From Methylobacter marinus A45 (GTDB lineage Bacteria > Pseudomonadota > Gammaproteobacteria > Methylococcales > Methylomonadaceae): a stretch of DNA of 64,000 nucleotides. The stretch spans positions 1,336,616-1,400,615 of the forward strand of contig NZ_KB912877.1 in assembly GCF_000383855.1 (NCBI RefSeq). Reading direction: 5' to 3'. This document shows positions 1-64,000 of this stretch, one piece after another. Below the pieces are notes generated by a model, which was not told the origin of the DNA, ran no database searches, and was given only the letters and a program-made list of their open reading frames with translations. A program made the position numbers and the translations under genes. The stretch's first letter is position 1. Every line of letters begins with the position of its first letter.

Positions 1-431
1 GCCCATTTATCACCATCTTCGACCCTGATTGCACGTTTAATGCGAATATATTGCTTAGGGCTATCCTGCTCATCAACTCCGGCTGACTGCAGCAAAAACA
101 CAAAAGGACCGGCACTTCCGTCCATAATGGGAACTTCAGCAGCACTGACATCGACGATCGCATTGTCAATGCCCAACCCGGCAAATGCCGATAGCAGATG
201 TTCTATGGTTGAAATCTTTACATTACCTGCAACCAGCGTTGTCGAAAGCATGGTTTCGCCAACATTTTCAGGTGACGCATCGATGACAATCGGTTCGTCT
301 AAATCAACGCGGCGAAATTTAATACCCGTATTCGGTTCAGCAGGGCGTAAAGTCAAATACACTTTATCGCCCGTATGCAGCCCTACGCCTGTAGCCCTGA
401 TTGTATTTTTTAAAGTTCGCTGTTTAATCAT
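1..431 (-). CDS. lpxC: UDP-3-O-acyl-N-acetylglucosamine deacetylase, N-terminal part (cut by window)
   Basis: LpxC removes the N-acetyl group in the first committed step of lipid A synthesis, in the cytoplasm, using Zn2+. Only the first 143 codons lie in the window; the 3' end runs off the left edge. Reading from ATG at 431-429 gives [10 protein letters not shown] and the family's conserved stretches: [10 protein letters not shown] near residues 15-24, [11 protein letters not shown] near 37-47, and STIEHLLSA near 74-82, whose His is the first zinc ligand in characterised LpxC. The two later ligands (HxxxD) are outside the window. It lies downstream of ftsZ with a 227-bp gap, the usual order at the end of a gammaproteobacterial dcw cluster. 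The identification is firm and the start is well supported by alignment. Confidence 0.97.
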
Positions 432-470
432 AAAATAAAGAACGCCGAATTGAGAGGCAAAAAAACAGGA

Positions 471-479
471 ATTCTAACA
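471..479 (-). promoter_or_regulatory. Candidate extended -10 promoter for lpxC
   Basis: On the minus strand the gap between ftsZ and lpxC contains TGTTAGAAT, an extended -10 element (TGnTAGAAT), about 40 bp before the lpxC start codon. No good -35 sits 17 bp upstream, which extended -10 promoters tolerate. A second -10-like TATAAT is at 535-540, also without a clear -35. Independent transcription of lpxC is known in enterobacteria; its use here is inferred. Confidence 0.4.
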
Positions 480-658
480 CAATCAGAGCCAAAAAAAGAG
501 ATCAAGTCGTCTTCCTCTAAACCAGTAGTCGGTCATTATAATCATGACGGGTAAACTGTAGGTGCGAATTCACTTGCACTGCGCGCGTATACCCTCATGG
601 ACATAAGTAAATCCGTACCACACTTAATTTTACTCATTAAAACAAAATTACCAGTGCA

Positions 659-1816
659 CTAGTCGGCCTGACGTCTTAGAAAAGCCGGGATATCCAGATA
701 ATCCAGATCAATATCTTTTTTAGGCTGTGCTCCGAATCGGGTTTCCCTGTTTTCAGGTCTGTTTTGGCGCATTACCGTCGGTTTATCGAGCACGCCGTAA
801 TCAACTTCACCAGCCGCTGCCTTCTGTACAAGTTTAACCGGTGACTTAGTCGCTGGCATCGCCATTCCCATGCCTGTGGCAACAACAGTGACTTTAATTT
901 CATCGCCTAACTCAGGGTCAATAGCGGTACCAATCTTGATAATCGCATCTTCCGAGGCAAATTCATGAACAATATTACCAACTTCATCAAACTCTGCAAT
1001 GCCCATATCGGCAGCGGAAATATTGACCAGAATACCACGAGCGCCTTGTAAGTTGATATCTTCCAGCAAGGGGCAAGCGATCGCTTTTTCGGCCGCTTCG
1101 CGGGCGCGATGCTCTCCTGTTGCCGACCCGGTGCCCATGATCGCCGCTCCCATTCCCGCCATGACGGTTCTGACATCGGCAAAGTCCACGTTAATCATGC
1201 CGGGATGCACAATGAGTTCGGTAATGCCTTGCACCGCATCCAATAATACGCCATTAGCCGCTTTAAATGCATTCACTAATGAAACGCTGCTGCCCAGCAC
1301 CCGTAATAATTTCTGATTAGGAATGGTTATCAGCGAATCGACATATTGCTCAAGCTCGGCAATGCCTTTTTCTGCCACAGCCAGTTTTTTCTTGCCTTCA
1401 AACAAAAACGGCTTGGTCACTACCGCCACGGTCAGAATACCCATTTCCCTGGCAATTTCCGCAATAACAGGAATCGCACCCGTACCAGTACCGCCCCCCA
1501 TGCCGGCAGTCAGAAACAGCATGTCCGCACCTTCTATCACCTCTTTAATGCGTTCTTTATTTTCCTCCGCCGCTTGTTTTCCGATTTCAGGATTGGTGCC
1601 AGCGCCCAGCCCCTTGGTCAGTTCAACACCTAATTGAATAATCGTACCGATATTTAATCTTCGCAAAGCCTGCGCATCGGTATTTGCACAGATAAACTCT
1701 ACACCGTCAATATGGCTGTCGACCATATGATTAACCGCATTACCGCCGCCGCCACCGACACCAATAACCTTAATGACGGCTGTTTCGGTACACATGTCCA
1801 TTAATTCATATTTCAT
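659..1816 (-). CDS. ftsZ: Cell division GTPase FtsZ
   Basis: Tubulin-like GTPase that polymerises into the cytokinetic Z ring on the inner face of the membrane. The 385-residue protein has the glycine-rich loop GVGGGGGNA near residues 19-27, the tubulin signature GGGTGTG at 107-113, and the T7 catalytic loop NVDFADV near 209-215. A variable linker follows, then the C-terminal peptide DYLDIPAFLRRQAD, which in other species binds FtsA and ZipA. It follows ftsA by 34 bp in the same direction. Length and all key residues are normal. Confidence 0.99.
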   Translation of the reverse strand: MKYELMDMCTETAVIKVIGVGGGGGNAVNHMVDSHIDGVEFICANTDAQALRRLNIGTIIQLGVELTKGLGAGTNPEIGKQAAEENKERIKEVIEGADMLFLTAGMGGGTGTGAIPVIAEIAREMGILTVAVVTKPFLFEGKKKLAVAEKGIAELEQYVDSLITIPNQKLLRVLGSSVSLVNAFKAANGVLLDAVQGITELIVHPGMINVDFADVRTVMAGMGAAIMGTGSATGEHRAREAAEKAIACPLLEDINLQGARGILVNISAADMGIAEFDEVGNIVHEFASEDAIIKIGTAIDPELGDEIKVTVVATGMGMAMPATKSPVKLVQKAAAGEVDYGVLDKPTVMRQNRPENRETRFGAQPKKDIDLDYLDIPAFLRRQAD

Positions 1817-1850
1817 TTTCGCTGCCCCTTAAATATAACCCTACGAATTA

Positions 1851-3077
1851 TTAAAAATTACCTTGAAACCAATTTTTCATTTTTAAAAACAATCCGGCCC
1901 CTTCAGAATCAATGATTCTGTCGCCGCCCTGGTGTTCTTTTCCATACATTAATAAGCCAACCCCCGTAGAATGAATTGGATTTTTCACAACTTCGGTTAA
2001 CCCGGTCACATTCTGCGGAATACCCATGCGAACCGGCATATGGAAAATTTCTTCAGCCAATTCGATCAGTCCCATCACTTTTGAACTGCCACCAGTCACT
2101 ACGATCCCGGCCGCAATCAATTCTTCATAGCCGCTGCGCCTTAGCTCCGCCTGCACCAGCAATATCAGCTCTTCATAGCGCGGCTCTATAATCTCGGCCA
2201 GATTTTGCGTCGAAATCTTGCGTGGCGCCCTATCGCCGATACTCGGCACTTCAATGACGCCGTCAACGCTGGCCAATTGCGTTAATGCACAGGCATATTT
2301 TTGTTTGATTTCTTCCGCATTCAACGTCGGTGTACGCAAGGCAACAGCTATATCATTGGTGACCTGATCGCCGGCGATTGGAATGACAGACGTATGTTTG
2401 ATCGCGCCATCGACAAAAATGGCAATATCCGTGGTCCCGCCACCGATATCAATCAAGCAGACGCCCAGTTCCTTTTCGTCTTCGGTCAGTACCGAATTGC
2501 ATGACGCCAACTGCTCAAGCACAATATCATCGACATCAAGCCCACAGCGACGAATACATTTGATTATATTCTGCGCGGCGCTGACACTGCCCGTCACCAT
2601 ATGGACTTTTGCCTCCAGGCGTATACCCGACATGCCGATAGGCTCTTTTATACCTTCCTGAAGATCGATAACGAATTCCTGCGGCAGAATATGCAAGATC
2701 TTCTGATCAGCCGGAATAGCGACTGCACGAGCAGAATCAATGACCCGATCTATATCATACTGAGTCACCTCCTTATCCTTGATCGCTACGATGCCGTGAG
2801 AGTTAAGGCTTCTGATATGGCTGCCGGCAATACCTGCAAAAACCGACCGGATCTGACATCCCGCCATTAATTCAGCCTCTTCCACGGCTCTCTGAATTGA
2901 TTGCACGGTTGATTCCAGATTAACGACCACACCTTTTTTAAGTCCACGCGATGCTGTTGAGCCGATGCCTATGACTTCTATTTTGTTCTCACTCGTAAGC
3001 TCACCTACAATAGCCGCGACTTTTGAAGTTCCGATGTCCAGTCCGACTATTAAATTACGCTCTGTTTTTTTCGCCAT
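1851..3077 (-). CDS. ftsA: Cell division protein FtsA
   Basis: Actin-like ATPase that tethers FtsZ filaments to the membrane and signals to the divisome. The 408-residue protein shows the phosphate-1 motif GLDIGTSKVA near residues 12-21, the FtsA-specific 1C insertion (about 85-165), and the phosphate-2 motif IDIGGGTTD near 209-217. The C-terminal segment ending FLKMKNWFQGNF is hydrophobic and basic, fitting the amphipathic membrane-targeting helix of the family. It lies between ftsQ (25 bp upstream) and ftsZ. Confidence 0.98.
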   Translation of the reverse strand: MAKKTERNLIVGLDIGTSKVAAIVGELTSENKIEVIGIGSTASRGLKKGVVVNLESTVQSIQRAVEEAELMAGCQIRSVFAGIAGSHIRSLNSHGIVAIKDKEVTQYDIDRVIDSARAVAIPADQKILHILPQEFVIDLQEGIKEPIGMSGIRLEAKVHMVTGSVSAAQNIIKCIRRCGLDVDDIVLEQLASCNSVLTEDEKELGVCLIDIGGGTTDIAIFVDGAIKHTSVIPIAGDQVTNDIAVALRTPTLNAEEIKQKYACALTQLASVDGVIEVPSIGDRAPRKISTQNLAEIIEPRYEELILLVQAELRRSGYEELIAAGIVVTGGSSKVMGLIELAEEIFHMPVRMGIPQNVTGLTEVVKNPIHSTGVGLLMYGKEHQGGDRIIDSEGAGLFLKMKNWFQGNF

Positions 3078-3102
3078 TTTTGTTTACTCTGTGTCGCCTT
3101 CT

Positions 3103-3855
3103 CTAATTGCCCATCTGTTTAATTTTCGGGGTTTGCAATTTTTTCCAGTCAATTTCAGCAGTTCCGGGCTTCCATGAAACCCCGTAGCCATTGGGATATC
3201 TCAAATCGACTATAGCCATCGCATCAATCTGTTCTTGTCCTAATACCGTCAGCGTCTTCAAGAAACGCTGTAATTTTTCTAACGGCTCGTTGCGTCCCAG
3301 CAGTATTTCCATACCCGTCGCCAGCTTGATTTTCCATGACCACCGGTCATCAATGCTGAACTCCGCCAATTCCATGGATTGGTCCGCTAAAGCTGTTTTA
3401 ACGCCCTTCATTATTTCCAAGACTTTCCCATGCTGCTGATCTGGACCTACAAGCAGAGGCAACGTCTGGAATTGATCTATATTTTTCGGGGCAAATAACT
3501 CGCCTCTCTCAGTCAACAGGCTTTGCTGTCCCCAACGTACATAAGGTTTTTTCTCATGCACCTTTATATCAATCGCATCAGGCCAGACCCGTTTGACTGC
3601 CGCGGATTGCACCCACGGCAGTTGCGCGACGGCTTCATGTATCGCCTGCATATCCGCCGCAAAGAAACTGGTCATGACCAGCGGCCGCAGCGCTGTTTTT
3701 ATTTCATCCTTGCCAAGGTATTGAAATACGCCCTCGATCCTGACATATTTGATGGGCATCGCGCCGGAGCCATAGCTTTTAACTCCCTGCCCACACAGCC
3801 AGATCAATCCGATTAATAATATGGCGCCCAGGATTTTTACTGCCTGCCTGTCCAT
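3103..3855 (-). CDS. ftsQ: Cell division protein FtsQ
   Basis: Bitopic inner-membrane divisome scaffold that recruits FtsB and FtsL. The 250-residue protein has a short cytoplasmic start, one membrane helix at about residues 8-25, a POTRA domain starting at IKYVRIEGVF (about 35-110, containing LPWVQSAAVKRVWPD), then a beta domain. Its ATG shares one base with the ddlB stop (TAATG), so the two are translationally linked. The length is slightly under that of the E. coli protein (276), from a shorter cytoplasmic tail. Confidence 0.95.
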   Translation of the reverse strand: MDRQAVKILGAILLIGLIWLCGQGVKSYGSGAMPIKYVRIEGVFQYLGKDEIKTALRPLVMTSFFAADMQAIHEAVAQLPWVQSAAVKRVWPDAIDIKVHEKKPYVRWGQQSLLTERGELFAPKNIDQFQTLPLLVGPDQQHGKVLEIMKGVKTALADQSMELAEFSIDDRWSWKIKLATGMEILLGRNEPLEKLQRFLKTLTVLGQEQIDAMAIVDLRYPNGYGVSWKPGTAEIDWKKLQTPKIKQMGN

Positions 3856-4787
3856 TAGCCGATACTGGTTTCCAATATCCGCCAGACCAATTCATCGAAA
3901 TCAATACCGGCCTGTTTGGCCGCCATTGGCACCAGACTATGATCCGTCATGCCCGGCACGGTATTAATCTCAATTAATTGATACTGGCCGTTGTCATCAA
4001 CAAATACATCGAGTCTCGCCCACCCCTTAACGCCCAGCACTTCACTGGCTTTTACCGCCAGATTCCGCAATTGCAACTCTTCGGCCTCATTCAGGCCGCA
4101 TGGACAATGATACTGCGTCGTTGTCGCCTGGTATTTTGCTTCGTAATCATAAAATACATGCGGTGTTTCCAGGCGAATCACCGGCAGCGCTTCGCCATTC
4201 AATACGCCAACCGTATATTCCCGGCCCGTTACCCAGGACTCTGCGTAGACATCGCAGCGAAAATCCGCCGCGGTTTTTAATGCCCTCCGCAGTTCATCAG
4301 GATTGGCCGCCTTGCTCATGCCTATACTGGAGCCTTCCTGGGCCGGCTTGACGATAACCGGGAAGCCCAGCTTTGCCGCACAGTTATCCAGGTCATTTTC
4401 ATCTTTCAACAAAAACCATTCAGGCGTGGCTAATCCATAACCCTGCCAGCATAGTTTGGTTCGGAGCTTATCCATGCTCAATGCGGAGGCCATAACACCG
4501 CTGCCGGTATAGGGAATCCCCATCACTTCCAGAACAGCCTGAAGCACGCCGTCTTCACCGCCCCGGCCATGAATAATATTGAATACCCTGTCAATCTTCC
4601 GCCCGCCCAGGGCTTCTATAGGACTGCCCGTAACATCGATGGCGACGGCATCAACACCTTTGCGCTTTAATGCTTCGTATACAGCGGCGCCGCTTTTCAG
4701 CGAGACCTCCCTTTCAGCGGCCGACCCGCCCATCAATACGGCAACCCGCCCGAATTCTTGCGGATCTGTAATCCTCACAGGCTTCAT
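3855..4787 (-). CDS. ddlB: D-alanine--D-alanine ligase
   Basis: ATP-grasp enzyme that makes D-Ala-D-Ala for the peptidoglycan pentapeptide. I choose ATG 4787-4785 (MKPVRITDPQ), which overlaps the murB stop as ATGA and gives 310 residues, over an ATG 7 codons upstream inside murB. Seen motifs are GGSAAEREVSLKSG (N-terminal fold), HGRGGEDG, the ATP-grasp loop QEGSSIGM, and the metal-site segment IEINTVPGMTDHS. The DYEAKYQ segment carries the Tyr associated with D-Ala rather than D-lactate acceptor use, so normal vancomycin-sensitive chemistry is expected. It sits between murB and ftsQ as in many proteobacteria. Confidence 0.97.
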   Translation of the reverse strand: MKPVRITDPQEFGRVAVLMGGSAAEREVSLKSGAAVYEALKRKGVDAVAIDVTGSPIEALGGRKIDRVFNIIHGRGGEDGVLQAVLEVMGIPYTGSGVMASALSMDKLRTKLCWQGYGLATPEWFLLKDENDLDNCAAKLGFPVIVKPAQEGSSIGMSKAANPDELRRALKTAADFRCDVYAESWVTGREYTVGVLNGEALPVIRLETPHVFYDYEAKYQATTTQYHCPCGLNEAEELQLRNLAVKASEVLGVKGWARLDVFVDDNGQYQLIEINTVPGMTDHSLVPMAAKQAGIDFDELVWRILETSIG

Positions 4788-5683
4788 AGTGCCACGCCTA
4801 CCATACAAACTTCAGTCTGCAATTCAACCCCCTGACTTTCCTTTACCTTAATCTGAATATAATTAATTAGTTCTTCGATGTCGGCAGCCGTCGCCGTGCC
4901 GAGATTTATAATAAAATTCGCATGTTTTTCCGATACCCGAGCGCCGCCGATGGCATATCCTTTCAAACCTGCCTGCTCTATCAGCCTTGCCGCATGATCG
5001 CCTTCCGGATTTTTAAACACCGACCCGCAGCTCGGCTGGTTGGTCGGCTGCGATTTGGCCCGTTTTTCCAACAAACCTTTTATCCGCTGCAGGCTCTCTG
5101 CCGTATCGCCTTGCCGCAATGTCAATTGCGCCGCCAGAAACCATTCGTCGTCAAAGCCTTTGACGGACCTGTATTTAATCTCGAAATCCCGAGGAACTCG
5201 GACATTGACCTGACCCGACGCATTTAGCATGTCAACATTTTTTACGATCGCCCAGGTTTCGCCGCCAAAAGCGCCGGCGTTCATTTTCAAAGCACCGCCC
5301 ATCGTCCCCGGTATACCCGCCAGAAACTCCGCACCGATGAGTCCGTGCTCCGCACAAAAGCGCGCCACATGCGCGCACGGAACGCCGGCTTCCACATAAA
5401 CCGTCCCGTCCAGAGCCAGTTTCATTTCTTTTAGCCGGCTTTTGGTATTAATGACCGTACCGCGTATGCCGCCATCCCTGATTAATAAATTACTGCCCAG
5501 CCCCATCCAGAATATCGGCTCGGCAGGAGCCCCGCTTGAACCGGATAGCGCAGTTATAAAATCGATCAAGTCCTGCCGGTCATCAGGTATGTATAACCGA
5601 TCGGCCGGCCCGCCGACTCGCCAACTGGTGTATTTCGCCAGCTTTTCATGGTTCAACAGGCAACCTTTCATCGTAATGGCCAA
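4784..5683 (-). CDS. murB: UDP-N-acetylenolpyruvoylglucosamine reductase
   Basis: FAD- and NADPH-dependent enzyme that reduces the enolpyruvyl group to form UDP-MurNAc. The 299-residue protein belongs to the shorter type of MurB. It has the FAD-binding segments GLGSNLLIRDGG and GIPGTMGGALKMNAGAFGGE, the catalytic Ser segment QPSCGSVFKNP, and the closing SEKHANFIIN. The first ATG (MAITMKG) is used here; a second Met at codon 5 is an equally possible start. It overlaps ddlB by 4 bp and follows murC by 28 bp. Confidence 0.97.
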   Translation of the reverse strand: MAITMKGCLLNHEKLAKYTSWRVGGPADRLYIPDDRQDLIDFITALSGSSGAPAEPIFWMGLGSNLLIRDGGIRGTVINTKSRLKEMKLALDGTVYVEAGVPCAHVARFCAEHGLIGAEFLAGIPGTMGGALKMNAGAFGGETWAIVKNVDMLNASGQVNVRVPRDFEIKYRSVKGFDDEWFLAAQLTLRQGDTAESLQRIKGLLEKRAKSQPTNQPSCGSVFKNPEGDHAARLIEQAGLKGYAIGGARVSEKHANFIINLGTATAADIEELINYIQIKVKESQGVELQTEVCMVGVAL

Positions 5684-5711
5684 TTTTTTTTCATATGATC
5701 CGACCCAGTTA

Positions 5712-7148
5712 TTAACCCGCCAAAGCCTCTGATATTAATTGCGGCAATTGCGTGGCGATTTGCCCGACATTACCAGCGCCCAAAGTCAGAATCACGTCAT
5801 CGGCTTTTACAATGCCGGCCAGTATTTGCGGCAAGTCTTTCCAGTCTTCGACGAATACAGGATCGACCTGGCCGCGCATGCGAATAGTCCGGCTTAATGC
5901 CCTTCCATCCGCCCCCGGAATGAGCGTTTCCCCTGCCGCATAGACATCCATCAGAATCAGCACATCGACGGTGGACAGGACCTTTACAAAATCCTCAAAT
6001 AAATCCCGCGTACGCGTATATCTGTGCGGTTGAAAGATAACGACCGCGCGTCTATCTGGCCAGGCCTGCCGCAGTGCCTCAAGCGTTGCGGCAATCTCGC
6101 GGGGATGGTGCCCGTAGTCATCGACCAAGGTTAGTTTACCGCCGTCTATTTCCAGATCGCCCTGAATTTGAAACCGTCTGCCGACGCCCTTGAATGCGCC
6201 CAGGCTTTTTACGATCGCCTCATCATCAACATTCAGGTTAGTTGCGATACTGATAGCCGCCAGCGCATTGAGCATGTTGTGCCAACCCGGCATGTTCAAC
6301 GTAACCTGCAGCGGCGGATAGTCGCCCCGGCGAATCACTTTAAACGAGGTATGCATGCCTTGCTGCTTGATATTGATCGCACGAACGTCAGCATCGGGAT
6401 GAACGCCATAGGTAGTCACCGGCTTGGAGATCTGGGGCAGAACGTCTCTGACCCCTTCATCATCCAGACACATGACCGCCAAGCCATAAAAAGGCAAATG
6501 GTGCAGGAACTCGATAAACGTTTCTTTCAGGCGCTGATAGCAGCCTTGATACGTCGCCATATGATCCTGGTCGATATTGGTGACCACCGCCATCATAGGC
6601 TGTAAATATAAAAAAGAAGCATCGCTTTCATCGGCCTCGGCCACCAGATAATGTCCCAGGCCCAGTTTGGCGTTGCTGCCGGCGCTGTTCAGCCGGCCGC
6701 CGATGACGAAAGTCGGGTCAAGCCCGCCTTCAGCCAGCATGCTGGCCGTCAAGCTGGTCGTAGTGGTCTTACCGTGTGTCCCGGCCACGGCAATGCCAAA
6801 CCTGAAACGCATCAACTCGGCCAGCATTTCCGCACGCGGAATAACCGGTATTCTATTCAGATATGCTTCATCGATTTCTTCATTGCTGCGGTCTATGGCG
6901 CTGGACGCAACCACCACATCAACTTTCATGACATTTTCGCGCTTATGGCCGATATTGATCGCCACACCCAACTCGGCGAGCCGTTGTGTTACCGAACTCT
7001 CTTTAATGTCGGAGCCAGAGACCTGATACCCCAAATTGGACAAGACTTCCGCGATACCGCTCATGCCGGTCCCGCCTATGCCGACAAAATGTATCCGGTC
7101 GATTTTGCCTAATACCTGTGCCTGCATCTGGATATTGGGAGAGTTCAT
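5712..7148 (-). CDS. murC: UDP-N-acetylmuramate--L-alanine ligase
   Basis: First of the four amide ligases of muropeptide synthesis; it adds L-Ala to UDP-MurNAc using ATP. ATG 7148-7146 ([10 protein letters not shown]) overlaps the murG stop as ATGA and gives 478 residues; an in-frame ATG 7 codons upstream lies inside murG and is less likely. Motifs are the dinucleotide-like [14 protein letters not shown], the P-loop [19 protein letters not shown], and the C-terminal domain from [10 protein letters not shown], which includes the family His pair. Confidence 0.97.
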
Positions 7149-8203
7149 AAACCGGCCTCGGCTATGCAATAACCGGCAACGACTTCAGTTGCATCCAGAC
7201 GAGCGCATTGTTTTGCGGTATTACTCATAACATCTAATTGTTTCAGCATTTTTGTTATCTGTTCCGCCAACGTTGCGGCATTCAAGTCTTTCTGCATCAA
7301 ACACATCCCGGCACCGGCATCGGTTAAATAGCGGGCATTCGCTGTTTGATGATCATCAATGGCATGCGGCAACGGAATAAAAATTGCCGGCACGCCCAAG
7401 GCCGCGACTTCACTGACGGTCATCGCGCCGGACCGGCAAATTACCATATCCGCCCACTGATAGGCTGACACCATATCATCAATGAAAGCGCTTACGTCCG
7501 CATTAACGCCCAGAGCCTGATAGCGGTTCCTGACCTGCTCGAACATAGCCGTACCGGTCTGGTGCTTTATCTGTACGTTTTTAAATTGCGTAACGGCTTC
7601 CGGAACGACCTCGTTCAATACCTGTGCCCCCTGACTGCCGCCGACGACCAAAATGCGGATTGCCTGACTGTCCTTCCGCCTGCCGTTAATGTCGAGTCTG
7701 CTTAAAAACTGTTTTCTTAACGGGTTTCCAGTGCATGTTGCCTTTACATCCTTGTTGAAACTGTCGGGAAAAGCCTCCAGAATCCGGTTTGCTATTGTTG
7801 CCAATAACCGGTTAGTCGTACCGGGTACCCGGTTCTGCTCATGAATGACCAAGGGTATACCCAGCAGTTTTGCCATCAGTCCGCCAGGCCCCGCAACGAA
7901 GCCCCCCATGCCCAGAACCACATCGGGATCGCGGCGCCGTAAAATATTAAAAGCCTGAGCACATGCCCTTACCAGCATCAATCCGGCTTTTATTTTCGTC
8001 ATAATGCCTTTGCCGCGCACACCTGAAACCGACAGCCAGTCAATCTCTATTCCGTTTTCCGGAACAACCCGGCTTTCAAGCCCTTTATGCGTCCCCAGCC
8101 AACTGACTTGCCAGCCTTTTTCCACCAGCGACTGGGCAACAGCCAGGGCAGGAAAGACATGGCCGCCGGTTCCACCGGCCATGATGACTATGCGCTTGCC
8201 CAT
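7145..8203 (-). CDS. murG: MurG transferase (lipid II synthase)
   Basis: Peripheral membrane GT28 glycosyltransferase that moves GlcNAc from UDP-GlcNAc onto lipid I to make lipid II. The 352-residue GT-B protein has the N-terminal lipid-side loop [16 protein letters not shown], the second glycine loop [13 protein letters not shown], and the nucleotide-sugar site around [15 protein letters not shown]. The start overlaps the end of ftsW by 16 bp, so flippase-era and synthase genes are coupled. Length matches E. coli MurG (355). Confidence 0.98.
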
Positions 8204-9363
8204 TCGGAGTTTCCTTTAGGTCGGTTGGCATTTATTGCATAGACCTCGCTCTGCACGCGAAACAGCAGCGCCATCGCGCAGCACATAGTCATCATACTGC
8301 CGCCGCCGTAGCTCATCAGGGGTAAAGTCAGCCCTTTCGTGGGCAAAATCCCCATGTTGACGCCCATATTGACGAACGACTGGAAACCAAACCAGATGCC
8401 CAGTCCATAAGCGATAAAAGCGGAGAACCGTTGTCCCGCCCTTTCTGCCGCCGCGGCCACTTGGAAAGTGCGCCATACTAATAATGAAAATAAACCGATA
8501 ACGGTCACCACGCCCAGCAAGCCCAGCTCTTCGCCAATCACTGAAAACAGAAAATCGGTGTGCGCTTCCGGCAGATAAAATAATTTCTGTATGCCGCTGC
8601 CCAGCCCCACGCCCAGCCATTCACCGCGCCCGAACGAAATCAGTGCCTGAACCAGCTGAAATCCCGTATTCAGCGGATCGGCCCAGGGATTCATGAAACT
8701 CGTCACGCGCACCAGGCGATAGGGCGAAAAATAAACCAGCAGCATTGCCAGCACGGCGACCACCGCCAGCAAAACGAAGAATTGCGACAATCGGGCGCCG
8801 GCCAGAAACATAATGCCCATGGCAATGCATAAAATCACTACGGCCGAACCAAAATCCGGCTCCAGCAACAGCAATATGCAGGCCAACGAAAACAATGCCA
8901 AAGGTTTGACGATACCGTAGGCCGATTCGCGCACGGCCTGCTGATGCCGGGTAACATAACCCGCTATATAAATGACGGCGAAGAATTTAACCACTTCCGA
9001 CACCTGTATGCGCAAACCGCCTACAGACAACCAGCGCACACTGCCGTTAACCTTTACCCCCAGACCGGGTACCAGCACCATGACCAGCAATAACAGACCT
9101 GCTATAAACAGTCCTGGTCCCCATTTTTCCCACACATGCATGGGGACCGCCATCACACAGGTGCCCAGGAACAGTCCCAGCCCGATGTGCATGAGCTGTC
9201 TGATCGGATAATACAAGCTGTCATCCGCCATTTTTACGCCCAAATGCAATGATGATGAGGTCACCATGACAAAACCGATCAGCAACAACCCCATGCATGT
9301 TGCCAGCAACAGCGGATCAAAATGAAATCGCCAGGCCCGCGGCATTTTGGCGCGATCATTCAT
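8188..9363 (-). CDS. ftsW: Septal peptidoglycan glycosyltransferase FtsW
   Basis: SEDS-family polytopic membrane protein; with FtsI it polymerises septal glycan from lipid II. The 391-residue protein shows about ten hydrophobic helices. Between them are the SEDS signatures VKVNGSVRWLSVGGLRIQ (first periplasmic loop region), EPDFGSA, VIGEELGLLG, and the C-terminal LPLMSYGGGSMM. Start overlaps murD's stop as ATGA. The location between murD and murG inside the dcw cluster separates it from the elongation paralogue RodA. Confidence 0.97.
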   Translation of the reverse strand: MNDRAKMPRAWRFHFDPLLLATCMGLLLIGFVMVTSSSLHLGVKMADDSLYYPIRQLMHIGLGLFLGTCVMAVPMHVWEKWGPGLFIAGLLLLVMVLVPGLGVKVNGSVRWLSVGGLRIQVSEVVKFFAVIYIAGYVTRHQQAVRESAYGIVKPLALFSLACILLLLEPDFGSAVVILCIAMGIMFLAGARLSQFFVLLAVVAVLAMLLVYFSPYRLVRVTSFMNPWADPLNTGFQLVQALISFGRGEWLGVGLGSGIQKLFYLPEAHTDFLFSVIGEELGLLGVVTVIGLFSLLVWRTFQVAAAAERAGQRFSAFIAYGLGIWFGFQSFVNMGVNMGILPTKGLTLPLMSYGGGSMMTMCCAMALLFRVQSEVYAINANRPKGNSEWASA

Positions 9364-10733
9364 GCCACCAGCTCCAGCACTGCCTTGGTAAATTTTTCGC
9401 CGCGATCCTGATAACTTTTAAATTGATCAAGGCTGGCACAGGCCGGTGAAAGCAATACGCTTTCACCGGCATCAGCCAGATTGGCGGCGATCTGTACCGC
9501 CTGAACGATATTTTCAGCGGCATAGATAGGCACACAGCCATTCAGCGCCTGCTCTATCAACCCCGCATCTTTGCCCATTAACACGACACTTTTGGCTTTT
9601 TCCTTGATTACGGGCCTCAATTCGTTCATATCGGCGCCCTTGGCATCGCCGCCGGCGATAAGGATCACTTTGCGGTCATAGCCCTGCAAAGCCGCGACGC
9701 AGGCACCGATATTAGTCGCCTTTGAATCGTTAACCCAGGTAACGCCGCGTATTTCGGCGACCCGCTGCATGCGATGCGCCAGTCCTTTAAATTTTCGCAG
9801 TGCCCTGCACATGGACGGCTCGTCCAGTCCTACAGCGGCTCCTAAAGCCAACGCGGCCAGTGCATTGGCCGCGTTATGCCGGCCTTCAAGCGGCAATTCG
9901 GCCAGCGGCATCAACAGAGTGTCGTCGTGCATCAGATATTCTGTATTAGCGTTTGCTGCAAGGTAAAAATCCGCATGCTTGCGGTTGATAGAGAATGTCA
10001 GCACTTTTCTATCCGCATCCTTCATCGATTCGACTATAGGATCATCAGCATTGATTACCATGACGCCATTGCCATTAAATACCCGGCGTTTTTCCTCGGC
10101 GTATTCGGCCATATCGGCATGCCGATCCAGATGATCGACCGTCACATTGAGCACGGTCGCAGCCGCCGCATTAAAAACGGTCGTCCTTTCCAGTTGAAAG
10201 CTGGAAAGCTCCAACACATACAGATCCGCATCCTGTCCCAGCAAATCCAGGGCCGGGGTTCCGAGATTCCCGCCTACCCCCACGCGTTTACCCGCCTCTT
10301 TTGCCATTTCCCCCAGCATGGTTGTCACGGTGCTTTTACCGTTGGAACCGGTAATCGCAATCACCGGCACATCAATGGAACAGGCAAACAAATCAATATC
10401 GCTGACGATTTTCGTGCCATTGGCAATGGCTTTGACAATGGCTTTTTCATTAAGCGACACACCGGGACTGACGACCAGATGCGTGGCAACATTAAAAGCC
10501 GCCTCATCGAATCCGCCGGTAAAAACCGCCGCATCCGGCATTTGCTGAGAGAGCATTTCCATTAACGGCGGCTTGGCTCGACTATCGATAATAGCGAACT
10601 TAATTCCCAAATCTTGTAAGTAACGTGCCGCTGAGATTCCTGTTATGCCAAGGCCGACCACTAAAACCTTGGCAGTCTGCGGGTCCAGCGCAAAATTCTT
10701 TTTTAACAATTCTGTAATCGCTGTCTTATCCAT
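9360..10733 (-). CDS. murD: UDP-N-acetylmuramoyl-L-alanine--D-glutamate ligase
   Basis: Cytoplasmic ATP-dependent ligase adding D-Glu to UDP-MurNAc-L-Ala. The 457-residue protein has an N-terminal Rossmann-like UDP domain (VVGLGITGISAARYL), the P-loop GSNGKSTVTTML, the ELSSFQLE segment, and the C-terminal HRMQRV and NDSKATN motifs of the Mur ligase family. It follows mraY by 4 bp. Nothing unusual. Confidence 0.98.
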   Translation of the reverse strand: MDKTAITELLKKNFALDPQTAKVLVVGLGITGISAARYLQDLGIKFAIIDSRAKPPLMEMLSQQMPDAAVFTGGFDEAAFNVATHLVVSPGVSLNEKAIVKAIANGTKIVSDIDLFACSIDVPVIAITGSNGKSTVTTMLGEMAKEAGKRVGVGGNLGTPALDLLGQDADLYVLELSSFQLERTTVFNAAAATVLNVTVDHLDRHADMAEYAEEKRRVFNGNGVMVINADDPIVESMKDADRKVLTFSINRKHADFYLAANANTEYLMHDDTLLMPLAELPLEGRHNAANALAALALGAAVGLDEPSMCRALRKFKGLAHRMQRVAEIRGVTWVNDSKATNIGACVAALQGYDRKVILIAGGDAKGADMNELRPVIKEKAKSVVLMGKDAGLIEQALNGCVPIYAAENIVQAVQIAANLADAGESVLLSPACASLDQFKSYQDRGEKFTKAVLELVA

Positions 10734-10737
10734 TTTC

Positions 10738-11820
10738 TTATCTCAATTTCAAAGTTGCCAGACCGATCAGCACCAAAATAACGGTGATGATCCAGAAACG
10801 TACGATAACCCGAGGCTCGGGCCAACCTTTCAACTCAAAATGATGATGAATAGGCGCCATGCGGAAAACGCGTTTTCCTGTTGTCTTGAAAGAGGCAACC
10901 TGGATAATCACGGATACCGTCTCCATGACGAAAACACCGCCCATAATCATCAGCACAACTTCTTGCCTAACCAGTATTGCTAGTACACCTAAAGCTCCGC
11001 CCAATGCCAGCGCGCCGACATCGCCCATGAATACCATTGCGGGATAGGCGTTAAACCATAAAAATCCTAAGCCGGCGCCGATTAAAGCGGCGCAAAATAC
11101 GATCAATTCCCCGGCATTGGGCAAATAAGGAATAGCCAGATATTCGGCAAATGTCACGTGCCCTGACAGATAGGCGAAAATACCCAGGCCGGAAGCCACC
11201 ATGACAGTCGGCATAATGGCCAGGCCATCCAGACCGTCGGTCAAGTTGACGGCATTGCTGCTGCCGACGATGACGAAATAGGCCAGCACCACATACATCC
11301 AGCCCATGTCCACCATGACGCTTTTGAAAAAAGGCACGATAAACTGCGTTTCCGCCGGCAGCACCGCCGTTTTATACAGGAAAACAGCGGCGATTAAGCC
11401 GATAGCCGATTGCCAGAAATATTTCGCTTTAGCCGACAAGCCGTCACTGTTGCGGCGAATCACTTTTCGATAGTCATCGACAAAGCCGATAACACCATAG
11501 CCCATGGTGACCAGCATAATGACCCAGATATAACGATTGCCGAGATCGGCCCACAGCAGGGTACTGATGGCAATCGCAACCAGAATCAGGGTTCCGCCCA
11601 TGGTAGGGGTACCCGATTTTTCATAATGCGTTTGCGGGCCGCATTCGCGGACACTTTGCCCAATCTTGTTACGGCTTAATTTCCTGATCATCACCGGCCC
11701 GACGATGAACGAAATCATTAATGCAGTTAATGCTCCAAGTATGGCGCGAAAAGTCAGGTAGTGAAAAACCCGAAACCCGCCCTCGAATGTCATTAAATAA
11801 TCCGCCAAATAAAGTAACAT
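10738..11820 (-). CDS. mraY: Phospho-N-acetylmuramoyl-pentapeptide transferase
   Basis: Polytopic inner-membrane enzyme that moves phospho-MurNAc-pentapeptide to undecaprenyl phosphate, giving lipid I. The 360-residue protein equals the E. coli length and has about ten membrane helices. Conserved cytoplasmic segments include GTPTMGG, the DD motif in [31 protein letters not shown], and the histidine cluster [11 protein letters not shown]. It lies between murF (3 bp) and murD (4 bp). Confidence 0.99.
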
Positions 11821-11823
11821 TTT

Positions 11824-13218
11824 TTAAATCCTGAAATTTTCAACCAGAGCCGCCGCTACATTTTCCATGTGCCGTGCTCTAGACCCTTTGATTAAAATCG
11901 ATTCGTTGCCTTTTAGTTCTTGTTTTAATACATCGATCAACTCATTCTGGGCCTCAAAAAAAGTAGCGCCCTGACCAAAGACCCGTACTGTATTTTTGGC
12001 ATCGGCGCCCATAGCCAACAAGCGCACGACACCGCTGGACTTAAGCAATTCGCCCATTTCCTCATGTATTTTTTTACTCTCCGGCCCCAGCTCGCCGAAA
12101 GCCCCCAAAACCACCCAAGGGCTGCCCGGCATGTCTTCCAGCACGGCGAGTCCCGCTTTCAGCGAGGCAATATTAGCGTTATAGGTATCGTCAATAATGA
12201 TATTGCCCTGCCGGCTTACCAGTGGCTGCAAACGCCCTGTTACCGGCTTGACGCTTTCCAGTCCCTGTTTAATCTGGGTCAAGTCTATCCCCAAAGCCAG
12301 ACACGCAGTGGCGGCGGCAAGGGCATTAACGACATTGTGCCGTCCTGCCAGTTTTAACTCTACCGCCAGATCTCCCTGAGCGGTGACCAACTCAAATCCG
12401 GTAGCAAATTCGGGGCAGGCTATGCCTCCGGCATAGACACCGTTAGTGTGAATTTCCGTTTTGATTGACCGGGCAGTCACATCAGCGTCGTCATTTAAAC
12501 CGAAAGACAGGCTCTTACGGACTCCGGCTATGGCTTTCCAGTAATTGAAATAAGCATCATCGCGATTTAACACGGCAATGCCATCATCTTTGAGCGTCTC
12601 GATGATTTCTCCTTTCGCCCTGGCAACACCGTCCAAACTGCCAAAACCTTCTATATGCGCCGCCCCTACGTTCGTGATAATCACAACATCAGCCTGCACA
12701 TAAGTACTGGTATAGGCAATTTCTCCTGGATGGTTCGCCCCCATCTCAACCACGGCATAACGATGCCGATCCTCGAGCCGCAGTAAAGTCAAAGGCACGC
12801 CGATATCATTATTCAGGTTGCCTTGAGTAAACAATACCGGATCATTGACAGCTAATATGGCCGCCACCATTTCCTTGACCGTGGTCTTGCCGTTACTGCC
12901 GGTCATGCCGACCATTGAAACCGGTGCTTTTCGGCGCCATGCGCCGGCCAGTTCAGCCAGCGCTAAGTGGGTATCATCGACAATTATATGAGGCATTGCG
13001 GCCGTAACCCCTGTATGTACGATGGCCGCGGAGGCGCCTGCCCGCTCGGCCAAATCGACGAAGTCATTACCGTCGAAATTGTGCCCCTTGATTGCCACAT
13101 ACAACTGCCCGGGCTTAATGGCCCTGGTATCGATGCTGACCGAGGAGATAGCCATATCCCGCCCGACCAACCGTCCCTGCACACAGCGGGCGATATCGCT
13201 TAGCATCATCTCCATCAT
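11824..13218 (-). CDS. murF: UDP-MurNAc-tripeptide--D-alanyl-D-alanine ligase
   Basis: Last cytoplasmic Mur ligase; it attaches D-Ala-D-Ala (from Ddl) to UDP-MurNAc-tripeptide. The 464-residue protein has the P-loop GSNGKTTVKEMV, VEMGANHPGEI, HNVVNALAA, and the MurF C-terminal DDTYNANIAS and GSRARHME segments. Its first codons (MMEMM) overlap the murE stop as ATGA. Confidence 0.98.
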   Translation of the reverse strand: MMEMMLSDIARCVQGRLVGRDMAISSVSIDTRAIKPGQLYVAIKGHNFDGNDFVDLAERAGASAAIVHTGVTAAMPHIIVDDTHLALAELAGAWRRKAPVSMVGMTGSNGKTTVKEMVAAILAVNDPVLFTQGNLNNDIGVPLTLLRLEDRHRYAVVEMGANHPGEIAYTSTYVQADVVIITNVGAAHIEGFGSLDGVARAKGEIIETLKDDGIAVLNRDDAYFNYWKAIAGVRKSLSFGLNDDADVTARSIKTEIHTNGVYAGGIACPEFATGFELVTAQGDLAVELKLAGRHNVVNALAAATACLALGIDLTQIKQGLESVKPVTGRLQPLVSRQGNIIIDDTYNANIASLKAGLAVLEDMPGSPWVVLGAFGELGPESKKIHEEMGELLKSSGVVRLLAMGADAKNTVRVFGQGATFFEAQNELIDVLKQELKGNESILIKGSRARHMENVAAALVENFRI

Positions 13219-14687
13219 TGCGCCGCTCTCGCTTTTAATGCGTCAATCACGACTTGCCTATCGCTAAACGGTATTTTTACGCCATTGATCTCCTGATATT
13301 GCTCATGGCCTTTACCGGCAATCACGATACAGTCGTTTTTGCCCGCGCTTGCTAATGCTTTTTGTATCGCCTGCTCTCTGTTTTGTATCACTTCAACCTT
13401 ACCCGAACTGCAACCAGCCAAAATGTCATTCACTATATCGCGTCCATTTTCAAAGCGCGGATTGTCATCTGTCACGATCACATGATCCGACCAGCGCTCA
13501 GCACAAGCTCCCATTTGCGGACGTTTGCCGGCATCCCTGTTGCCACCGCAGCCGAAAACGAGCCATAACGCTTCTTTACAATGCTTCCTGACGCTGGATA
13601 AAACTTTATCCAGCGCATCCGGCGTATGGGCATAATCAACAAAAACCAGAGGCCCAGAATCTCCACCACCCAAGCGCTCCATGCGGCCGGGCACCGGCTC
13701 CATGCGCGTCAACCGGTCAGTGGCTTGCTTCAACGTAGTCCCCATTGCCAGCATAACAGTCAACACAGCCAGGACGTTCTCTATATTAAAATCGCCGTAT
13801 AACGGCACTTTCACCCGCTGCTGCTCGTGTCGCCAGCGTATGTCAAATTCAATGCCATCGGCTTTATGCAAAACATGTTCTGCCACTACGATCTCGGTTA
13901 TCGCCGCTTTTTTTCCCTTGCGGCTAAATCCCCATACGGCTACCGATTCAGGCACTGCCGCCATGATTTGCCCGCTATAATCATCATCCAGATTCACTAC
14001 CGCAAAAACCAGGCCGGGCGTCTGCAATAAAGCCAGCTTAGCCTTAGTATAAGCGTCCATTGAGCCATGGTAATCAAGGTGATCGCGGCTGATATTGGTA
14101 AATACGGCGCCTTTAAAACACACGCCGTTAACGCGGCCCTGCTCCAGACCGTGCGAGGAAACTTCCATCGCGACCATTTGTTTTTTAGCCTTGACGAGTT
14201 CACCCAGCATATGCTGAACAGCCAGGGCGTCGGGCGTCGTGTTCAGTGTATTGCTGAGTTTGCCCCACGTTCCCCAGCCGAGCGTACCGATAACGCCGCA
14301 ATCATCCATAAGCTGGCTTAAAAATTGACTGCACGAGGTTTTTCCATTCGTGCCTGTAATACCGATAACATCAATTCGCCGAGAGGGGTCGCCGTAAAAG
14401 CGCGCCGCAATCTCACCTAATGAAAATCCCAGATTTTCTACCGCGACAACCGGAATGGAGCCAACCCGCTCCGCCAGTCGTTTACCTTGCCCGGCTGGAT
14501 CAAAAATCACGGCGCGGGCGCCATTGGCGATAGCCTGCTCAACATGCATCAATCCGTGTTGCAAGGCACCGTTCAAGGCAATGAATGTATTGCCGGCGAC
14601 TACCGCACGGCTGTCCAAGGCCAAACCAGTGATGGTCACTTTATCGCCGACCACCGCTAGCCCGCTTAATAAATCTTCCAGTTTCAT
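13215..14687 (-). CDS. murE: UDP-MurNAc-L-Ala-D-Glu--meso-diaminopimelate ligase
   Basis: Adds the third residue of the stem peptide. The P-loop GTNGKTSCSQFL and the carbamylated-Lys region are present. The DNPR motif (in TDDNPRFENGRDI) is the known selector for meso-diaminopimelate over lysine, so the cell wall should be of the usual Gram-negative DAP type. The 490-residue length is normal. It follows ftsI by 7 bp. Confidence 0.98.
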   Translation of the reverse strand: MKLEDLLSGLAVVGDKVTITGLALDSRAVVAGNTFIALNGALQHGLMHVEQAIANGARAVIFDPAGQGKRLAERVGSIPVVAVENLGFSLGEIAARFYGDPSRRIDVIGITGTNGKTSCSQFLSQLMDDCGVIGTLGWGTWGKLSNTLNTTPDALAVQHMLGELVKAKKQMVAMEVSSHGLEQGRVNGVCFKGAVFTNISRDHLDYHGSMDAYTKAKLALLQTPGLVFAVVNLDDDYSGQIMAAVPESVAVWGFSRKGKKAAITEIVVAEHVLHKADGIEFDIRWRHEQQRVKVPLYGDFNIENVLAVLTVMLAMGTTLKQATDRLTRMEPVPGRMERLGGGDSGPLVFVDYAHTPDALDKVLSSVRKHCKEALWLVFGCGGNRDAGKRPQMGACAERWSDHVIVTDDNPRFENGRDIVNDILAGCSSGKVEVIQNREQAIQKALASAGKNDCIVIAGKGHEQYQEINGVKIPFSDRQVVIDALKARAAQ

Positions 14688-14694
14688 GGCCTTG

Positions 14695-16422
14695 TTATGA
14701 TGGTTTCTGCGTCAGCAATATCGGCATGGTATCTTCCTTATCGGGCGCAACACCCAGCACTCTTAATGCGCCAGCCATGACTTTGGAAAACACGGGAGCG
14801 GAAACCACACCGCCGTAGTATTGGCCCGCGGAAGGTTCGTCAATCATGACCACAATAACCAGCCGTGGATCGCTGGCTGGCGCCATGCCTGCAAAAACAG
14901 CCTGATAGGTTTTATCGAGATAGCCACCGGGGCCGGCCTTTTTAGCCGTTCCGGTTTTACCTGCGACTCTGTAACCATCGACTCGGGCTTCATAGGCTGT
15001 GCCGTCTTTCATAATCACGCTTTCCATCATCATCCTGACACGCCTGGCCGTCTTGGTTGAAAACACCCGGCGCATATCCTCATCTTCGTCCCGCTTCAAC
15101 AGGCTAACCGAATGCAGAATGCCGTCATCGGCCAAAGCCGTATAGGCTCTAGCCAATTGCAAGGCAGTCACATTCAAACCGTAGCCGAATGACAGGGTCG
15201 CCTGCTCAAAAACATGCCATTTATCATAATCAAGCAAACTTCCGCTGACTTCGCCAGGAAAACCGGCACCCGTCACTTTTCCAAATCCAAGCTTGTCGTA
15301 CAGCCCCCAAAAATATTTGGGCGGCATTTTCAATGCCATCTGGCTGACGGCCACATTGCTGGACTTCTTCAGCACTTCTGTCAAAGTCATTGTGCCGTAA
15401 TTATGTACATCCCTGACCAGGCGGCGCCCGACCCGAAGCATGCCATTGGTTTCAAAAACCTCGCCTGGATGAACATACCCGCCATCTAAAGCCGCCGCGA
15501 CCACAAAGGGCTTGACCGTCGACCCCGGCTCAAATACGTCCATCATCGCCCGGTTCCTGTATAAACTTTCTTTTAAATTTTTTCGGGTATTCGGATTAAA
15601 AGACGGCTGACTCACTGCCGCCAGAACTTCTCCGTTTTTTGCATCCAACACCACTAAAGTGCCTGACTTGGCCTTATGTTTTTCAACGGCCAGCTGCAAT
15701 TCCCGATACGCCAAATACTGGATGCGCTGATCAATACTTAAATCGAGATTTTTCCCTGAAACAGGCTCTTTAATACTTTCAATATCGTCAATAATACGGC
15801 GCCGCCCATCTCTGATAACCCGTTTACTGCCCGGAATACCTTTCAAGACTTTTTCATACCCTGCCTCAAGCCCTTCCTGCCCGATATCATCCACATTGGT
15901 AAACCCGACTAAATGTGCCGACACTCCGCCCGTAGGGTAAAACCGCTTAAACTCGCGCTCAAAAAAAACACCAGGCAACTTTAATTCTTTTACCTGATCG
16001 GCATACCCTGGATTAACCCGCCGAGCGATATAAGCAAATTGCCGGTTGCTATCCTCTTTAAGCAGCCCAGTGATTTTCCCATCCGACAGGCCCAGCAGTT
16101 TTTCCATTTGCCTGACTCGGTCTTTCGGAGCTGATTTAAGCTCTCGGGGATTCACCCAAATAGATTGCACCGGGGTACTGATAGCCAGCGGCTCTCCATT
16201 CCTATCTTTAATCATGCCTCTATAAGCGGACACCGACACGTCATCCACTTGTCTCATATCGCCCTGATCCTTCAGAAACTGCTTATTCAATACCTGTAAA
16301 TCGACCGCGCGCCCAACCAATATCGCCATGCAACTCATCATGAAAATCATGACGAATCTCCTTCTGCCGGAAAAATCCTCGGCTTGCGGACTTGCTTTCT
16401 TTTCGCCTTGAAAATCTATCAT
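14695..16422 (-). CDS. ftsI: Penicillin-binding protein 3, septal transpeptidase
   Basis: Class B PBP that cross-links septal peptidoglycan as partner of FtsW. The 575-residue protein has a cytoplasmic tail, one membrane helix at about residues 22-40, a pedestal domain, and the transpeptidase triad: S301 in GSTVK, SSN at 354-356 (KSSNVAVSQ) and KTG at 489-491 (VAGKTGTAKKA). It abuts the ftsL stop, consistent with co-translation of divisome partners. Nothing abnormal. Confidence 0.98.
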   Translation of the reverse strand: MIDFQGEKKASPQAEDFSGRRRFVMIFMMSCMAILVGRAVDLQVLNKQFLKDQGDMRQVDDVSVSAYRGMIKDRNGEPLAISTPVQSIWVNPRELKSAPKDRVRQMEKLLGLSDGKITGLLKEDSNRQFAYIARRVNPGYADQVKELKLPGVFFEREFKRFYPTGGVSAHLVGFTNVDDIGQEGLEAGYEKVLKGIPGSKRVIRDGRRRIIDDIESIKEPVSGKNLDLSIDQRIQYLAYRELQLAVEKHKAKSGTLVVLDAKNGEVLAAVSQPSFNPNTRKNLKESLYRNRAMMDVFEPGSTVKPFVVAAALDGGYVHPGEVFETNGMLRVGRRLVRDVHNYGTMTLTEVLKKSSNVAVSQMALKMPPKYFWGLYDKLGFGKVTGAGFPGEVSGSLLDYDKWHVFEQATLSFGYGLNVTALQLARAYTALADDGILHSVSLLKRDEDEDMRRVFSTKTARRVRMMMESVIMKDGTAYEARVDGYRVAGKTGTAKKAGPGGYLDKTYQAVFAGMAPASDPRLVIVVMIDEPSAGQYYGGVVSAPVFSKVMAGALRVLGVAPDKEDTMPILLTQKPS

Positions 16423-16695
16423 TTACGGTTTTATATAAATAATTTTTTCCCGTAAGGGCATAACCAGTTTCAATTGCTCCCGTGCTACCAGTTCAACCCG
16501 ATTCTGTTCCGTTAAAGTAGTCAGTTCCAATTGCAACTGCCCCCACTCCACTTCATACTGATCCAAAGCCCTTTCCTGTTTCTGGATCTCGATAAAAATC
16601 AGCCGCGAATAGTATTTGCTGTAAATCACTGCCAGTGCCGATATCAGAAGCACCATCAGCAGTGCTCCCACAACCAAAATTCGATCTGTCGCCAC
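16423..16695 (-). CDS. ftsL: Cell division protein FtsL
   Basis: Small bitopic divisome protein that pairs with FtsB and activates FtsWI. Only 90 residues: a membrane helix near residues 5-24 (ILVVGALLMVLLISALAVIY) followed by a periplasmic coiled coil rich in E, Q and L with heptad spacing. The start is GTG (16695-16693), placed directly after the rsmH TAA, so translation is probably coupled. Sequence conservation in this family is low; position between rsmH and ftsI carries much of the assignment. Confidence 0.93.
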   Translation of the reverse strand: MATDRILVVGALLMVLLISALAVIYSKYYSRLIFIEIQKQERALDQYEVEWGQLQLELTTLTEQNRVELVAREQLKLVMPLREKIIYIKP

Positions 16696-17622
16696 TTAAA
16701 TTCTCTCTGCCACCCGCATTACCGCGCTTCGTGCCCTTGGGTTTTGGGCAAGCTCTTGCTTACTGGCTTTTATTGCCTTACTTATTTTTTTAAAAAAGCC
16801 CTTATCAATATCAATCTCCTTGATAGGTAGCTTGCCCGGATTGTATCTGGCCCCTGACTCATCCCTGATAAAACGCTTTACGATCCTGTCTTCCAAGGAA
16901 TGAAAAGAAATGACAACCAACCGGCCGCCCGGTTTCAGGACTCGGGCCGACTGCTGTAACACATTTTTTAATTCCTCCAGTTCCCTGTTGATTTCAATGC
17001 GTATCGCTTGAAAAGTCCGTGTTGCCGGGTGCTTGTGTTTCTCTCTAACCGGCACGACCTCTTCAATCAATTCAGCCAATTGTCGAGTTGTTGCGATAGG
17101 CGCTTGAACTCTTCTTTCGACAACCGCACGGGCTATGCGTCGGGCAAAGCGCTCTTCACCATATTCAAACAGAACCTTAACAAGCGCCTGCTCATCAACA
17201 GTAGCCAGCCACTGCGCCGCCGATACGCCGGCATTACCATCCATGCGCATGTCCAACAGTCCGTCACGCAAAAAACTAAACCCTCGCTCAGGATTGTCCA
17301 GCTGAGGAGACGACACGCCCAGATCGATCAAAATCCCATCAATGCATCCGGTCAGCCCTTCCCTGGCCACTATATTTTCCAGTTCCGAAAAACAATTATG
17401 TATTAATTTAAAACGCTCATCCTTAAGCATTTCTTGTGCATAACCGGAATTAATTGCATCGGCATCACGATCGAAAGCCAGCAACCGTCCAGATGGCCCT
17501 AACTGATCCAGAATCCCTCGACTGTGGCCTCCTCGACCGAATGTACAATCCAGATAGATGCCTTCTTTTTTTACCGCTAACTGCTGCAGGGCTTCTGCAA
17601 ACATAACGGGCAAATGTATCAC
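16696..17622 (-). CDS. rsmH: 16S rRNA (cytosine1402-N4)-methyltransferase
   Basis: SAM-dependent methylation of C1402 in the 16S rRNA P site. The open frame extends upstream through mraZ, but the native start is most likely GTG at 17622-17620. It is 16 bp after the mraZ stop, preceded by GGGAG at 17631-17635, and gives 308 residues (E. coli 313). The protein then begins VIHLPVMFAEAL and runs into the SAM-binding DCTFGRGGHSRGIL. Other family segments are LIDLGVSSPQLD, ERGFSFLRDGLLDMRMD and VVISFHSLEDRIVKRF. A start at the first ATG would add about 76 unconserved residues. Confidence 0.95.
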   Translation of the reverse strand: MIHLPVMFAEALQQLAVKKEGIYLDCTFGRGGHSRGILDQLGPSGRLLAFDRDADAINSGYAQEMLKDERFKLIHNCFSELENIVAREGLTGCIDGILIDLGVSSPQLDNPERGFSFLRDGLLDMRMDGNAGVSAAQWLATVDEQALVKVLFEYGEERFARRIARAVVERRVQAPIATTRQLAELIEEVVPVREKHKHPATRTFQAIRIEINRELEELKNVLQQSARVLKPGGRLVVISFHSLEDRIVKRFIRDESGARYNPGKLPIKEIDIDKGFFKKISKAIKASKQELAQNPRARSAVMRVAERI

Positions 17623-17638
17623 TAACAAATCTCCCGTC

Positions 17639-18106
17639 TTAAAAGGATAAAGATCCGAGATCTTCCAATCCTTCATTATCATCGCCATTAAGCCATTCAT
17701 TTTCTTTTGCCGTCCATGCCTCTTCATTCCAGATTTCAAACTTATTAAGCTGACCAACCAGAACAATTTTCTTTTCCATTTGCGCAAATTTTCTGAGTTT
17801 TTCCGGCAGCAGCAATCGCCCCTGCCCATCCATTTCGCATTCAGAAGCATTGCCGATAACGAAACGCCTTAACTTGCCTGCCATCTTATTCAAGGTAGGC
17901 AATTTACTGATTGTCTGTTCGAGTTTTTCCCATTCAGGTAGAGGATAAAGCCACAAACAACCGCTTTCTCCAACACACCGCTCATCCACGGCAACCGTCA
18001 CAACCATTTGACGCTCGCAGCACTCCTGCAATTCCTCGCGATAACGCGTTGGAATAGCGAAACGCCCTTTGTCATCAAGATTGATTGAGCTGATACCGCG
18101 AAACAA
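17639..18106 (-). CDS. mraZ: Transcriptional regulator MraZ
   Basis: AbrB-fold regulator that represses its own dcw operon by binding TGGG repeats. The 155-residue protein has two tandem MraZ domains: N-terminal FRGISSINLDDKGRFAIP and C-terminal ECEMDGQGRLLLPEKL, each with the DxxGR loop. The start is TTG at 18106-18104 (TTG TTT CGC GGT), preceded by GAGG at 18113-18116; no ATG gives a better fit to the family N-terminus. It is first gene of the cluster, 16 bp before rsmH. Confidence 0.96.
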   Translation of the reverse strand: MFRGISSINLDDKGRFAIPTRYREELQECCERQMVVTVAVDERCVGESGCLWLYPLPEWEKLEQTISKLPTLNKMAGKLRRFVIGNASECEMDGQGRLLLPEKLRKFAQMEKKIVLVGQLNKFEIWNEEAWTAKENEWLNGDDNEGLEDLGSLSF

Positions 18107-18120
18107 GATTTACCTCAAAT

Positions 18121-18155
18121 TCCCCAAAAAACCATTTTTTTCCACTTTTCGCCAC
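18121..18155 (-). promoter_or_regulatory. MraZ operator: four 10-bp-phased repeats
   Basis: Read on the minus strand, four GTGG-like units begin at exact 10-bp steps: GTGGC (18155-18151), GTGGA (18145-18141), ATGGT (18135-18131) and GGGGA (18125-18121). A fifth weak unit, AGGTA (18115-18111), overlaps the ribosome binding site. MraZ is known to bind TGGG-type direct repeats spaced by 5 bp, so this is its expected target. It lies just downstream of the predicted start of transcription. Confidence 0.8.
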
Positions 18156-18163
18156 TATAATTC

Positions 18164-18192
18164 ACTATAGATTTCAAACCTGCCTGAGTCAA
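18164..18192 (-). promoter_or_regulatory. Sigma-70 promoter of the dcw cluster
   Basis: On the minus strand TTGACT (18192-18187) is followed after exactly 17 bp by TATAGT (18169-18164). Both hexamers match the sigma-70 consensus at 5 of 6 positions. Transcription should start near 18157, at the edge of the MraZ repeats, so bound MraZ would block initiation or escape. Confidence 0.8.
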
Positions 18193-18488
18193 GGACGATT
18201 TCATTTCTAATCTTTCTTTTTTGACAATGACTTACGTAACCTTAAAGCACAGGTTGAAGCGCATAAAACCCCTTGAAATAAATCTTATGCTTTATCAGAA
18301 AGTTAATTGATATTATGGCAGTAGTACTTTAAGGAAAAGCGTCTTAAAACCAGCAGACTTTACCAATAAAGAAAGGAATAAGGAGGAAGGAATTGCGGCA
18401 ATATTTACCGAACATTTTCAGACAACTCTAACTTCAAAAATGTTTATTGGATTGCGCCTCGAGGGTATTTTTTAAAGCGCAAACGAAA
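18193..18488. other. Gene-poor gap between mraZ promoter and rnpB
   Basis: No conserved gene is visible here. The plus strand holds one oddity: an AAGGAGG Shine-Dalgarno sequence (18380-18386), then 6 bp and a TTG that opens a 12-codon frame ending in TAA (18393-18431). TTGACA-like hexamers upstream lack a convincing -10. A 6-bp inverted repeat (TTGCGC/GCGCAA) just before 18488 is followed by no T-run on the minus strand, so a terminator for rnpB is not clear. Confidence 0.4.
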
Positions 18489-18840
18489 GAAAGAGCCGGC
18501 CTGTAAGCCGGGTTCTGTCTAGAACAGTCATTCATCTAGGCTGCAAGTCACCCTGCAGCTCAAGCAATCTACCCAGGAACCGCGCGGGCCACGCGTCTGT
18601 TCCTCTATTTGATCTTGCTCCGGGTGGGGTTTACCCTGCCACTCCTGTTACCAGTTGCGCGGTGCGCTCTTACCGCACCTTTTCACCCTTACCAATCCAA
18701 AGGACTGGCGGTATATTTTCTGCGGCACTTTCCGTAGGCTTACGCCCCCCAGGCGTTACCTGGCACCCTGCCCAATGGAGCCCGGACTTTCCTCCATCTT
18801 ATCTTGACGATAAAACAGCGACTGCTCAGCCGACTCTTTC
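18489..18840 (-). ncRNA. rnpB: RNase P RNA (bacterial class A)
   Basis: Catalytic RNA that matures tRNA 5' ends. Read on the minus strand it begins GAAAGAGTCGGC and closes with GCCGGCTCTTTC, the P1 pairing that sets the ends (about 352 nt). The universal core blocks are present: GAGGAAAGTCCGGGCTCC near the 5' end, GCCAGGTAACGCCTGG, GGTAAGGGTGAAA, the hairpin GGTGCGGTAAGAGCGCACC, AACTGGTAACAG, and the 3' block TAGATGAATGACTG followed by ACAGAACCCGGCTTA. A perfect GCGTC/GACGC inverted repeat at 18871-18882 lies about 30 bp upstream in the promoter region; a -10-like TAGACT precedes the 5' end. Confidence 0.97.
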
Positions 18841-18914
18841 AATGCATAGTCTATCACATTTATTAAACAAGCGTCTTGACGCGTTATATTAACGTTCAGG
18901 CTAAGCGTTTTTAC

Positions 18915-19760
18915 TTATTGCATATCCAAGGCCGCTTGGTATAACAGTTTCTTCCTTACACCGGTAATTTCTACAGCCATGGCAACCGCCGTTTTAATAG
19001 AACATTCACGCAATAGCACACTCAGTACTTTGCGCTGCTCCTGGGTTATAACCTGTTCATTTTTATCGATAATCGCACCATCGACAATCACGACAAACTC
19101 GCCTTTTCTCATATTGTCGTCGCTCTCGACTAATTCCAGCGCACTGCCCAAATTGGTTTTTACAATGGTTTCGTGCAGCTTGGTTAATTCTCTGGCAATG
19201 ACTATCTGACGATCCAGCGGCAACACTTCAACCATATCCCTTAGCGTTGCCAGAATCCGATGACTGGATTCATAGAATACCCAAGTGATCGGGCACATCA
19301 GCTTTTCACGAAAAAACGTCTGCCTCGCCGATGAAGTCCGAGGCAAAAAGCCTTCGAAAGAAAACCGCGTAACCGGTAATCCTGCCGCCGATAATGCAGC
19401 AATCAACGCACAAGCGCCCGGCACGGGCGAGACATCCAGTCCCGCATCTTTCACCATGCGCACCAGCGGCATGCCTGGATCACTTAGCAAGGGCGTACCG
19501 GCATCTGAAACCAGTGCAATAGACCGCCCCATCTTCAGTTTTTCCAGTAAGCCTACAGAAACCGTTTCTTCATTATGCTGATGTAATGAAACCACTTTAT
19601 TGCTGATACCATAGTGCTGCAGCAACATTCTGACATGCCGGGTGTCTTCCGCGGCAATCAAATCGACTTGTTTTAATATTTCCACCGCTCTGAAGCTAAT
19701 ATCTGCTAAATTACCTATTGGAGTAGCAACAACATATAATTTGCCGCATGGACTTGACAT
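18915..19760 (-). CDS. rsmI: 16S rRNA (cytidine1402-2'-O)-methyltransferase
   Basis: Tetrapyrrole-methylase-fold enzyme that 2'-O-methylates C1402 of 16S rRNA, the same nucleotide that RsmH modifies. The 281-residue protein has the N-terminal VVATPIGNLADIS, AAEDTRHVRMLLQHYGI, LVSDAGTPLLSDPG, the PGACALIAALSAAGLP segment, and ESSHRILATL typical of RsmI. It is divergent from lpoA with only a short gap, as in E. coli (yraL/yraM). Confidence 0.97.
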   Translation of the reverse strand: MSSPCGKLYVVATPIGNLADISFRAVEILKQVDLIAAEDTRHVRMLLQHYGISNKVVSLHQHNEETVSVGLLEKLKMGRSIALVSDAGTPLLSDPGMPLVRMVKDAGLDVSPVPGACALIAALSAAGLPVTRFSFEGFLPRTSSARQTFFREKLMCPITWVFYESSHRILATLRDMVEVLPLDRQIVIARELTKLHETIVKTNLGSALELVESDDNMRKGEFVVIVDGAIIDKNEQVITQEQRKVLSVLLRECSIKTAVAMAVEITGVRKKLLYQAALDMQ

Positions 19761-19773
19761 TGGACATTCTCAC

Positions 19774-21673
19774 TTGAAAACTTCTAATTTTAAGATTCGG
19801 CTACAATATAAGCCGCTGTTGTTATGTACCTTGCTTCCGGCCTTTCCGATTTTTTCCGGTTGCGCCATGCAATCTGTTAATAGCGATCGATTTCAAGGAC
19901 AAACCGTTCCCATTATACAAGACCCCCTGATCAATCCGGCGCCGCCATTGTATCAGCAGCCCGCCCAAAAATTGCCTCCCGAACAAATCCAGCTTCAATT
20001 GCAGGCTATCGCGGCCTTGATTCAAGCCGGCAATAATAATGCAGCACAAAAGTTCGCCGAAACCCTTGATCCGGCCACCATGTCCGCCCAACAGCGCGAT
20101 CAACTGAATCTGTTTTATGCTCAGATTATGCTTAGCGCTGGAGAGGCTGAACAGGCCCTAAACAGACTGGAATTGATCCAAGCCCAGCAGCTAAGCCCGG
20201 ATAATAAAATCAAATATTTTCAATCACAGGCCTTTGCATTTTCATTAACTGGCCACCTGCTGAACAGCGTCAGATCCAGAATTGAGCTGAGCAAGCTATT
20301 AAGCTCTCCCGACGAGCGCGACGAAAACCAGGCCACTATTCTTGAAACATTAAGCCTGATGCCCGAATCAGCGCTGAACGACCAATCGCATACGGCAACG
20401 GATGTGCTGGCCGGCTGGCTATCCCTGGCCGGCCTGTTGAAACTGAAAGAGCGCGACCCCGTCAGTTTTGATCTCGAATTAGCCAAATGGCGCGAAACTT
20501 TTCCAGGCCACCCGGCTAACTCTTACTTACTGAAAAATATGGCGGACAACATGACCAATCATCCGGGGTCGATTGCCGTTTTGCTGCCTGAATCAGGACC
20601 TTTCGCTCAAGCCTCCAAAGCCATCCGCGCCGGCATTATGGCGGCCTATACCCATCAGGACAGCAACGCTGCAAAACCCGCCATCCGCTTTTACGATACC
20701 GAATACTCAACCGCAGTCGCTTTGTATAATCAAGCGGTCTCAGACGGAGCTGAATTGATCATCGGTCCGCTTCGTAAAGACCGCATTCAAAGTCTTGCCG
20801 ATTCAGTTGTATTCGATATACCCGTGCTGGCTTTAAACCATATCGAAGGTTTGCAAAAAAATAATCTCTATCAGTTCAGCCTGAGCCCTATGGATGATGT
20901 CGACCAAATCACCCGCAAAGCCTTGCATGATGGCCATCAAAAAGCGTTATTGCTGCTACCGGAATCCACTCAGGGGAAACGTATTGCCGATTATTTTACG
21001 GAATACTGGCAGGAGTTCGATCACTCGATTCTCGAATCGCAAACCTACAACCGTAAGGACACCGATTTCTCCTCAGCCATTAAGAAACTGCTCAATTTCG
21101 ATGAAAGCGAAAACCGTTACAACAGGCTTCGCCAACTGATACCGTCGGTAAAGTTCACGCCTCGAAGACGCCAGGATGCGGATGTGATTCTGTTAAGCGC
21201 TTATGGTAATGAAGCACGCCTGATCAATCCCCAACTGCATTATTATCAAGCCGCCAACCTGCCTGTTTATGCGCTGCCGGCTATTTATACCGGCCAACCA
21301 AATCCATCGCTGGACCAGGACCTCAATAAAATAACGTTTTGCGATACACCCTGGCTGCTTGACTCCGACCAAGGCAAGCTCAGCATGAGTGCCCTGCAAG
21401 ATATCTGGAGACAATTTCCCAACTCTTATTTGCGCCTGATTGCCATGGGTATCGATGCCTACAATTTGATTGCTCAATTGGATAAAATCGATGTTATACC
21501 GTATACCGGCGCCACCGGAACCTTATCGCTGATGTTTGACGGCCGTATCAAACGTGAACTGGTTTGCGCCAGATTTACAGAAGGCCGGCCTGAAATAATC
21601 GATATCTCCAAAAATTCACCCAATACTTCCTTCACGCATGAAGACCGGCCAACACAGGAAGCGCTACCGATAA

Positions 21674-21690
<17 letters not shown>
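19774..21690 (+). CDS. lpoA: LpoA-type outer-membrane activator of PBP1A
   Basis: Lipoprotein that reaches from the outer membrane to stimulate PBP1A. The open frame begins inside rsmI, but the signal peptide suggests a later start. TTG at 19774 gives a basic N-terminus, the hydrophobic run LLLCTLLPAFPIFSG and a lipobox Cys at about residue 30 (IFSGC), for 638 residues. The N-terminal half is rich in Q and A with TPR-like helices; the C-terminal half from PGSIAVLLPESGPFAQASKAIR matches the periplasmic-binding-protein fold of the LppC/LpoA family. No strong ribosome site precedes TTG, so the start is uncertain. Only 13 bp separate it from the rsmI start, so its promoter must lie within rsmI. 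Confidence 0.9.
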
Positions 21691-22643
<953 letters not shown>

Positions 22644-22647
22644 GCCC

Positions 22648-23208
22648 ATGAGAAACCATCTATTATTGCCCCTTCTGATCGTAATCAGCCAGTCAATAAA
22701 CGGTTGCGCAATAACCGGAAAAACGGTCAATGAGCGTCGCCACGGCAATGCTGTATTGACCGATAAGCGCATAGAATCCGATGCGTCCCGTAAATTAAAA
22801 GCGGATGATGAGATAGAAAATGATTGCCATGTGAATGTGGCGGCATATAACGGAATAGCCTTGGTTACAGGCGAAGCGCCCACCCCCCGCTTGCGCAATA
22901 AAATCATTTCCATAGTCCGCACTATCTCTGACATAAAACAGGTGCATAACGCCTTGCTTATCGCAGAGCCCAGTGCAGAAGAATCGCGTGCCAATGATGC
23001 ATTAATCACCGATAGCTTGAAAACAGAACTGGCTGGCATCAATACCATTCCCGGATTTAATGGCACTGAAATAAAAGTAATCACTGAAAACGGCGTGGTT
23101 TATCTGATGGGACTGGTGCACAAAAATGAAGGGGCGGCGGCTATAGAAGCCGCCAGAAGAACTGCCGGAGTAAGGAAAATCGTCACGAAGTATGAATATC
23201 TCGACTGA
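22648..23208 (+). CDS. dolP: BON-domain outer-membrane lipoprotein DolP (YraP)
   Basis: Division- and outer-membrane-linked lipoprotein with two BON domains. ATG at 22648 (MRNHLLLPLL) is chosen because it begins a signal peptide ending at the lipobox INGC (Cys about residue 20); the frame's earlier Met lies inside diaA. BON1 spans roughly residues 45-112 (VNVAAYNGIALVTGEA) and BON2 roughly 122-186 (KVITENGVVYLMGLV). The 186-residue length matches E. coli DolP (191). It ends the lpoA-yraN-diaA-dolP operon. Confidence 0.92.
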   Translation: MRNHLLLPLLIVISQSINGCAITGKTVNERRHGNAVLTDKRIESDASRKLKADDEIENDCHVNVAAYNGIALVTGEAPTPRLRNKIISIVRTISDIKQVHNALLIAEPSAEESRANDALITDSLKTELAGINTIPGFNGTEIKVITENGVVYLMGLVHKNEGAAAIEAARRTAGVRKIVTKYEYLD

Positions 23209-23244
23209 GCCCGCGCTAATGCGCGCTACAAGCCTCAATGAGTG

Positions 23245-23730
23245 CTATTTCGCATACAATTCGCTGCTGCCGTCCATATCCCCGGTCTGAACATACAATA
23301 ATGGCAACCCCAGGTTGAGCATTGCCGCGTCAGTGACTGTACAGATTGCGATTTTATGATCGCCAGCGTCGGCATAATGACTGACTTCACAGTCGAAATA
23401 CGCAAGACTTTCGGATAATATCGGCGCGCCTGTTTGGCTTATCTGCCATTGGAAACCGGCCATCTTATCTCTGAGCCCGGGACGGCCAAAATGCTCGGCA
23501 ATGGCCTGTTGGTGTTGCCCCAGGACATTAACGGTACAAATACCGCCCGCTTGCAGCAATTTATAAGAGTAGTGCTGGGGATTAATACTCAATGCCAGCA
23601 ACAACGGATCAAAAGAGGCCTGCATGACCCAAGCGGCAGTAAAGGCATTTTGATGAATACCGTCACTGACGCCTATGACATAAATCCCATGGCTGATCAG
23701 CTTAAACAAACTGTCGGGATTTTCAATCAC
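23245..23730 (-). CDS. Flavin reductase-like domain protein
   Basis: The 161-residue protein matches the FMN-binding flavin reductase-like (DIM6/NTAB) fold: LISHGIYVIGVSDG at the N-terminus, AFTAAWVMQASFDPLLLALSI as the flavin-contacting strand region, and CTVNVLGQHQQAIAEHFGR. Members reduce or hold flavin for partner oxygenases or act alone; the substrate here cannot be told. The start is GTG (23730-23728), overlapping the nadC stop by 8 bp, so it is probably co-expressed with nadC. Confident as to fold, not role. Confidence 0.8.
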   Translation of the reverse strand: MIENPDSLFKLISHGIYVIGVSDGIHQNAFTAAWVMQASFDPLLLALSINPQHYSYKLLQAGGICTVNVLGQHQQAIAEHFGRPGLRDKMAGFQWQISQTGAPILSESLAYFDCEVSHYADAGDHKIAICTVTDAAMLNLGLPLLYVQTGDMDGSSELYAK

Positions 23731-24562
23731 GCTCCGCCACCAGTTTTATACGCATCGACAAATCAACGGCTCGGACATTTTTAGTCAATGCCCCGATAGA
23801 AATATAATCGACGCCCGTTTCGGCAATCGAACGGATATTGTTCAGGTCGATGTTACCCGAAGCCTCCAGTTCTATGGCGCCGACATTCAGCTTTACCGCG
23901 GCCTGCATGTCTTCAAGAGTAAAATTGTCCAGCATGATGCGATCGGGCTTTGCCGAGATAGCCTGCTCCAATTCCTGCATGGATTCGACCTCTACTTCGA
24001 CTGGAACCGACGACTTTGCTCGCGCCGCCTCAATAGCCCTGGCAATGGAGCCGGCCGCAATAATATGATTTTCCTTGATTAACACGCCATCATACAAGCC
24101 GATCCTATGGTTATAGCAACCGCCACAGGCTACCGCGTATTTTTGCGCCTTCCTGAGCCCTGGAATGGTTTTACGGGTATCCAGCACTTTACAACCAGTG
24201 CCAGCGACAGCCTCCGCATACTGCCGAGAGACAGTTGCCGTAGCCGATAAAAGCTGCAATAAATTTAAGGCGGTACGCTCTCCGGTTAGCAGGCTTCTGG
24301 CTGGACCGCTGAGTCTGCAAAGGAGCGTATCTTTGTTGACTGTCTCACCTTCATCCACCAGCCAGTTAATGCTAATGTTGGCGTTTAACTGCATAAAGAC
24401 CGCATCAAACCAATCCCGGCCACAAAGAACCATGGTTTCCCGTGTAATAACCTCGGCTTCGGCATGCATGGTTTCTGGAATAATTTCTGCCGTTACATCT
24501 CCAGAGCCGATATCTTCAGCAAGAAAACGTTTTATTTCTGCAATTTTTGATTGTTCTATCAT
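23723..24562 (-). CDS. nadC: Nicotinate-nucleotide pyrophosphorylase (carboxylating)
   Basis: Quinolinate phosphoribosyltransferase, the step joining de novo quinolinate to PRPP in NAD synthesis. The 279-residue protein contains EDIGSGDVTAEII, LSGPARSLLTGERTALNLLQ, LDTRKTIPGLRKAQKYAV (PRPP and quinolinate contacts), KENHI, VEVEVESM and DNF. Its ATG overlaps the stop of the upstream DUF1631 gene as ATGA. nadE, the last step of the pathway, lies elsewhere in the window. Confidence 0.97.
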   Translation of the reverse strand: MIEQSKIAEIKRFLAEDIGSGDVTAEIIPETMHAEAEVITRETMVLCGRDWFDAVFMQLNANISINWLVDEGETVNKDTLLCRLSGPARSLLTGERTALNLLQLLSATATVSRQYAEAVAGTGCKVLDTRKTIPGLRKAQKYAVACGGCYNHRIGLYDGVLIKENHIIAAGSIARAIEAARAKSSVPVEVEVESMQELEQAISAKPDRIMLDNFTLEDMQAAVKLNVGAIELEASGNIDLNNIRSIAETGVDYISIGALTKNVRAVDLSMRIKLVAERD

Positions 24563-26637
24563 AAGTTGTTTAATACTGAGAGCGCTCGCTCTACGATGGA
24601 TTCATCGCCCAAGGTTACAATAGCTGCGCGCCCTTGTCTAAATTTTTCAGCCAACTCCTGAACCTTAATTTCCAGCACTTTTGCGCCATTCTTGCCGACA
24701 AACAGCATGTTTTCCGTTTCCACGCTTTTCCATATCAGCTTTCCCCATTGTGGGATCGTCTCCGATTCGAAGGCCACCCAAGTATGCTCGGCCATATTAT
24801 TCACCTGTTCGGCATGTTTATCCATAATGGCTTCGCGCTCAATATCCTTGCTCTGCTCCACAGCCGGGCTAACTTTATTAACACTATTGTTCTCTGTCGC
24901 CTTGTCTTTCTTATCCATTAGGATAATGTGCCGCACGGCAAGATCCTTAAAGAAACGTGACTGCGCGTTTTTATCATATGAAATACGATCCAAGCCGCTT
25001 CTCAACTCCTTGATCATGCCAGGCAAAAATTTTAATATCTGTTTTTTTGCACTTTCATCCGCCGGCGGCAGTACGCTGACGGTCAGTTCTTCCATCACCC
25101 GTACCGATTTTTCCCAAAGTTTAGGCTCTTCATTTCTGCGGACGTGATCAACCAGCAAAACATGCTGCCAGACATCACGCAGAAACTCGTCAATGACCGC
25201 CGGCACGGCCTTTCCCCGCACGCTGTCATCTATAGCCTTGGTTACGGCTTTTTTGCTCATTTCCAGCGATTCTTTATTTTGCATTAACTGCCGGGAACGG
25301 TCCTCAAGAATCTGAACCCGCTGCTTATGTTTTTCCAGGTAACGGGCAAATTCGCTAGCCTCATGTTCCCAGTTGGGTTGCTCAAACCCTCCTTCCTTAG
25401 TCATTGTTTTTACAACGCCGACAATACGCTCGTAAATTAAGCGGTCACCATGGTCAGTCTGATTTAAAAACAGTCCGGCTATAAATAAATCATTCAGTAA
25501 TCGCCTGATGGGGTTGTCTGAGTCGATAAAAACACTATACTGCCCTAGCGTAACCGCGGCCATGGGCATTTCCAATCGTAGCAGGATGGATTTTACAGTG
25601 TCTGTTAGTGAGTTATCGCTGCTAATTTCCTTAAAAATCAAACTCACCAAATCGAGTATATCTTCATCGCATTTGGCCAAACTCTTAAGATAACCGCTGA
25701 AATTCAGCTCTTCGAGTTTTTTAATAACTCGCCATTTCAATGGCTTCTCGTGCCCACTGTCGGCATGATCAAATGCATAAAACTGGCTGAGAATTTCCAA
25801 TGCATGAACTATTTCAAATGTATCATAAGTGACATCATTCTCGGGCTTTGGAATTAAATCGTAAACTGAAGGAGTCCTCACCAAACGCCATTGATCCAGT
25901 TTTTTTTGTAACGCTTGAAATTCTTGACTGATCGATTCACTATTTGCGATAGTCGGTTCAGACGCCTCCTTGATTTCGCTTACATCATATGATAGCGCCG
26001 CGCTTTCCGCTTCCAGTTGCTTAGTCAACTCACTGTAAATGAAACCCAGCTGACTGAATACATAATCTTCAAAGGATCTATAAACGATGATTCGAAACTT
26101 CGTATTTAATTTCAAGGGCTTGATGACCTCAATCAAAGCATGAACCAGGCGTCGCGGTGAAACAGGATTATGGCGGTCGGAAAAGGCCTGTTTTCCCATC
26201 TGCATTGAGATTTGCCTGTTCAGATGGTGCAATTGGTCATGAAAAGCGTGCTCACAGCCCTGGATAATCGTAGCGACCGCATGGTTTTCCTCTACCAAGG
26301 CATCGTTTGCCAGTGAAGCCGTGGCCACATTTATTTTCTGGTCCGGATTATTTAAAGTCTTTCGATGACTAACATGAAAAGCCTCTCCTACTTTAAGCAA
26401 ATAATTTTGCTTAATTTTTCTGCGTACCGAATGTATATGCTCCAGATGTTCTTTATAATTCGCTTTCTCGCGATCTTTATTCGACTGCAGACCGAACTCA
26501 AGATCAATTCGCATGCAGCAATCATCAACCAATTGCTCGAAGTAGTGATAAAAAGCCGACTTGAATCTAGCTAGGACTTCGACATTATTTGACGCGCTGC
26601 TCCCCATGCCTATCTGTTGCCGTATGTTCATTGCCAT
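24559..26637 (-). CDS. DUF1631 family protein
   Basis: Large soluble, mostly helical protein of unknown function found next to nadC and ampD in many gammaproteobacteria. I start it at ATG 26637-26635 (MAMNIRQQIG), which has AAGGGA just upstream; that gives 692 residues, while the open frame continues 12 codons further. The family pattern is clear: ARFKSAFYHYFEQLVDD near the N-terminus, RRLVHALIEVIKPL, FEDYVFSQLGFIYSEL, and a C-terminal small domain from HTWVAFESETIPQWGKLIW to EKFRQGRAAIV that resembles PilZ-like C-termini in related proteins. No signal or membrane segment. No function is claimed. Confidence 0.85.
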   Translation of the reverse strand: MAMNIRQQIGMGSSASNNVEVLARFKSAFYHYFEQLVDDCCMRIDLEFGLQSNKDREKANYKEHLEHIHSVRRKIKQNYLLKVGEAFHVSHRKTLNNPDQKINVATASLANDALVEENHAVATIIQGCEHAFHDQLHHLNRQISMQMGKQAFSDRHNPVSPRRLVHALIEVIKPLKLNTKFRIIVYRSFEDYVFSQLGFIYSELTKQLEAESAALSYDVSEIKEASEPTIANSESISQEFQALQKKLDQWRLVRTPSVYDLIPKPENDVTYDTFEIVHALEILSQFYAFDHADSGHEKPLKWRVIKKLEELNFSGYLKSLAKCDEDILDLVSLIFKEISSDNSLTDTVKSILLRLEMPMAAVTLGQYSVFIDSDNPIRRLLNDLFIAGLFLNQTDHGDRLIYERIVGVVKTMTKEGGFEQPNWEHEASEFARYLEKHKQRVQILEDRSRQLMQNKESLEMSKKAVTKAIDDSVRGKAVPAVIDEFLRDVWQHVLLVDHVRRNEEPKLWEKSVRVMEELTVSVLPPADESAKKQILKFLPGMIKELRSGLDRISYDKNAQSRFFKDLAVRHIILMDKKDKATENNSVNKVSPAVEQSKDIEREAIMDKHAEQVNNMAEHTWVAFESETIPQWGKLIWKSVETENMLFVGKNGAKVLEIKVQELAEKFRQGRAAIVTLGDESIVERALSVLNNL

Positions 26638-26772
26638 GCGTTTTCCCTTAAATAAATTGCCAGTCCTTGTCAATCAAAGACTATACCTGAACTATGATTT
26701 TGATAAATAATAAGCCTTTCCACTGTGAAAACTGTGATCCACTTCCGCTTTTTTCTTTTTCCGATTAGTCCT

Positions 26773-27318
26773 ATGAAAATAGACTGCCACTGGCTGACCG
26801 ACATTATCCGGATTCCCTCGCCAAACTTTGACGAAAGAACCGAGCCTGCCGATATTTCCTTATTGGTTATACACTGCATCAGCCTGCCGCCGAGTGAATT
26901 TGGTACGCCCTATATCGACCAGTTCTTTTGCAATCAACTCCCCCCGGACAAGCACCCTTATTTTAAAGATATTTGTCAACTGACAGTATCTTCGCATTTA
27001 TTGATTAGACGAACAGGTGAAATCGTTCAATATGTGCCTTTTGACAAGCGTGCCTGGCACGCTGGGAAATCCGAGTACCAAGGACGGGAGCGGTGTAATG
27101 ATTTTTCGATCGGCATAGAACTTGAAGGAACCGAACGGCTTGCGTATACGGAGGAGCAATATCTGCAACTCGCAGCGGTAATCCGCCTGTTATTCGAAGC
27201 GTATCCTCAATTATCGTCGGACCGCATTACAGGACATAGTGATATTGCGCCCGGACGAAAAACCGATCCGGGCGCCTCGTTTGATTGGCAAAAACTGTTC
27301 AGTTTATTACAAGCCTGA
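26773..27318 (+). CDS. ampD: 1,6-anhydro-N-acetylmuramyl-L-alanine amidase AmpD
   Basis: Cytoplasmic zinc amidase of peptidoglycan recycling. The start ATG at 26773 (MKIDCHWLTD) gives 181 residues, like E. coli AmpD (183); an earlier in-frame Met would add an unlikely hydrophobic leader to a cytosolic enzyme. Zn-ligand regions are LVIHCISLPP and TGHSDIAPGRKTDPG; the central stretch YVPFDKRAWHAG followed by GRERCNDFSIGIELEG is nearly identical to the E. coli enzyme. It is divergent from the DUF1631/nadC unit and convergent with lspA. Confidence 0.97.
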   Translation: MKIDCHWLTDIIRIPSPNFDERTEPADISLLVIHCISLPPSEFGTPYIDQFFCNQLPPDKHPYFKDICQLTVSSHLLIRRTGEIVQYVPFDKRAWHAGKSEYQGRERCNDFSIGIELEGTERLAYTEEQYLQLAAVIRLLFEAYPQLSSDRITGHSDIAPGRKTDPGASFDWQKLFSLLQA

Positions 27319-27340
27319 TAGTTCAATGATGCCGGGCTTT

Positions 27341-27829
27341 CTAGGCATGACCGACTTGCTTGGGATGCCCGAAACCGAACGATTCAGCCAGCATCAGGAC
27401 CACGCCCAGCGTAATGGCGGAATCGGCAATATTAAATGCCGGCCAATGCCAGGACTGATAATACACATCGAGAAAATCGATAACATAACCATACAACAGC
27501 CGGTCAATTAAATTGCCGACTGCGCCGCCCAAAACCAGCGCCAGCGCAACGGCCAGCATTGTCTCATGTTTTTTCAGCCTGGCCAGCCAAATCGTGATGC
27601 CCACACTGATCACCAGAGCCAGTCCGGCAAAAAACCAGCGCTGCCAACCGCCCGCTTCGCTCAGGAAGCTGAAAGCGGCACCGGTATTATGCACATAAGT
27701 CAGATTAAAACCGGGCATGACAGGAATGGACTCGTAAAGCTGCATCGAACTATCCACGGCAATCTTGCTGCCCTGATCCAGAATTATTGCCAATAAAGAC
27801 AACCATAACCACTTCAACATAGTACTCAC
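27341..27829 (-). CDS. lspA: Signal peptidase II (prolipoprotein)
   Basis: Inner-membrane aspartyl protease that cleaves lipoprotein signal peptides, needed for lpoA, dolP and the BON lipoprotein of this window. The 162-residue protein has four membrane helices and the catalytic motifs [23 protein letters not shown] (first Asp) and [11 protein letters not shown] (second Asp). The start is GTG (27829-27827), overlapping the ileS stop as GTGA; an ATG at codon 4 is possible. Confidence 0.97.
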
Positions 27830-30657
27830 GCAAATTGCCGATTCTCGCCGGAACCGGCTACGTTTTCAACACAACGGCCGCACAGTTCGGGATGGTCGCC
27901 ATGCTCCCCCACGTCATGGCGCTGATGCCAGCAACGCACGCATTTTTTGTATCCGGATACAAGAACTTTTAACTTGACACCGTCAATTTCGGTTTGAATG
28001 GTATCATCAGGACAAGCCTGATTAGTCAGGACCGAAGCATTCGATGTGATAAAGACAAAATGCAATTCATCGCCCAGGCGGTTTAAAGCCTCGAAATAAT
28101 CTGCATCACAATACAGCTCGATCTCGGCATTCAGCGAAGCGCCAATCTCTCCCCGAGCTCGACTTTTCTCCAATTCCTTGCTGACTGCGGTCCGAACTGT
28201 CATGATTTTCTGCCAGAATTCACGGCTCATCAATGCATCATCGTCCAGCTTAAACAATCCTGGGTACCAGGTTTCCATGAATACCGATTCGCTGCGCTCA
28301 CCGGGCATATAATCCCATATTTCATCAGCCGTGTAGCTGATGATCGGCGCCAGCCAGCGTACCAGAGCTTCCAGTACGTGATACATCGCCGTCTGGGCCG
28401 AACGCCTGGCCAGGCAATCTTCCTTGGCCGTATATTGACGGTCCTTAATGATATCCAGATAAAAACCGCCCAGATCGATCACGCAAAAATGATGTACTTT
28501 CTGATAAATAGATTGAAACTGATAGCTTTCGTAAGCGGCTTTGACTTCTTCCTGTAGCGCATAGGCCCTGTCCACGACCCAGCGGTCCAGCGCCAGCAGA
28601 TCCTTTGCCTCGACCAGATGTTGGGCCGGCTCGAAACCGTCCAGATTCGACAGCAGAAACCGGGCCGTATTTCTCAAGCGCCGGTAACCGTCCGAGGTCC
28701 GGTTAAGGATTTCATCGGACACGGACATTTCGCCGCGATAATCGGTCGATGCCACCCACAAGCGCAGGACATCGGCGCCCAACTCTTTCATGACCGACTG
28801 AGGCGCGACCACGTTGCCTCTGGATTTGGACATCTTTTTACCTTCCGCATCCACGGTGAAGCCGTGCGTCAAAACGGCTTTGTAGGGCGCGACGTCATTC
28901 ATGGCTGTCGAGGCCAGCAAGGATGACTGAAACCAGCCGCGATGCTGATCGGAACCTTCCAGATACAAATCGGCCGGAAACCTCAACTGTTCACGCTTAT
29001 TGAGAACACAGGCATGCGTGACGCCGGAATCGAACCAGACATCCAATGTATCGGTCATCTTTTCGTATAGCGCCGCTTCCTCGCCCAGCAATTCTTCCTT
29101 CTCCAGTTCAAACCAGGCTTCTATGCCTTTTTGTTCGATGCGCTGGGCTACTTGCTCGATCAGATCCGGTGCGCGCGGATGCAGTTCGCCGGTTTCCTTA
29201 TGGACAAAAAAGGCGATCGGCACGCCCCAGGTACGCTGACGGGAAATGCACCAGTCAGGGCGGTTTTCCATCATGCTTTCAATACGTGCCTGCCCCCATT
29301 CCGGAATCCAGGCAACCCGCTTGACTTCATTAAGCGCCTGCTCCCGCAGCCCGTTTTTATCCATCGAGATAAACCATTGCGGCGTAGCCCGGAAGATAAT
29401 CGGCGTTTTATGGCGCCAGCAATGCGGATAACTGTGCAGAATGGCTTCCTGATGCACCAATCTGCCTTTTTCTTCGAGCACAGTCAGCACATGATCATTG
29501 GCACTGAAGACATGCTCGCCGGCAAACAATTCTGTATTAGGCAGAAAAACACCGTTATTGCCGACCGGATTATCGACCGGCAAGCCGTATTTCAGACCCA
29601 CGACATAATCGTCCTGACCATGCCCCGGCGCGGTGTGGACGGCGCCCGTACCGGCGTCGGTCGTAACATGGTCACCGAGGACAATCGGCACCTGGCGAGC
29701 GTAGAAAGGATGTTGCAGCAATTGGTTTTCCAGTGCCGCGCCTTTGCAGTAGGCAATCACGTGATAGTTTTCGATGTCATAGCGCAGCATCGCATCCTTA
29801 AGCAGAACTTCGGCGATAACCAGACGCTCATTTTGGCCGTCCTTCTCACACTGAACCACGGCATATTCGAGCTCCGGATTTAAGGCGACTCCCTGGTTGG
29901 CCGGCAGTGTCCACGGCGTCGTGGTCCAGATGACAACCGATAAAGGACCGGCGCCTTCATGCTCGGGAACGTGATGACAGCGCTCCATAAACGCGCCTTC
30001 ATCAATGACCTGAAAACGTACATCGATGGCCGGCGAATGCTTGTCTTCATACTCGACTTCCGCTTCAGCCAGCGCCGATCCGCAATCGGTGCACCAGTGC
30101 ACAGGCTTGGCGCCTTTGCTCAAATGGCCTTTCGTGCTGATTTTTCCCAATGAGCGCACGATGTCGGCTTCAAAGGCATAATCCATCGTTAAATACGGCT
30201 TATCCCAATCGCCTAAAATGCCGAGCCTGACGAAAGCCTCTTTTTGAATATTGACCTGCTTGCCCGCATACTCGCGGCAAGCCTTGCGGAACACAGCCGG
30301 AGACACTTTAACTCCCGCCTTGCCGACTTTCTTTTCCACCATCAATTCAATCGGCAGCCCATGACAATCCCAACCCGGCACGTAAGGCGCATCAAAACCG
30401 CTCAGTGTTTTCGATTTGATAATAATATCTTTCAGAACTTTATTGACGGCATGACCGATATGAATCTCGCCATTGGCATAAGGGGGGCCGTCATGCAAAA
30501 TAAACTTGGGGCGACCGGCAAATTGCGCCCTGATTTTGCGATACAGGCTGGCTTCATTCCATTTTTTTAAACGTTCCGGCTCGCGCTGCGCCAGATTGGC
30601 CTTCATCGGGAAAGCGGTTTTAGGTAAATTGAGTGTTTTTTTATAATCCATCGTCAT
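27826..30657 (-). CDS. ileS: Isoleucyl-tRNA synthetase
   Basis: Class I synthetase charging tRNA-Ile. The 943-residue protein has the HIGH-type motif in [15 protein letters not shown], an editing CP1 domain ([28 protein letters not shown]), KMSKS in KKMSKSRGN, and a C-terminal zinc knuckle with CVRCW and CGRC pairs. The length and bacterial-type zinc finger match the E. coli enzyme (938). The ATG overlaps the ribF stop as ATGA, the usual ribF-ileS-lspA operon. Confidence 0.99.
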
Positions 30658-31595
30658 ACGTTTTTTAAATCCGCAAAAATCTTTTTAGTATCAGCCACAT
30701 CTTTTACGATCTGAGCCTTAAGTTCTTCCAATGAGCGGAAGCATATTTCATCCCTGATCTTTCGCTTGAAATGCACTTCCACGTAACGCCCGTAGATTTC
30801 CTTATCAAAATCAAACAAATGCGTTTCCAGTATCACTTTTGAGCCACCATCGAACGTAGGCCGGGTCCCAACATTCGCAACCCCTTCGAACTCCCGGTCG
30901 TCTATGCCGGTCATGGTAACGGCATAGACGCCGACAACCGGAGTGTTTTTTCTAAACATGCGTATATTGGCCGTTGGATAACCCATAGTTCTTCCCCGCT
31001 GGTCACCATGTGCGACCCGTCCGCAAACGGAATAACACCGCCCCAGCAATCTCTCGGCCTCGTCCAGGTCACCGACGCCCAATGCATCCCTGATCAGCGT
31101 GCTGCTGACGCGTAAGCCATCCAACTGGTACGACCCCGTGTCTTCGACTTGAAAACCGAACGCCTCGCCTTTTTCCTTAAGCATGGCAAAATTACCGCGA
31201 CGGGCCTTGCCGAAATGAAAATCATCCCCGACGACCAGATGCCTGACATTCAGTTTCTTTATTAAGATGTCGACAACAAACTGTTCGGCATCCCAATTGG
31301 CAAGGTATTGATTAAATCGCAATATCAGTAAATCATCAACGGGCAGCGTTAAAAACTGCATCACTTTCTCCCGCAAACGCATCAACCTGGATGGGGCGTT
31401 TTTTCCCAGAAAGTATTCCAGCGGCTGCGGCTCAAAAATCATCACAACAACCGGCAGACCTAGATCCCTGCCCCGCGCAGCCAGCTTATTGATCACGGCT
31501 CTATGGCCCAAATGCAAACCGTCAAAATTCCCGATAGTCAGAACACAACCATTTTCAAACGGTTCTAAATGGGATAAACCTCTAATTAAACGCAT
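30654..31595 (-). CDS. ribF: Bifunctional riboflavin kinase / FAD synthetase
   Basis: Converts riboflavin to FMN and FMN to FAD. The N-terminal nucleotidyltransferase domain (about residues 1-180) has the [14 protein letters not shown] motif and the VSSTLIR loop; the C-terminal kinase domain (about 185-310) shows [20 protein letters not shown] and the acidic strand [13 protein letters not shown]. The 313-residue length equals E. coli RibF. Confidence 0.98.
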
Positions 31596-31709
31596 GAATA
31601 TGACAAATCAAAATTCTTTATTCTATCACGTGTAATTTCGCTTGAGCCCAAAACATAAGTCGGGCGCAGCGAATGAATCGCCTGTAAAACTTATAAATTC
31701 GTCAAGTTT

Positions 31710-33263
31710 CTATTCAAGTACGTTACCGCCATGTTCATTGGCTAAATGTTTGATCCTTAAGCCGGTTAACGCTAATACCAGCGCATAAGCAACACAGCCG
31801 ATGACAACCCACATCAACAGATTAACGGTTCGATCCAGCACGCTCCACTGCGTCCATCGACCGGCATCGACAAAATAATACAGCCCGGCCGCCATTACGC
31901 CACTTGCCAACAAAATTCTCAGAAAAAGCAATGACCAGCCCGGTGCCGGTTGATAGACCTTTTCCTTCAGCAATTTGCCAAGCAGCAAATATGCATTTAA
32001 AAAAGCGCTTAACGAGGTCGCCAAAGCCAAACCCGCATGCGCCATGGAAAGCATCAATACTACATTTAAAACAATATTGGCGACAATGGCATATAACCCA
32101 TATCGAACCGGCGTCTTCATTTCTTGTCGCGATGTGAAACCAGGCGCCAGCACTTTAATCAGGATAAATCCCAATAACCCGAGCGAATAAGCCATGAGGC
32201 TCTGTCCGGCCAAATGCACATCGTCAGCACCGAATTCCTTATACTGAAACAGCGTCGACAAGATAGGCTCGGCCAGCACCAGTAACCCAATCGTAGCCGG
32301 CATGCCAATCAATAAAACCAGGCGCAGCCCCCAATCCAGTGAATTTGAAAATGCTTTCGCATCCTGAGCCGCATGATTCCTGGATAAGCTCGGCAAAATG
32401 ACTGTTGCCAGTGCAATCCCGAAAATGCCCAGCGGAAACTCCACCAGACGATCCGAATAATACAGCCAGGAGACGCTGCCGGCGGGTAGAAACGATGCCA
32501 TCAGCGTATCCAGCAGCAAATTGATCTGGGTGACCGAAACCGCCAAAATCGCCGGAAGCATGAGTCCCATCATGCGTTTGACATCGGCATCATTAAAATC
32601 GAGTCTTAATCGCGGAACCAAGCCTAACTGCATTAAGGCCGGTATCTGAAACAACACCTGCACAATGCCCGCTATAAAGACGCCCCAGGCCAATGCAACC
32701 ACTGGCTCGGCCATTAATGGCGCCAGCCATATGGCAGCGGCAATCATACTGATATTCAGCAAGGCCGGCGTCAGGGCCGGAATGGCGAACTTGCCATGCG
32801 CGTTTAAGATACCTCCAGCAAACGCCACTGACGAGATAAAAAACAAATACGGAAAAGTAATTCGTAGCATTTGCACTGCCAATTCATACTGAGTCCCTTT
32901 CCATATAAACCCTGGGGCGAACAAGGTAATAAGCACAGGCGCGACGATCATGCCGAGAATCGTGATCAGCATTAAAACCAGCGTCAGGGTTCCAGCCGTT
33001 CTGTCGACAAATTGTTTTAGCGCCGCCTGACTGCCATGGGCCTTGCAGTCCGCCAGCACAGGCACAAAAGCTTGCGCGAAAGCTCCTTCGGTAAACAGGC
33101 GGCGCAAAAAATTGGGGATCTTAAATGCGACAAAGAACGCATCGGTTGCCAAATCGACACCAAAAAGCCTCGCTATCAGCATATCCCGAACAAATCCCAG
33201 CAAGCGTGAAGTCAGGGTCATACTGCCGACTATGGCAGTTGATTTAAAAAGCTGCCTGCTCAA
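31710..33263 (-). CDS. murJ: Lipid II flippase MurJ
   Basis: MOP-superfamily transporter that flips lipid II across the inner membrane. The 517-residue protein has about 14 membrane helices and the MurJ start [17 protein letters not shown], then [26 protein letters not shown] with the functional Arg and Glu residues. It reads toward ribF with a 114-bp gap that shows no strong terminator, and is divergent from rpsT. Confidence 0.98.
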
Positions 33264-33295
33264 TATCTCTCCTTATTATTTGCTGCGCTAAAAAT

Positions 33296-33324
33296 TTGAC
33301 AATAATAACATTTAAAAAGATAAT
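33296..33324 (+). promoter_or_regulatory. Sigma-70 promoter of rpsT
   Basis: TTGACA (33296-33301) matches the -35 consensus fully; after 17 bp comes GATAAT (33319-33324), 5 of 6 to the -10. Start of transcription would fall near 33331, leaving a leader of about 34 nt. Confidence 0.8.
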
Positions 33325-33364
33325 ATGCGGTCTTATTAACTCACATAGCAAGAATCGAGAAATT

Positions 33365-33628
33365 ATGGCTAATACAGCACAAGCTAAAAAGCGTGCGCGA
33401 CAAGCGGAAAAAAGCCGTATTCGCAACGCAGGACAACGCAGCAATTTACGCACATTCGTAAAAAAAGTCATTGCCGCGGTTAACGCCGGCGATAAGGAAA
33501 AAGCGCAAGCCGCCTATAACACTGCCGTGCCCATTATCGATTCAGCAGTAAACAAAGGCCTTATTCATAAAAATAAAGCCGCACGCAGCAAAAGCAGACT
33601 GAATTCAAAAGTAAAATCTATCGCTTAA
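33365..33628 (+). CDS. rpsT: 30S ribosomal protein S20
   Basis: Primary 16S rRNA-binding protein of the small subunit. The true start is ATG 33365 ([17 protein letters not shown]), giving 87 basic residues as in E. coli; the open frame extends upstream only because the leader happens to lack stops. [16 protein letters not shown] near the C-terminus is the conserved family block. Followed by a strong terminator. Confidence 0.98.
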
Positions 33629-33649
33629 CCCCAAGCTTTAGTCTTACCT

Positions 33650-33683
33650 AAAAAGGCCGCAACTCCTAGAGTCCGGCCTTTTT
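33650..33683. terminator. Bidirectional terminator between rpsT and proB
   Basis: Perfect 10-bp arms AAAAAGGCCG (33650-33659) and CGGCCTTTTT (33674-33683) enclose a 14-nt loop. The A-run and T-run make it work for both converging genes. Confidence 0.9.
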
Positions 33684-33698
33684 ATTTGCCTGTTTTTT

Positions 33699-35841
<2,143 letters not shown>

Positions 35842-35878
35842 TCATATGCCGCCGCACTTAAAGCCTACCGATAAAAAC

Positions 35879-35915
35879 AAAAAAAGCCCCACTATTAACG
35901 AGCGGAGCTTTTTTT
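35879..35915 (-). terminator. Terminator after rpmA
   Basis: On the minus strand AAAAAAAGCTCC (35915-35904) pairs with GGGGCTTTTTTT (35890-35879) with one mismatch, giving a hairpin ending in a T-run. It lies between rpmA and obgE, so obgE needs read-through or its own promoter in the short gap. Confidence 0.75.
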
Positions 35916-35952
35916 AGACAACCATACTACCGCCATAAGCGGTCCGTAAGTT

Positions 35953-36210
35953 TTACGCAGCAACTACACTGACAAATTTACGGCCTTTAGGACCTTTAAC
36001 CTGAAAAACCACTTTGCCGTCAGCTGTTGCAAACAATGTATGATCTTTTCCGCAACCAACATTGTCACCTGCATGAAAATGTGTTCCACGTTGACGAACG
36101 ATAATATTTCCCGCTGTCACAACCTGTCCGCCGAAACGCTTAACACCCAATCTTTTCGCATTAGAGTCGCGTCCGTTACGCGTACTACCACCAGCTTTCT
36201 TATGAGCCAT
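35953..36210 (-). CDS. rpmA: 50S ribosomal protein L27
   Basis: Large-subunit protein whose N-terminus reaches the peptidyl transferase centre. The 85 residues begin [16 protein letters not shown] and include [17 protein letters not shown] and HAGDNVG, all family hallmarks. There is no N-terminal extension of the kind cleaved in Firmicutes. Follows rplU by 15 bp. Confidence 0.99.
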
Positions 36211-36225
36211 CTGTAACCCCTATTA

Positions 36226-36537
36226 TTAAGCAGAAATACCAGTAATCTGGACTTCTGTATAGTATTGACGATGCCCCATTTGTTTCATATGGTGCTTGCG
36301 TCTTCTGAATTTAATAATTTTGACTTTTTTATGCCGACCTTGAGATAAAACGGTCGCAGTCACCTTGCCGCCTTCGATGAAAGGCAGGCCGACTTTAACA
36401 TCACCGCCCGACTGAACCATCAGCACTTTATCGAATTCAATGCTGTCGCCTGTTCCAAGCTCAAGTTTTTCTATTTTTAAGGTCGTACCTTCTTCGACTC
36501 GGTACTGTTTACCACCTGTTTGAATTACCGCATACAT
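36226..36537 (-). CDS. rplU: 50S ribosomal protein L21
   Basis: Large-subunit 23S rRNA-binding protein. Start is ATG 36537-36535 ([14 protein letters not shown]), 103 residues as in E. coli; a TTG six codons upstream is in frame but not conserved. IVKFRRRKH-type block appears as [23 protein letters not shown] sits about 10 bp upstream. First gene of rplU-rpmA. Confidence 0.98.
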
Positions 36538-36583
36538 CTGCGCAAGCTCCATCAAGCATTAATCTGTTTAAAGTGAACAGACA

Positions 36584-36612
36584 ATTTTATTTTTAAAACC
36601 AAGTCAAGTCAA
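36584..36612 (-). promoter_or_regulatory. Sigma-70 promoter of rplU-rpmA
   Basis: On the minus strand TTGACT (36612-36607), a 17-bp spacer and TAAAAT (36589-36584) form a near-consensus promoter about 45 bp before the rplU start. A repeated TTGACT 5 bp downstream gives an alternative register. Confidence 0.75.
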
Positions 36613-36664
36613 ATTTAAATCGACCGACCCATACACATCCGAATAAAATAACACAAGAAAGCTA

Positions 36665-36694
36665 TTGACACCAATATAGTTTATTCAATAGCAT
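36665..36694 (+). promoter_or_regulatory. Candidate promoter of ispB
   Basis: A perfect -35 TTGACA (36665-36670) is followed after 18 bp by TAGCAT (36689-36694), only 4 of 6 to the -10. A separate consensus TATAAT at 36718-36723 lacks a -35. One of these should drive ispB. Confidence 0.4.
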
Positions 36695-36794
36695 GGATGA
36701 TTAACTCTTTATTAAGCTATAATAATCCAACGGCTTTGTATTTCATAGCTAACATCATGAAAGATAACCTAATCCTAGACACGCAGCACTAATA

Positions 36795-37799
36795 ATGGCA
36801 TCACAATCGACAGCGAACGCATCCGCGCCCATTGATTTTAATTCGATCAAGAATTTAACCATCACTGAAGCCAAGGCGGTGGATCAACTCATCATTAACG
36901 AGTTAAGTTCCGATGTTATCCTGATCAACCAGGTCGGCCATTATATTATCGGCAACGGCGGCAAAAGATTGCGTCCGATGCTCTTGCTGCTTGCCGCCAA
37001 AGCCTTGGGCGGCGCCAATAACAATCATCTGGTGCTCGCCGCCGTCATTGAATTCATCCATACCGCCACCTTACTACATGATGACGTGGTTGATGATTCG
37101 GACCGCAGGCGCGGCAAGGAATCCGCCAATGCGGTCTGGGGCAATGCCGCCAGCGTACTGGTCGGCGATTATCTCTACTCCAGCGCATTCGAAATGATGG
37201 TGCGCACCGGCAACATGCGAGTCATGGAAATTCTGTCCAAAACCACGACCGCCATTGCCGAAGGCGAGGTTCTGCAACTCTTGAACTGCAACAATCCGGA
37301 AACCACGGAAGAAAAATACCTTGAAGTCATCGCCAGGAAAACAGCGATTCTGTTCAGTGCCGCAACCCGCCTGGGCGCCGTCCTCTCCAACGCTTCCACG
37401 GAAGTGGAGGAAGGCCTGGCACTGTACGGCCAGCATCTCGGCATTGCTTTCCAGCTCATCGACGACGCCTTGGATTACAAAGCCAATCAGGAAGAATTAG
37501 GCAAAAATCTCGGCGACGACCTGGCCGAAGGCAAGCCGACTTTACCGTTGATTTACGCCATTCAGCACGGCAATGACGAAGAAGCCGGCATCGTGATCAA
37601 TGCCGTTAAAAATGGCGATCGCGATGCTTTCAATGAAGTCTATGCCGTCGTGCAGAGCACTAAAGCGATTGACTATACCGAGCGGCGCGCTGATGAAGAG
37701 GCGCAAAAAGCCATCGATGCGTTAAATGTTCTGCCCGATTCCGAGTACAAAGACGCATTGACCCAGTTGGCTAAATTTTCCGTTCAACGGAATTACTAA
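36795..37799 (+). CDS. ispB: Polyprenyl (octaprenyl-type) diphosphate synthase
   Basis: Trans-prenyltransferase making the long side chain of ubiquinone. The 334-residue protein has the first aspartate-rich motif LLHDDVVDDSDRRRG, the second LIDDALDY, and GGKRLRPMLLLL. Residues just before the first motif (AAVIEFIHTATL) include small side chains, in line with long-chain products; the exact length (C40 or other) cannot be read from sequence. Divergent from rplU, the standard gammaproteobacterial arrangement. Confidence 0.94.
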   Translation: MASQSTANASAPIDFNSIKNLTITEAKAVDQLIINELSSDVILINQVGHYIIGNGGKRLRPMLLLLAAKALGGANNNHLVLAAVIEFIHTATLLHDDVVDDSDRRRGKESANAVWGNAASVLVGDYLYSSAFEMMVRTGNMRVMEILSKTTTAIAEGEVLQLLNCNNPETTEEKYLEVIARKTAILFSAATRLGAVLSNASTEVEEGLALYGQHLGIAFQLIDDALDYKANQEELGKNLGDDLAEGKPTLPLIYAIQHGNDEEAGIVINAVKNGDRDAFNEVYAVVQSTKAIDYTERRADEEAQKAIDALNVLPDSEYKDALTQLAKFSVQRNY

Positions 37800-37821
37800 A
37801 TTTACAGATATTCGCTGAGCT

Positions 37822-37861
37822 GCGCCTGATCACCCTCACAGATCAAGCGCCTGCGTTTTTT
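37822..37861 (+). terminator. Terminator after ispB
   Basis: GCGCCTGATC (37822-37831) and GATCAAGCGC (37841-37850) pair with one C-A mismatch around a 9-nt loop, followed by a T6 run at 37856-37861. It separates ispB from the convergent recD. Confidence 0.7.
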
Positions 37862-37867
37862 CCAGCT

Positions 37868-39511
37868 TTATACCTCTGGTTTGAATTTATCGGCCAGACC
37901 GGTAATGCGCTCGACCCGCCGCCCGACCGTCGCAACAAACACGGCCTCATCAGCGACCAGCTTGACGGTTTTTCTGGCCCGGGTTATGGCCGTGTAAAGC
38001 AATTCCTTTGTCAGCACCGGATTAACCGCATCGGGCAAGGCAATCAGCACCTCCTCGAATTCCGAACCCTGGCTTTTATGTATCGTCATCGCAAATACGG
38101 TTTCGCAATGCGGCACACGTGCAGGCAGATATTTTTTGACGCTGCCGTCGGCCCGCTGAAAAAATACCATCAGTTTGCCGTTCTGATCGTTATCGGGCAG
38201 ACAGAGGCCGATATCGCCATTGTAAAGCTGCAAGGCCGGATTGTTTTGCGTAACCATCACCGGCCGGCCGACATACCAACGCCCGGACACACTGATCAGC
38301 TTTTGCGCAACGAGTGTTTGCTCAACCAGATGATTGATATCGGCGACACTGTTTTTGCCACGCCGGTTGGCGCATAGCACCTGAAAGCGACTGAAGGCGC
38401 GATAGATCTCGTCAAAGGGCGCAGCCGCCCTGATCATCCTCAGATAGTCGGCCTGCTGCCCGGCCACATAATCGATCAGGTCCTGCTCCAGCAGCATTAT
38501 ATTTTTATCTCCGCCCAGCAACATCTGCCAGGCAATATCGGCCTGCTGCCGATTCACGGCGACCGCCAGCTTCTTTATATTCTCATCAAACCGGTGCGAT
38601 TTCTTCAACTCCAGCGTGCAGTCCGGCAAAATCGTCGTCAAATCGGCCAACACGGCCCCCGATTCGACCGAAGCGAGCTGATCCTTGTCGCCAAGCAGAA
38701 TCAGGCCGGCGCCGGGTTTCAAAGCATCGACCAGTTTGCTCATCAGCGCCAGATCGACCATAGACGCCTCATCGACCACGACCAGATCGTGAACCAAGGG
38801 CTTGTCGGCATTATGGCGAAAATACGGCGACGGCGGCATGGCGCCCAGCAGGCGGTGCAGCGTTGTCACTTTTTCCGGGATGAGCTGCTTTATGGAATCT
38901 GCACATGGCAGCGATGCTTTGTTACTGCCTATTGACTCCTGCAGACGCATGGCCGCCTTGCCGGTCGGCGCCGCCAGGGCGATATGCAGCGGCTCTGAGG
39001 CCAGTTCCTGCATCAATGCCAGAATCCTGACCACCGTCGTCGTCTTGCCCGTACCGGGACCGCCGGTAATAATGCTCAATCCCCGCGTAAGCGCCATCCT
39101 GGCGGCCTCTCGTTGCCAGTCGATCTCATCGGATAGTGGCGGAAAATAACGGTCCAACGCGGCCTCAAGCCCTTCTACAGAGGGATTTACCTGTATCATC
39201 GCCTGGATCTGCCTCGCCAAACGACTCTCATAATCCCAATAACGGTGCAGATACAGGCGGTTCTGCTCAAGCACCAGAGGCAACAGCCCGAAAATCTGGC
39301 CTGGTATAGCCGCCAACCCCGAAGCCAGCACCAATGCGCAGTCTTTCTCTGCCAGCTGAATGCAGCTGTGGCCCTGGTTTTGCTCATGGGACAACAGCTT
39401 GACCAGGCTTTCAAACAGCGGCTTTTCCTCGGCGCTGAGATTGCAACGCTGCCCCAGAAAACGGGCAAACGCAACATCCAGCCGGCTATAGACTCTTTCC
39501 TGATCCTGCAT
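37868..39511 (-). CDS. recD: Exodeoxyribonuclease V subunit alpha (RecD)
   Basis: 5'-3' superfamily 1 helicase subunit of RecBCD. The 547-residue protein has Walker A GGPGTGKTTT near residues 150-159, Walker B-type VVDEASMVDL, ALLGDKDQLASVESG-like motif III (LLGDKDQLASVESG), and the C-terminal TIHKSQGSEFEEVLI and YTAITRARK motifs. It follows recB by 1 bp; order recC-recB-recD differs from enterobacteria only by the absence of ptrA between recC and recB. Confidence 0.97.
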   Translation of the reverse strand: MQDQERVYSRLDVAFARFLGQRCNLSAEEKPLFESLVKLLSHEQNQGHSCIQLAEKDCALVLASGLAAIPGQIFGLLPLVLEQNRLYLHRYWDYESRLARQIQAMIQVNPSVEGLEAALDRYFPPLSDEIDWQREAARMALTRGLSIITGGPGTGKTTTVVRILALMQELASEPLHIALAAPTGKAAMRLQESIGSNKASLPCADSIKQLIPEKVTTLHRLLGAMPPSPYFRHNADKPLVHDLVVVDEASMVDLALMSKLVDALKPGAGLILLGDKDQLASVESGAVLADLTTILPDCTLELKKSHRFDENIKKLAVAVNRQQADIAWQMLLGGDKNIMLLEQDLIDYVAGQQADYLRMIRAAAPFDEIYRAFSRFQVLCANRRGKNSVADINHLVEQTLVAQKLISVSGRWYVGRPVMVTQNNPALQLYNGDIGLCLPDNDQNGKLMVFFQRADGSVKKYLPARVPHCETVFAMTIHKSQGSEFEEVLIALPDAVNPVLTKELLYTAITRARKTVKLVADEAVFVATVGRRVERITGLADKFKPEV

Positions 39512-39512
39512 C

Positions 39513-42500
39513 TTATCCTCCGAATAACGCGGCCAATGCTTCGACCTTGGCCAGATCCGGCCGGTCCTGGTAAACCCCGCTCAAGGCCAGATCCTGCTGC
39601 ATGCCACGCACGAACAGGTAGCGCACGCCGCCGAAATGGCGCTCATAGCGGTAATCCGGCAGGCGTTTTTGCAGATAGCGGTGCAACACCACGGTATAAA
39701 TCCAGTATTGCAAGCCGTAGTTATGCTCGCGCATGGCCTGGGCCAGGGTTTCATTTTCATAATCGGCAAGGCTGTTGGTCTTATAATCCATGATGTAATA
39801 AAGGCCGTCATGCTCGCAGACCAGGTCGATAAAACCGGTCAGATAGCCGCACATCTGCTTGCCGCTCAATGGCTGAAAAACCGGCGTATCGAGTAGAATC
39901 CTGTTGATCTGGCTGGCATCGATCAGCCGCATCGCCAGGTAGAACGGCATCTCCTTCAGGCAGCGGCTTTCTTTCAGGTTCATCAGGCGGAAAGACCGAT
40001 CCGTATCGGACAGCGGCGTCATAACAACAGTTTGTAACAACTCGTCAATAAGCTCCGGCGTTTCCAGCCTGAGACCATAGCGCTGACAGGCCTGATTGCG
40101 CAGTTTCGAGATATCCTTGCCCCGGGCCAGGTCGGCAAACGCCACAAGCTCCAGCAGTTCGTGTACGACATTGCCGGTATGCGCGCCGCGCGGCAGCGTC
40201 AGCTTTTCCTGTTCGGGCTCCTGCCGCAGCATCTCGCCGGCCTTGTCTTCGGGCAACTCGGGCGCATCGTGCAGGCTTAAGCTGGATAAGGCCGTGTAGC
40301 TGCTCATCTGCCAGTTCGTGTATAGCGACCGTTTGCGCTTTTTGGGGAGCAGATCGTGCGGCGCCAGCTGGTGCTGATAACTGCCGCTTACCAGGCATGG
40401 CAACTCCAGCAACCGGTATTCAAACGAGTCCGATTGGCATAGCGCCTCGAATATCGCTTGCTGCGCGGCAAAATCGGCATCGCCAAAACCTAGCAGCCAG
40501 GCCATGGCCGAATCATTGGCGGCCTTCTCGCTCCTGACATCGGCCCAGGCGATATAACAGCGCGATTTGGCCCGCGTCACGGCCACGTAAAATACGCGCA
40601 GATCCTCGGCCAACTCTTCGGCCTGCGCCAGCTTCCTGCGACGTTCGAAATCCTTCGAGCCCAGATCGACGATCACCCGGCCGTCGTCATGGCATTTGAT
40701 CAGCTGCTTTTCGCTGTTCAACCGGCCGCTGCGCTGCCACAGATAGGGGCAGAAAATGACCGAGTACTCCAGCCCCTTGGAGCGGTGCATCGTAATGATC
40801 TTGACCGCCTCCTCGTCGCTTTCGAGCCGCAACTGCTGGTCGTCGGCGCTGCTTTTATCCTGCTCGGCCCTGATAACGGCCGCCTGTAGCCAGTCCAGGG
40901 TTTTATTGATGCCCAGATGCTCGTCGACGGCGGCCTGCTGCACCAGCTCGATCAGATGATGCAGATTGGTCAGGCGTCTTTCGGCCATGACCGTGGCGGA
41001 CAGATGCGTCCGGATGCCCTCCTGCGCCAGCAAGTGCTGCATCATGACCATCAGCCCTTTTTGCTGCCAGTCCTGGTAATAGCCCAGAAACCGCGCCATG
41101 CGCGCATCCAGCTCCGTCTCGCTGTTGATCAGCTCGTAAAGCACCCGGCCGTCCAGACCGAACCAGCTCAGGGCCAGCGTCTGTTTCAGCAGGCCGATTT
41201 CGCCCGGATGCGCCACGGCCTGCAGCAACACATACAAATCCAGGGCTTCCTGCGAGGCAAAAACCGACTCGGTGCTGTTCAGTACCGACGGCACGCCCGC
41301 ATTACGCAATGCTGTCTGATAGTCGCGGGCCTGGGTATTGGTCCGCACCAGAATCGCGATATCCCTGGGTTCAAGCTTGCCGGCTACCACATCGTCATTG
41401 ATCTTTCTGGCCAGCGTATAATCGCCGCTCAGCAATTGCAGAATTTCATTGATGACCGCGATTCTGATCTCGTCGGCGGCCTTGCCGGCGCTCCAGTAAC
41501 CTGACTTGGCCTCGCTGGGCGGCAACTGCCACAACACCATCGGCGCGAGCGCGTGGTCGGCCAGACATAACGTCCGCTCAGCCGCCGGAACGGCCGCCTC
41601 GACGGCATTAAACGCCAGATCTTCGAGCAGAAATGCCCGCTCGCGCCTGAACAAGGTATTCACGGCGTCGACCAGCTCGGGATGCGAACGCCAGTTCTTG
41701 CCCAGCGTGAATTGATGCCGGGCCTGTTTTTGCGCCGCCAGATAGGAATAAATATCGGCGCCGCGGAACTTGTAAATCGCCTGTTTGGGATCACCGATCA
41801 GATACAGGTAATGATCAGGTGACGCGAACAGCGACGAGAAGATAAACCACTGGCTCTGATCGGTATCCTGGAACTCGTCGATCAACGCGACTTTAAAGCG
41901 CTGCTGAAGTTCGGCGATCAGCAGCTCGCCTTTGTCGCCGTGCAGGGCGTCCGACAGGCGCGTAATCAGATCGTCGAAGGACATGACGTTCATCTGTTTC
42001 AGCCGCTTGTCCAGTTCCAGGTGCAAGGTTTCCAGCAGGGTCCTGCGCAAGGTCAGGGTGATGACGCCCTGCGCCTCGGCCAGCGCATCGAAAGGCGCCG
42101 TGTCGATCGCCAGCTCGGCCAGATAGGCGGCTTTCTTATCACCCCTTAGCCTGCGGCCGTCCAGCCCTTCCATGAGCCCGTCCTCGGTCAAAACCGTCAG
42201 AGCCTCGGCATCGGGCAGCTGCGCCGTCCTGCCGTACAGCCAATCGCCGAGCGCCTGGATATGCTGTTCAAAGCCATCGCAGTAACTCGGTTTGAACTTG
42301 CCGTCGGCAAAGCGGTTTCTCAGCGATATCGCACAGGCATCCAGCGCGTCCCCGGCCGACGCGGTCAATTGCTTCAATTCGGCCAATTGATTATCCAGAC
42401 AAACGCTTGACGGATAAACGTCAACGTGGGCCGGAATGAAATCGACGCTGGCCAGCAGGTCATGCGGCGTTTTATAGTCCGCGGTCAGTACCGAGACTTC

Positions 42501-43013
42501 CCAGGCGGAACGGTTGTAGATCTGCCGGCGCCAGAAATCATCCGCGCAGGCTTGCTTGATGTCGGCCAGATCGCTGGTCAATTCGGCGTCGAACAACTGC
42601 CCGCTTTCCAGCGCATGCTCTTTCAGGATACGCTGGCAGAAACCGTGGATCGTGAAGATGCCGGCCTGATCGATGTTCAGCAGCGCCAGCTCCAGGCGCT
42701 GCCTGACCAGCTCGGGCTCTATGTCTAAAGCATCCAGCCACGCCGTCACATTGCTGTCCACATCATCGAAACGCCCGTCCAGCACCCGTTTGGCTTCGGC
42801 CAGCCTGGTCCGCACACGGGCTTTGAGCTCTTCGGTCGCCGCTTTGGTAAAAGTCACGACCAGCAACTCTTCGATCTTCATGTCCCGCTCGACGACAAAG
42901 CGCAGCACCAACATGGCGATGGCATAGGTCTTGCCGGTCCCGGCGCTGGCTTCTATCAGATTGACGCCTTTGAGCAGTTCGGTTTGCACCGGATTGAAAT
43001 CATGCATGTTCAT
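39513..43013 (-). CDS. recB: Exodeoxyribonuclease V subunit beta (RecB)
   Basis: 3'-5' helicase and nuclease subunit of RecBCD. The 1166-residue protein has Walker A EASAGTGKTY near residues 21-30, DEFQDTDQSQW (motif II), LIGDPKQAIYKFRGAD, ITMHRSKGLEY and VAVTRAK. The C-terminal nuclease domain holds GFIDLVCEHDGLYYIMDYKTN near residue 1075, with the D...DYK metal-binding residues intact, so nuclease activity is expected. 12 bp separate it from recC. Confidence 0.98.
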   Translation of the reverse strand: MNMHDFNPVQTELLKGVNLIEASAGTGKTYAIAMLVLRFVVERDMKIEELLVVTFTKAATEELKARVRTRLAEAKRVLDGRFDDVDSNVTAWLDALDIEPELVRQRLELALLNIDQAGIFTIHGFCQRILKEHALESGQLFDAELTSDLADIKQACADDFWRRQIYNRSAWEVSVLTADYKTPHDLLASVDFIPAHVDVYPSSVCLDNQLAELKQLTASAGDALDACAISLRNRFADGKFKPSYCDGFEQHIQALGDWLYGRTAQLPDAEALTVLTEDGLMEGLDGRRLRGDKKAAYLAELAIDTAPFDALAEAQGVITLTLRRTLLETLHLELDKRLKQMNVMSFDDLITRLSDALHGDKGELLIAELQQRFKVALIDEFQDTDQSQWFIFSSLFASPDHYLYLIGDPKQAIYKFRGADIYSYLAAQKQARHQFTLGKNWRSHPELVDAVNTLFRRERAFLLEDLAFNAVEAAVPAAERTLCLADHALAPMVLWQLPPSEAKSGYWSAGKAADEIRIAVINEILQLLSGDYTLARKINDDVVAGKLEPRDIAILVRTNTQARDYQTALRNAGVPSVLNSTESVFASQEALDLYVLLQAVAHPGEIGLLKQTLALSWFGLDGRVLYELINSETELDARMARFLGYYQDWQQKGLMVMMQHLLAQEGIRTHLSATVMAERRLTNLHHLIELVQQAAVDEHLGINKTLDWLQAAVIRAEQDKSSADDQQLRLESDEEAVKIITMHRSKGLEYSVIFCPYLWQRSGRLNSEKQLIKCHDDGRVIVDLGSKDFERRRKLAQAEELAEDLRVFYVAVTRAKSRCYIAWADVRSEKAANDSAMAWLLGFGDADFAAQQAIFEALCQSDSFEYRLLELPCLVSGSYQHQLAPHDLLPKKRKRSLYTNWQMSSYTALSSLSLHDAPELPEDKAGEMLRQEPEQEKLTLPRGAHTGNVVHELLELVAFADLARGKDISKLRNQACQRYGLRLETPELIDELLQTVVMTPLSDTDRSFRLMNLKESRCLKEMPFYLAMRLIDASQINRILLDTPVFQPLSGKQMCGYLTGFIDLVCEHDGLYYIMDYKTNSLADYENETLAQAMREHNYGLQYWIYTVVLHRYLQKRLPDYRYERHFGGVRYLFVRGMQQDLALSGVYQDRPDLAKVEALAALFGG

Positions 43014-43025
43014 TGTCCTGAATAA

Positions 43026-46000
43026 TCAGTTGCCGTGTGTCGATGCCCAGACATCCTGCAGCAATGCCTGACATTGCCGCTCGAACGACTCGCCCAATGC
43101 CTGCGCGATATCCTCGGCATTGCGGTAAAGCCGCCTGAGTTCCGGCTCATACGGCTGCTCGACGGCTCTTGCCAACTGCTCCATGGCGATATCGAGCGCC
43201 GATTTGGCCGAGCGGCTGCCGGTATTGAGCTTGTGCGCCTGCCTGACATAAGCCAGGGCCGGCTCGACAAAGAACGCATCGGGCTGCTGCTGGCCCAGAC
43301 GATAGATCTCTATCAGCTCGGGCAAGTATTCGGGCTGGCAGTGCCCGGGCAGAAACAGCAGATCCTCGTCTTTACTGAGCAGACAGGTCGCCTGCGGCTC
43401 CAGACGGTTGATAATCAGATGGTGCAGCCAGGCGTTGATGAAATCCTTGCCTTTCAGATCGGCGTAGCGATAGAACAGGCTGCCGTTCTGATAGCGGTTG
43501 CCCAGCTTGCCGATCAGCCGATAATTGCCGACTTTGATGTCGACGGGCAGATCGTCCAGCGTCGGACCCAGATTTTTCTGCTCGATACGTCTGACGAACT
43601 CGGCGATCAATTTCTGCTGCCGTTCAAACTCGAGCTCGCCCGGACTGCCGGCCAGCCAGCGCCCCTGGGCCTGCAGTTTTTTCAGCGACACGGAAGCGCC
43701 GCTTAACTGTTGCTGTATCCAGTCATGGTGGATGGTGTAGCCGTCCATCCTGTCGATCTCAAACGGCTCGCGCTCTTCGGCCTTGGCTTCCATGCCGCCA
43801 AAGCGCAGATCCAGCTGCCGCCGCAGGAAATGGCGCTGCGGATGCTGGAAGAAGGCAAACAGATCGCCTAGATCGATCACCTCGCCGGCTTCGGCTTCAA
43901 TAGTGCCCTGCCACCATAATTGCGGCTCCTGTCGGGTCGCCGACAAGGCTTTGGCCGTCGCGCAGTCGGCCGCCGAAAAGCTGAACAGCCCCGATGCGCC
44001 GTCGAAATAGCGCGGACTGAAGGGCTGCAAGGGATGCTTCGTTACCAGCCCGGACAAGCCGTAACCGTCCTCGAGCACGTCGAGCAGCTCGCTGATGATC
44101 ACGGACGGCGGAATGGCATCATTCTGGCTGATCGACTGGCCGATATAGGTCATGATCAGGCGCTGGCGCGTCGACAGCAGGATTTCCAGAAACTGATAGC
44201 GGTCGTCCGCCCGGCGCGAGCGGTCGCCCTTGCGAAAATGCCGGCCGAGCAGGTCGAAAGTCGGAACCCGGTCGACTTTGGGGAATTCGCCGTCATTCAT
44301 GCCCAGCAGCGCAATGACCTTGAAAGGGATCGAGCGCATCGGCAGCATCGAGCAGAACGTCAACTGGCCGCGCAAAAAACCGTGCGAGGATTTGCGCTCG
44401 GAAATCGTGCCTTCCAGCCAGCTGATGATGACTTGCAGCTCGACATCGTCATTGTGGACGGCCGCCGCGTCGGCCGACAATTCGACCAGCAGTTCGTTAA
44501 GCTGCTGGCGCTCGAGCGGATCGGCGCCCTGCAGCAGCTGGTCGGCATAGTAATAAAGCTGCGAACTCCAGGCTTTCAACGTTTTGGCCTGCTTCAGTTC
44601 GGTGCTGGCCTGGAACGCCAGCTGCATGAATTCGCACAGGCCGCCCAATGCCTGCGCCGATGAGCCCTCGATATCGCTGTAAGGCAGCACGTCATCGATA
44701 AAGTCTTCATCGCTGCCGACCGCATAGCCCATCAGCAACCGGTCCAGCGCCGCCTGCCAGGTATTGCCGCCCAGCCCGGGCAGCCCCAGTTCCCGCCGGT
44801 GCCCGGCCGACTTGCCCCAGCGCACTTCCGTGGCGCGCACCCAATGCTTGACCAGCTCCAGATCGGTCTCGGACAGGCCGAAGCCCGGATAGACCACCGG
44901 CTGTTCCAGCAGGTCCAGCACGCTTTGCCAGCCGAAACGGCTCTGGCTGAGACTCAGGAAGCGGATAAAGGCTTCCAGCGCATTATTGCTTACGCGCAGG
45001 CTGCGGTCGGCGATGGCGTGCTGGATGTCGTCGAAGACGGCCGCGATAAACGGCTCATAAGTTTGAATGTCGGGCGCCATGACCACGATATCGCGCAGTT
45101 CCAGCGTCGGGTCCTGCTCCAGCGCCAGCAAAAGCTCGTTTCTCAGGACCTCGACCTCGCGCATGCGTGAATGGCAGGCATGGATGCGGATCGAATCGTC
45201 TTTCTGCAGCGCCCGCTTCTCCAGGGCGTTGTTCAAAATATCGTTCTGCAACTGCTGCAGATTGGTGCGTGCCTCGTTAGGCTCAAAACTGGCCGGCTCG
45301 AAATCGAACTGCACCTGTTCCAGAATCATGTCCTGAAACTCGCGGCCCTGCTGGCCCATCGCCGACAATAACGGGTGACCTGTGAATGTTTCCAGGGTCA
45401 CGCGCTGGCGCCTGCTTTCGATATCGGCCCAATACTCCCGCGCCGGATTCAGCAGGAAAAAATGCACGTCGCACTGCCTGGACAATGCCTGCAGATAATT
45501 CAGGAACAAAGGCGGCATGGTGTTGACCCCGAACACGAACACGCGCTCGGGTACGGCATCGCCGAAAGCGCCTTCCCCGGCGTTGTTCAAACGCTCGATC
45601 ACGTCCAGCCACAGCGAGCCGCGGTGCCTGACGCCGGTCTGCTCGGTCACAAGCAGCCAGAGCGCCCGTTGCCAGCGCTCCGTTTCGGATTGATAAAGCA
45701 GTTTTCCCTGATGCCAGAGCTCCAGCATATCGGGCCGCATCATCTGGTACTGGTCGAAAATCTGCGCCAACTGCTGCGCCAGCTGATAGCGCTTGACGGC
45801 GAGGTTGTCCCCAGTCAGGTACTGTTTTAACGCCTTGAATTCATGCCCGTAAGTCTCATCGTCCAACCGTCGCAGCAGAGCTTCAAACCGCCAGAGCATG
45901 ACGTTACGCTCGAATACCGCATCGCTGAGCGACAGGTTGATCTTTTGCGCCAGCGAGCTGAAAAAACGGTTCGGAAACAAAAAATCGAAATTGCCCCAGA

Positions 46001-46166
46001 CCTTGAACTCAGTCGCCAGCAGCTGCGACAGCCAGCGCTCCATGCCCTGGCTTTGAATCAGAAAAACTTCCCTGGCAAAAGGCGATGCCAACGGCGCGTT
46101 TTCGATCACGGCGGTCAGATGCGCGACCAGATTCTCGGTTTTATTGGAACTGTGCAGGATGAACAT
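43026..46166 (-). CDS. recC: Exodeoxyribonuclease V subunit gamma (RecC)
   Basis: Chi-recognition subunit of RecBCD, an inactivated helicase fold. The 1046-residue protein starts MFILHSSNKTENLVAHL, typical of RecC, and includes FLFPNRFFSSLAQ, SQGMERWLSQLLA, ARVVFGVNTMPPLFL-like (VFVFGVNTMPPLFLNYL) and LLGMNDGEFPKVDRVPTFDLL. It is about 75 residues shorter than E. coli RecC (1122). A minus-strand TATAAT lies about 35 bp upstream (near 46198-46203) without a good -35. Confidence 0.97.
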   Translation of the reverse strand: MFILHSSNKTENLVAHLTAVIENAPLASPFAREVFLIQSQGMERWLSQLLATEFKVWGNFDFLFPNRFFSSLAQKINLSLSDAVFERNVMLWRFEALLRRLDDETYGHEFKALKQYLTGDNLAVKRYQLAQQLAQIFDQYQMMRPDMLELWHQGKLLYQSETERWQRALWLLVTEQTGVRHRGSLWLDVIERLNNAGEGAFGDAVPERVFVFGVNTMPPLFLNYLQALSRQCDVHFFLLNPAREYWADIESRRQRVTLETFTGHPLLSAMGQQGREFQDMILEQVQFDFEPASFEPNEARTNLQQLQNDILNNALEKRALQKDDSIRIHACHSRMREVEVLRNELLLALEQDPTLELRDIVVMAPDIQTYEPFIAAVFDDIQHAIADRSLRVSNNALEAFIRFLSLSQSRFGWQSVLDLLEQPVVYPGFGLSETDLELVKHWVRATEVRWGKSAGHRRELGLPGLGGNTWQAALDRLLMGYAVGSDEDFIDDVLPYSDIEGSSAQALGGLCEFMQLAFQASTELKQAKTLKAWSSQLYYYADQLLQGADPLERQQLNELLVELSADAAAVHNDDVELQVIISWLEGTISERKSSHGFLRGQLTFCSMLPMRSIPFKVIALLGMNDGEFPKVDRVPTFDLLGRHFRKGDRSRRADDRYQFLEILLSTRQRLIMTYIGQSISQNDAIPPSVIISELLDVLEDGYGLSGLVTKHPLQPFSPRYFDGASGLFSFSAADCATAKALSATRQEPQLWWQGTIEAEAGEVIDLGDLFAFFQHPQRHFLRRQLDLRFGGMEAKAEEREPFEIDRMDGYTIHHDWIQQQLSGASVSLKKLQAQGRWLAGSPGELEFERQQKLIAEFVRRIEQKNLGPTLDDLPVDIKVGNYRLIGKLGNRYQNGSLFYRYADLKGKDFINAWLHHLIINRLEPQATCLLSKDEDLLFLPGHCQPEYLPELIEIYRLGQQQPDAFFVEPALAYVRQAHKLNTGSRSAKSALDIAMEQLARAVEQPYEPELRRLYRNAEDIAQALGESFERQCQALLQDVWASTHGN

Positions 46167-46237
46167 GGGAATTTATGCCGATCAGGAATCCCCAACATTA
46201 TACACAGACTGTGCATTATCCTGGCTGCAAAACCGTT

Positions 46238-46293
46238 TTGTCATAAAACCGTAACGCAATCATCATCTTTTTGTCATAGAAGGCTCTTATACT
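46238..46293 (+). promoter_or_regulatory. Candidate double Pho box and -10 before chemoreceptor gene
   Basis: Four 7-bp units start at exact 11-bp steps: TTGTCAT (46238), CCGTAAC (46249), TCATCAT (46260) and TTGTCAT (46271). After the last unit come exactly 10 bp and TATACT (46288-46293). PhoB is known to bind CTGTCAT units at 11-bp steps, with the Pho box ending about 10 bp before the -10 and no true -35. The outer units match the PhoB unit at 6 of 7 bases, the inner two at 4 of 7. An identical layout occurs before the PAP2 gene. Confidence 0.65.
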
Positions 46294-46299
46294 TGCGAG

Positions 46300-46492
46300 G
46301 AACAGCGGAGGTTGCCCTGCAGGCGGACGCCCCTGATTTGACTGGATTACTCTGTCCGGAGAGCCGCAGGGAATCCGGCCGGGATTGATCAGTCCGGTCC
46401 AACTTACTTCTTGCGCAAAAACCGACAGTCATGCGTGCCTCATACGCAAACTCCCGCCAAAATAACAATAACGCCCTGGAGACAACAGCCTC
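46300..46492 (+). other. Long leader of the chemoreceptor mRNA, possible RNA structure
   Basis: If transcription starts near 46300, the leader is about 190 nt. It holds several self-complementary pieces: CCCTGC with GCAGGG, GACTG with CAGTC, GGATT with AATCC, and three copies of TCCGG. The first two pairings interleave, as in a pseudoknot. No known riboswitch class was recognised. No protein frame of note lies here. Confidence 0.3.
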
Positions 46493-48700
46493 ATGCTAAA
46501 CAACGCCCGCATAGGCACACGCCTGATTTGGCTGGTCAGCCTTTTTCTGATCCTGACATCCGCTATTGCCCTGAAAGGCTTGCACGGCATGGCGCGGAAT
46601 GTCGCGATCGTGAACAGCCTCTACAACGACCGCATAGTGCCGCTGCGTGACCTGAAAGTCATCGCCGATCTGTATGCGATCAATATCCTGGAAACGACGC
46701 GCAAGGCCAGCAAGGGCGCCATATCCTTGCCGGAAGCCAGCCAGGCTGTGCGCGACGCCGAACAAATCATTGCCGAGAAATGGCAAGCCTATCTAAGCAC
46801 GCGGCATGTGGCCGAAGAAGAACGACTGATAAACGAACTCAAACCGATACTGGCCAAAAATCAGCAGGAAATGGACAGGCTCAAGGCTACCCTGGATACC
46901 GGCGACAGGGATGCCGTACCCGGCTTTCTCAACTATCGCCTGCTGCCGAGCATCAATCCCGTTACCGAAAAATATGCCGAATTGATCGAGGCACAGCTGG
47001 ATGCGGCAAAAATCACTTACGACAGCATGGTGCGGAATTACCAAAACATGCGTAACTGGTTCATAGCCATTGTTCTGTTTGGCCTGCTGGCCACAAGCCT
47101 GCTGGCGTTCATTATTATCCGCGGCATCACTCGCAGCACCGCGCAAATGACCGCCGCCCTGCAACATGCGCTGTTTGGCGATTTCACGAGCCGCGCGCAG
47201 GCTCAGGGGCGGGATGAGATCAGTCAGGCCATCGGCCTGCTGAACAGTTTTCTGGATCAGTTGCATAAGACCTTCCTGGAAACGCATCGGGTCGCGCATT
47301 GCTTTGCCGCCGGCCAGTTCGGCCAGCGCATGGCGACCGATTTGCCAGGCGACATTGGCAAGCTGGCGACCGGCTTGAATGCCTCTTTCGCGCAGGCCGA
47401 ACAGTCCGTTCAAACCTTGTCGCAAGTCGTGCAAGCCATGAAGGCAGGCAAATCGCTGGACCTGCAGACCATACGGCCCCATACACTCCAGGGCGAATGG
47501 CAGCGGGCGGTCGAGCAGGCAACCGACGCCATGCGGACACTGCAGCACATGTTCGCCCAAATCAACGAGGTGCTTCAAGGCGCTTCCGCAGGCCGGTTCG
47601 ACCTGCGAGTAACAACATCGGTATCCGGTATCTATCTGGAATTAAAGGACGCCATCAATGCCGCCATGAGCAATCTCAATGCCGCCATCGATGATGTCAT
47701 GCACTGTACGATGGCATTGTCGGCTGGCGACCTGACCGAACGGGTTACCGGCAACCATCAGGGTGATCTGGAGAAATTGAAGCATGCGTTGAATCATGCG
47801 CTGGCCTCTCTGTCGGCATCATTTCATCAAGTGCAGGAACGCTCCACGGATGTGTCGCTGTCCTCGCAACAAGTGGCCGCGGCCAATCAGGACCTGTCGC
47901 AACGCATTCAGGAACAGGCCTCCGCACTGGAGCAAACCACGGCCGCAATGGAAGAACTGACCGCGCAGGTGCGCGATGCGGCCGACCGCGCTGAACAGTC
48001 GAAAGTCATCACACTCGATGCCCGTGACGAGGTCCAGGCCGGCGCCGAGTCGATGCGGGATGCCATCGCCGCCATGCACACCATTCGTGACGTCAGCAAT
48101 CAAATTACCGGCATTACCGATTTAATCGATGGCATTGCCTTCCAATCCAACCTGCTGGCGTTGAATGCAGCCGTGGAAGCCGCGCGCGCCGGCGAACAAG
48201 GCCGGGCTTTTGCGGTCGTAGCCAGCGAGGTGCGCGCGCTGGCGCAACAATCCGCCGAGGCTGCCACCGATATCAAGCTGTTGATCGATCAAAGCACCCT
48301 AAAAATTCTGGAAGGCACGCACAAAGTCGAACACACCGGTGAAGCCATGATTCGCATCAGCGGGCAAATCGGACAGGTGGGGACCCTGGTGGAAGAGATT
48401 GCGTCAAACGCCGGTGAGCAAGCCCAGGGCATCGAGGAATCATCCAGGGCGATCATGGAAATAGACCGCACCCTGCAGCAAAACGCGGCGCTGGTCGAGG
48501 AAAACGCGGCGCTGGCCGACCAACTCGGGCAAATAGCCGGTACGCTGGATTATTTGACCGGCCAGTTTCGGCTTCAGGACTACGAACCGGAGCCGATACG
48601 TCTCAGCCTCATCTCCCCTAATCATGACACCTCCCGGGAACCGTTAGCGACCGATGAGGAGCAATGGAGTGAATTCCGCGCCGCGCACGGGACTAAGTAA
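46493..48700 (+). CDS. Methyl-accepting chemotaxis protein
   Basis: Transmembrane chemoreceptor of 735 residues. Order of parts: membrane helix 1 (about 11-29), a helical periplasmic domain of the 4HB type (about 30-185), membrane helix 2 (about 188-208), a series of HAMP-like segments (about 209-262 and further repeats to about 430; GDFTSRA, GRFDLRV and GDLTERV mark three of them), then the methylation helices and the signalling tip near 545-600 (DGIAFQSNLLALNAAVEAA). The very long HAMP array is notable. No PAS or Cache domain and no CheB-tethering pentapeptide is seen at the C-terminus. It stands alone without che genes. The promoter before it looks PhoB-dependent, so a role in phosphate-linked taxis is possible, but the ligand cannot be read from sequence. 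Confidence 0.95.
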   Translation: MLNNARIGTRLIWLVSLFLILTSAIALKGLHGMARNVAIVNSLYNDRIVPLRDLKVIADLYAINILETTRKASKGAISLPEASQAVRDAEQIIAEKWQAYLSTRHVAEEERLINELKPILAKNQQEMDRLKATLDTGDRDAVPGFLNYRLLPSINPVTEKYAELIEAQLDAAKITYDSMVRNYQNMRNWFIAIVLFGLLATSLLAFIIIRGITRSTAQMTAALQHALFGDFTSRAQAQGRDEISQAIGLLNSFLDQLHKTFLETHRVAHCFAAGQFGQRMATDLPGDIGKLATGLNASFAQAEQSVQTLSQVVQAMKAGKSLDLQTIRPHTLQGEWQRAVEQATDAMRTLQHMFAQINEVLQGASAGRFDLRVTTSVSGIYLELKDAINAAMSNLNAAIDDVMHCTMALSAGDLTERVTGNHQGDLEKLKHALNHALASLSASFHQVQERSTDVSLSSQQVAAANQDLSQRIQEQASALEQTTAAMEELTAQVRDAADRAEQSKVITLDARDEVQAGAESMRDAIAAMHTIRDVSNQITGITDLIDGIAFQSNLLALNAAVEAARAGEQGRAFAVVASEVRALAQQSAEAATDIKLLIDQSTLKILEGTHKVEHTGEAMIRISGQIGQVGTLVEEIASNAGEQAQGIEESSRAIMEIDRTLQQNAALVEENAALADQLGQIAGTLDYLTGQFRLQDYEPEPIRLSLISPNHDTSREPLATDEEQWSEFRAAHGTK

Positions 48701-48702
48701 TA

Positions 48703-48768
48703 GGCATGGAATAAATCCACGAAAAACAACCAAAGTGAAACCTGGTACGCAGGGCCGCGTTCCATGCC
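48703..48768. repeat. Inverted repeat after the chemoreceptor gene
   Basis: GGCATGGAA (48703-48711) and TTCCATGCC (48760-48768) are perfect 9-bp arms 48 bp apart; a palindrome ATCCATGGAT follows a few bases later. No T-run, so a weak or non-terminating structure. Function unknown. Confidence 0.35.
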
Positions 48769-48805
48769 ATCATCCATGGATAACTGAGCGCTATATTAGT
48801 GGCAG

Positions 48806-49657
48806 TCAGTCTTTCAGATTAACCAGCCCCTCGACCAGTTGGCGCACTTTCTGTTGAATCAGGCGCGTGTTGTCCGGTCCCATGCGCAGCATTTGTTTGT
48901 GCACGGGGCTGGCGTTTTCCAGCTCACTATCGGCGTACTTATAAAGTACCGACGGCTTTACCAGAGCGATGGGCTCTTCTATGACCGGCGCCGCCAGGAT
49001 TTCCGCGCCTGCTTTGGCCAATACATCTTCCAGGTCGTATCCTTCAGGATAGCCGAACTCGGTAAAGACCTGCACGAACAGCGGTCTGAATTTCTTGTAA
49101 ACAGCCAGTGTCGCCTCCACATCCATGGCATTGATGGCCGCCGCCAGTTTGTCATAGCGCTGATAACTTTGCCGGCTCATAAACAGATTCTCATCGGCGG
49201 TAAAGCGCTGGGCCGGCTTAAGGAAACGCATATGCTTCTCGAGCCGCAAGCCTTGCGAAAAATCATTGGCGATCACGACGTATTTTTTGATCAGCCCGTC
49301 GGTCTTGAGCCATTCGGCAAGCCCCGGCGAAATCCTGATCATTTCCTCGCGTATGCGCCCGTCGCTATTAGCGAGATCAGGCAGGATAAACCCTTCTTCC
49401 TGCTGAGGCTCCTCGATGATCTCCGGTGCGATTTCCGCACCGGGCGCGGGCGTATCCGCCTCATCTGCCGGCGCGCTTTGCGTTTCCGCCGTTTTCTCGG
49501 CAATGGGCGGCAGTGCCAACGGCTGCGGCCCATCGGGCTCAGCACTTTCCTGTAGTTCGAAATAAAACCAGCCCATGGCTGCCGCAATGAGCAAGGCAAT
49601 CGCCAGCCAAATCATGATGCCGCTACTTCTACTTTTAGTTTGCTCGTATCGCCCCAT
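48806..49657 (-). CDS. DUF3014 family membrane-anchored protein
   Basis: The 283-residue protein has a basic cytoplasmic start, one membrane helix near residues 14-32 (IMIWLAIALLIAAAMGWFYF), an acidic and proline-rich linker (about 36-88), then a soluble domain matching DUF3014: LPDLANSDGRIREEM, SPGLAEWLKTDGLIKKYVVIANDFSQG, YQRYDKLAAAINAMD and a closing region with PVHKQMLRMGPDN. The domain is predicted to be periplasmic. Function of the family is unknown. It is divergent from the exeA-like gene with a 73-bp gap, so shared control is possible. Confidence 0.8.
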   Translation of the reverse strand: MGRYEQTKSRSSGIMIWLAIALLIAAAMGWFYFELQESAEPDGPQPLALPPIAEKTAETQSAPADEADTPAPGAEIAPEIIEEPQQEEGFILPDLANSDGRIREEMIRISPGLAEWLKTDGLIKKYVVIANDFSQGLRLEKHMRFLKPAQRFTADENLFMSRQSYQRYDKLAAAINAMDVEATLAVYKKFRPLFVQVFTEFGYPEGYDLEDVLAKAGAEILAAPVIEEPIALVKPSVLYKYADSELENASPVHKQMLRMGPDNTRLIQQKVRQLVEGLVNLKD

Positions 49658-49730
49658 GTTTAAGACCTTCTTTCAGTTGTGGGTTAGAATAACTTAAAAT
49701 ATTTTTTATACTGCCTAAGAAGTCAGAACC

Positions 49731-51368
49731 TTGTATCAGCAATATTTTCATTTCAGCGAATTACCGTTTTCGATAGCGCCTGATCCGCACTTCATGTATA
49801 TGAGTGCCCGCCATCAGGAGGGCTTGGCGCATCTGCTATACGGCATTAACGTGGGCGGCGGCTTCGTTGCCCTGACCGGCGAAGTCGGCACCGGCAAGAC
49901 CACGCTGTGCCGCTGCCTGCTGCAGCAATTGCCCGTCAATGTCGATATTGCCTTGATATTAAACCCAAAGCTCAATGCCGTCGAATTATTGGCTACACTC
50001 TGTGATGAGTTAAGCATTGTTTATGACAGAAAGCAGCAATCGCTGAAGACGTTCATCGACAGGATAAACCAATATCTGCTCACGGCCTATGCCAACGGCA
50101 GGCGCACCGTGCTACTGATCGATGAAGCCCAGAACCTGAGCATGGAAGTGCTGGAACAAATCCGGCTGCTGACCAATCTGGAAACCAGCAAGGCAAAGCT
50201 GCTGCAAATCATTCTGGTCGGCCAGCCTGAGCTGAAACAGTTGCTGAACCGTCAGGACTTGCGTCAGCTCAATCAGCGGATAACCGCCCGTTATCATCTG
50301 CTGCCGCTGTCCCTTGAGGAAACACGGGCCTATATTCACCATCGCCTGACGGTCTGTAATGGCAACCTCGGTCTCTTTAATGACCGTGCCATTCGCAAGA
50401 TTTATCAATTTTCCCTGGGCATCCCCAGACTCATCAATATTCTTTGCGATCGCGCCTTGCTCGGCGCCTATGCGACGAATGCCCACGTCATTTCCCCCGG
50501 CATCATCACCCAGGCGGCTCGGGAAACATTGGGGCTGGACAGTTCCCGCCGCCGACTTAACACAGCGATGGCTGCGATGTTGCTCGGCGGCTTCGCCGCC
50601 GGCATTTATTTTTTGATCCAGCATCAGCCGGCCGGCCATCAAGCCAAGCTCATATTGTCGGGCCAATTTCCGGAAGCAGATGCAAAACCGCTCGAGACTT
50701 CCCCGCAACCGCTTCCCGCACCGGAAGTTGCCGCGCCGAAAGCCGAGGCGGTCAAAACCCTTGGCGACTGGCTTGACGATCCGGCGCGGACGCTGAACAC
50801 CGCCATGCTTCAGGCGCTCAAAACCTGGAAAAAAGCCTTGCCGGCCGATAACCGGGCCGACTGTAATTACATGAAAACGGTGGGCCTTCGTTGTCTGTTC
50901 GACAAGACCAACTGGAAAGACATGCTGGAACTTGACCGTCCCGCTATTTTGGAGTTTTCATCAGCCAACGAGGAAAAGCGCTATGCGTTGCTGACCGGCA
51001 TTCAAGGCGGGCACCCCGTCATCCGTTTCAACGATGATTTAACGTTCCCGCTAGCCGATGTGCTGGATTTATGGGATGGTTATTACCTGATCCTTTGGCA
51101 ACCGCCGCGCCCGGACATGACGGAAATTATTCCGCGGCAGACATCGACCGACGTGCTCTGGCTACGCCAGCAGCTTAGCGCCATAACAGGAACCGGCATC
51201 AACGTAAACGAACCGCTGTTCTTTGACGAGACGCTTAAAACGCAAGTGATTAATTTTCAACGCCGGCATCATTTAACCGCTGACGGCATAGCGGGAGCCC
51301 GCACCCTGATTCACCTGGACAACAGCACAGGCGCCGGAGACTCGCCGCACCTAACATTCAAGGACTAA
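49731..51368 (+). CDS. ExeA/GspA-type AAA ATPase with peptidoglycan-binding domain
   Basis: Inner-membrane ATPase of the ExeA family, whose members help type II secretion pores or MSHA-type systems cross the peptidoglycan. The 545-residue protein has an AAA domain with Walker A TGEVGTGKTTL (about 49-59) and Walker B VLLIDEAQNL (about 123-132), a membrane helix near 279-296, a proline-rich stretch, a peptidase-inhibitor-like middle region and a C-terminal PG-binding domain (LRQQLSAITG to DGIAGARTLIHL, about 480-540). The start is TTG at 49731 with no strong ribosome site. The next gene starts 3 bp later, making an exeA-gspB pair as in Aeromonas exeAB. No gsp pore genes are nearby. Confidence 0.88.
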   Translation: MYQQYFHFSELPFSIAPDPHFMYMSARHQEGLAHLLYGINVGGGFVALTGEVGTGKTTLCRCLLQQLPVNVDIALILNPKLNAVELLATLCDELSIVYDRKQQSLKTFIDRINQYLLTAYANGRRTVLLIDEAQNLSMEVLEQIRLLTNLETSKAKLLQIILVGQPELKQLLNRQDLRQLNQRITARYHLLPLSLEETRAYIHHRLTVCNGNLGLFNDRAIRKIYQFSLGIPRLINILCDRALLGAYATNAHVISPGIITQAARETLGLDSSRRRLNTAMAAMLLGGFAAGIYFLIQHQPAGHQAKLILSGQFPEADAKPLETSPQPLPAPEVAAPKAEAVKTLGDWLDDPARTLNTAMLQALKTWKKALPADNRADCNYMKTVGLRCLFDKTNWKDMLELDRPAILEFSSANEEKRYALLTGIQGGHPVIRFNDDLTFPLADVLDLWDGYYLILWQPPRPDMTEIIPRQTSTDVLWLRQQLSAITGTGINVNEPLFFDETLKTQVINFQRRHHLTADGIAGARTLIHLDNSTGAGDSPHLTFKD

Positions 51369-51371
51369 GTT

Positions 51372-52166
51372 ATGTCTTATATTTTAAATGCACTGCGCAA
51401 ATCAGAACAGGACCGGCAGGCCGTCGAGCCTGACAAGGTCACCAACAGGATTCTCGCTCAGCAGCCGCGGCAGCCCCAACGCGCTACCCGGCTTATTGCC
51501 GCATTGATTATCAGCAACCTGCTTATCCTGGCTTATTTTCTCTGGTTTACCCAAAAGCCCCAGCCCGACGCTCCGACGCCAGCCGGCAAGCAGCCCGACG
51601 CGTCTGCCGTTAAGCCGTCGTTAGCGCCGCCGGTTGACATAAGGCCGCCGCCTGAGCCCGAGGCAAGACCGCCGGAACCGAAACTCCCGTCCATTGCCGA
51701 AATCGTCGAAGCCCGGGTTATACCGGCCAAAACCGCAACTGCCATTAAAAAACCGCTGACAGAGCCCGTTAAACCGGCGCCCGCGCCGCCGCAGCCGGTT
51801 CGCCTAAAAGCCGGACCGGTTGAAGCCTCTGGACCGGCTGATAACGCGGTTGACAAACCGGCATCATTGCCTGGCAAAAAAACCGGGCCGGTCATGACCG
51901 CTCTCGAGCAACCGGCCTCATTGCCGGCAAAAAATCACCTGCCTTTCCTCAATGAACTGCCTGCCGAATTCCGCCGCGAATTGCCAAGCTTGCCTATCAA
52001 TGTCTTTGTATATTCGCCGAAGCCTGCCGAACGTTTTGTCATGATCGACATGGTTAAATATACGCCCGGCCAGCGAATCAAGGACCTGCTGGAGCTCAAG
52101 GAAATACGGTCCGACAGCCTCATCGTCAGCTACAACGATCGCCTGTTCAAAATCAAGCGTCCGTAA
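51372..52166 (+). CDS. GspB/ExeB-type secretion assembly protein
   Basis: Partner of the preceding ATPase. The 264-residue protein starts MSYILNALRKSEQDRQ, the family's N-terminal signature, then a membrane helix at about 41-59, a long proline- and alanine-rich periplasmic linker (about 62-200), and a C-terminal GspB domain (LPAEFRRELPSLPINVFVYS ... MIDMVKYTPGQRI). In Aeromonas, ExeAB builds the secretin ring; here the partner secretin must lie elsewhere. Co-transcribed with the upstream gene. Confidence 0.85.
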   Translation: MSYILNALRKSEQDRQAVEPDKVTNRILAQQPRQPQRATRLIAALIISNLLILAYFLWFTQKPQPDAPTPAGKQPDASAVKPSLAPPVDIRPPPEPEARPPEPKLPSIAEIVEARVIPAKTATAIKKPLTEPVKPAPAPPQPVRLKAGPVEASGPADNAVDKPASLPGKKTGPVMTALEQPASLPAKNHLPFLNELPAEFRRELPSLPINVFVYSPKPAERFVMIDMVKYTPGQRIKDLLELKEIRSDSLIVSYNDRLFKIKRP

Positions 52167-52181
52167 GATTTAACAGATGCC

Positions 52182-52244
52182 TGCCGGCGCATCTCCTTAT
52201 GCGCCCGGCAATGCAACAGGCAGCCGCGAGGCCCTTCGCGGCTG
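52182..52244 (+). repeat. Two tandem hairpins after gspB
   Basis: Hairpin 1: TGCCGGCGCAT (52182-52192) pairs with ATGCGCCCGGCA (52199-52210) with one bulged C. Hairpin 2: CAGCCGCGA (52221-52229) pairs perfectly with TCGCGGCTG (52236-52244). Neither is followed at once by a T-run (a short TTTT comes near 52259), so termination is possible but unproven. They insulate gspB from the PAP2 promoter. Confidence 0.5.
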
Positions 52245-52293
52245 GATCACCCCTCGCGGTTTTATAAGCCACAGCCAAGGCCTGCTAAGGCCC

Positions 52294-52349
52294 TTGTCAT
52301 CAAACTTTCAACAAACCTTCATTTCCTTGTCACAAAAGAGTTTTAGTCT
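52294..52349 (+). promoter_or_regulatory. Candidate double Pho box and -10 before the PAP2-glycosyltransferase unit
   Basis: Four 7-bp units start at exact 11-bp steps: TTGTCAT (52294), CTTTCAA (52305), CCTTCAT (52316) and TTGTCAC (52327), then 10 bp and TAGTCT (52344-52349). Units match the PhoB CTGTCAT unit at 6, 5, 5 and 5 of 7 bases. Spacing between the first and last TTGTCA (33 bp) and from the last TTGTCA to the -10 (17 bp between first bases) is identical to the site before the chemoreceptor gene. Predicted start of transcription is near 52356. Confidence 0.7.
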
Positions 52350-52450
52350 TTGCCATGAAGGCTGGGATTAAATCAATAGGAAAATCCACGTTTTTCAGCT
52401 CTGCACCCGATCGCGGCCGACTTTTGCAAAACTGCCGAGAGGACCAAAAA

Positions 52451-52972
52451 ATGAAACTGCTTTATTCGATACATAAGTACGATGTGTTCATGACCATCTG
52501 GCTGCTTAATGTCAAAATGCACGGCTCACTGGCCAAGTTTAGCCGATACGTGTCAAGAACCGGCGACGGCCAGCTGTATCTGTTGATCATCGGTCTGCTG
52601 TACTGGCAGCAAGGCCTTCACAGTCCGCTGCTGCAGGCTATTTTGCTGGGCTTTCTGGTCGAAAGGCCGATTTACTTCGTTTTGAAAAACAGCCTGAAAC
52701 GCAACCGGCCGGCGGCGGCGCTGCAAAATTTCCGCAGCGTTATCACACCCTCCGATCAATTCAGCTTCCCATCCGGCCATACTTCCGCGGCGTTCATGAT
52801 GGCGACGCTGATCGGTTATTTCTTTCCTGTTTTAATGCTTCCGCTTTATGGCTGGGCGGCGATGATCGGCTTCTCGCGCGTCGTGCTGGGCGTGCATTTT
52901 CCGACCGATATCTTAGTCGGCGTCATACTGGGCATCAGTACGGCACTTTTCAGTTTGGGATACAGTATTTAA
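52451..52972 (+). CDS. PAP2-family membrane phosphatase
   Basis: Type 2 phosphatidic acid phosphatase-like protein; relatives dephosphorylate phosphatidate, undecaprenyl diphosphate or related lipids at the membrane. Start ATG 52451 (MKLLYSIHKY) follows GAGAGGA and gives 173 residues; an upstream in-frame ATG at 52355 coincides with the predicted transcription start and is rejected. All three catalytic motifs are intact: KNSLKRNRP (KX6RP), PSGH, and SRVVLGVHFPTD (SRX5HX3D), among about five or six membrane helices. Its stop shares a base with the glycosyltransferase ATG (TAATG). The Pho-type promoter suggests induction by phosphate shortage. Confidence 0.93.
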   Translation: MKLLYSIHKYDVFMTIWLLNVKMHGSLAKFSRYVSRTGDGQLYLLIIGLLYWQQGLHSPLLQAILLGFLVERPIYFVLKNSLKRNRPAAALQNFRSVITPSDQFSFPSGHTSAAFMMATLIGYFFPVLMLPLYGWAAMIGFSRVVLGVHFPTDILVGVILGISTALFSLGYSI

Positions 52973-54015
52973 TGAGAATTTTTTATGGCGTACAGGGCAC
53001 CGGTAACGGCCACATCACTCGCGCGCGCGTCATGGCGAAAGAACTCCATGATGCCGGCCTGGACGTTACCTTTCAGTTTACCGGCCGCCCGGTCGATAAA
53101 TATTTCGATATGGAGGTCTTTAACGGCTACCAGTTACGCACCGGCCTGACTTTCAGCACCGACAAAGGCCAGGTCAGCTACCTGAAGACCGCTTTGGATG
53201 CCAGACCGCTTACCTTCATCAAAGATGTCGCGTCGCTGGATTTAAGCCCTTACGATCTGGTCATCAGCGATTTTGAACCCGTGACGGCCTGGGCGGCAAA
53301 GAAACAGAAAAAAACCGTTTTGGGCATCGGCCATCAATACGCGTTCAACCATCGCATCCCCAAGGCCGGCTCGGACCCGGTCGCCAGACGGGTCATGAAA
53401 TACTTCGCGCCGGCCGATATCGGCATCGGCCTGCACTGGCACCATTTCGACCAGCCGATTCTGCCGCCCATTATCGACACGAGCAAAACCGCCGCGAATA
53501 CCATCAAAAATAAAATTATCGTTTACCTGCCTTTCGAGGATCAGCGAGAAGTCATCAGGCTGTTATCGCCTTTCAACAACTTCAGCTTCCACGTCTATGC
53601 GCCGGAAACGGTACGCTCCGAGTTCGAACATATCCTCTGCCATCCGCTCTCCCGCGAAGGTTTTCAGAAGAACTTATACGACTGCGCCGGCATTATCAGC
53701 AATGCCGGTTTTGAACTTGCCAGCGAATCGCTGCAACTGGGCAAAAAGATCCTGGCCAAACCCCTGCATGCCCAAATGGAACAAATCTCCAATGCCGCCG
53801 CCTTACAGCAACTGGGTTATGGCCATGTCATGACGGATATGGACCCGGCGGTGATCGAATGCTGGCTGCATGACGAACATGCCGTCCGGGTCACTTATCC
53901 CAATACCGCCAGGTTATTGGTTCAATGGCTTCAGGACGGCATGCCGGAAATGGACAGGAATTTCGTCCACGCCATATGGAGCAGCGTGGAAGTCTCTCAG
54001 ACCCATTTGGAGTGA
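52972..54015 (+). CDS. GT-B glycosyltransferase, MJ1255/VC2487 type
   Basis: MurG/MGDG-synthase-like transferase of 347 residues. The N-terminal glycine loop FYGVQGTGNGHITRARVMAKEL binds the acceptor side in relatives; the C-terminal nucleotide-sugar site is visible as ISNAGFELASESLQLGKKIL followed by PLHAQMEQISNA. No membrane helix, so it should act at the inner face of the membrane. The substrate is unknown. Translational coupling to the PAP2 phosphatase and the shared Pho-type promoter suggest that it glycosylates the lipid the phosphatase produces (for example diacylglycerol); this is inference. Confidence 0.85.
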   Translation: MRIFYGVQGTGNGHITRARVMAKELHDAGLDVTFQFTGRPVDKYFDMEVFNGYQLRTGLTFSTDKGQVSYLKTALDARPLTFIKDVASLDLSPYDLVISDFEPVTAWAAKKQKKTVLGIGHQYAFNHRIPKAGSDPVARRVMKYFAPADIGIGLHWHHFDQPILPPIIDTSKTAANTIKNKIIVYLPFEDQREVIRLLSPFNNFSFHVYAPETVRSEFEHILCHPLSREGFQKNLYDCAGIISNAGFELASESLQLGKKILAKPLHAQMEQISNAAALQQLGYGHVMTDMDPAVIECWLHDEHAVRVTYPNTARLLVQWLQDGMPEMDRNFVHAIWSSVEVSQTHLE

Positions 54016-54040
54016 CCCCGCCTGGCCTGGATTTTCCCGG

Positions 54041-54358
54041 TTATTTGACAATCAGGCTGTTATTGACCATTTTGACGCCTCCCACGGTTCTCGCCAGTTC
54101 GACAGCCTTATCGGCGGCACTGGCGGAATCGACGAAACCGCTCAGCTGTACAATCCCCTTGAACGTTTTCACGTTAATCTGCAGTACTTTAAGGCCCGGA
54201 TCATTAAATATGGCCGTCTTCACCTTGGTTGTCAGCACGGCATCATCAAGATACTCGCCGGTGCTTTCATGCCTTTTACTTCCCGCACAGGCGACCAACG
54301 ACATCGCCAGTAATACAACTGATAAAAAACGTATTATCAAACTGAATTTATTCATCAT
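54041..54358 (-). CDS. BON-domain lipoprotein (OsmY-like)
   Basis: Small 105-residue lipoprotein: signal peptide with lipobox LVAC (Cys24), then one BON domain (DDAVLTTKVKTAIFND to GGVKMVNNSLIVK). BON domains bind phospholipids in known cases. It is convergent with the glycosyltransferase gene. A minus-strand TATAAT (54406-54401) lies about 45 bp upstream without a good -35. Confidence 0.85.
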   Translation of the reverse strand: MMNKFSLIIRFLSVVLLAMSLVACAGSKRHESTGEYLDDAVLTTKVKTAIFNDPGLKVLQINVKTFKGIVQLSGFVDSASAADKAVELARTVGGVKMVNNSLIVK

Positions 54359-54446
54359 TTATTTATAGCGCTAATAGACAGATGGAGGGGTTAAACGCCG
54401 ATTATAACCGGTGTTAAATTAAGATATTATTTTATCGCGGTTAAAT

Positions 54447-54465
54447 AATGCAACGGTATTGCATT
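54447..54465. promoter_or_regulatory. Dyad in the BON/mgtE divergent gap
   Basis: AATGCAA and TTGCATT form perfect 7-bp arms around CGGTA. The 265-bp gap between the divergent BON and mgtE genes holds no gene; besides this dyad it has a TTGACA at 54464-54469 without a fitting -10. The dyad looks like a regulator site, of unknown factor. Confidence 0.35.
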
Positions 54466-54623
54466 GACATAATGCGCTCACGCCGGCGCGTCGCTTCCCT
54501 TCCGCGGCCTCGTATTGAACAGGGAATTTTAATCGGACTTAGCGCCTCTATCAAAAGCTGACATAATGGCAAGAACCCGCTTTTTACATTACGAAATAAA
54601 CGCCAATTCACTGTTTTTTAATT

Positions 54624-56075
54624 ATGGAATCCACCGATAAACGCCATTCCGAGCAATTCCTGCAGCAACACCTGCAGCAGGTCATCACATTGCTGGAAAA
54701 ACAGCGGCTGGAAGAATCGCTGGTGCAAAAAGGGACGACACCCCATCGGGAATTGGTTGAAACTATCCTGCACAAGCAGCAGCAAACCCGCCTGCAGGAA
54801 AAATTTGCCCAGCTTCACCCTGCCGATATCGCCTATATCCTCGAATCGCTGCCGCTGGATCAGCGCCGTATCGCCTGGAGCGCGATCAGAACGGGCCATG
54901 ACGGCCAAGTGCTGATGGAAGTATCCGATGCGGTGCGGCAAACGCTGATTTCAGGCATGGAAACCGAGGAATTGGCGAGCGTTGCCGGCCAACTGGACAC
55001 TGATGAGATAGCGGACCTTGTGGCCGATCTGCCGAAAAACGCCATGCAGCGGATTCTCAAATCGCTCAACCGCAAAAAACGCCGGGATCTCACCGCGGTT
55101 CTGGCTTGCAACGAAGATCAGGTGGGCGCGCGCATGGATTTCGGCATGATCAAGATCAGGGACGATCTGACCTTGAAAGCCATATCCGACTACATTCGCA
55201 AACGCGGCAAGTTACCCGATCACACCGATAAATTGTTCGTCGTGGACCGCAGCAACAAAATCAAAGGCGTTTTGCCGGTGCAACGGCTGTTGACCCATCC
55301 GCCTTCCCGGCAAGTGGCGGAAGCCATGGTGACCGATTTTGTCGTCTTCCCGGTCGACGAGGATCTCACCGAGGCTTCGCGCGCTTTTGAGCGTTACGAT
55401 CTTATATCGGCGCCGGTTGTCGATCATGGCGGCCGGCTGCTGGGCCGGCTTTGCATCGACAGTATCGTCGATTTCATCCGCGACGAAACAGACGAAGACC
55501 TGCTGATTCAAGCCGGCGTCGAGGAAGAGGAAGACTTGTTTTCCAGCGTCTGGAAAAGCGCTCAGAACCGTTGGGGCTGGCTATTGATCAATATCACCAC
55601 GGCCTTTGCCGCGACCCGCATTATCGGCGTGTTTGAGGATGCGATCCTGCATCTGGTGGCGTTGGCTTCGCTCATGCCGATCATCGCGTCGACGGGCGGC
55701 AATACCGGCAATCAGACCAGCATGCTGATCATCCGCTCGCTGGCGCTGGGACAGATTACCAAGGCCAATATCCGCCGCCTGATCACAAAGGAGTTGAGCC
55801 TTGCCATCCTGAACGGGACGCTCTTGGGCAGCGTTGTCGGCCTGCTGGTCTGGCTGCTTTATCAGGACCGAGACCTTGCCCTGGTCATGGCCATCGCCAT
55901 GTTTTTCAACCTACAAGTCGCCGCCCTGGTCGGTCTAGGCATCCCTTTGCTGCGCCATAAATTCAACAAGGACCCGGCAGTCGGCACCAGCGTCATGCTG
56001 ACCTTTATCACCGATGCCATGGGCTTTTTTATCTTTCTTGGCCTGGCCAGCGTGTTTTTACTGAAGAAAGCCTGA
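54624..56075 (+). CDS. mgtE: Magnesium transporter MgtE
   Basis: Mg2+-gated channel-like transporter, homodimeric. The 483-residue protein has an N-terminal helical domain (LHPADIAYILESLPLDQRR; about 45-160), two CBS domains (about 165-295), the plug helix, and five membrane helices with MPIIASTGGNTGNQTSML, the pore signature. The unusually long N-terminal lead (QQHLQQVITLLEKQR...) is Gln/Leu rich. No Mg2+ riboswitch was recognised in the leader. Confidence 0.97.
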   Translation: MESTDKRHSEQFLQQHLQQVITLLEKQRLEESLVQKGTTPHRELVETILHKQQQTRLQEKFAQLHPADIAYILESLPLDQRRIAWSAIRTGHDGQVLMEVSDAVRQTLISGMETEELASVAGQLDTDEIADLVADLPKNAMQRILKSLNRKKRRDLTAVLACNEDQVGARMDFGMIKIRDDLTLKAISDYIRKRGKLPDHTDKLFVVDRSNKIKGVLPVQRLLTHPPSRQVAEAMVTDFVVFPVDEDLTEASRAFERYDLISAPVVDHGGRLLGRLCIDSIVDFIRDETDEDLLIQAGVEEEEDLFSSVWKSAQNRWGWLLINITTAFAATRIIGVFEDAILHLVALASLMPIIASTGGNTGNQTSMLIIRSLALGQITKANIRRLITKELSLAILNGTLLGSVVGLLVWLLYQDRDLALVMAIAMFFNLQVAALVGLGIPLLRHKFNKDPAVGTSVMLTFITDAMGFFIFLGLASVFLLKKA

Positions 56076-56182
56076 CGCATTAGCCAAACCGGCAAAGCAG
56101 CGGTTTTGCAGGCGCAACGGATTTTTCCTGTATTAGGCCGGCGCAATAATCATGAGGTTCCGATTATGCCCGGGATGGTACT

Positions 56183-58156
56183 TTAGCCCAGCAAGCGCCT
56201 TTCGGCATGATCCAGATCGTCGGCCGCGCCAAAAAGCACGACGACATCATCTTCTTTAATCAAAGTGTCAAACGGCTCGGGCGCTCGATTACCTTGCCTG
56301 ACCAGCGAAGCCACGGTGACGCCTTCCGGCACCAGTTCCGCCAGTTTTTTCCCCACGGCATGACTGCCCGATGAAATCAATACTGACCGCAGCGCATCGG
56401 CGGCAAGCGCATCCGAATTGTCCGAATACACATCCTCGCCACGGTATAGCTCCCGCAGCAAACGATAACGGCCGGCGCGTTGCTGCTGCATGCGCCGCAC
56501 GACGCGATTAAACGGCACATTCAGGAGCAATAAGGCATGAGAAGCGATCATCATGCCCGCCTCCAGTGCTTCCGGCACCACCTCCGTTGCACCGGCCTGG
56601 CGCAGTTCGTCCGCGTGAGTTTCGTCGCGGGTGCGCACCATAACCGGTAAGTCCGGCCGTAAAGCGCGCGCATGATGAAGCACCTTCTTTGCCGATACAA
56701 CATCGTCATAGCTGATAACAATCAGCTTTGCGGCATCAAGCCCCACCGCCTCGAGAATGTCCCGCTCCGCCGAATCGCCGTAATAAACCGGCTCGCCGGC
56801 AATGTGCGCTTCTTTGACCCGGGATGAATCCAGATCGAGCGCAACATAAGGGATCTGTTCTTCTTCCAGAAAATGCCCCACGCTCTGCCCGATGCGTCCA
56901 TAGCCGCAAATAATCGTGTGGCCGCTCAGATGTTTGGCAATATCCGCGCTGACCGGATAGGTTTCAGGATCAGCCTGTAGCGCCGCCCGCCGCACGAACA
57001 GTCCGGCCAGGGCATGGTTATAACGAATTAGAAAAGGGGCGACAATCATGGAAAACAACACCGAGGTAAAGACAATCTGCGCATGCCTATCGGTTATCGC
57101 ATTCACATCCAGCGCGATGGCCAGCAAGGCGAAACCGAATTCGCCGCCTACCGCCAACAGGAATCCGGTACGCCATGCCGTCAGACCGTCGAGTCCCGAC
57201 AAGCGCACGATCAAAGCCACCAGCAGCGTTTTCGACGTCAACATTGCGGCGACGCCGGCTAAAGCCCACGGCCAATTCCGCGGTATCTCGGAAGGGTCGA
57301 ACAGCATCCCGATACTGACGAAAAACAAGCCGATCAGCACATCGCGAAACGGTCTGATCGTGGACTCCACCTGATGCCGAAACTCGGTTTCGCCAAGCAT
57401 CATACCGACCAAAAACGCGCCGAACGCCATCGAAAGCCCCAAGCTACTGGTGGTCCAGGCAGCCAACAATGAAACAAAGAGCACAGTCAGCGTAAAAAGT
57501 TCGGCGGAACGTCTTGCGGCAACGGCGTGAAACAAAGGCCGCAACAGCCACCGCCCGAGCACGAACACCAGCAGAAAAGCCAGGACAGCCTTGGCCAAGG
57601 CCCAACCCAGCGCCTCAAACAAGGCCCCGACATCGTCGTCGATGACACTCAGCACCGGGATAATGACCACGAAAGGCACCGCAGTCACATCCTGAAACAC
57701 CGACATCGCCACACCCAAGCGGCCATGATGGCTGTGCTCCTCGCCTTGCTCGGCGAGCTGTTTGCTGATAATCGTCGTGGAGGATTGCGCGAACACCGCG
57801 CCGATGACAAAAGCCGTCGCCGGCGGCAATCCCATCAGCCAGCTAGCCGCGCCGATCACGGCCGTTGTCAGCAAAACCTGTCCTGTTCCCAACCCCAATA
57901 CCTGGCTTCGCAACGCATGAATCTGCGGCAGTGAAAAACTCAAGCCAATTGTGAACAGCAGAAAAACGATGCCGAATTCGGCGACTTCCCGGATCTGTTG
58001 AACGTCAATAACGGGGCCGGGCGTATGCGCGCCGAACAGCACCCCGACCAACAGGTAGCCGATGCTAGACGGAATATGCAGCTTCTGAAAGGCCACGACG
58101 ACAGCCACGGAAGAACCAAGCAGCCAGAGTAGCTGTATAAAGGGTTGATCGATCAT
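56183..58156 (-). CDS. CPA2-family cation:proton antiporter with RCK domain
   Basis: KefB/YbaL-type K+/H+ antiporter. ATG 58156-58154 (MIDQPFIQLL) gives 657 residues; the frame runs 19 codons further upstream but begins the transmembrane part only here. About 12 membrane helices (GVLFGAHTPGP, FLLFTIGLSF, AQSSTTIISKQLAEQG) precede an RCK-N domain with the dinucleotide loop CGYGRIGQSVG (about residue 414) and a C-terminal RCK-C domain (GVTVASLVRQGN...). Gating by NAD(H) or glutathione-type ligands is known for relatives; KefC-type glutathione residues were not assessed. Convergent with mgtE. Confidence 0.93.
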   Translation of the reverse strand: MIDQPFIQLLWLLGSSVAVVVAFQKLHIPSSIGYLLVGVLFGAHTPGPVIDVQQIREVAEFGIVFLLFTIGLSFSLPQIHALRSQVLGLGTGQVLLTTAVIGAASWLMGLPPATAFVIGAVFAQSSTTIISKQLAEQGEEHSHHGRLGVAMSVFQDVTAVPFVVIIPVLSVIDDDVGALFEALGWALAKAVLAFLLVFVLGRWLLRPLFHAVAARRSAELFTLTVLFVSLLAAWTTSSLGLSMAFGAFLVGMMLGETEFRHQVESTIRPFRDVLIGLFFVSIGMLFDPSEIPRNWPWALAGVAAMLTSKTLLVALIVRLSGLDGLTAWRTGFLLAVGGEFGFALLAIALDVNAITDRHAQIVFTSVLFSMIVAPFLIRYNHALAGLFVRRAALQADPETYPVSADIAKHLSGHTIICGYGRIGQSVGHFLEEEQIPYVALDLDSSRVKEAHIAGEPVYYGDSAERDILEAVGLDAAKLIVISYDDVVSAKKVLHHARALRPDLPVMVRTRDETHADELRQAGATEVVPEALEAGMMIASHALLLLNVPFNRVVRRMQQQRAGRYRLLRELYRGEDVYSDNSDALAADALRSVLISSGSHAVGKKLAELVPEGVTVASLVRQGNRAPEPFDTLIKEDDVVVLFGAADDLDHAERRLLG

Positions 58157-58229
58157 TTTCGAGATATTTCTCTGAATTACAAAGATAAAATTACAAAGCC
58201 GAGGAACAGGCAAATAAGAAAGGCGTCGA

Positions 58230-58278
58230 GATTCTATCCGCCAGGTCGAGAGCGAGGCCCGCCTTGGCGGATAGAATC
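58230..58278. repeat. Perfect 14-bp inverted repeat
   Basis: GATTCTATCCGCCA (58230-58243) and TGGCGGATAGAATC (58265-58278) are exact complements around a 21-nt GC-rich loop. No T-run follows on either strand. Size and form suit a REP-like or MITE-like mobile palindrome, unproven without other copies. Confidence 0.6.
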
Positions 58279-58301
58279 AAAGAGAAGAATTCCTCCTTAT
58301 T

Positions 58302-58321
58302 ATGCGAACCAAGGTTCGTAT
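58302..58321. repeat. 9-bp inverted repeat
   Basis: ATGCGAACC and GGTTCGTAT pair with one G-T wobble around AA, 24 bp after the larger repeat. It could be an operator in the antiporter upstream region or part of the same element. Confidence 0.4.
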
Positions 58322-58564
58322 GAACTTCGTCATGCATTTTCATAGCCATAAATTTTGAAATAATAAATTCTGGCAAGCGGCAAACCTATAATGCCGATAA
58401 TAACGTACTTACTCAATTTCCGGCATCCGGCTTTCTTGCTATCTTCATATTATTGCCATCACAAGAGGTTCAACGCTCATAGCATTATGACGCCAAGGTT
58501 TTCATGGATATTCCGATATCATGGGACCCCAACAGGTAATCTGTAAAGGCGTTAACTTCGATGT

Positions 58565-58906
58565 CTAAGGTGATTGCAGTCCAAACCTGACAAGGCGTTG
58601 TGTCAACAAGGTTTCCATATCCCATCGCCCGTCCAGAATGGCGTGAACAATGGTGGTTTCCGGTAACTGTTCGCAGATAATACGATAAGGTTTGACGATG
58701 ACTTGCCGATATTGCCGAATGCCCAACGTCAATAATTCCGTGGGAATACTGCAGAGCTCAGTAAAGTCGGCAAGGCTGTTCACGGCGACTTCCAGGCGAT
58801 CTATGATTTTTGCCGCTGTTTTGTTATCCACTTCAACCAGGTAATACTCATTGATGTCCAGTAAATCAAGCAATGCCGGTTCGGCAATGACCACCGGACG
58901 TTTCAT
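58565..58906 (-). CDS. ParE/RelE superfamily toxin
   Basis: The 113-residue protein has the compact fold signature: N-terminal helices (EPALLDLLDINEYYLVE), the central LTLGIRQYRQVIVKPYRIIC strand pair, and the C-terminal VHAILDGRWDMETLLTQRL, typical of plasmid-stabilisation toxins. Family members poison gyrase (ParE) or cleave mRNA on ribosomes (RelE); which one applies cannot be decided. The frame is intact and starts at ATG overlapping the last codon of the antitoxin gene (ATGA), the usual coupling. The antitoxin upstream is broken. Confidence 0.82.
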   Translation of the reverse strand: MKRPVVIAEPALLDLLDINEYYLVEVDNKTAAKIIDRLEVAVNSLADFTELCSIPTELLTLGIRQYRQVIVKPYRIICEQLPETTIVHAILDGRWDMETLLTQRLVRFGLQSP

Positions 58907-59177
58907 TTCAAACCGCGTCGTTGCCTAAGTCGGGAGCAAGCCTCGGCACTTGTTACCGTTTTGCCATTGCTAACCGCTTGCTGGCTTTGCCCAATATTTT
59001 TAGCAACGCCAACGTTTCCAAGGTTTGCTCATAATCGGCCACCGACTGAATCACCATAGCGGCTTCGCCGTTTCGGGTGATAACCATCGGCTGATGAGTC
59101 GTCTTTAAATTTTCAATGACGTCAGCCACGTTAGCTTTAAGCTAGCTGATCGGTTTGATGTTTTCGGAAAGTTTCAT
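58903..59177 (-). pseudogene. Degenerate Phd/YefM-type antitoxin
   Basis: From ATG 59177-59175 the frame reads MKLSENIKPIS, then TAG (59144-59142) where relatives have Tyr, then LKANVADVIENLKTTHQPM, VITRNGEAAMVIQSVADYE and LALLKIL, a clear Phd/YefM antitoxin. Just after LKIL (GGG run) one base is missing: in the given frame it ends early, but the next frame continues QSQQAVSNGKTV and TSAEACSRLRQRRGLK and stops inside the toxin ATG, as expected. Two lesions thus break the gene. It would make no full-length antitoxin unless TAG is read through and the frame restored; a GTG restart at codon 16 would still be shifted. Confidence 0.8.
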
Positions 59178-59436
59178 GGTGTTTTCCTGCCATAGGGCTT
59201 AATTTGGCCTTAATTAAGGATGCGGCAATTAATAACTCCCCTGGCTTGATATGAATCAACACCTGTGTATGGGCGAATAAATTCGCCCATACATAAGCGC
59301 CGGTTTCATCCACAAACCGGGAAATTATTTTTAACCAAATCCTAAGTTAACCATTACAGACGCCAAACCATCGGTAAATCAATCTCCCAATCAATGGCCG
59401 CGCCGAGTGGCTTGGCATCTTTGCTGTAGGTTCGGT
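59178..59436. other. Gap between antitoxin remnant and nadE
   Basis: No intact gene. It holds the 13-bp palindrome at 59266-59293. On the minus strand a frame overlapping the nadE end continues as DLNRTYSKDAKPLGAAIDW and EIDLPMVWRL to TAA at 59356-59354. It looks protein-like but is short and has no start of its own; possibly a gene remnant. Confidence 0.35.
59266..59293. repeat. Perfect 13-bp palindrome, REP-like
   Basis: TGTATGGGCGAAT (59266-59278) and ATTCGCCCATACA (59281-59293) are exact complements around AA. Palindromes with a GGGCGAAT...ATTCGCCC core are a known kind of dispersed bacterial repeat in intergenic DNA, so this is probably one copy of a repeat family. It could instead be the operator of the broken toxin-antitoxin locus, being about 90 bp upstream of it. 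Confidence 0.65.
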
Positions 59437-61047
59437 TTAAATCCCGCGATATCCCGACGTGATCGGATAACGCCGGTCGCGGCCGAAGGCCCGGGGCGTG
59501 ATCCGGATGCCGGGCGGCGATTGCCGGCGTTTGTACTCATTCCTGTCGACCAGGCGTATGGCCCGTTCGACATCCTCGCGCCTGAAGCCGGCTGCGATAA
59601 TCTCTTCGGCCGACTGATCCAGTTCCACATAACGCTCCAGTATCGGGTCCAGCACGCTGTACGGCGGCAAAGAGTCCTGATCGACTTGATCGGGCGCCAG
59701 TTCGGCCGAAGGCGGTCTCACCAGCACGCGGTCCGGTATCACCTGTGACAGTGAATTGCGATAGTGCGCCAGCGCGTAAACCAGCAGTTTCGGCACATCC
59801 TTGATCGGCGCGAAACCGCCGGCCATGTCGCCGTATAACGTCGCATAGCCGACGCTCATCTCGCTTTTGTTGCCGGTCGTCAGCAGCAGCTTGCCCTGTT
59901 TGTTGGATATCGCCATCAGGATCACGCCGCGGCAGCGCGCCTGGATGTTCTCTTCGGTCGTGTCCCTGGCCGTGCCGGCGAATACACCGGCCAGCATGTC
60001 CGCGAAAGCGTTGACGGCCGGCTCTATCGGTATCGTGTGGTATTTGACGCCCAGGGCTTCGGCTTCCAGCATCGCATCTTCGAGACTCATGGGCTGCGTA
60101 TAGCGTGACGGCATCAGCACGGCTTCCACTTTGTCGGCCCCTAGCGCATCAACGGCCAGCGCCAGCACGAGGGCCGAATCGATGCCGCCGGACAGGCCCA
60201 GGATGGCGCCTTGAAAACCATTCTTGGCGACATAATCCCTGATGCCCAGCACCAAAGCCCGGTATTCGCTGGAGATCTCGTTGTACAAGGGGGCACAGAT
60301 GCTTTTCCGCGGCCTGTTGCCGTCAAATTCGACCACGCTGACCTGCTCGCAGAATTCCTCGGCCCGGAACACGACTTCGCCGTCACGGTCGACCACAAAC
60401 GAGGCGCCGTCGAAGATCAGCTCATCCTGACCGCCGACCTGGTTGACATAAACCAGCGGCAGCTGCAACGCCTTGACCTGATTGACGACGATGTCCTCGC
60501 GTTCATGGATCTTGCCGGCATGGAAAGGCGAGGCGTTCAGGGTCAGGATCAGCTCTGCACCCGCCTCCTTGTTCCTGGCCACGATGCCGGTCTGCCAGAT
60601 GTCCTCGCAAATCGTGATGCCGATCGTGACGCCTTTTAAGGTAAACAGCGAGGTCTGCCCGCCTTCGCAGAAGTAGCGCTTTTCGTCGAATACGCCGTAG
60701 TTGGGCAGGGCGTTCTTTCTGTAGCGGGCCAGCACGGCGCCATCGCGCAGCAGCGCCGCACTGTTGTATAGTTTGCCCTGATAGCGGTCGGGAAAGCCCA
60801 GTACCACATCGATGCCGGACACCTGTGCGGCGATGTGCGCGACAGCGCGTGCCGCATGCGCGATAAAATCCGGCCGCAACAGCAAATCCTCGGGCGGATA
60901 GCCGGTCACGGACAGTTCGGGAAAGACGATCAGATCGGCCTGCAACCGGTCCCGGGCATGAAGGGTGGTATCGATAATCCTGGCGGCGTTGGCGTCGATG
61001 CCGCCGACCAATAAATTGATTTGAGCTAACGCTATTTTGAGAGACAT
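59437..61047 (-). CDS. nadE: Glutamine-dependent NAD+ synthetase
   Basis: Final step of NAD synthesis with its own glutaminase. ATG 61047-61045 (MSLKIALAQIN) gives 536 residues; the frame runs 16 codons further but without conservation. The N-terminal nitrilase domain (about 1-240) has the catalytic triad regions FPELSVTGYPPEDLL (Glu), RKNALPNYGVFDEKRYF (Lys) and ITICEDIW (Cys). The C-terminal synthetase has the PP-loop LSGGIDSALVLALAVDALG and TTGNKSEMSVGYATLYGDMAGGF. Glutamine use is therefore expected, unlike the ammonia-only E. coli NadE. Confidence 0.97.
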   Translation of the reverse strand: MSLKIALAQINLLVGGIDANAARIIDTTLHARDRLQADLIVFPELSVTGYPPEDLLLRPDFIAHAARAVAHIAAQVSGIDVVLGFPDRYQGKLYNSAALLRDGAVLARYRKNALPNYGVFDEKRYFCEGGQTSLFTLKGVTIGITICEDIWQTGIVARNKEAGAELILTLNASPFHAGKIHEREDIVVNQVKALQLPLVYVNQVGGQDELIFDGASFVVDRDGEVVFRAEEFCEQVSVVEFDGNRPRKSICAPLYNEISSEYRALVLGIRDYVAKNGFQGAILGLSGGIDSALVLALAVDALGADKVEAVLMPSRYTQPMSLEDAMLEAEALGVKYHTIPIEPAVNAFADMLAGVFAGTARDTTEENIQARCRGVILMAISNKQGKLLLTTGNKSEMSVGYATLYGDMAGGFAPIKDVPKLLVYALAHYRNSLSQVIPDRVLVRPPSAELAPDQVDQDSLPPYSVLDPILERYVELDQSAEEIIAAGFRREDVERAIRLVDRNEYKRRQSPPGIRITPRAFGRDRRYPITSGYRGI

Positions 61048-61148
61048 GTAAATTAACAATGACTGATGTTGAAGATTTGACTGCAAGGACGACAAAAAAA
61101 CTGTAGTGCGGTACGAAACCTAACCTACAGGCTGATCATAGCAAATCC

Positions 61149-61946
61149 TTATTCAGGAACGACACCGCTTGTCGGGTTTATCGACTGAGGCACCGGGACC
61201 CGCTTTTGCAATGCGCTCAGATACAGCCAGGCTCCGCCTGCGGCAAGCAGATGCTTGAGCGAGTGTCCGCTTAAGAAGCGCAGGTGTTCGTAAATGACGA
61301 CATCGCCCGATTCCGCCAGTTTAGCCGCGGCATAGATACCAACCAATCCCCACAGATAGCCGTTACCGGAAAACCGGGACTGGCAGTAAATCAGCATGAC
61401 CGGAATCAGCACCATGGGCAGGAACTGAACCAGGCCATAGAAACGCAGATCACCGTGCCCTTGCTGTTCGCTCCAATGCCAATAAATGACCGATAGCATA
61501 CCGGCCAGAACCAGCGGATAGAGCAGTCGTCTGCCCCATTCAACTGACAGGAATTCGCCGACCACGGCTGAGAACAGCGCCATAAAGGCTATCGTCATCG
61601 GCAGCCGATCCCAGATCAGCGACTCATTGTCAGGATCTAAGTGGTAATACCCCGATCCCAATCCGACTAAAAAAACACCTATGAAAAACGTCAGATAAGC
61701 CGGGCGCAACTGCGGCAAGCCGCCGTCAAGCCGGTTGTTGATAATTTGCTGTATTCCCATGAAACCGACAACCAGAAAAGGCAGGTTGGTCATGACATTC
61801 CAGAAGTTGGGAATGCCTAAGATCTGTTTTTGATCGCCAAAGTAATGATAACTCAGGTCCTGCGGGATCTTCGGCACCAGCGTAAAAACCGCAATTGAGG
61901 CAACAATAGAAAATAAAGCGATAAAAATGAGGATTGATTTATTCAC
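61149..61946 (-). CDS. Ceramidase-like (CREST superfamily) membrane protein
   Basis: A 265-residue, seven-helix membrane protein. The pattern fits the alkaline ceramidase/CREST superfamily of putative metal-dependent hydrolases: GSGYYHLDPDNESLIWDRLPM in the middle (Ser, His and Asp), and SGHSLKHLLAAGGAWLY near the end (His pair). In that superfamily the Ser, Asp and three His form a zinc site for amide hydrolysis. Bacteria usually lack ceramide, so the substrate is unknown; bacterial homologues are poorly studied. It stands alone, in its own gap. Confidence 0.7.
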   Translation of the reverse strand: MNKSILIFIALFSIVASIAVFTLVPKIPQDLSYHYFGDQKQILGIPNFWNVMTNLPFLVVGFMGIQQIINNRLDGGLPQLRPAYLTFFIGVFLVGLGSGYYHLDPDNESLIWDRLPMTIAFMALFSAVVGEFLSVEWGRRLLYPLVLAGMLSVIYWHWSEQQGHGDLRFYGLVQFLPMVLIPVMLIYCQSRFSGNGYLWGLVGIYAAAKLAESGDVVIYEHLRFLSGHSLKHLLAAGGAWLYLSALQKRVPVPQSINPTSGVVPE

Positions 61947-62003
61947 GGTTATACCAACTCTTCATTAAATCCTGATGTCGCTTTAGCATGGAATGCCCAT
62001 ACC

Positions 62004-62528
62004 TCATTTTTCAATTTTAGCTTCCGGAATAAACGGAATAAGCCCTTTCTGGAAGGCTATTTCCTGTATTTCTCTTGGCAACTGACGCGCATCGACTATC
62101 ATGCCGTTCACTATTATCTTCCAGGCCAACGGGTTATCGTTTAATCGGCTGGGGAGGTACCAATTCGGATCTAGCGGCCCCATTTTTAATGTATCTTTAA
62201 CGACTTTTGCCTTCGCAGCGCCGGCACTCTTGCTGACGGCAAATTGCTCGCACAAATCTGCCGCACTGATATACGGCTCCTGACTTTTATCGAATAGGAA
62301 GTTAACGGAGCCTATGGCATAGGTAATTCCACAGGCCCAGGTGTTTATCTTCCCTGTTGACAAAGGCGACTGCCGCTTCCTGCACAGCGCGGCCGTTGCA
62401 TACCGAATCAGTTGGGCATATTCATCGTTAAGATAAGCAGCCGAAAATTCATCAGTTAATTTAATAACAGCGTTGAAAACAGGCTGCATTGCCTGTGGCA
62501 CTTTTTCTGATTGATTGGGTTTTGGCAT
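62004..62528 (-). CDS. DUF6398 domain protein
   Basis: A 174-residue soluble protein. The stretch KVPQAMQPVFNAVIKLTD, followed by YAQLIRYATAALCRKRQSPL, NTWACGITYAIGSVNFLFD and DNPLAWKIIVNGMIVDAR with PREIQEIAFQKGLIPFIP, matches the DUF6398 family as I recall it. Function unknown. It resembles the tail part of larger plasmid- or phage-related proteins in some genomes; here it is a stand-alone gene in a chromosomal setting. Confidence 0.65.
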   Translation of the reverse strand: MPKPNQSEKVPQAMQPVFNAVIKLTDEFSAAYLNDEYAQLIRYATAALCRKRQSPLSTGKINTWACGITYAIGSVNFLFDKSQEPYISAADLCEQFAVSKSAGAAKAKVVKDTLKMGPLDPNWYLPSRLNDNPLAWKIIVNGMIVDARQLPREIQEIAFQKGLIPFIPEAKIEK

Positions 62529-62576
62529 TATATTTTCTATGAACAGATGACATATATAAACGACTGGCTACCCGGA

Positions 62577-63439
62577 CTACAAACACCCCTGCATCGCCAC
62601 GCCGATATCGGCCGGCGAATTGACGACTTCGATGCCGGCCGCCCTGAGCGCGGCGATTTTGCCTGCCGCCGTGCCCTTGCCGCCGGTGATGATGGCGCCG
62701 GCATGGCCCATGCGCTTGCCGGGCGGGGCCGTCTGCCCTGCGATATAGGACACCACCGGCTTGGTGACATGCGCCTTGATATAGTCGGCCGCATCCTCTT
62801 CCTCGCCGCCGCCGATCTCGCCGACCATGACGATGCCGCGGGTCTGGTCGTCCTGTTGGAAACGGCTGAGCACGTCGATAAAGTTCATGCCGTGGATAGG
62901 ATCGCCGCCGATGCCGACGCAGGTGCTCTGCCCCAGCCCCTGTCGGGTGGTTTGGTTGACGGCCTCGTAGGTCAGGGTGCCGGAGCGCGAGACGATGCCG
63001 ATGGAGCCCGGCAGGTGGATATGGCCCGGCATGATGCCGATCTTGCACTGGCCCGGCGTAATCACGCCCGGGCAGTTCGGCCCGATCAGCAAAGAGCCGG
63101 TGCCGGCCATCGCGGCCTTGACGCGCAGCATATGCAGCACCGGAATGCCTTCGGTGATGCAGACGATGATTTTGATGCCGGCATCGACGGCTTCCAGGAT
63201 GGCGTCCGCCGCGTAAAAAGGCGGCACATAGATCATGGTCGCATCGGCGCCGGTCTGCCTGACTGCGTCCTCGACGGTATTGAAGACCGGCAGGCCCAGA
63301 TGTGTGTCGCCGCCGCGGCCCGGCGTCACGCCGCCGACCAGCTGCGTGCCGTAGGTCAATGTCTGTTCGGAATGAAACGTGCCCTGCTTGCCGGTAAAGC
63401 CCTGGCAAATCACTTTGGTGTTACGGTCGATCAAGATGC

Positions 63440-63443
<4 letters not shown>
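62577..63443 (-). CDS. sucD: Succinyl-CoA synthetase alpha subunit
   Basis: TCA-cycle enzyme converting succinyl-CoA to succinate with substrate-level phosphorylation. Start ATG 63443-63441 ([10 protein letters not shown]) overlaps the sucC stop as ATGA; 288 residues as in E. coli. CoA-binding [34 protein letters not shown], and the phosphohistidine loop [11 protein letters not shown] are all present. A malate-CoA ligase (MtkB) was considered; end-to-end likeness to SucD favours sucD. Confidence 0.96.

Positions 63444-64000
<557 letters not shown>

Follow-up and report, generated by a model that had tools for sequence, protein, structure and literature searches.

The genome of Methylobacter marinus A45 contains a gene for a PAP2-type phosphatase that overlaps a gene for a glycosyltransferase (GT) of the MJ1255/VC2487 family, and we favor the interpretation that these 2 genes form a Pho-regulon operon for membrane lipid remodeling, in which the GT would use diacylglycerol provided by PlcP and by the PAP2 enzyme. 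The pair is located in a window of 64 kb (C1:1336616-1400615), which is the whole stretch analyzed here from the 4.99 Mb genome (Table 1). The four-unit array with 11-bp phasing, the -10-like hexamer and the overlap of the PAP2 stop with the GT start by a single base (52972) had been described in a first-pass annotation of the window, and all were confirmed in the sequence.

Table 1. Features at the PAP2-GT locus of M. marinus A45, given as window positions.
Feature	Position	Strand	Remarks
GspB-like gene	51372-52166		Upstream neighbor of the pair
PhoB-type array, four 11-bp units	52294..52337	+	Unit scoring, both strands of the 64-kb window
Array units	52294-52304, 52305-52315, 52316-52326, 52327-52337	+	
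-10-like hexamer TAGTCT	52344..52349	+	10 bp past the last TTGTCAC core; read by eye
5' leader	52350..52450	+	RBS AGAGGA at 52438-52443
PAP2-type membrane lipid phosphatase, 173 aa	52451..52972	+	Catalytic residues present
GT-B glycosyltransferase (GT), MJ1255/VC2487 family, 347 aa	52972..54015	+	TIGR00661, PF13528
BON-domain gene	54041-54358		Downstream neighbor, convergent to the pair

Judged by this layout, the PAP2 and GT genes would constitute an isolated two-gene operon. The hexamer TAGTCT is the putative -10 element of its promoter, and TA-TCT-like hexamers were seen by eye at the same place in Methylobacter relatives. A start of the PAP2 gene at position 52355 was rejected as being too near the -10. 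Judged by the GT, in a search of genome contigs of which the best 80 of 105 loci were used and in a tree, the closest named relative was Methylobacter luteus, with a GT sequence identity of 85%.

The promoters were scored with a CTGTCAT-like unit repeated in an 11-bp phase, which we take to be the Pho unit and which was checked on pstS as a known PhoB target. The array in front of the PAP2-GT pair scored 22/28 over four 11-bp steps, the highest value found anywhere in the window on either strand, and this score was reached at a single position in 40 simulated windows, corresponding to 0.025 expected per 64 kb. The four-unit threshold was set to 18, the 99th percentile of the controls, and was reached by 1.35% of 8666 control windows. 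At this threshold, the array was present in 37 of the 42 PAP2-GT loci among the best 80 of 105 loci (the misses were L061, L065, L072, L077, and L084), and in 33 of the 34 PAP2-GT loci in a sample of 61 genomes that consisted of A45 and 60 relatives, in which the exception, L121, scored 17. The 2 sets of loci may overlap. The 42 loci were defined by a motif rule, and tblastn gave a total of 43 of the 80, with L070 among those that the rule had missed.

Arrays were also identified at GT loci without a PAP2 gene. The threshold was reached at 3 of the 7 such loci in the 61 genomes, and 30 of the 38 loci without a PAP2 call among the best 80 of 105 contained an array just before the GT gene; 25 of these 38 belonged to the Nitrosomonas clade. 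The loci L023 and L029 had no array, and the plcP gene ended about 170 bp ahead of the GT gene. For the pstS and plcP promoters, the gene strand was set by tblastn. The two-unit score of pstS, the positive control, was at least 12 in 24 of 31 rows (30 loci, with A45 counted twice), as compared to 0.32% of the controls. For the plcP promoters, the four-unit score was at least 18 in 22 of 31 rows, one of which was a duplicate, whereas the two-unit score was at least 12 in only 8. A scan of the whole genome with a two-unit IUPAC pattern gave hardly more hits than the control (129+139 versus 129+118), and no regulon list is claimed.

The A45 genome encodes PhoB (337.9 bits, cut-off 296.2), the absence of which had been named in the first-pass annotation as evidence against its proposal, as well as PhoR (407.7 bits, cut-off 334.2). 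Arrays were located ahead of plcP (19/28, a weaker one), olsB (21/28), and pstS (two units, 12/14). Together with the conservation of the array in both sets of PAP2-GT loci, the presence of both regulators bears out the suggested Pho control, and the pair is almost certainly regulated in this manner, close to the certainty that a sequence by itself can give.

The GT was classified with TIGR00661, the model of the MJ1255/VC2487 family, at a score of 229.7 bits, which is above the curated cut-off of 195.9, and all of the 48 aligned GT members matched the same model. The sole Pfam match at an E-value of 0.001 was PF13528, with 112.5 bits. The predicted structure (pLDDT 92.6) had a GT-B fold, which is common to MurG and natural-product glycosyltransferases. 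MurG and MGDG synthase were rejected as identities for the GT, since the domain is PF13528/TIGR00661 and PF06925 was not among the hits. The initial label "MurG/MGDG-synthase-like" was abandoned for a family that corresponds neither to Agt nor to MGDG synthase. UgtP/YpfP and the plant MGDG synthase (PF06925, family GT28) also have a GT-B fold, and a diacylglycerol acceptor is a probable second trait in common with the A45 GT, but the latter is without the PF06925 domain. Only one place in the whole A45 genome matched PF06925, and it was located outside the PAP2-GT locus, in a separate UgtP-like gene at C1:4891741. The score upstream of this gene was 16/28, which is no array at the thresholds used, although its product could be an alternative glycolipid maker.

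No described function was found in the literature searched for the MJ1255/VC2487 family, and MJ1255 itself did not appear there. The one mention of VC2487 concerned a peak upstream of the gene in ChIP of ChiS, the regulator of chitin use in Vibrio cholerae (PMC11856585). It is possible that the family member in V. cholerae has another role.

The PAP2 protein scored 86.6 against the Pfam model (cut-off 27.2), and all three catalytic motifs could be read in the sequence, while no NCBIfam cut-off was reached. The fold and the catalytic motifs are common to LpxE and PgpB-type PAP2 lipid phosphatases, and the closest solved structure was the lipid A 1-phosphatase LpxE (6ebu). However, the protein was only 26% to 28% identical to LpxE 6ebu and to 5jki, and its gene lies behind a Pho array and overlaps a GT gene. 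The LpxE model PRK09597 was absent from the hits of the A45 protein and matched 7 of 33 family members, with a best E-value of 1.3e-5. An LpxE-like phosphatase acting on lipid A, or another envelope phosphatase such as an undecaprenyl diphosphate phosphatase, would save phosphate and leave the GT as the only member of the pair in glycolipid synthesis; we regard this as unlikely. That the PAP2 protein acts as a phosphatidate phosphatase is no more than plausible, and the odds that it supplies the GT with diacylglycerol appear to be even. The active sites of PAP2 enzymes are usually periplasmic; with the GT presumably in the cytosol, the diacylglycerol would need to flip.

The phosphatase and the transferase had been proposed to represent a route distinct from that of PlcP and Agt. 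This was upheld for the GT, since it differs from Agt, for which 0 matches were obtained in A45 at an E-value of 1e-40, but not for PlcP, the other half of the suggested homolog search. A plcP gene was identified at C1:1682192-1682986, with an E-value of 4.6e-154 and 80% identity to the PlcP protein of the Methylobacter locus L052. The name was assigned by homology, as the query was 56% to 62% identical to the products of genes located beside Agt in relatives (L143, L144, L148, and L149). None of the curated metallophosphoesterase models reached its cut-off on the A45 PlcP protein, the best being LpxH with 38.7 bits versus a cut-off of 134. The plcP gene clustered with an OlsB-like gene (155.9 bits, cut-off 320) and an OlsA-like gene (126.7 bits, cut-off 300); OlsB and OlsA were the best matches for these neighbors, yet below the cut-offs. 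No match to BtaA was obtained in A45.

The PlcP-Agt systems of SAR11, Roseobacter, Pseudomonas, Agrobacterium, and Methylosinus (PMC9239053, PMC4796936) likewise combine Pho-box control, diacylglycerol derived from phospholipids and a sugar added by a glycosyltransferase, and PlcP is present in A45 as well. The difference is that these systems use the GT4 enzyme Agt, whereas A45 contains an MJ1255/VC2487-type GT that is paired with PAP2. The proposal is thus better worded as a glycosyltransferase of a different kind, joined by an extra phosphatase, in a genome that carries PlcP as well.

To place the pair in its genomic context, we recorded the same genes in the 61 genomes. Proteins with scores above 200 bits to the L052 protein were called PlcP-like, and were divided into a close type (at least 280 bits) and a diverged type (218 to 260 bits, 41% to 49% identity). 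TIGR00661 proteins above the cut-off were encoded in 40 genomes, PlcP-like proteins in 41, Agt in 22 and UgtP-like proteins in 10. The Agt matches, all in the 60 relatives, showed 52% to 100% identity, and a match in G046 (43%, 157.8 bits) was left out of the counts. BtaA was above the cut-off in none of the 61 genomes, with one match below the cut-off and containing stops in G001; betaine lipids thus do not explain PlcP in this group and were not adopted as the use of its product. The PAP2 gene was located directly upstream of the GT gene at 34 of the 41 GT loci in the 40 genomes.

PlcP-like and GT genes were found together in 38 genomes, PlcP-like genes alone in 3, GT genes alone in 2 and neither in 18. 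The GT was thus present in 38 of the 41 genomes with PlcP-like genes and in 2 of the 20 without (Fisher's exact test, P = 1.7e-10 when counted over genomes and 6e-4 over genera, with descent not fully corrected for), which means that this GT family goes along with PlcP rather than standing in its stead. Two of the 3 genomes with PlcP-like genes alone encoded Agt, and the third, G046, contained an Agt-like neighbor of plcP. In the genera g3, g7, and g34, PlcP and the GT were jointly present or absent, while PlcP in genus g31 varied with Agt, and no GT was found there. Most of the overall signal came from the 18 genomes with the diverged type only, all of which contained the GT. The link was weaker when only the close type, present in 23 genomes, was considered (20 of 23 versus 20 of 38 others, P = 0.011), and with the diverged-only genomes excluded the GT was found in 20 of 23 versus 2 of 20 (P = 3.6e-7). 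The genes were also close to each other in at least 12 of the 38 genomes, where no more than 5 kb separated the GT gene from a PlcP-like one, in several cases in the order plcP-x-PAP2-GT; this is a lower bound, since contig breaks near the GT gene can hide a nearby plcP gene. Agt, the GT, and PlcP occurred together in 16 genomes, so Agt and the GT are not simple substitutes for each other.

Both the co-occurrence and the proximity back the lipid-remodeling context that had been proposed in the first-pass annotation. The context gives good support to the proposed role of the GT in PlcP-type remodeling, and it is likely that the enzyme makes a glycoglycerolipid. Its acceptor could instead be a polyprenyl phosphate, ornithine lipid, or monoglycosyl-diacylglycerol, with a UgtP-like enzyme making the first glycolipid. 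Such a division of labor would agree with the GT-B fold being common to MurG and natural-product glycosyltransferases, with the UgtP-like gene in A45 and near plcP-like genes in six relatives, and with the olsB- and olsA-like genes adjoining plcP in A45. However, the UgtP-like proteins in the 10 genomes did not significantly track PlcP (P = 0.14; the corresponding value for Agt was 0.09), and the MJ1255-type enzyme was the sole one of the three tested GT families beside PlcP-like proteins in 20 of the 61 genomes, 11 of which had the close type. A different acceptor seems unlikely.

The six relatives were G001, G002, G006, G012, G018, and G033, in which a distance of 1.4 to 2.2 kb lay between a UgtP/MGDG-synthase-like gene and a diverged plcP-like gene (46% to 49% identity to the query). 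The latter was the second plcP-like gene of the genome in G001 and G002, and some methanotrophs thus seem to hold 2 such modules.

The first-pass annotation had placed the PAP2 enzyme at the center of a de novo route from phosphatidate to diacylglycerol to glycolipid that is independent of PlcP. The overlap of the 2 genes in A45 and their joint presence at most of the GT loci are consistent with this, as is the near-complete genome G023 (99%), which contains a PAP2-GT pair with an array (L099, 22/28) and in which neither PlcP (26% identity and 24.4 bits for the top match) nor Agt nor a UgtP-like GT was found. Furthermore, at the 25 loci L060 to L084, mostly from marine gammaproteobacteria, a PlcP-like gene was found within the flanks only at L063 and L076, and most of the PAP2-GT pairs had an array, although such flanks, at most 8 kb long, cannot prove that PlcP is absent genome-wide. 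Against this route stand the plcP gene in A45 itself, the PlcP-like genes of 38 among the 40 GT-bearing genomes, and the Nitrosomonas loci, where the GT gene occurs with a PlcP-like gene and has no PAP2 gene beside it. We consider it improbable that the PAP2 enzyme alone feeds the GT.

The Nitrosomonas-titled loci, 21 in total, contained no PAP2 gene within the fetched stretch, and many of them had an array directly ahead of the GT gene. A PlcP-like gene was located at most 3 kb upstream of the GT gene in 15 of these loci and a gene for a patatin-like phospholipase upstream of it in 13, with both in 12 (range L019-L057). The PlcP-like proteins were 42% to 51% identical to A45 PlcP and look like the diverged kind. 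The Nitrosomonas GTs nested inside the methanotroph clade with support values of 99/97, which suggests transfer of the GT between methanotrophs and ammonia oxidizers.

According to our preferred reading, PhoR/PhoB would at low phosphate activate the PAP2-GT pair along with pstS, plcP, and olsBA. PlcP, whose gene lies at another place in the A45 genome, would cleave phospholipids to diacylglycerol, and the PAP2 enzyme would dephosphorylate a lipid phosphate, most simply phosphatidate, to further diacylglycerol. The GT could then glycosylate diacylglycerol with a nucleotide sugar as the donor, yielding a phosphorus-free glycolipid, and would thereby fill the place of Agt. More tentatively, the MJ1255/VC2487 family may represent a third and so far undescribed family of diacylglycerol glycosyltransferases in the phosphate-starvation remodeling of methanotrophs, ammonia oxidizers, and marine gammaproteobacteria, which together with PAP2 would provide a complete phosphatidate-to-glycolipid module, free of PlcP in some lineages.

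Diacylglycerol has been stated to arise either by dephosphorylation of phosphatidate or through a phospholipase C such as PlcP; the same study reported putative Pho boxes and glycosyltransferases of several types in plcP clusters, and its expression of Agt in E. coli yielded monoglycosyl-diacylglycerol (PMC4796936). PlcP has been reported from all proteobacterial methanotrophs, of which those of type Ia are without agt beside plcP, and several of the latter contain another putative diacylglycerol glycosyltransferase near plcP that was compared with a Bacillus subtilis enzyme (PMC9239053). Given this comparison and the PF06925 genes near plcP-like genes in the six relatives, that glycosyltransferase is probably the UgtP-like one and not the MJ1255-type. 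No PAP2-GT pair of this kind under Pho control was found among the titles and abstract openings listed, which do not constitute a full survey. In term look-ups, which here indicate lacking rather than negative lipid evidence, "glycolipid" was absent from the main text of a study on V. cholerae at low phosphate (PMC12186959), and no word starting with "glyc" occurred in a study on methanotroph lipids (PMC11844350). Type I methanotrophs play an important part as sinks of methane, and the GT is a concrete candidate for the diacylglycerol user in type Ia methanotrophs that have neither agt nor another putative diacylglycerol glycosyltransferase by plcP. If confirmed, this would be the first function for TIGR00661, as far as we have found.

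Several additional features were noted. The leader preceding the PAP2 gene contained a block at approximately 52385-52435, around TCGCGGYCGA, that was conserved in several Methylococcaceae (L010, L016, L018, L102, L115, L192, and others). In some relatives the block was located inside a hairpin with a varying stem sequence, with z-scores below -2 in L016, L018, and L102 and in a total of 7 of 18 segments. The A45 leader had a z-score of 0.61 and no stable hairpin, and the single Rfam match to the leader was far below the gathering score.

A second four-unit Pho-type array (21/28) was located at window positions 46238-46281 on the plus strand, about 0.2 kb before a gene at 46493-48700 for a methyl-accepting chemotaxis protein with a TarH/4HB sensor, which is possibly a phosphate-controlled chemoreceptor. 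Elsewhere on C1 of A45, an array of 22/28 with overlapping two-unit scores of 12 and 13 (L128:2151, minus strand) was located about 0.5 kb ahead of an open reading frame with an IIGDGMG motif, presumably alkaline-phosphatase-like. It was also noted that the Aeromonas caviae record NZ_AP026896.1, filed among plasmids, looks like a chromosome from its size of 4.94 Mb.
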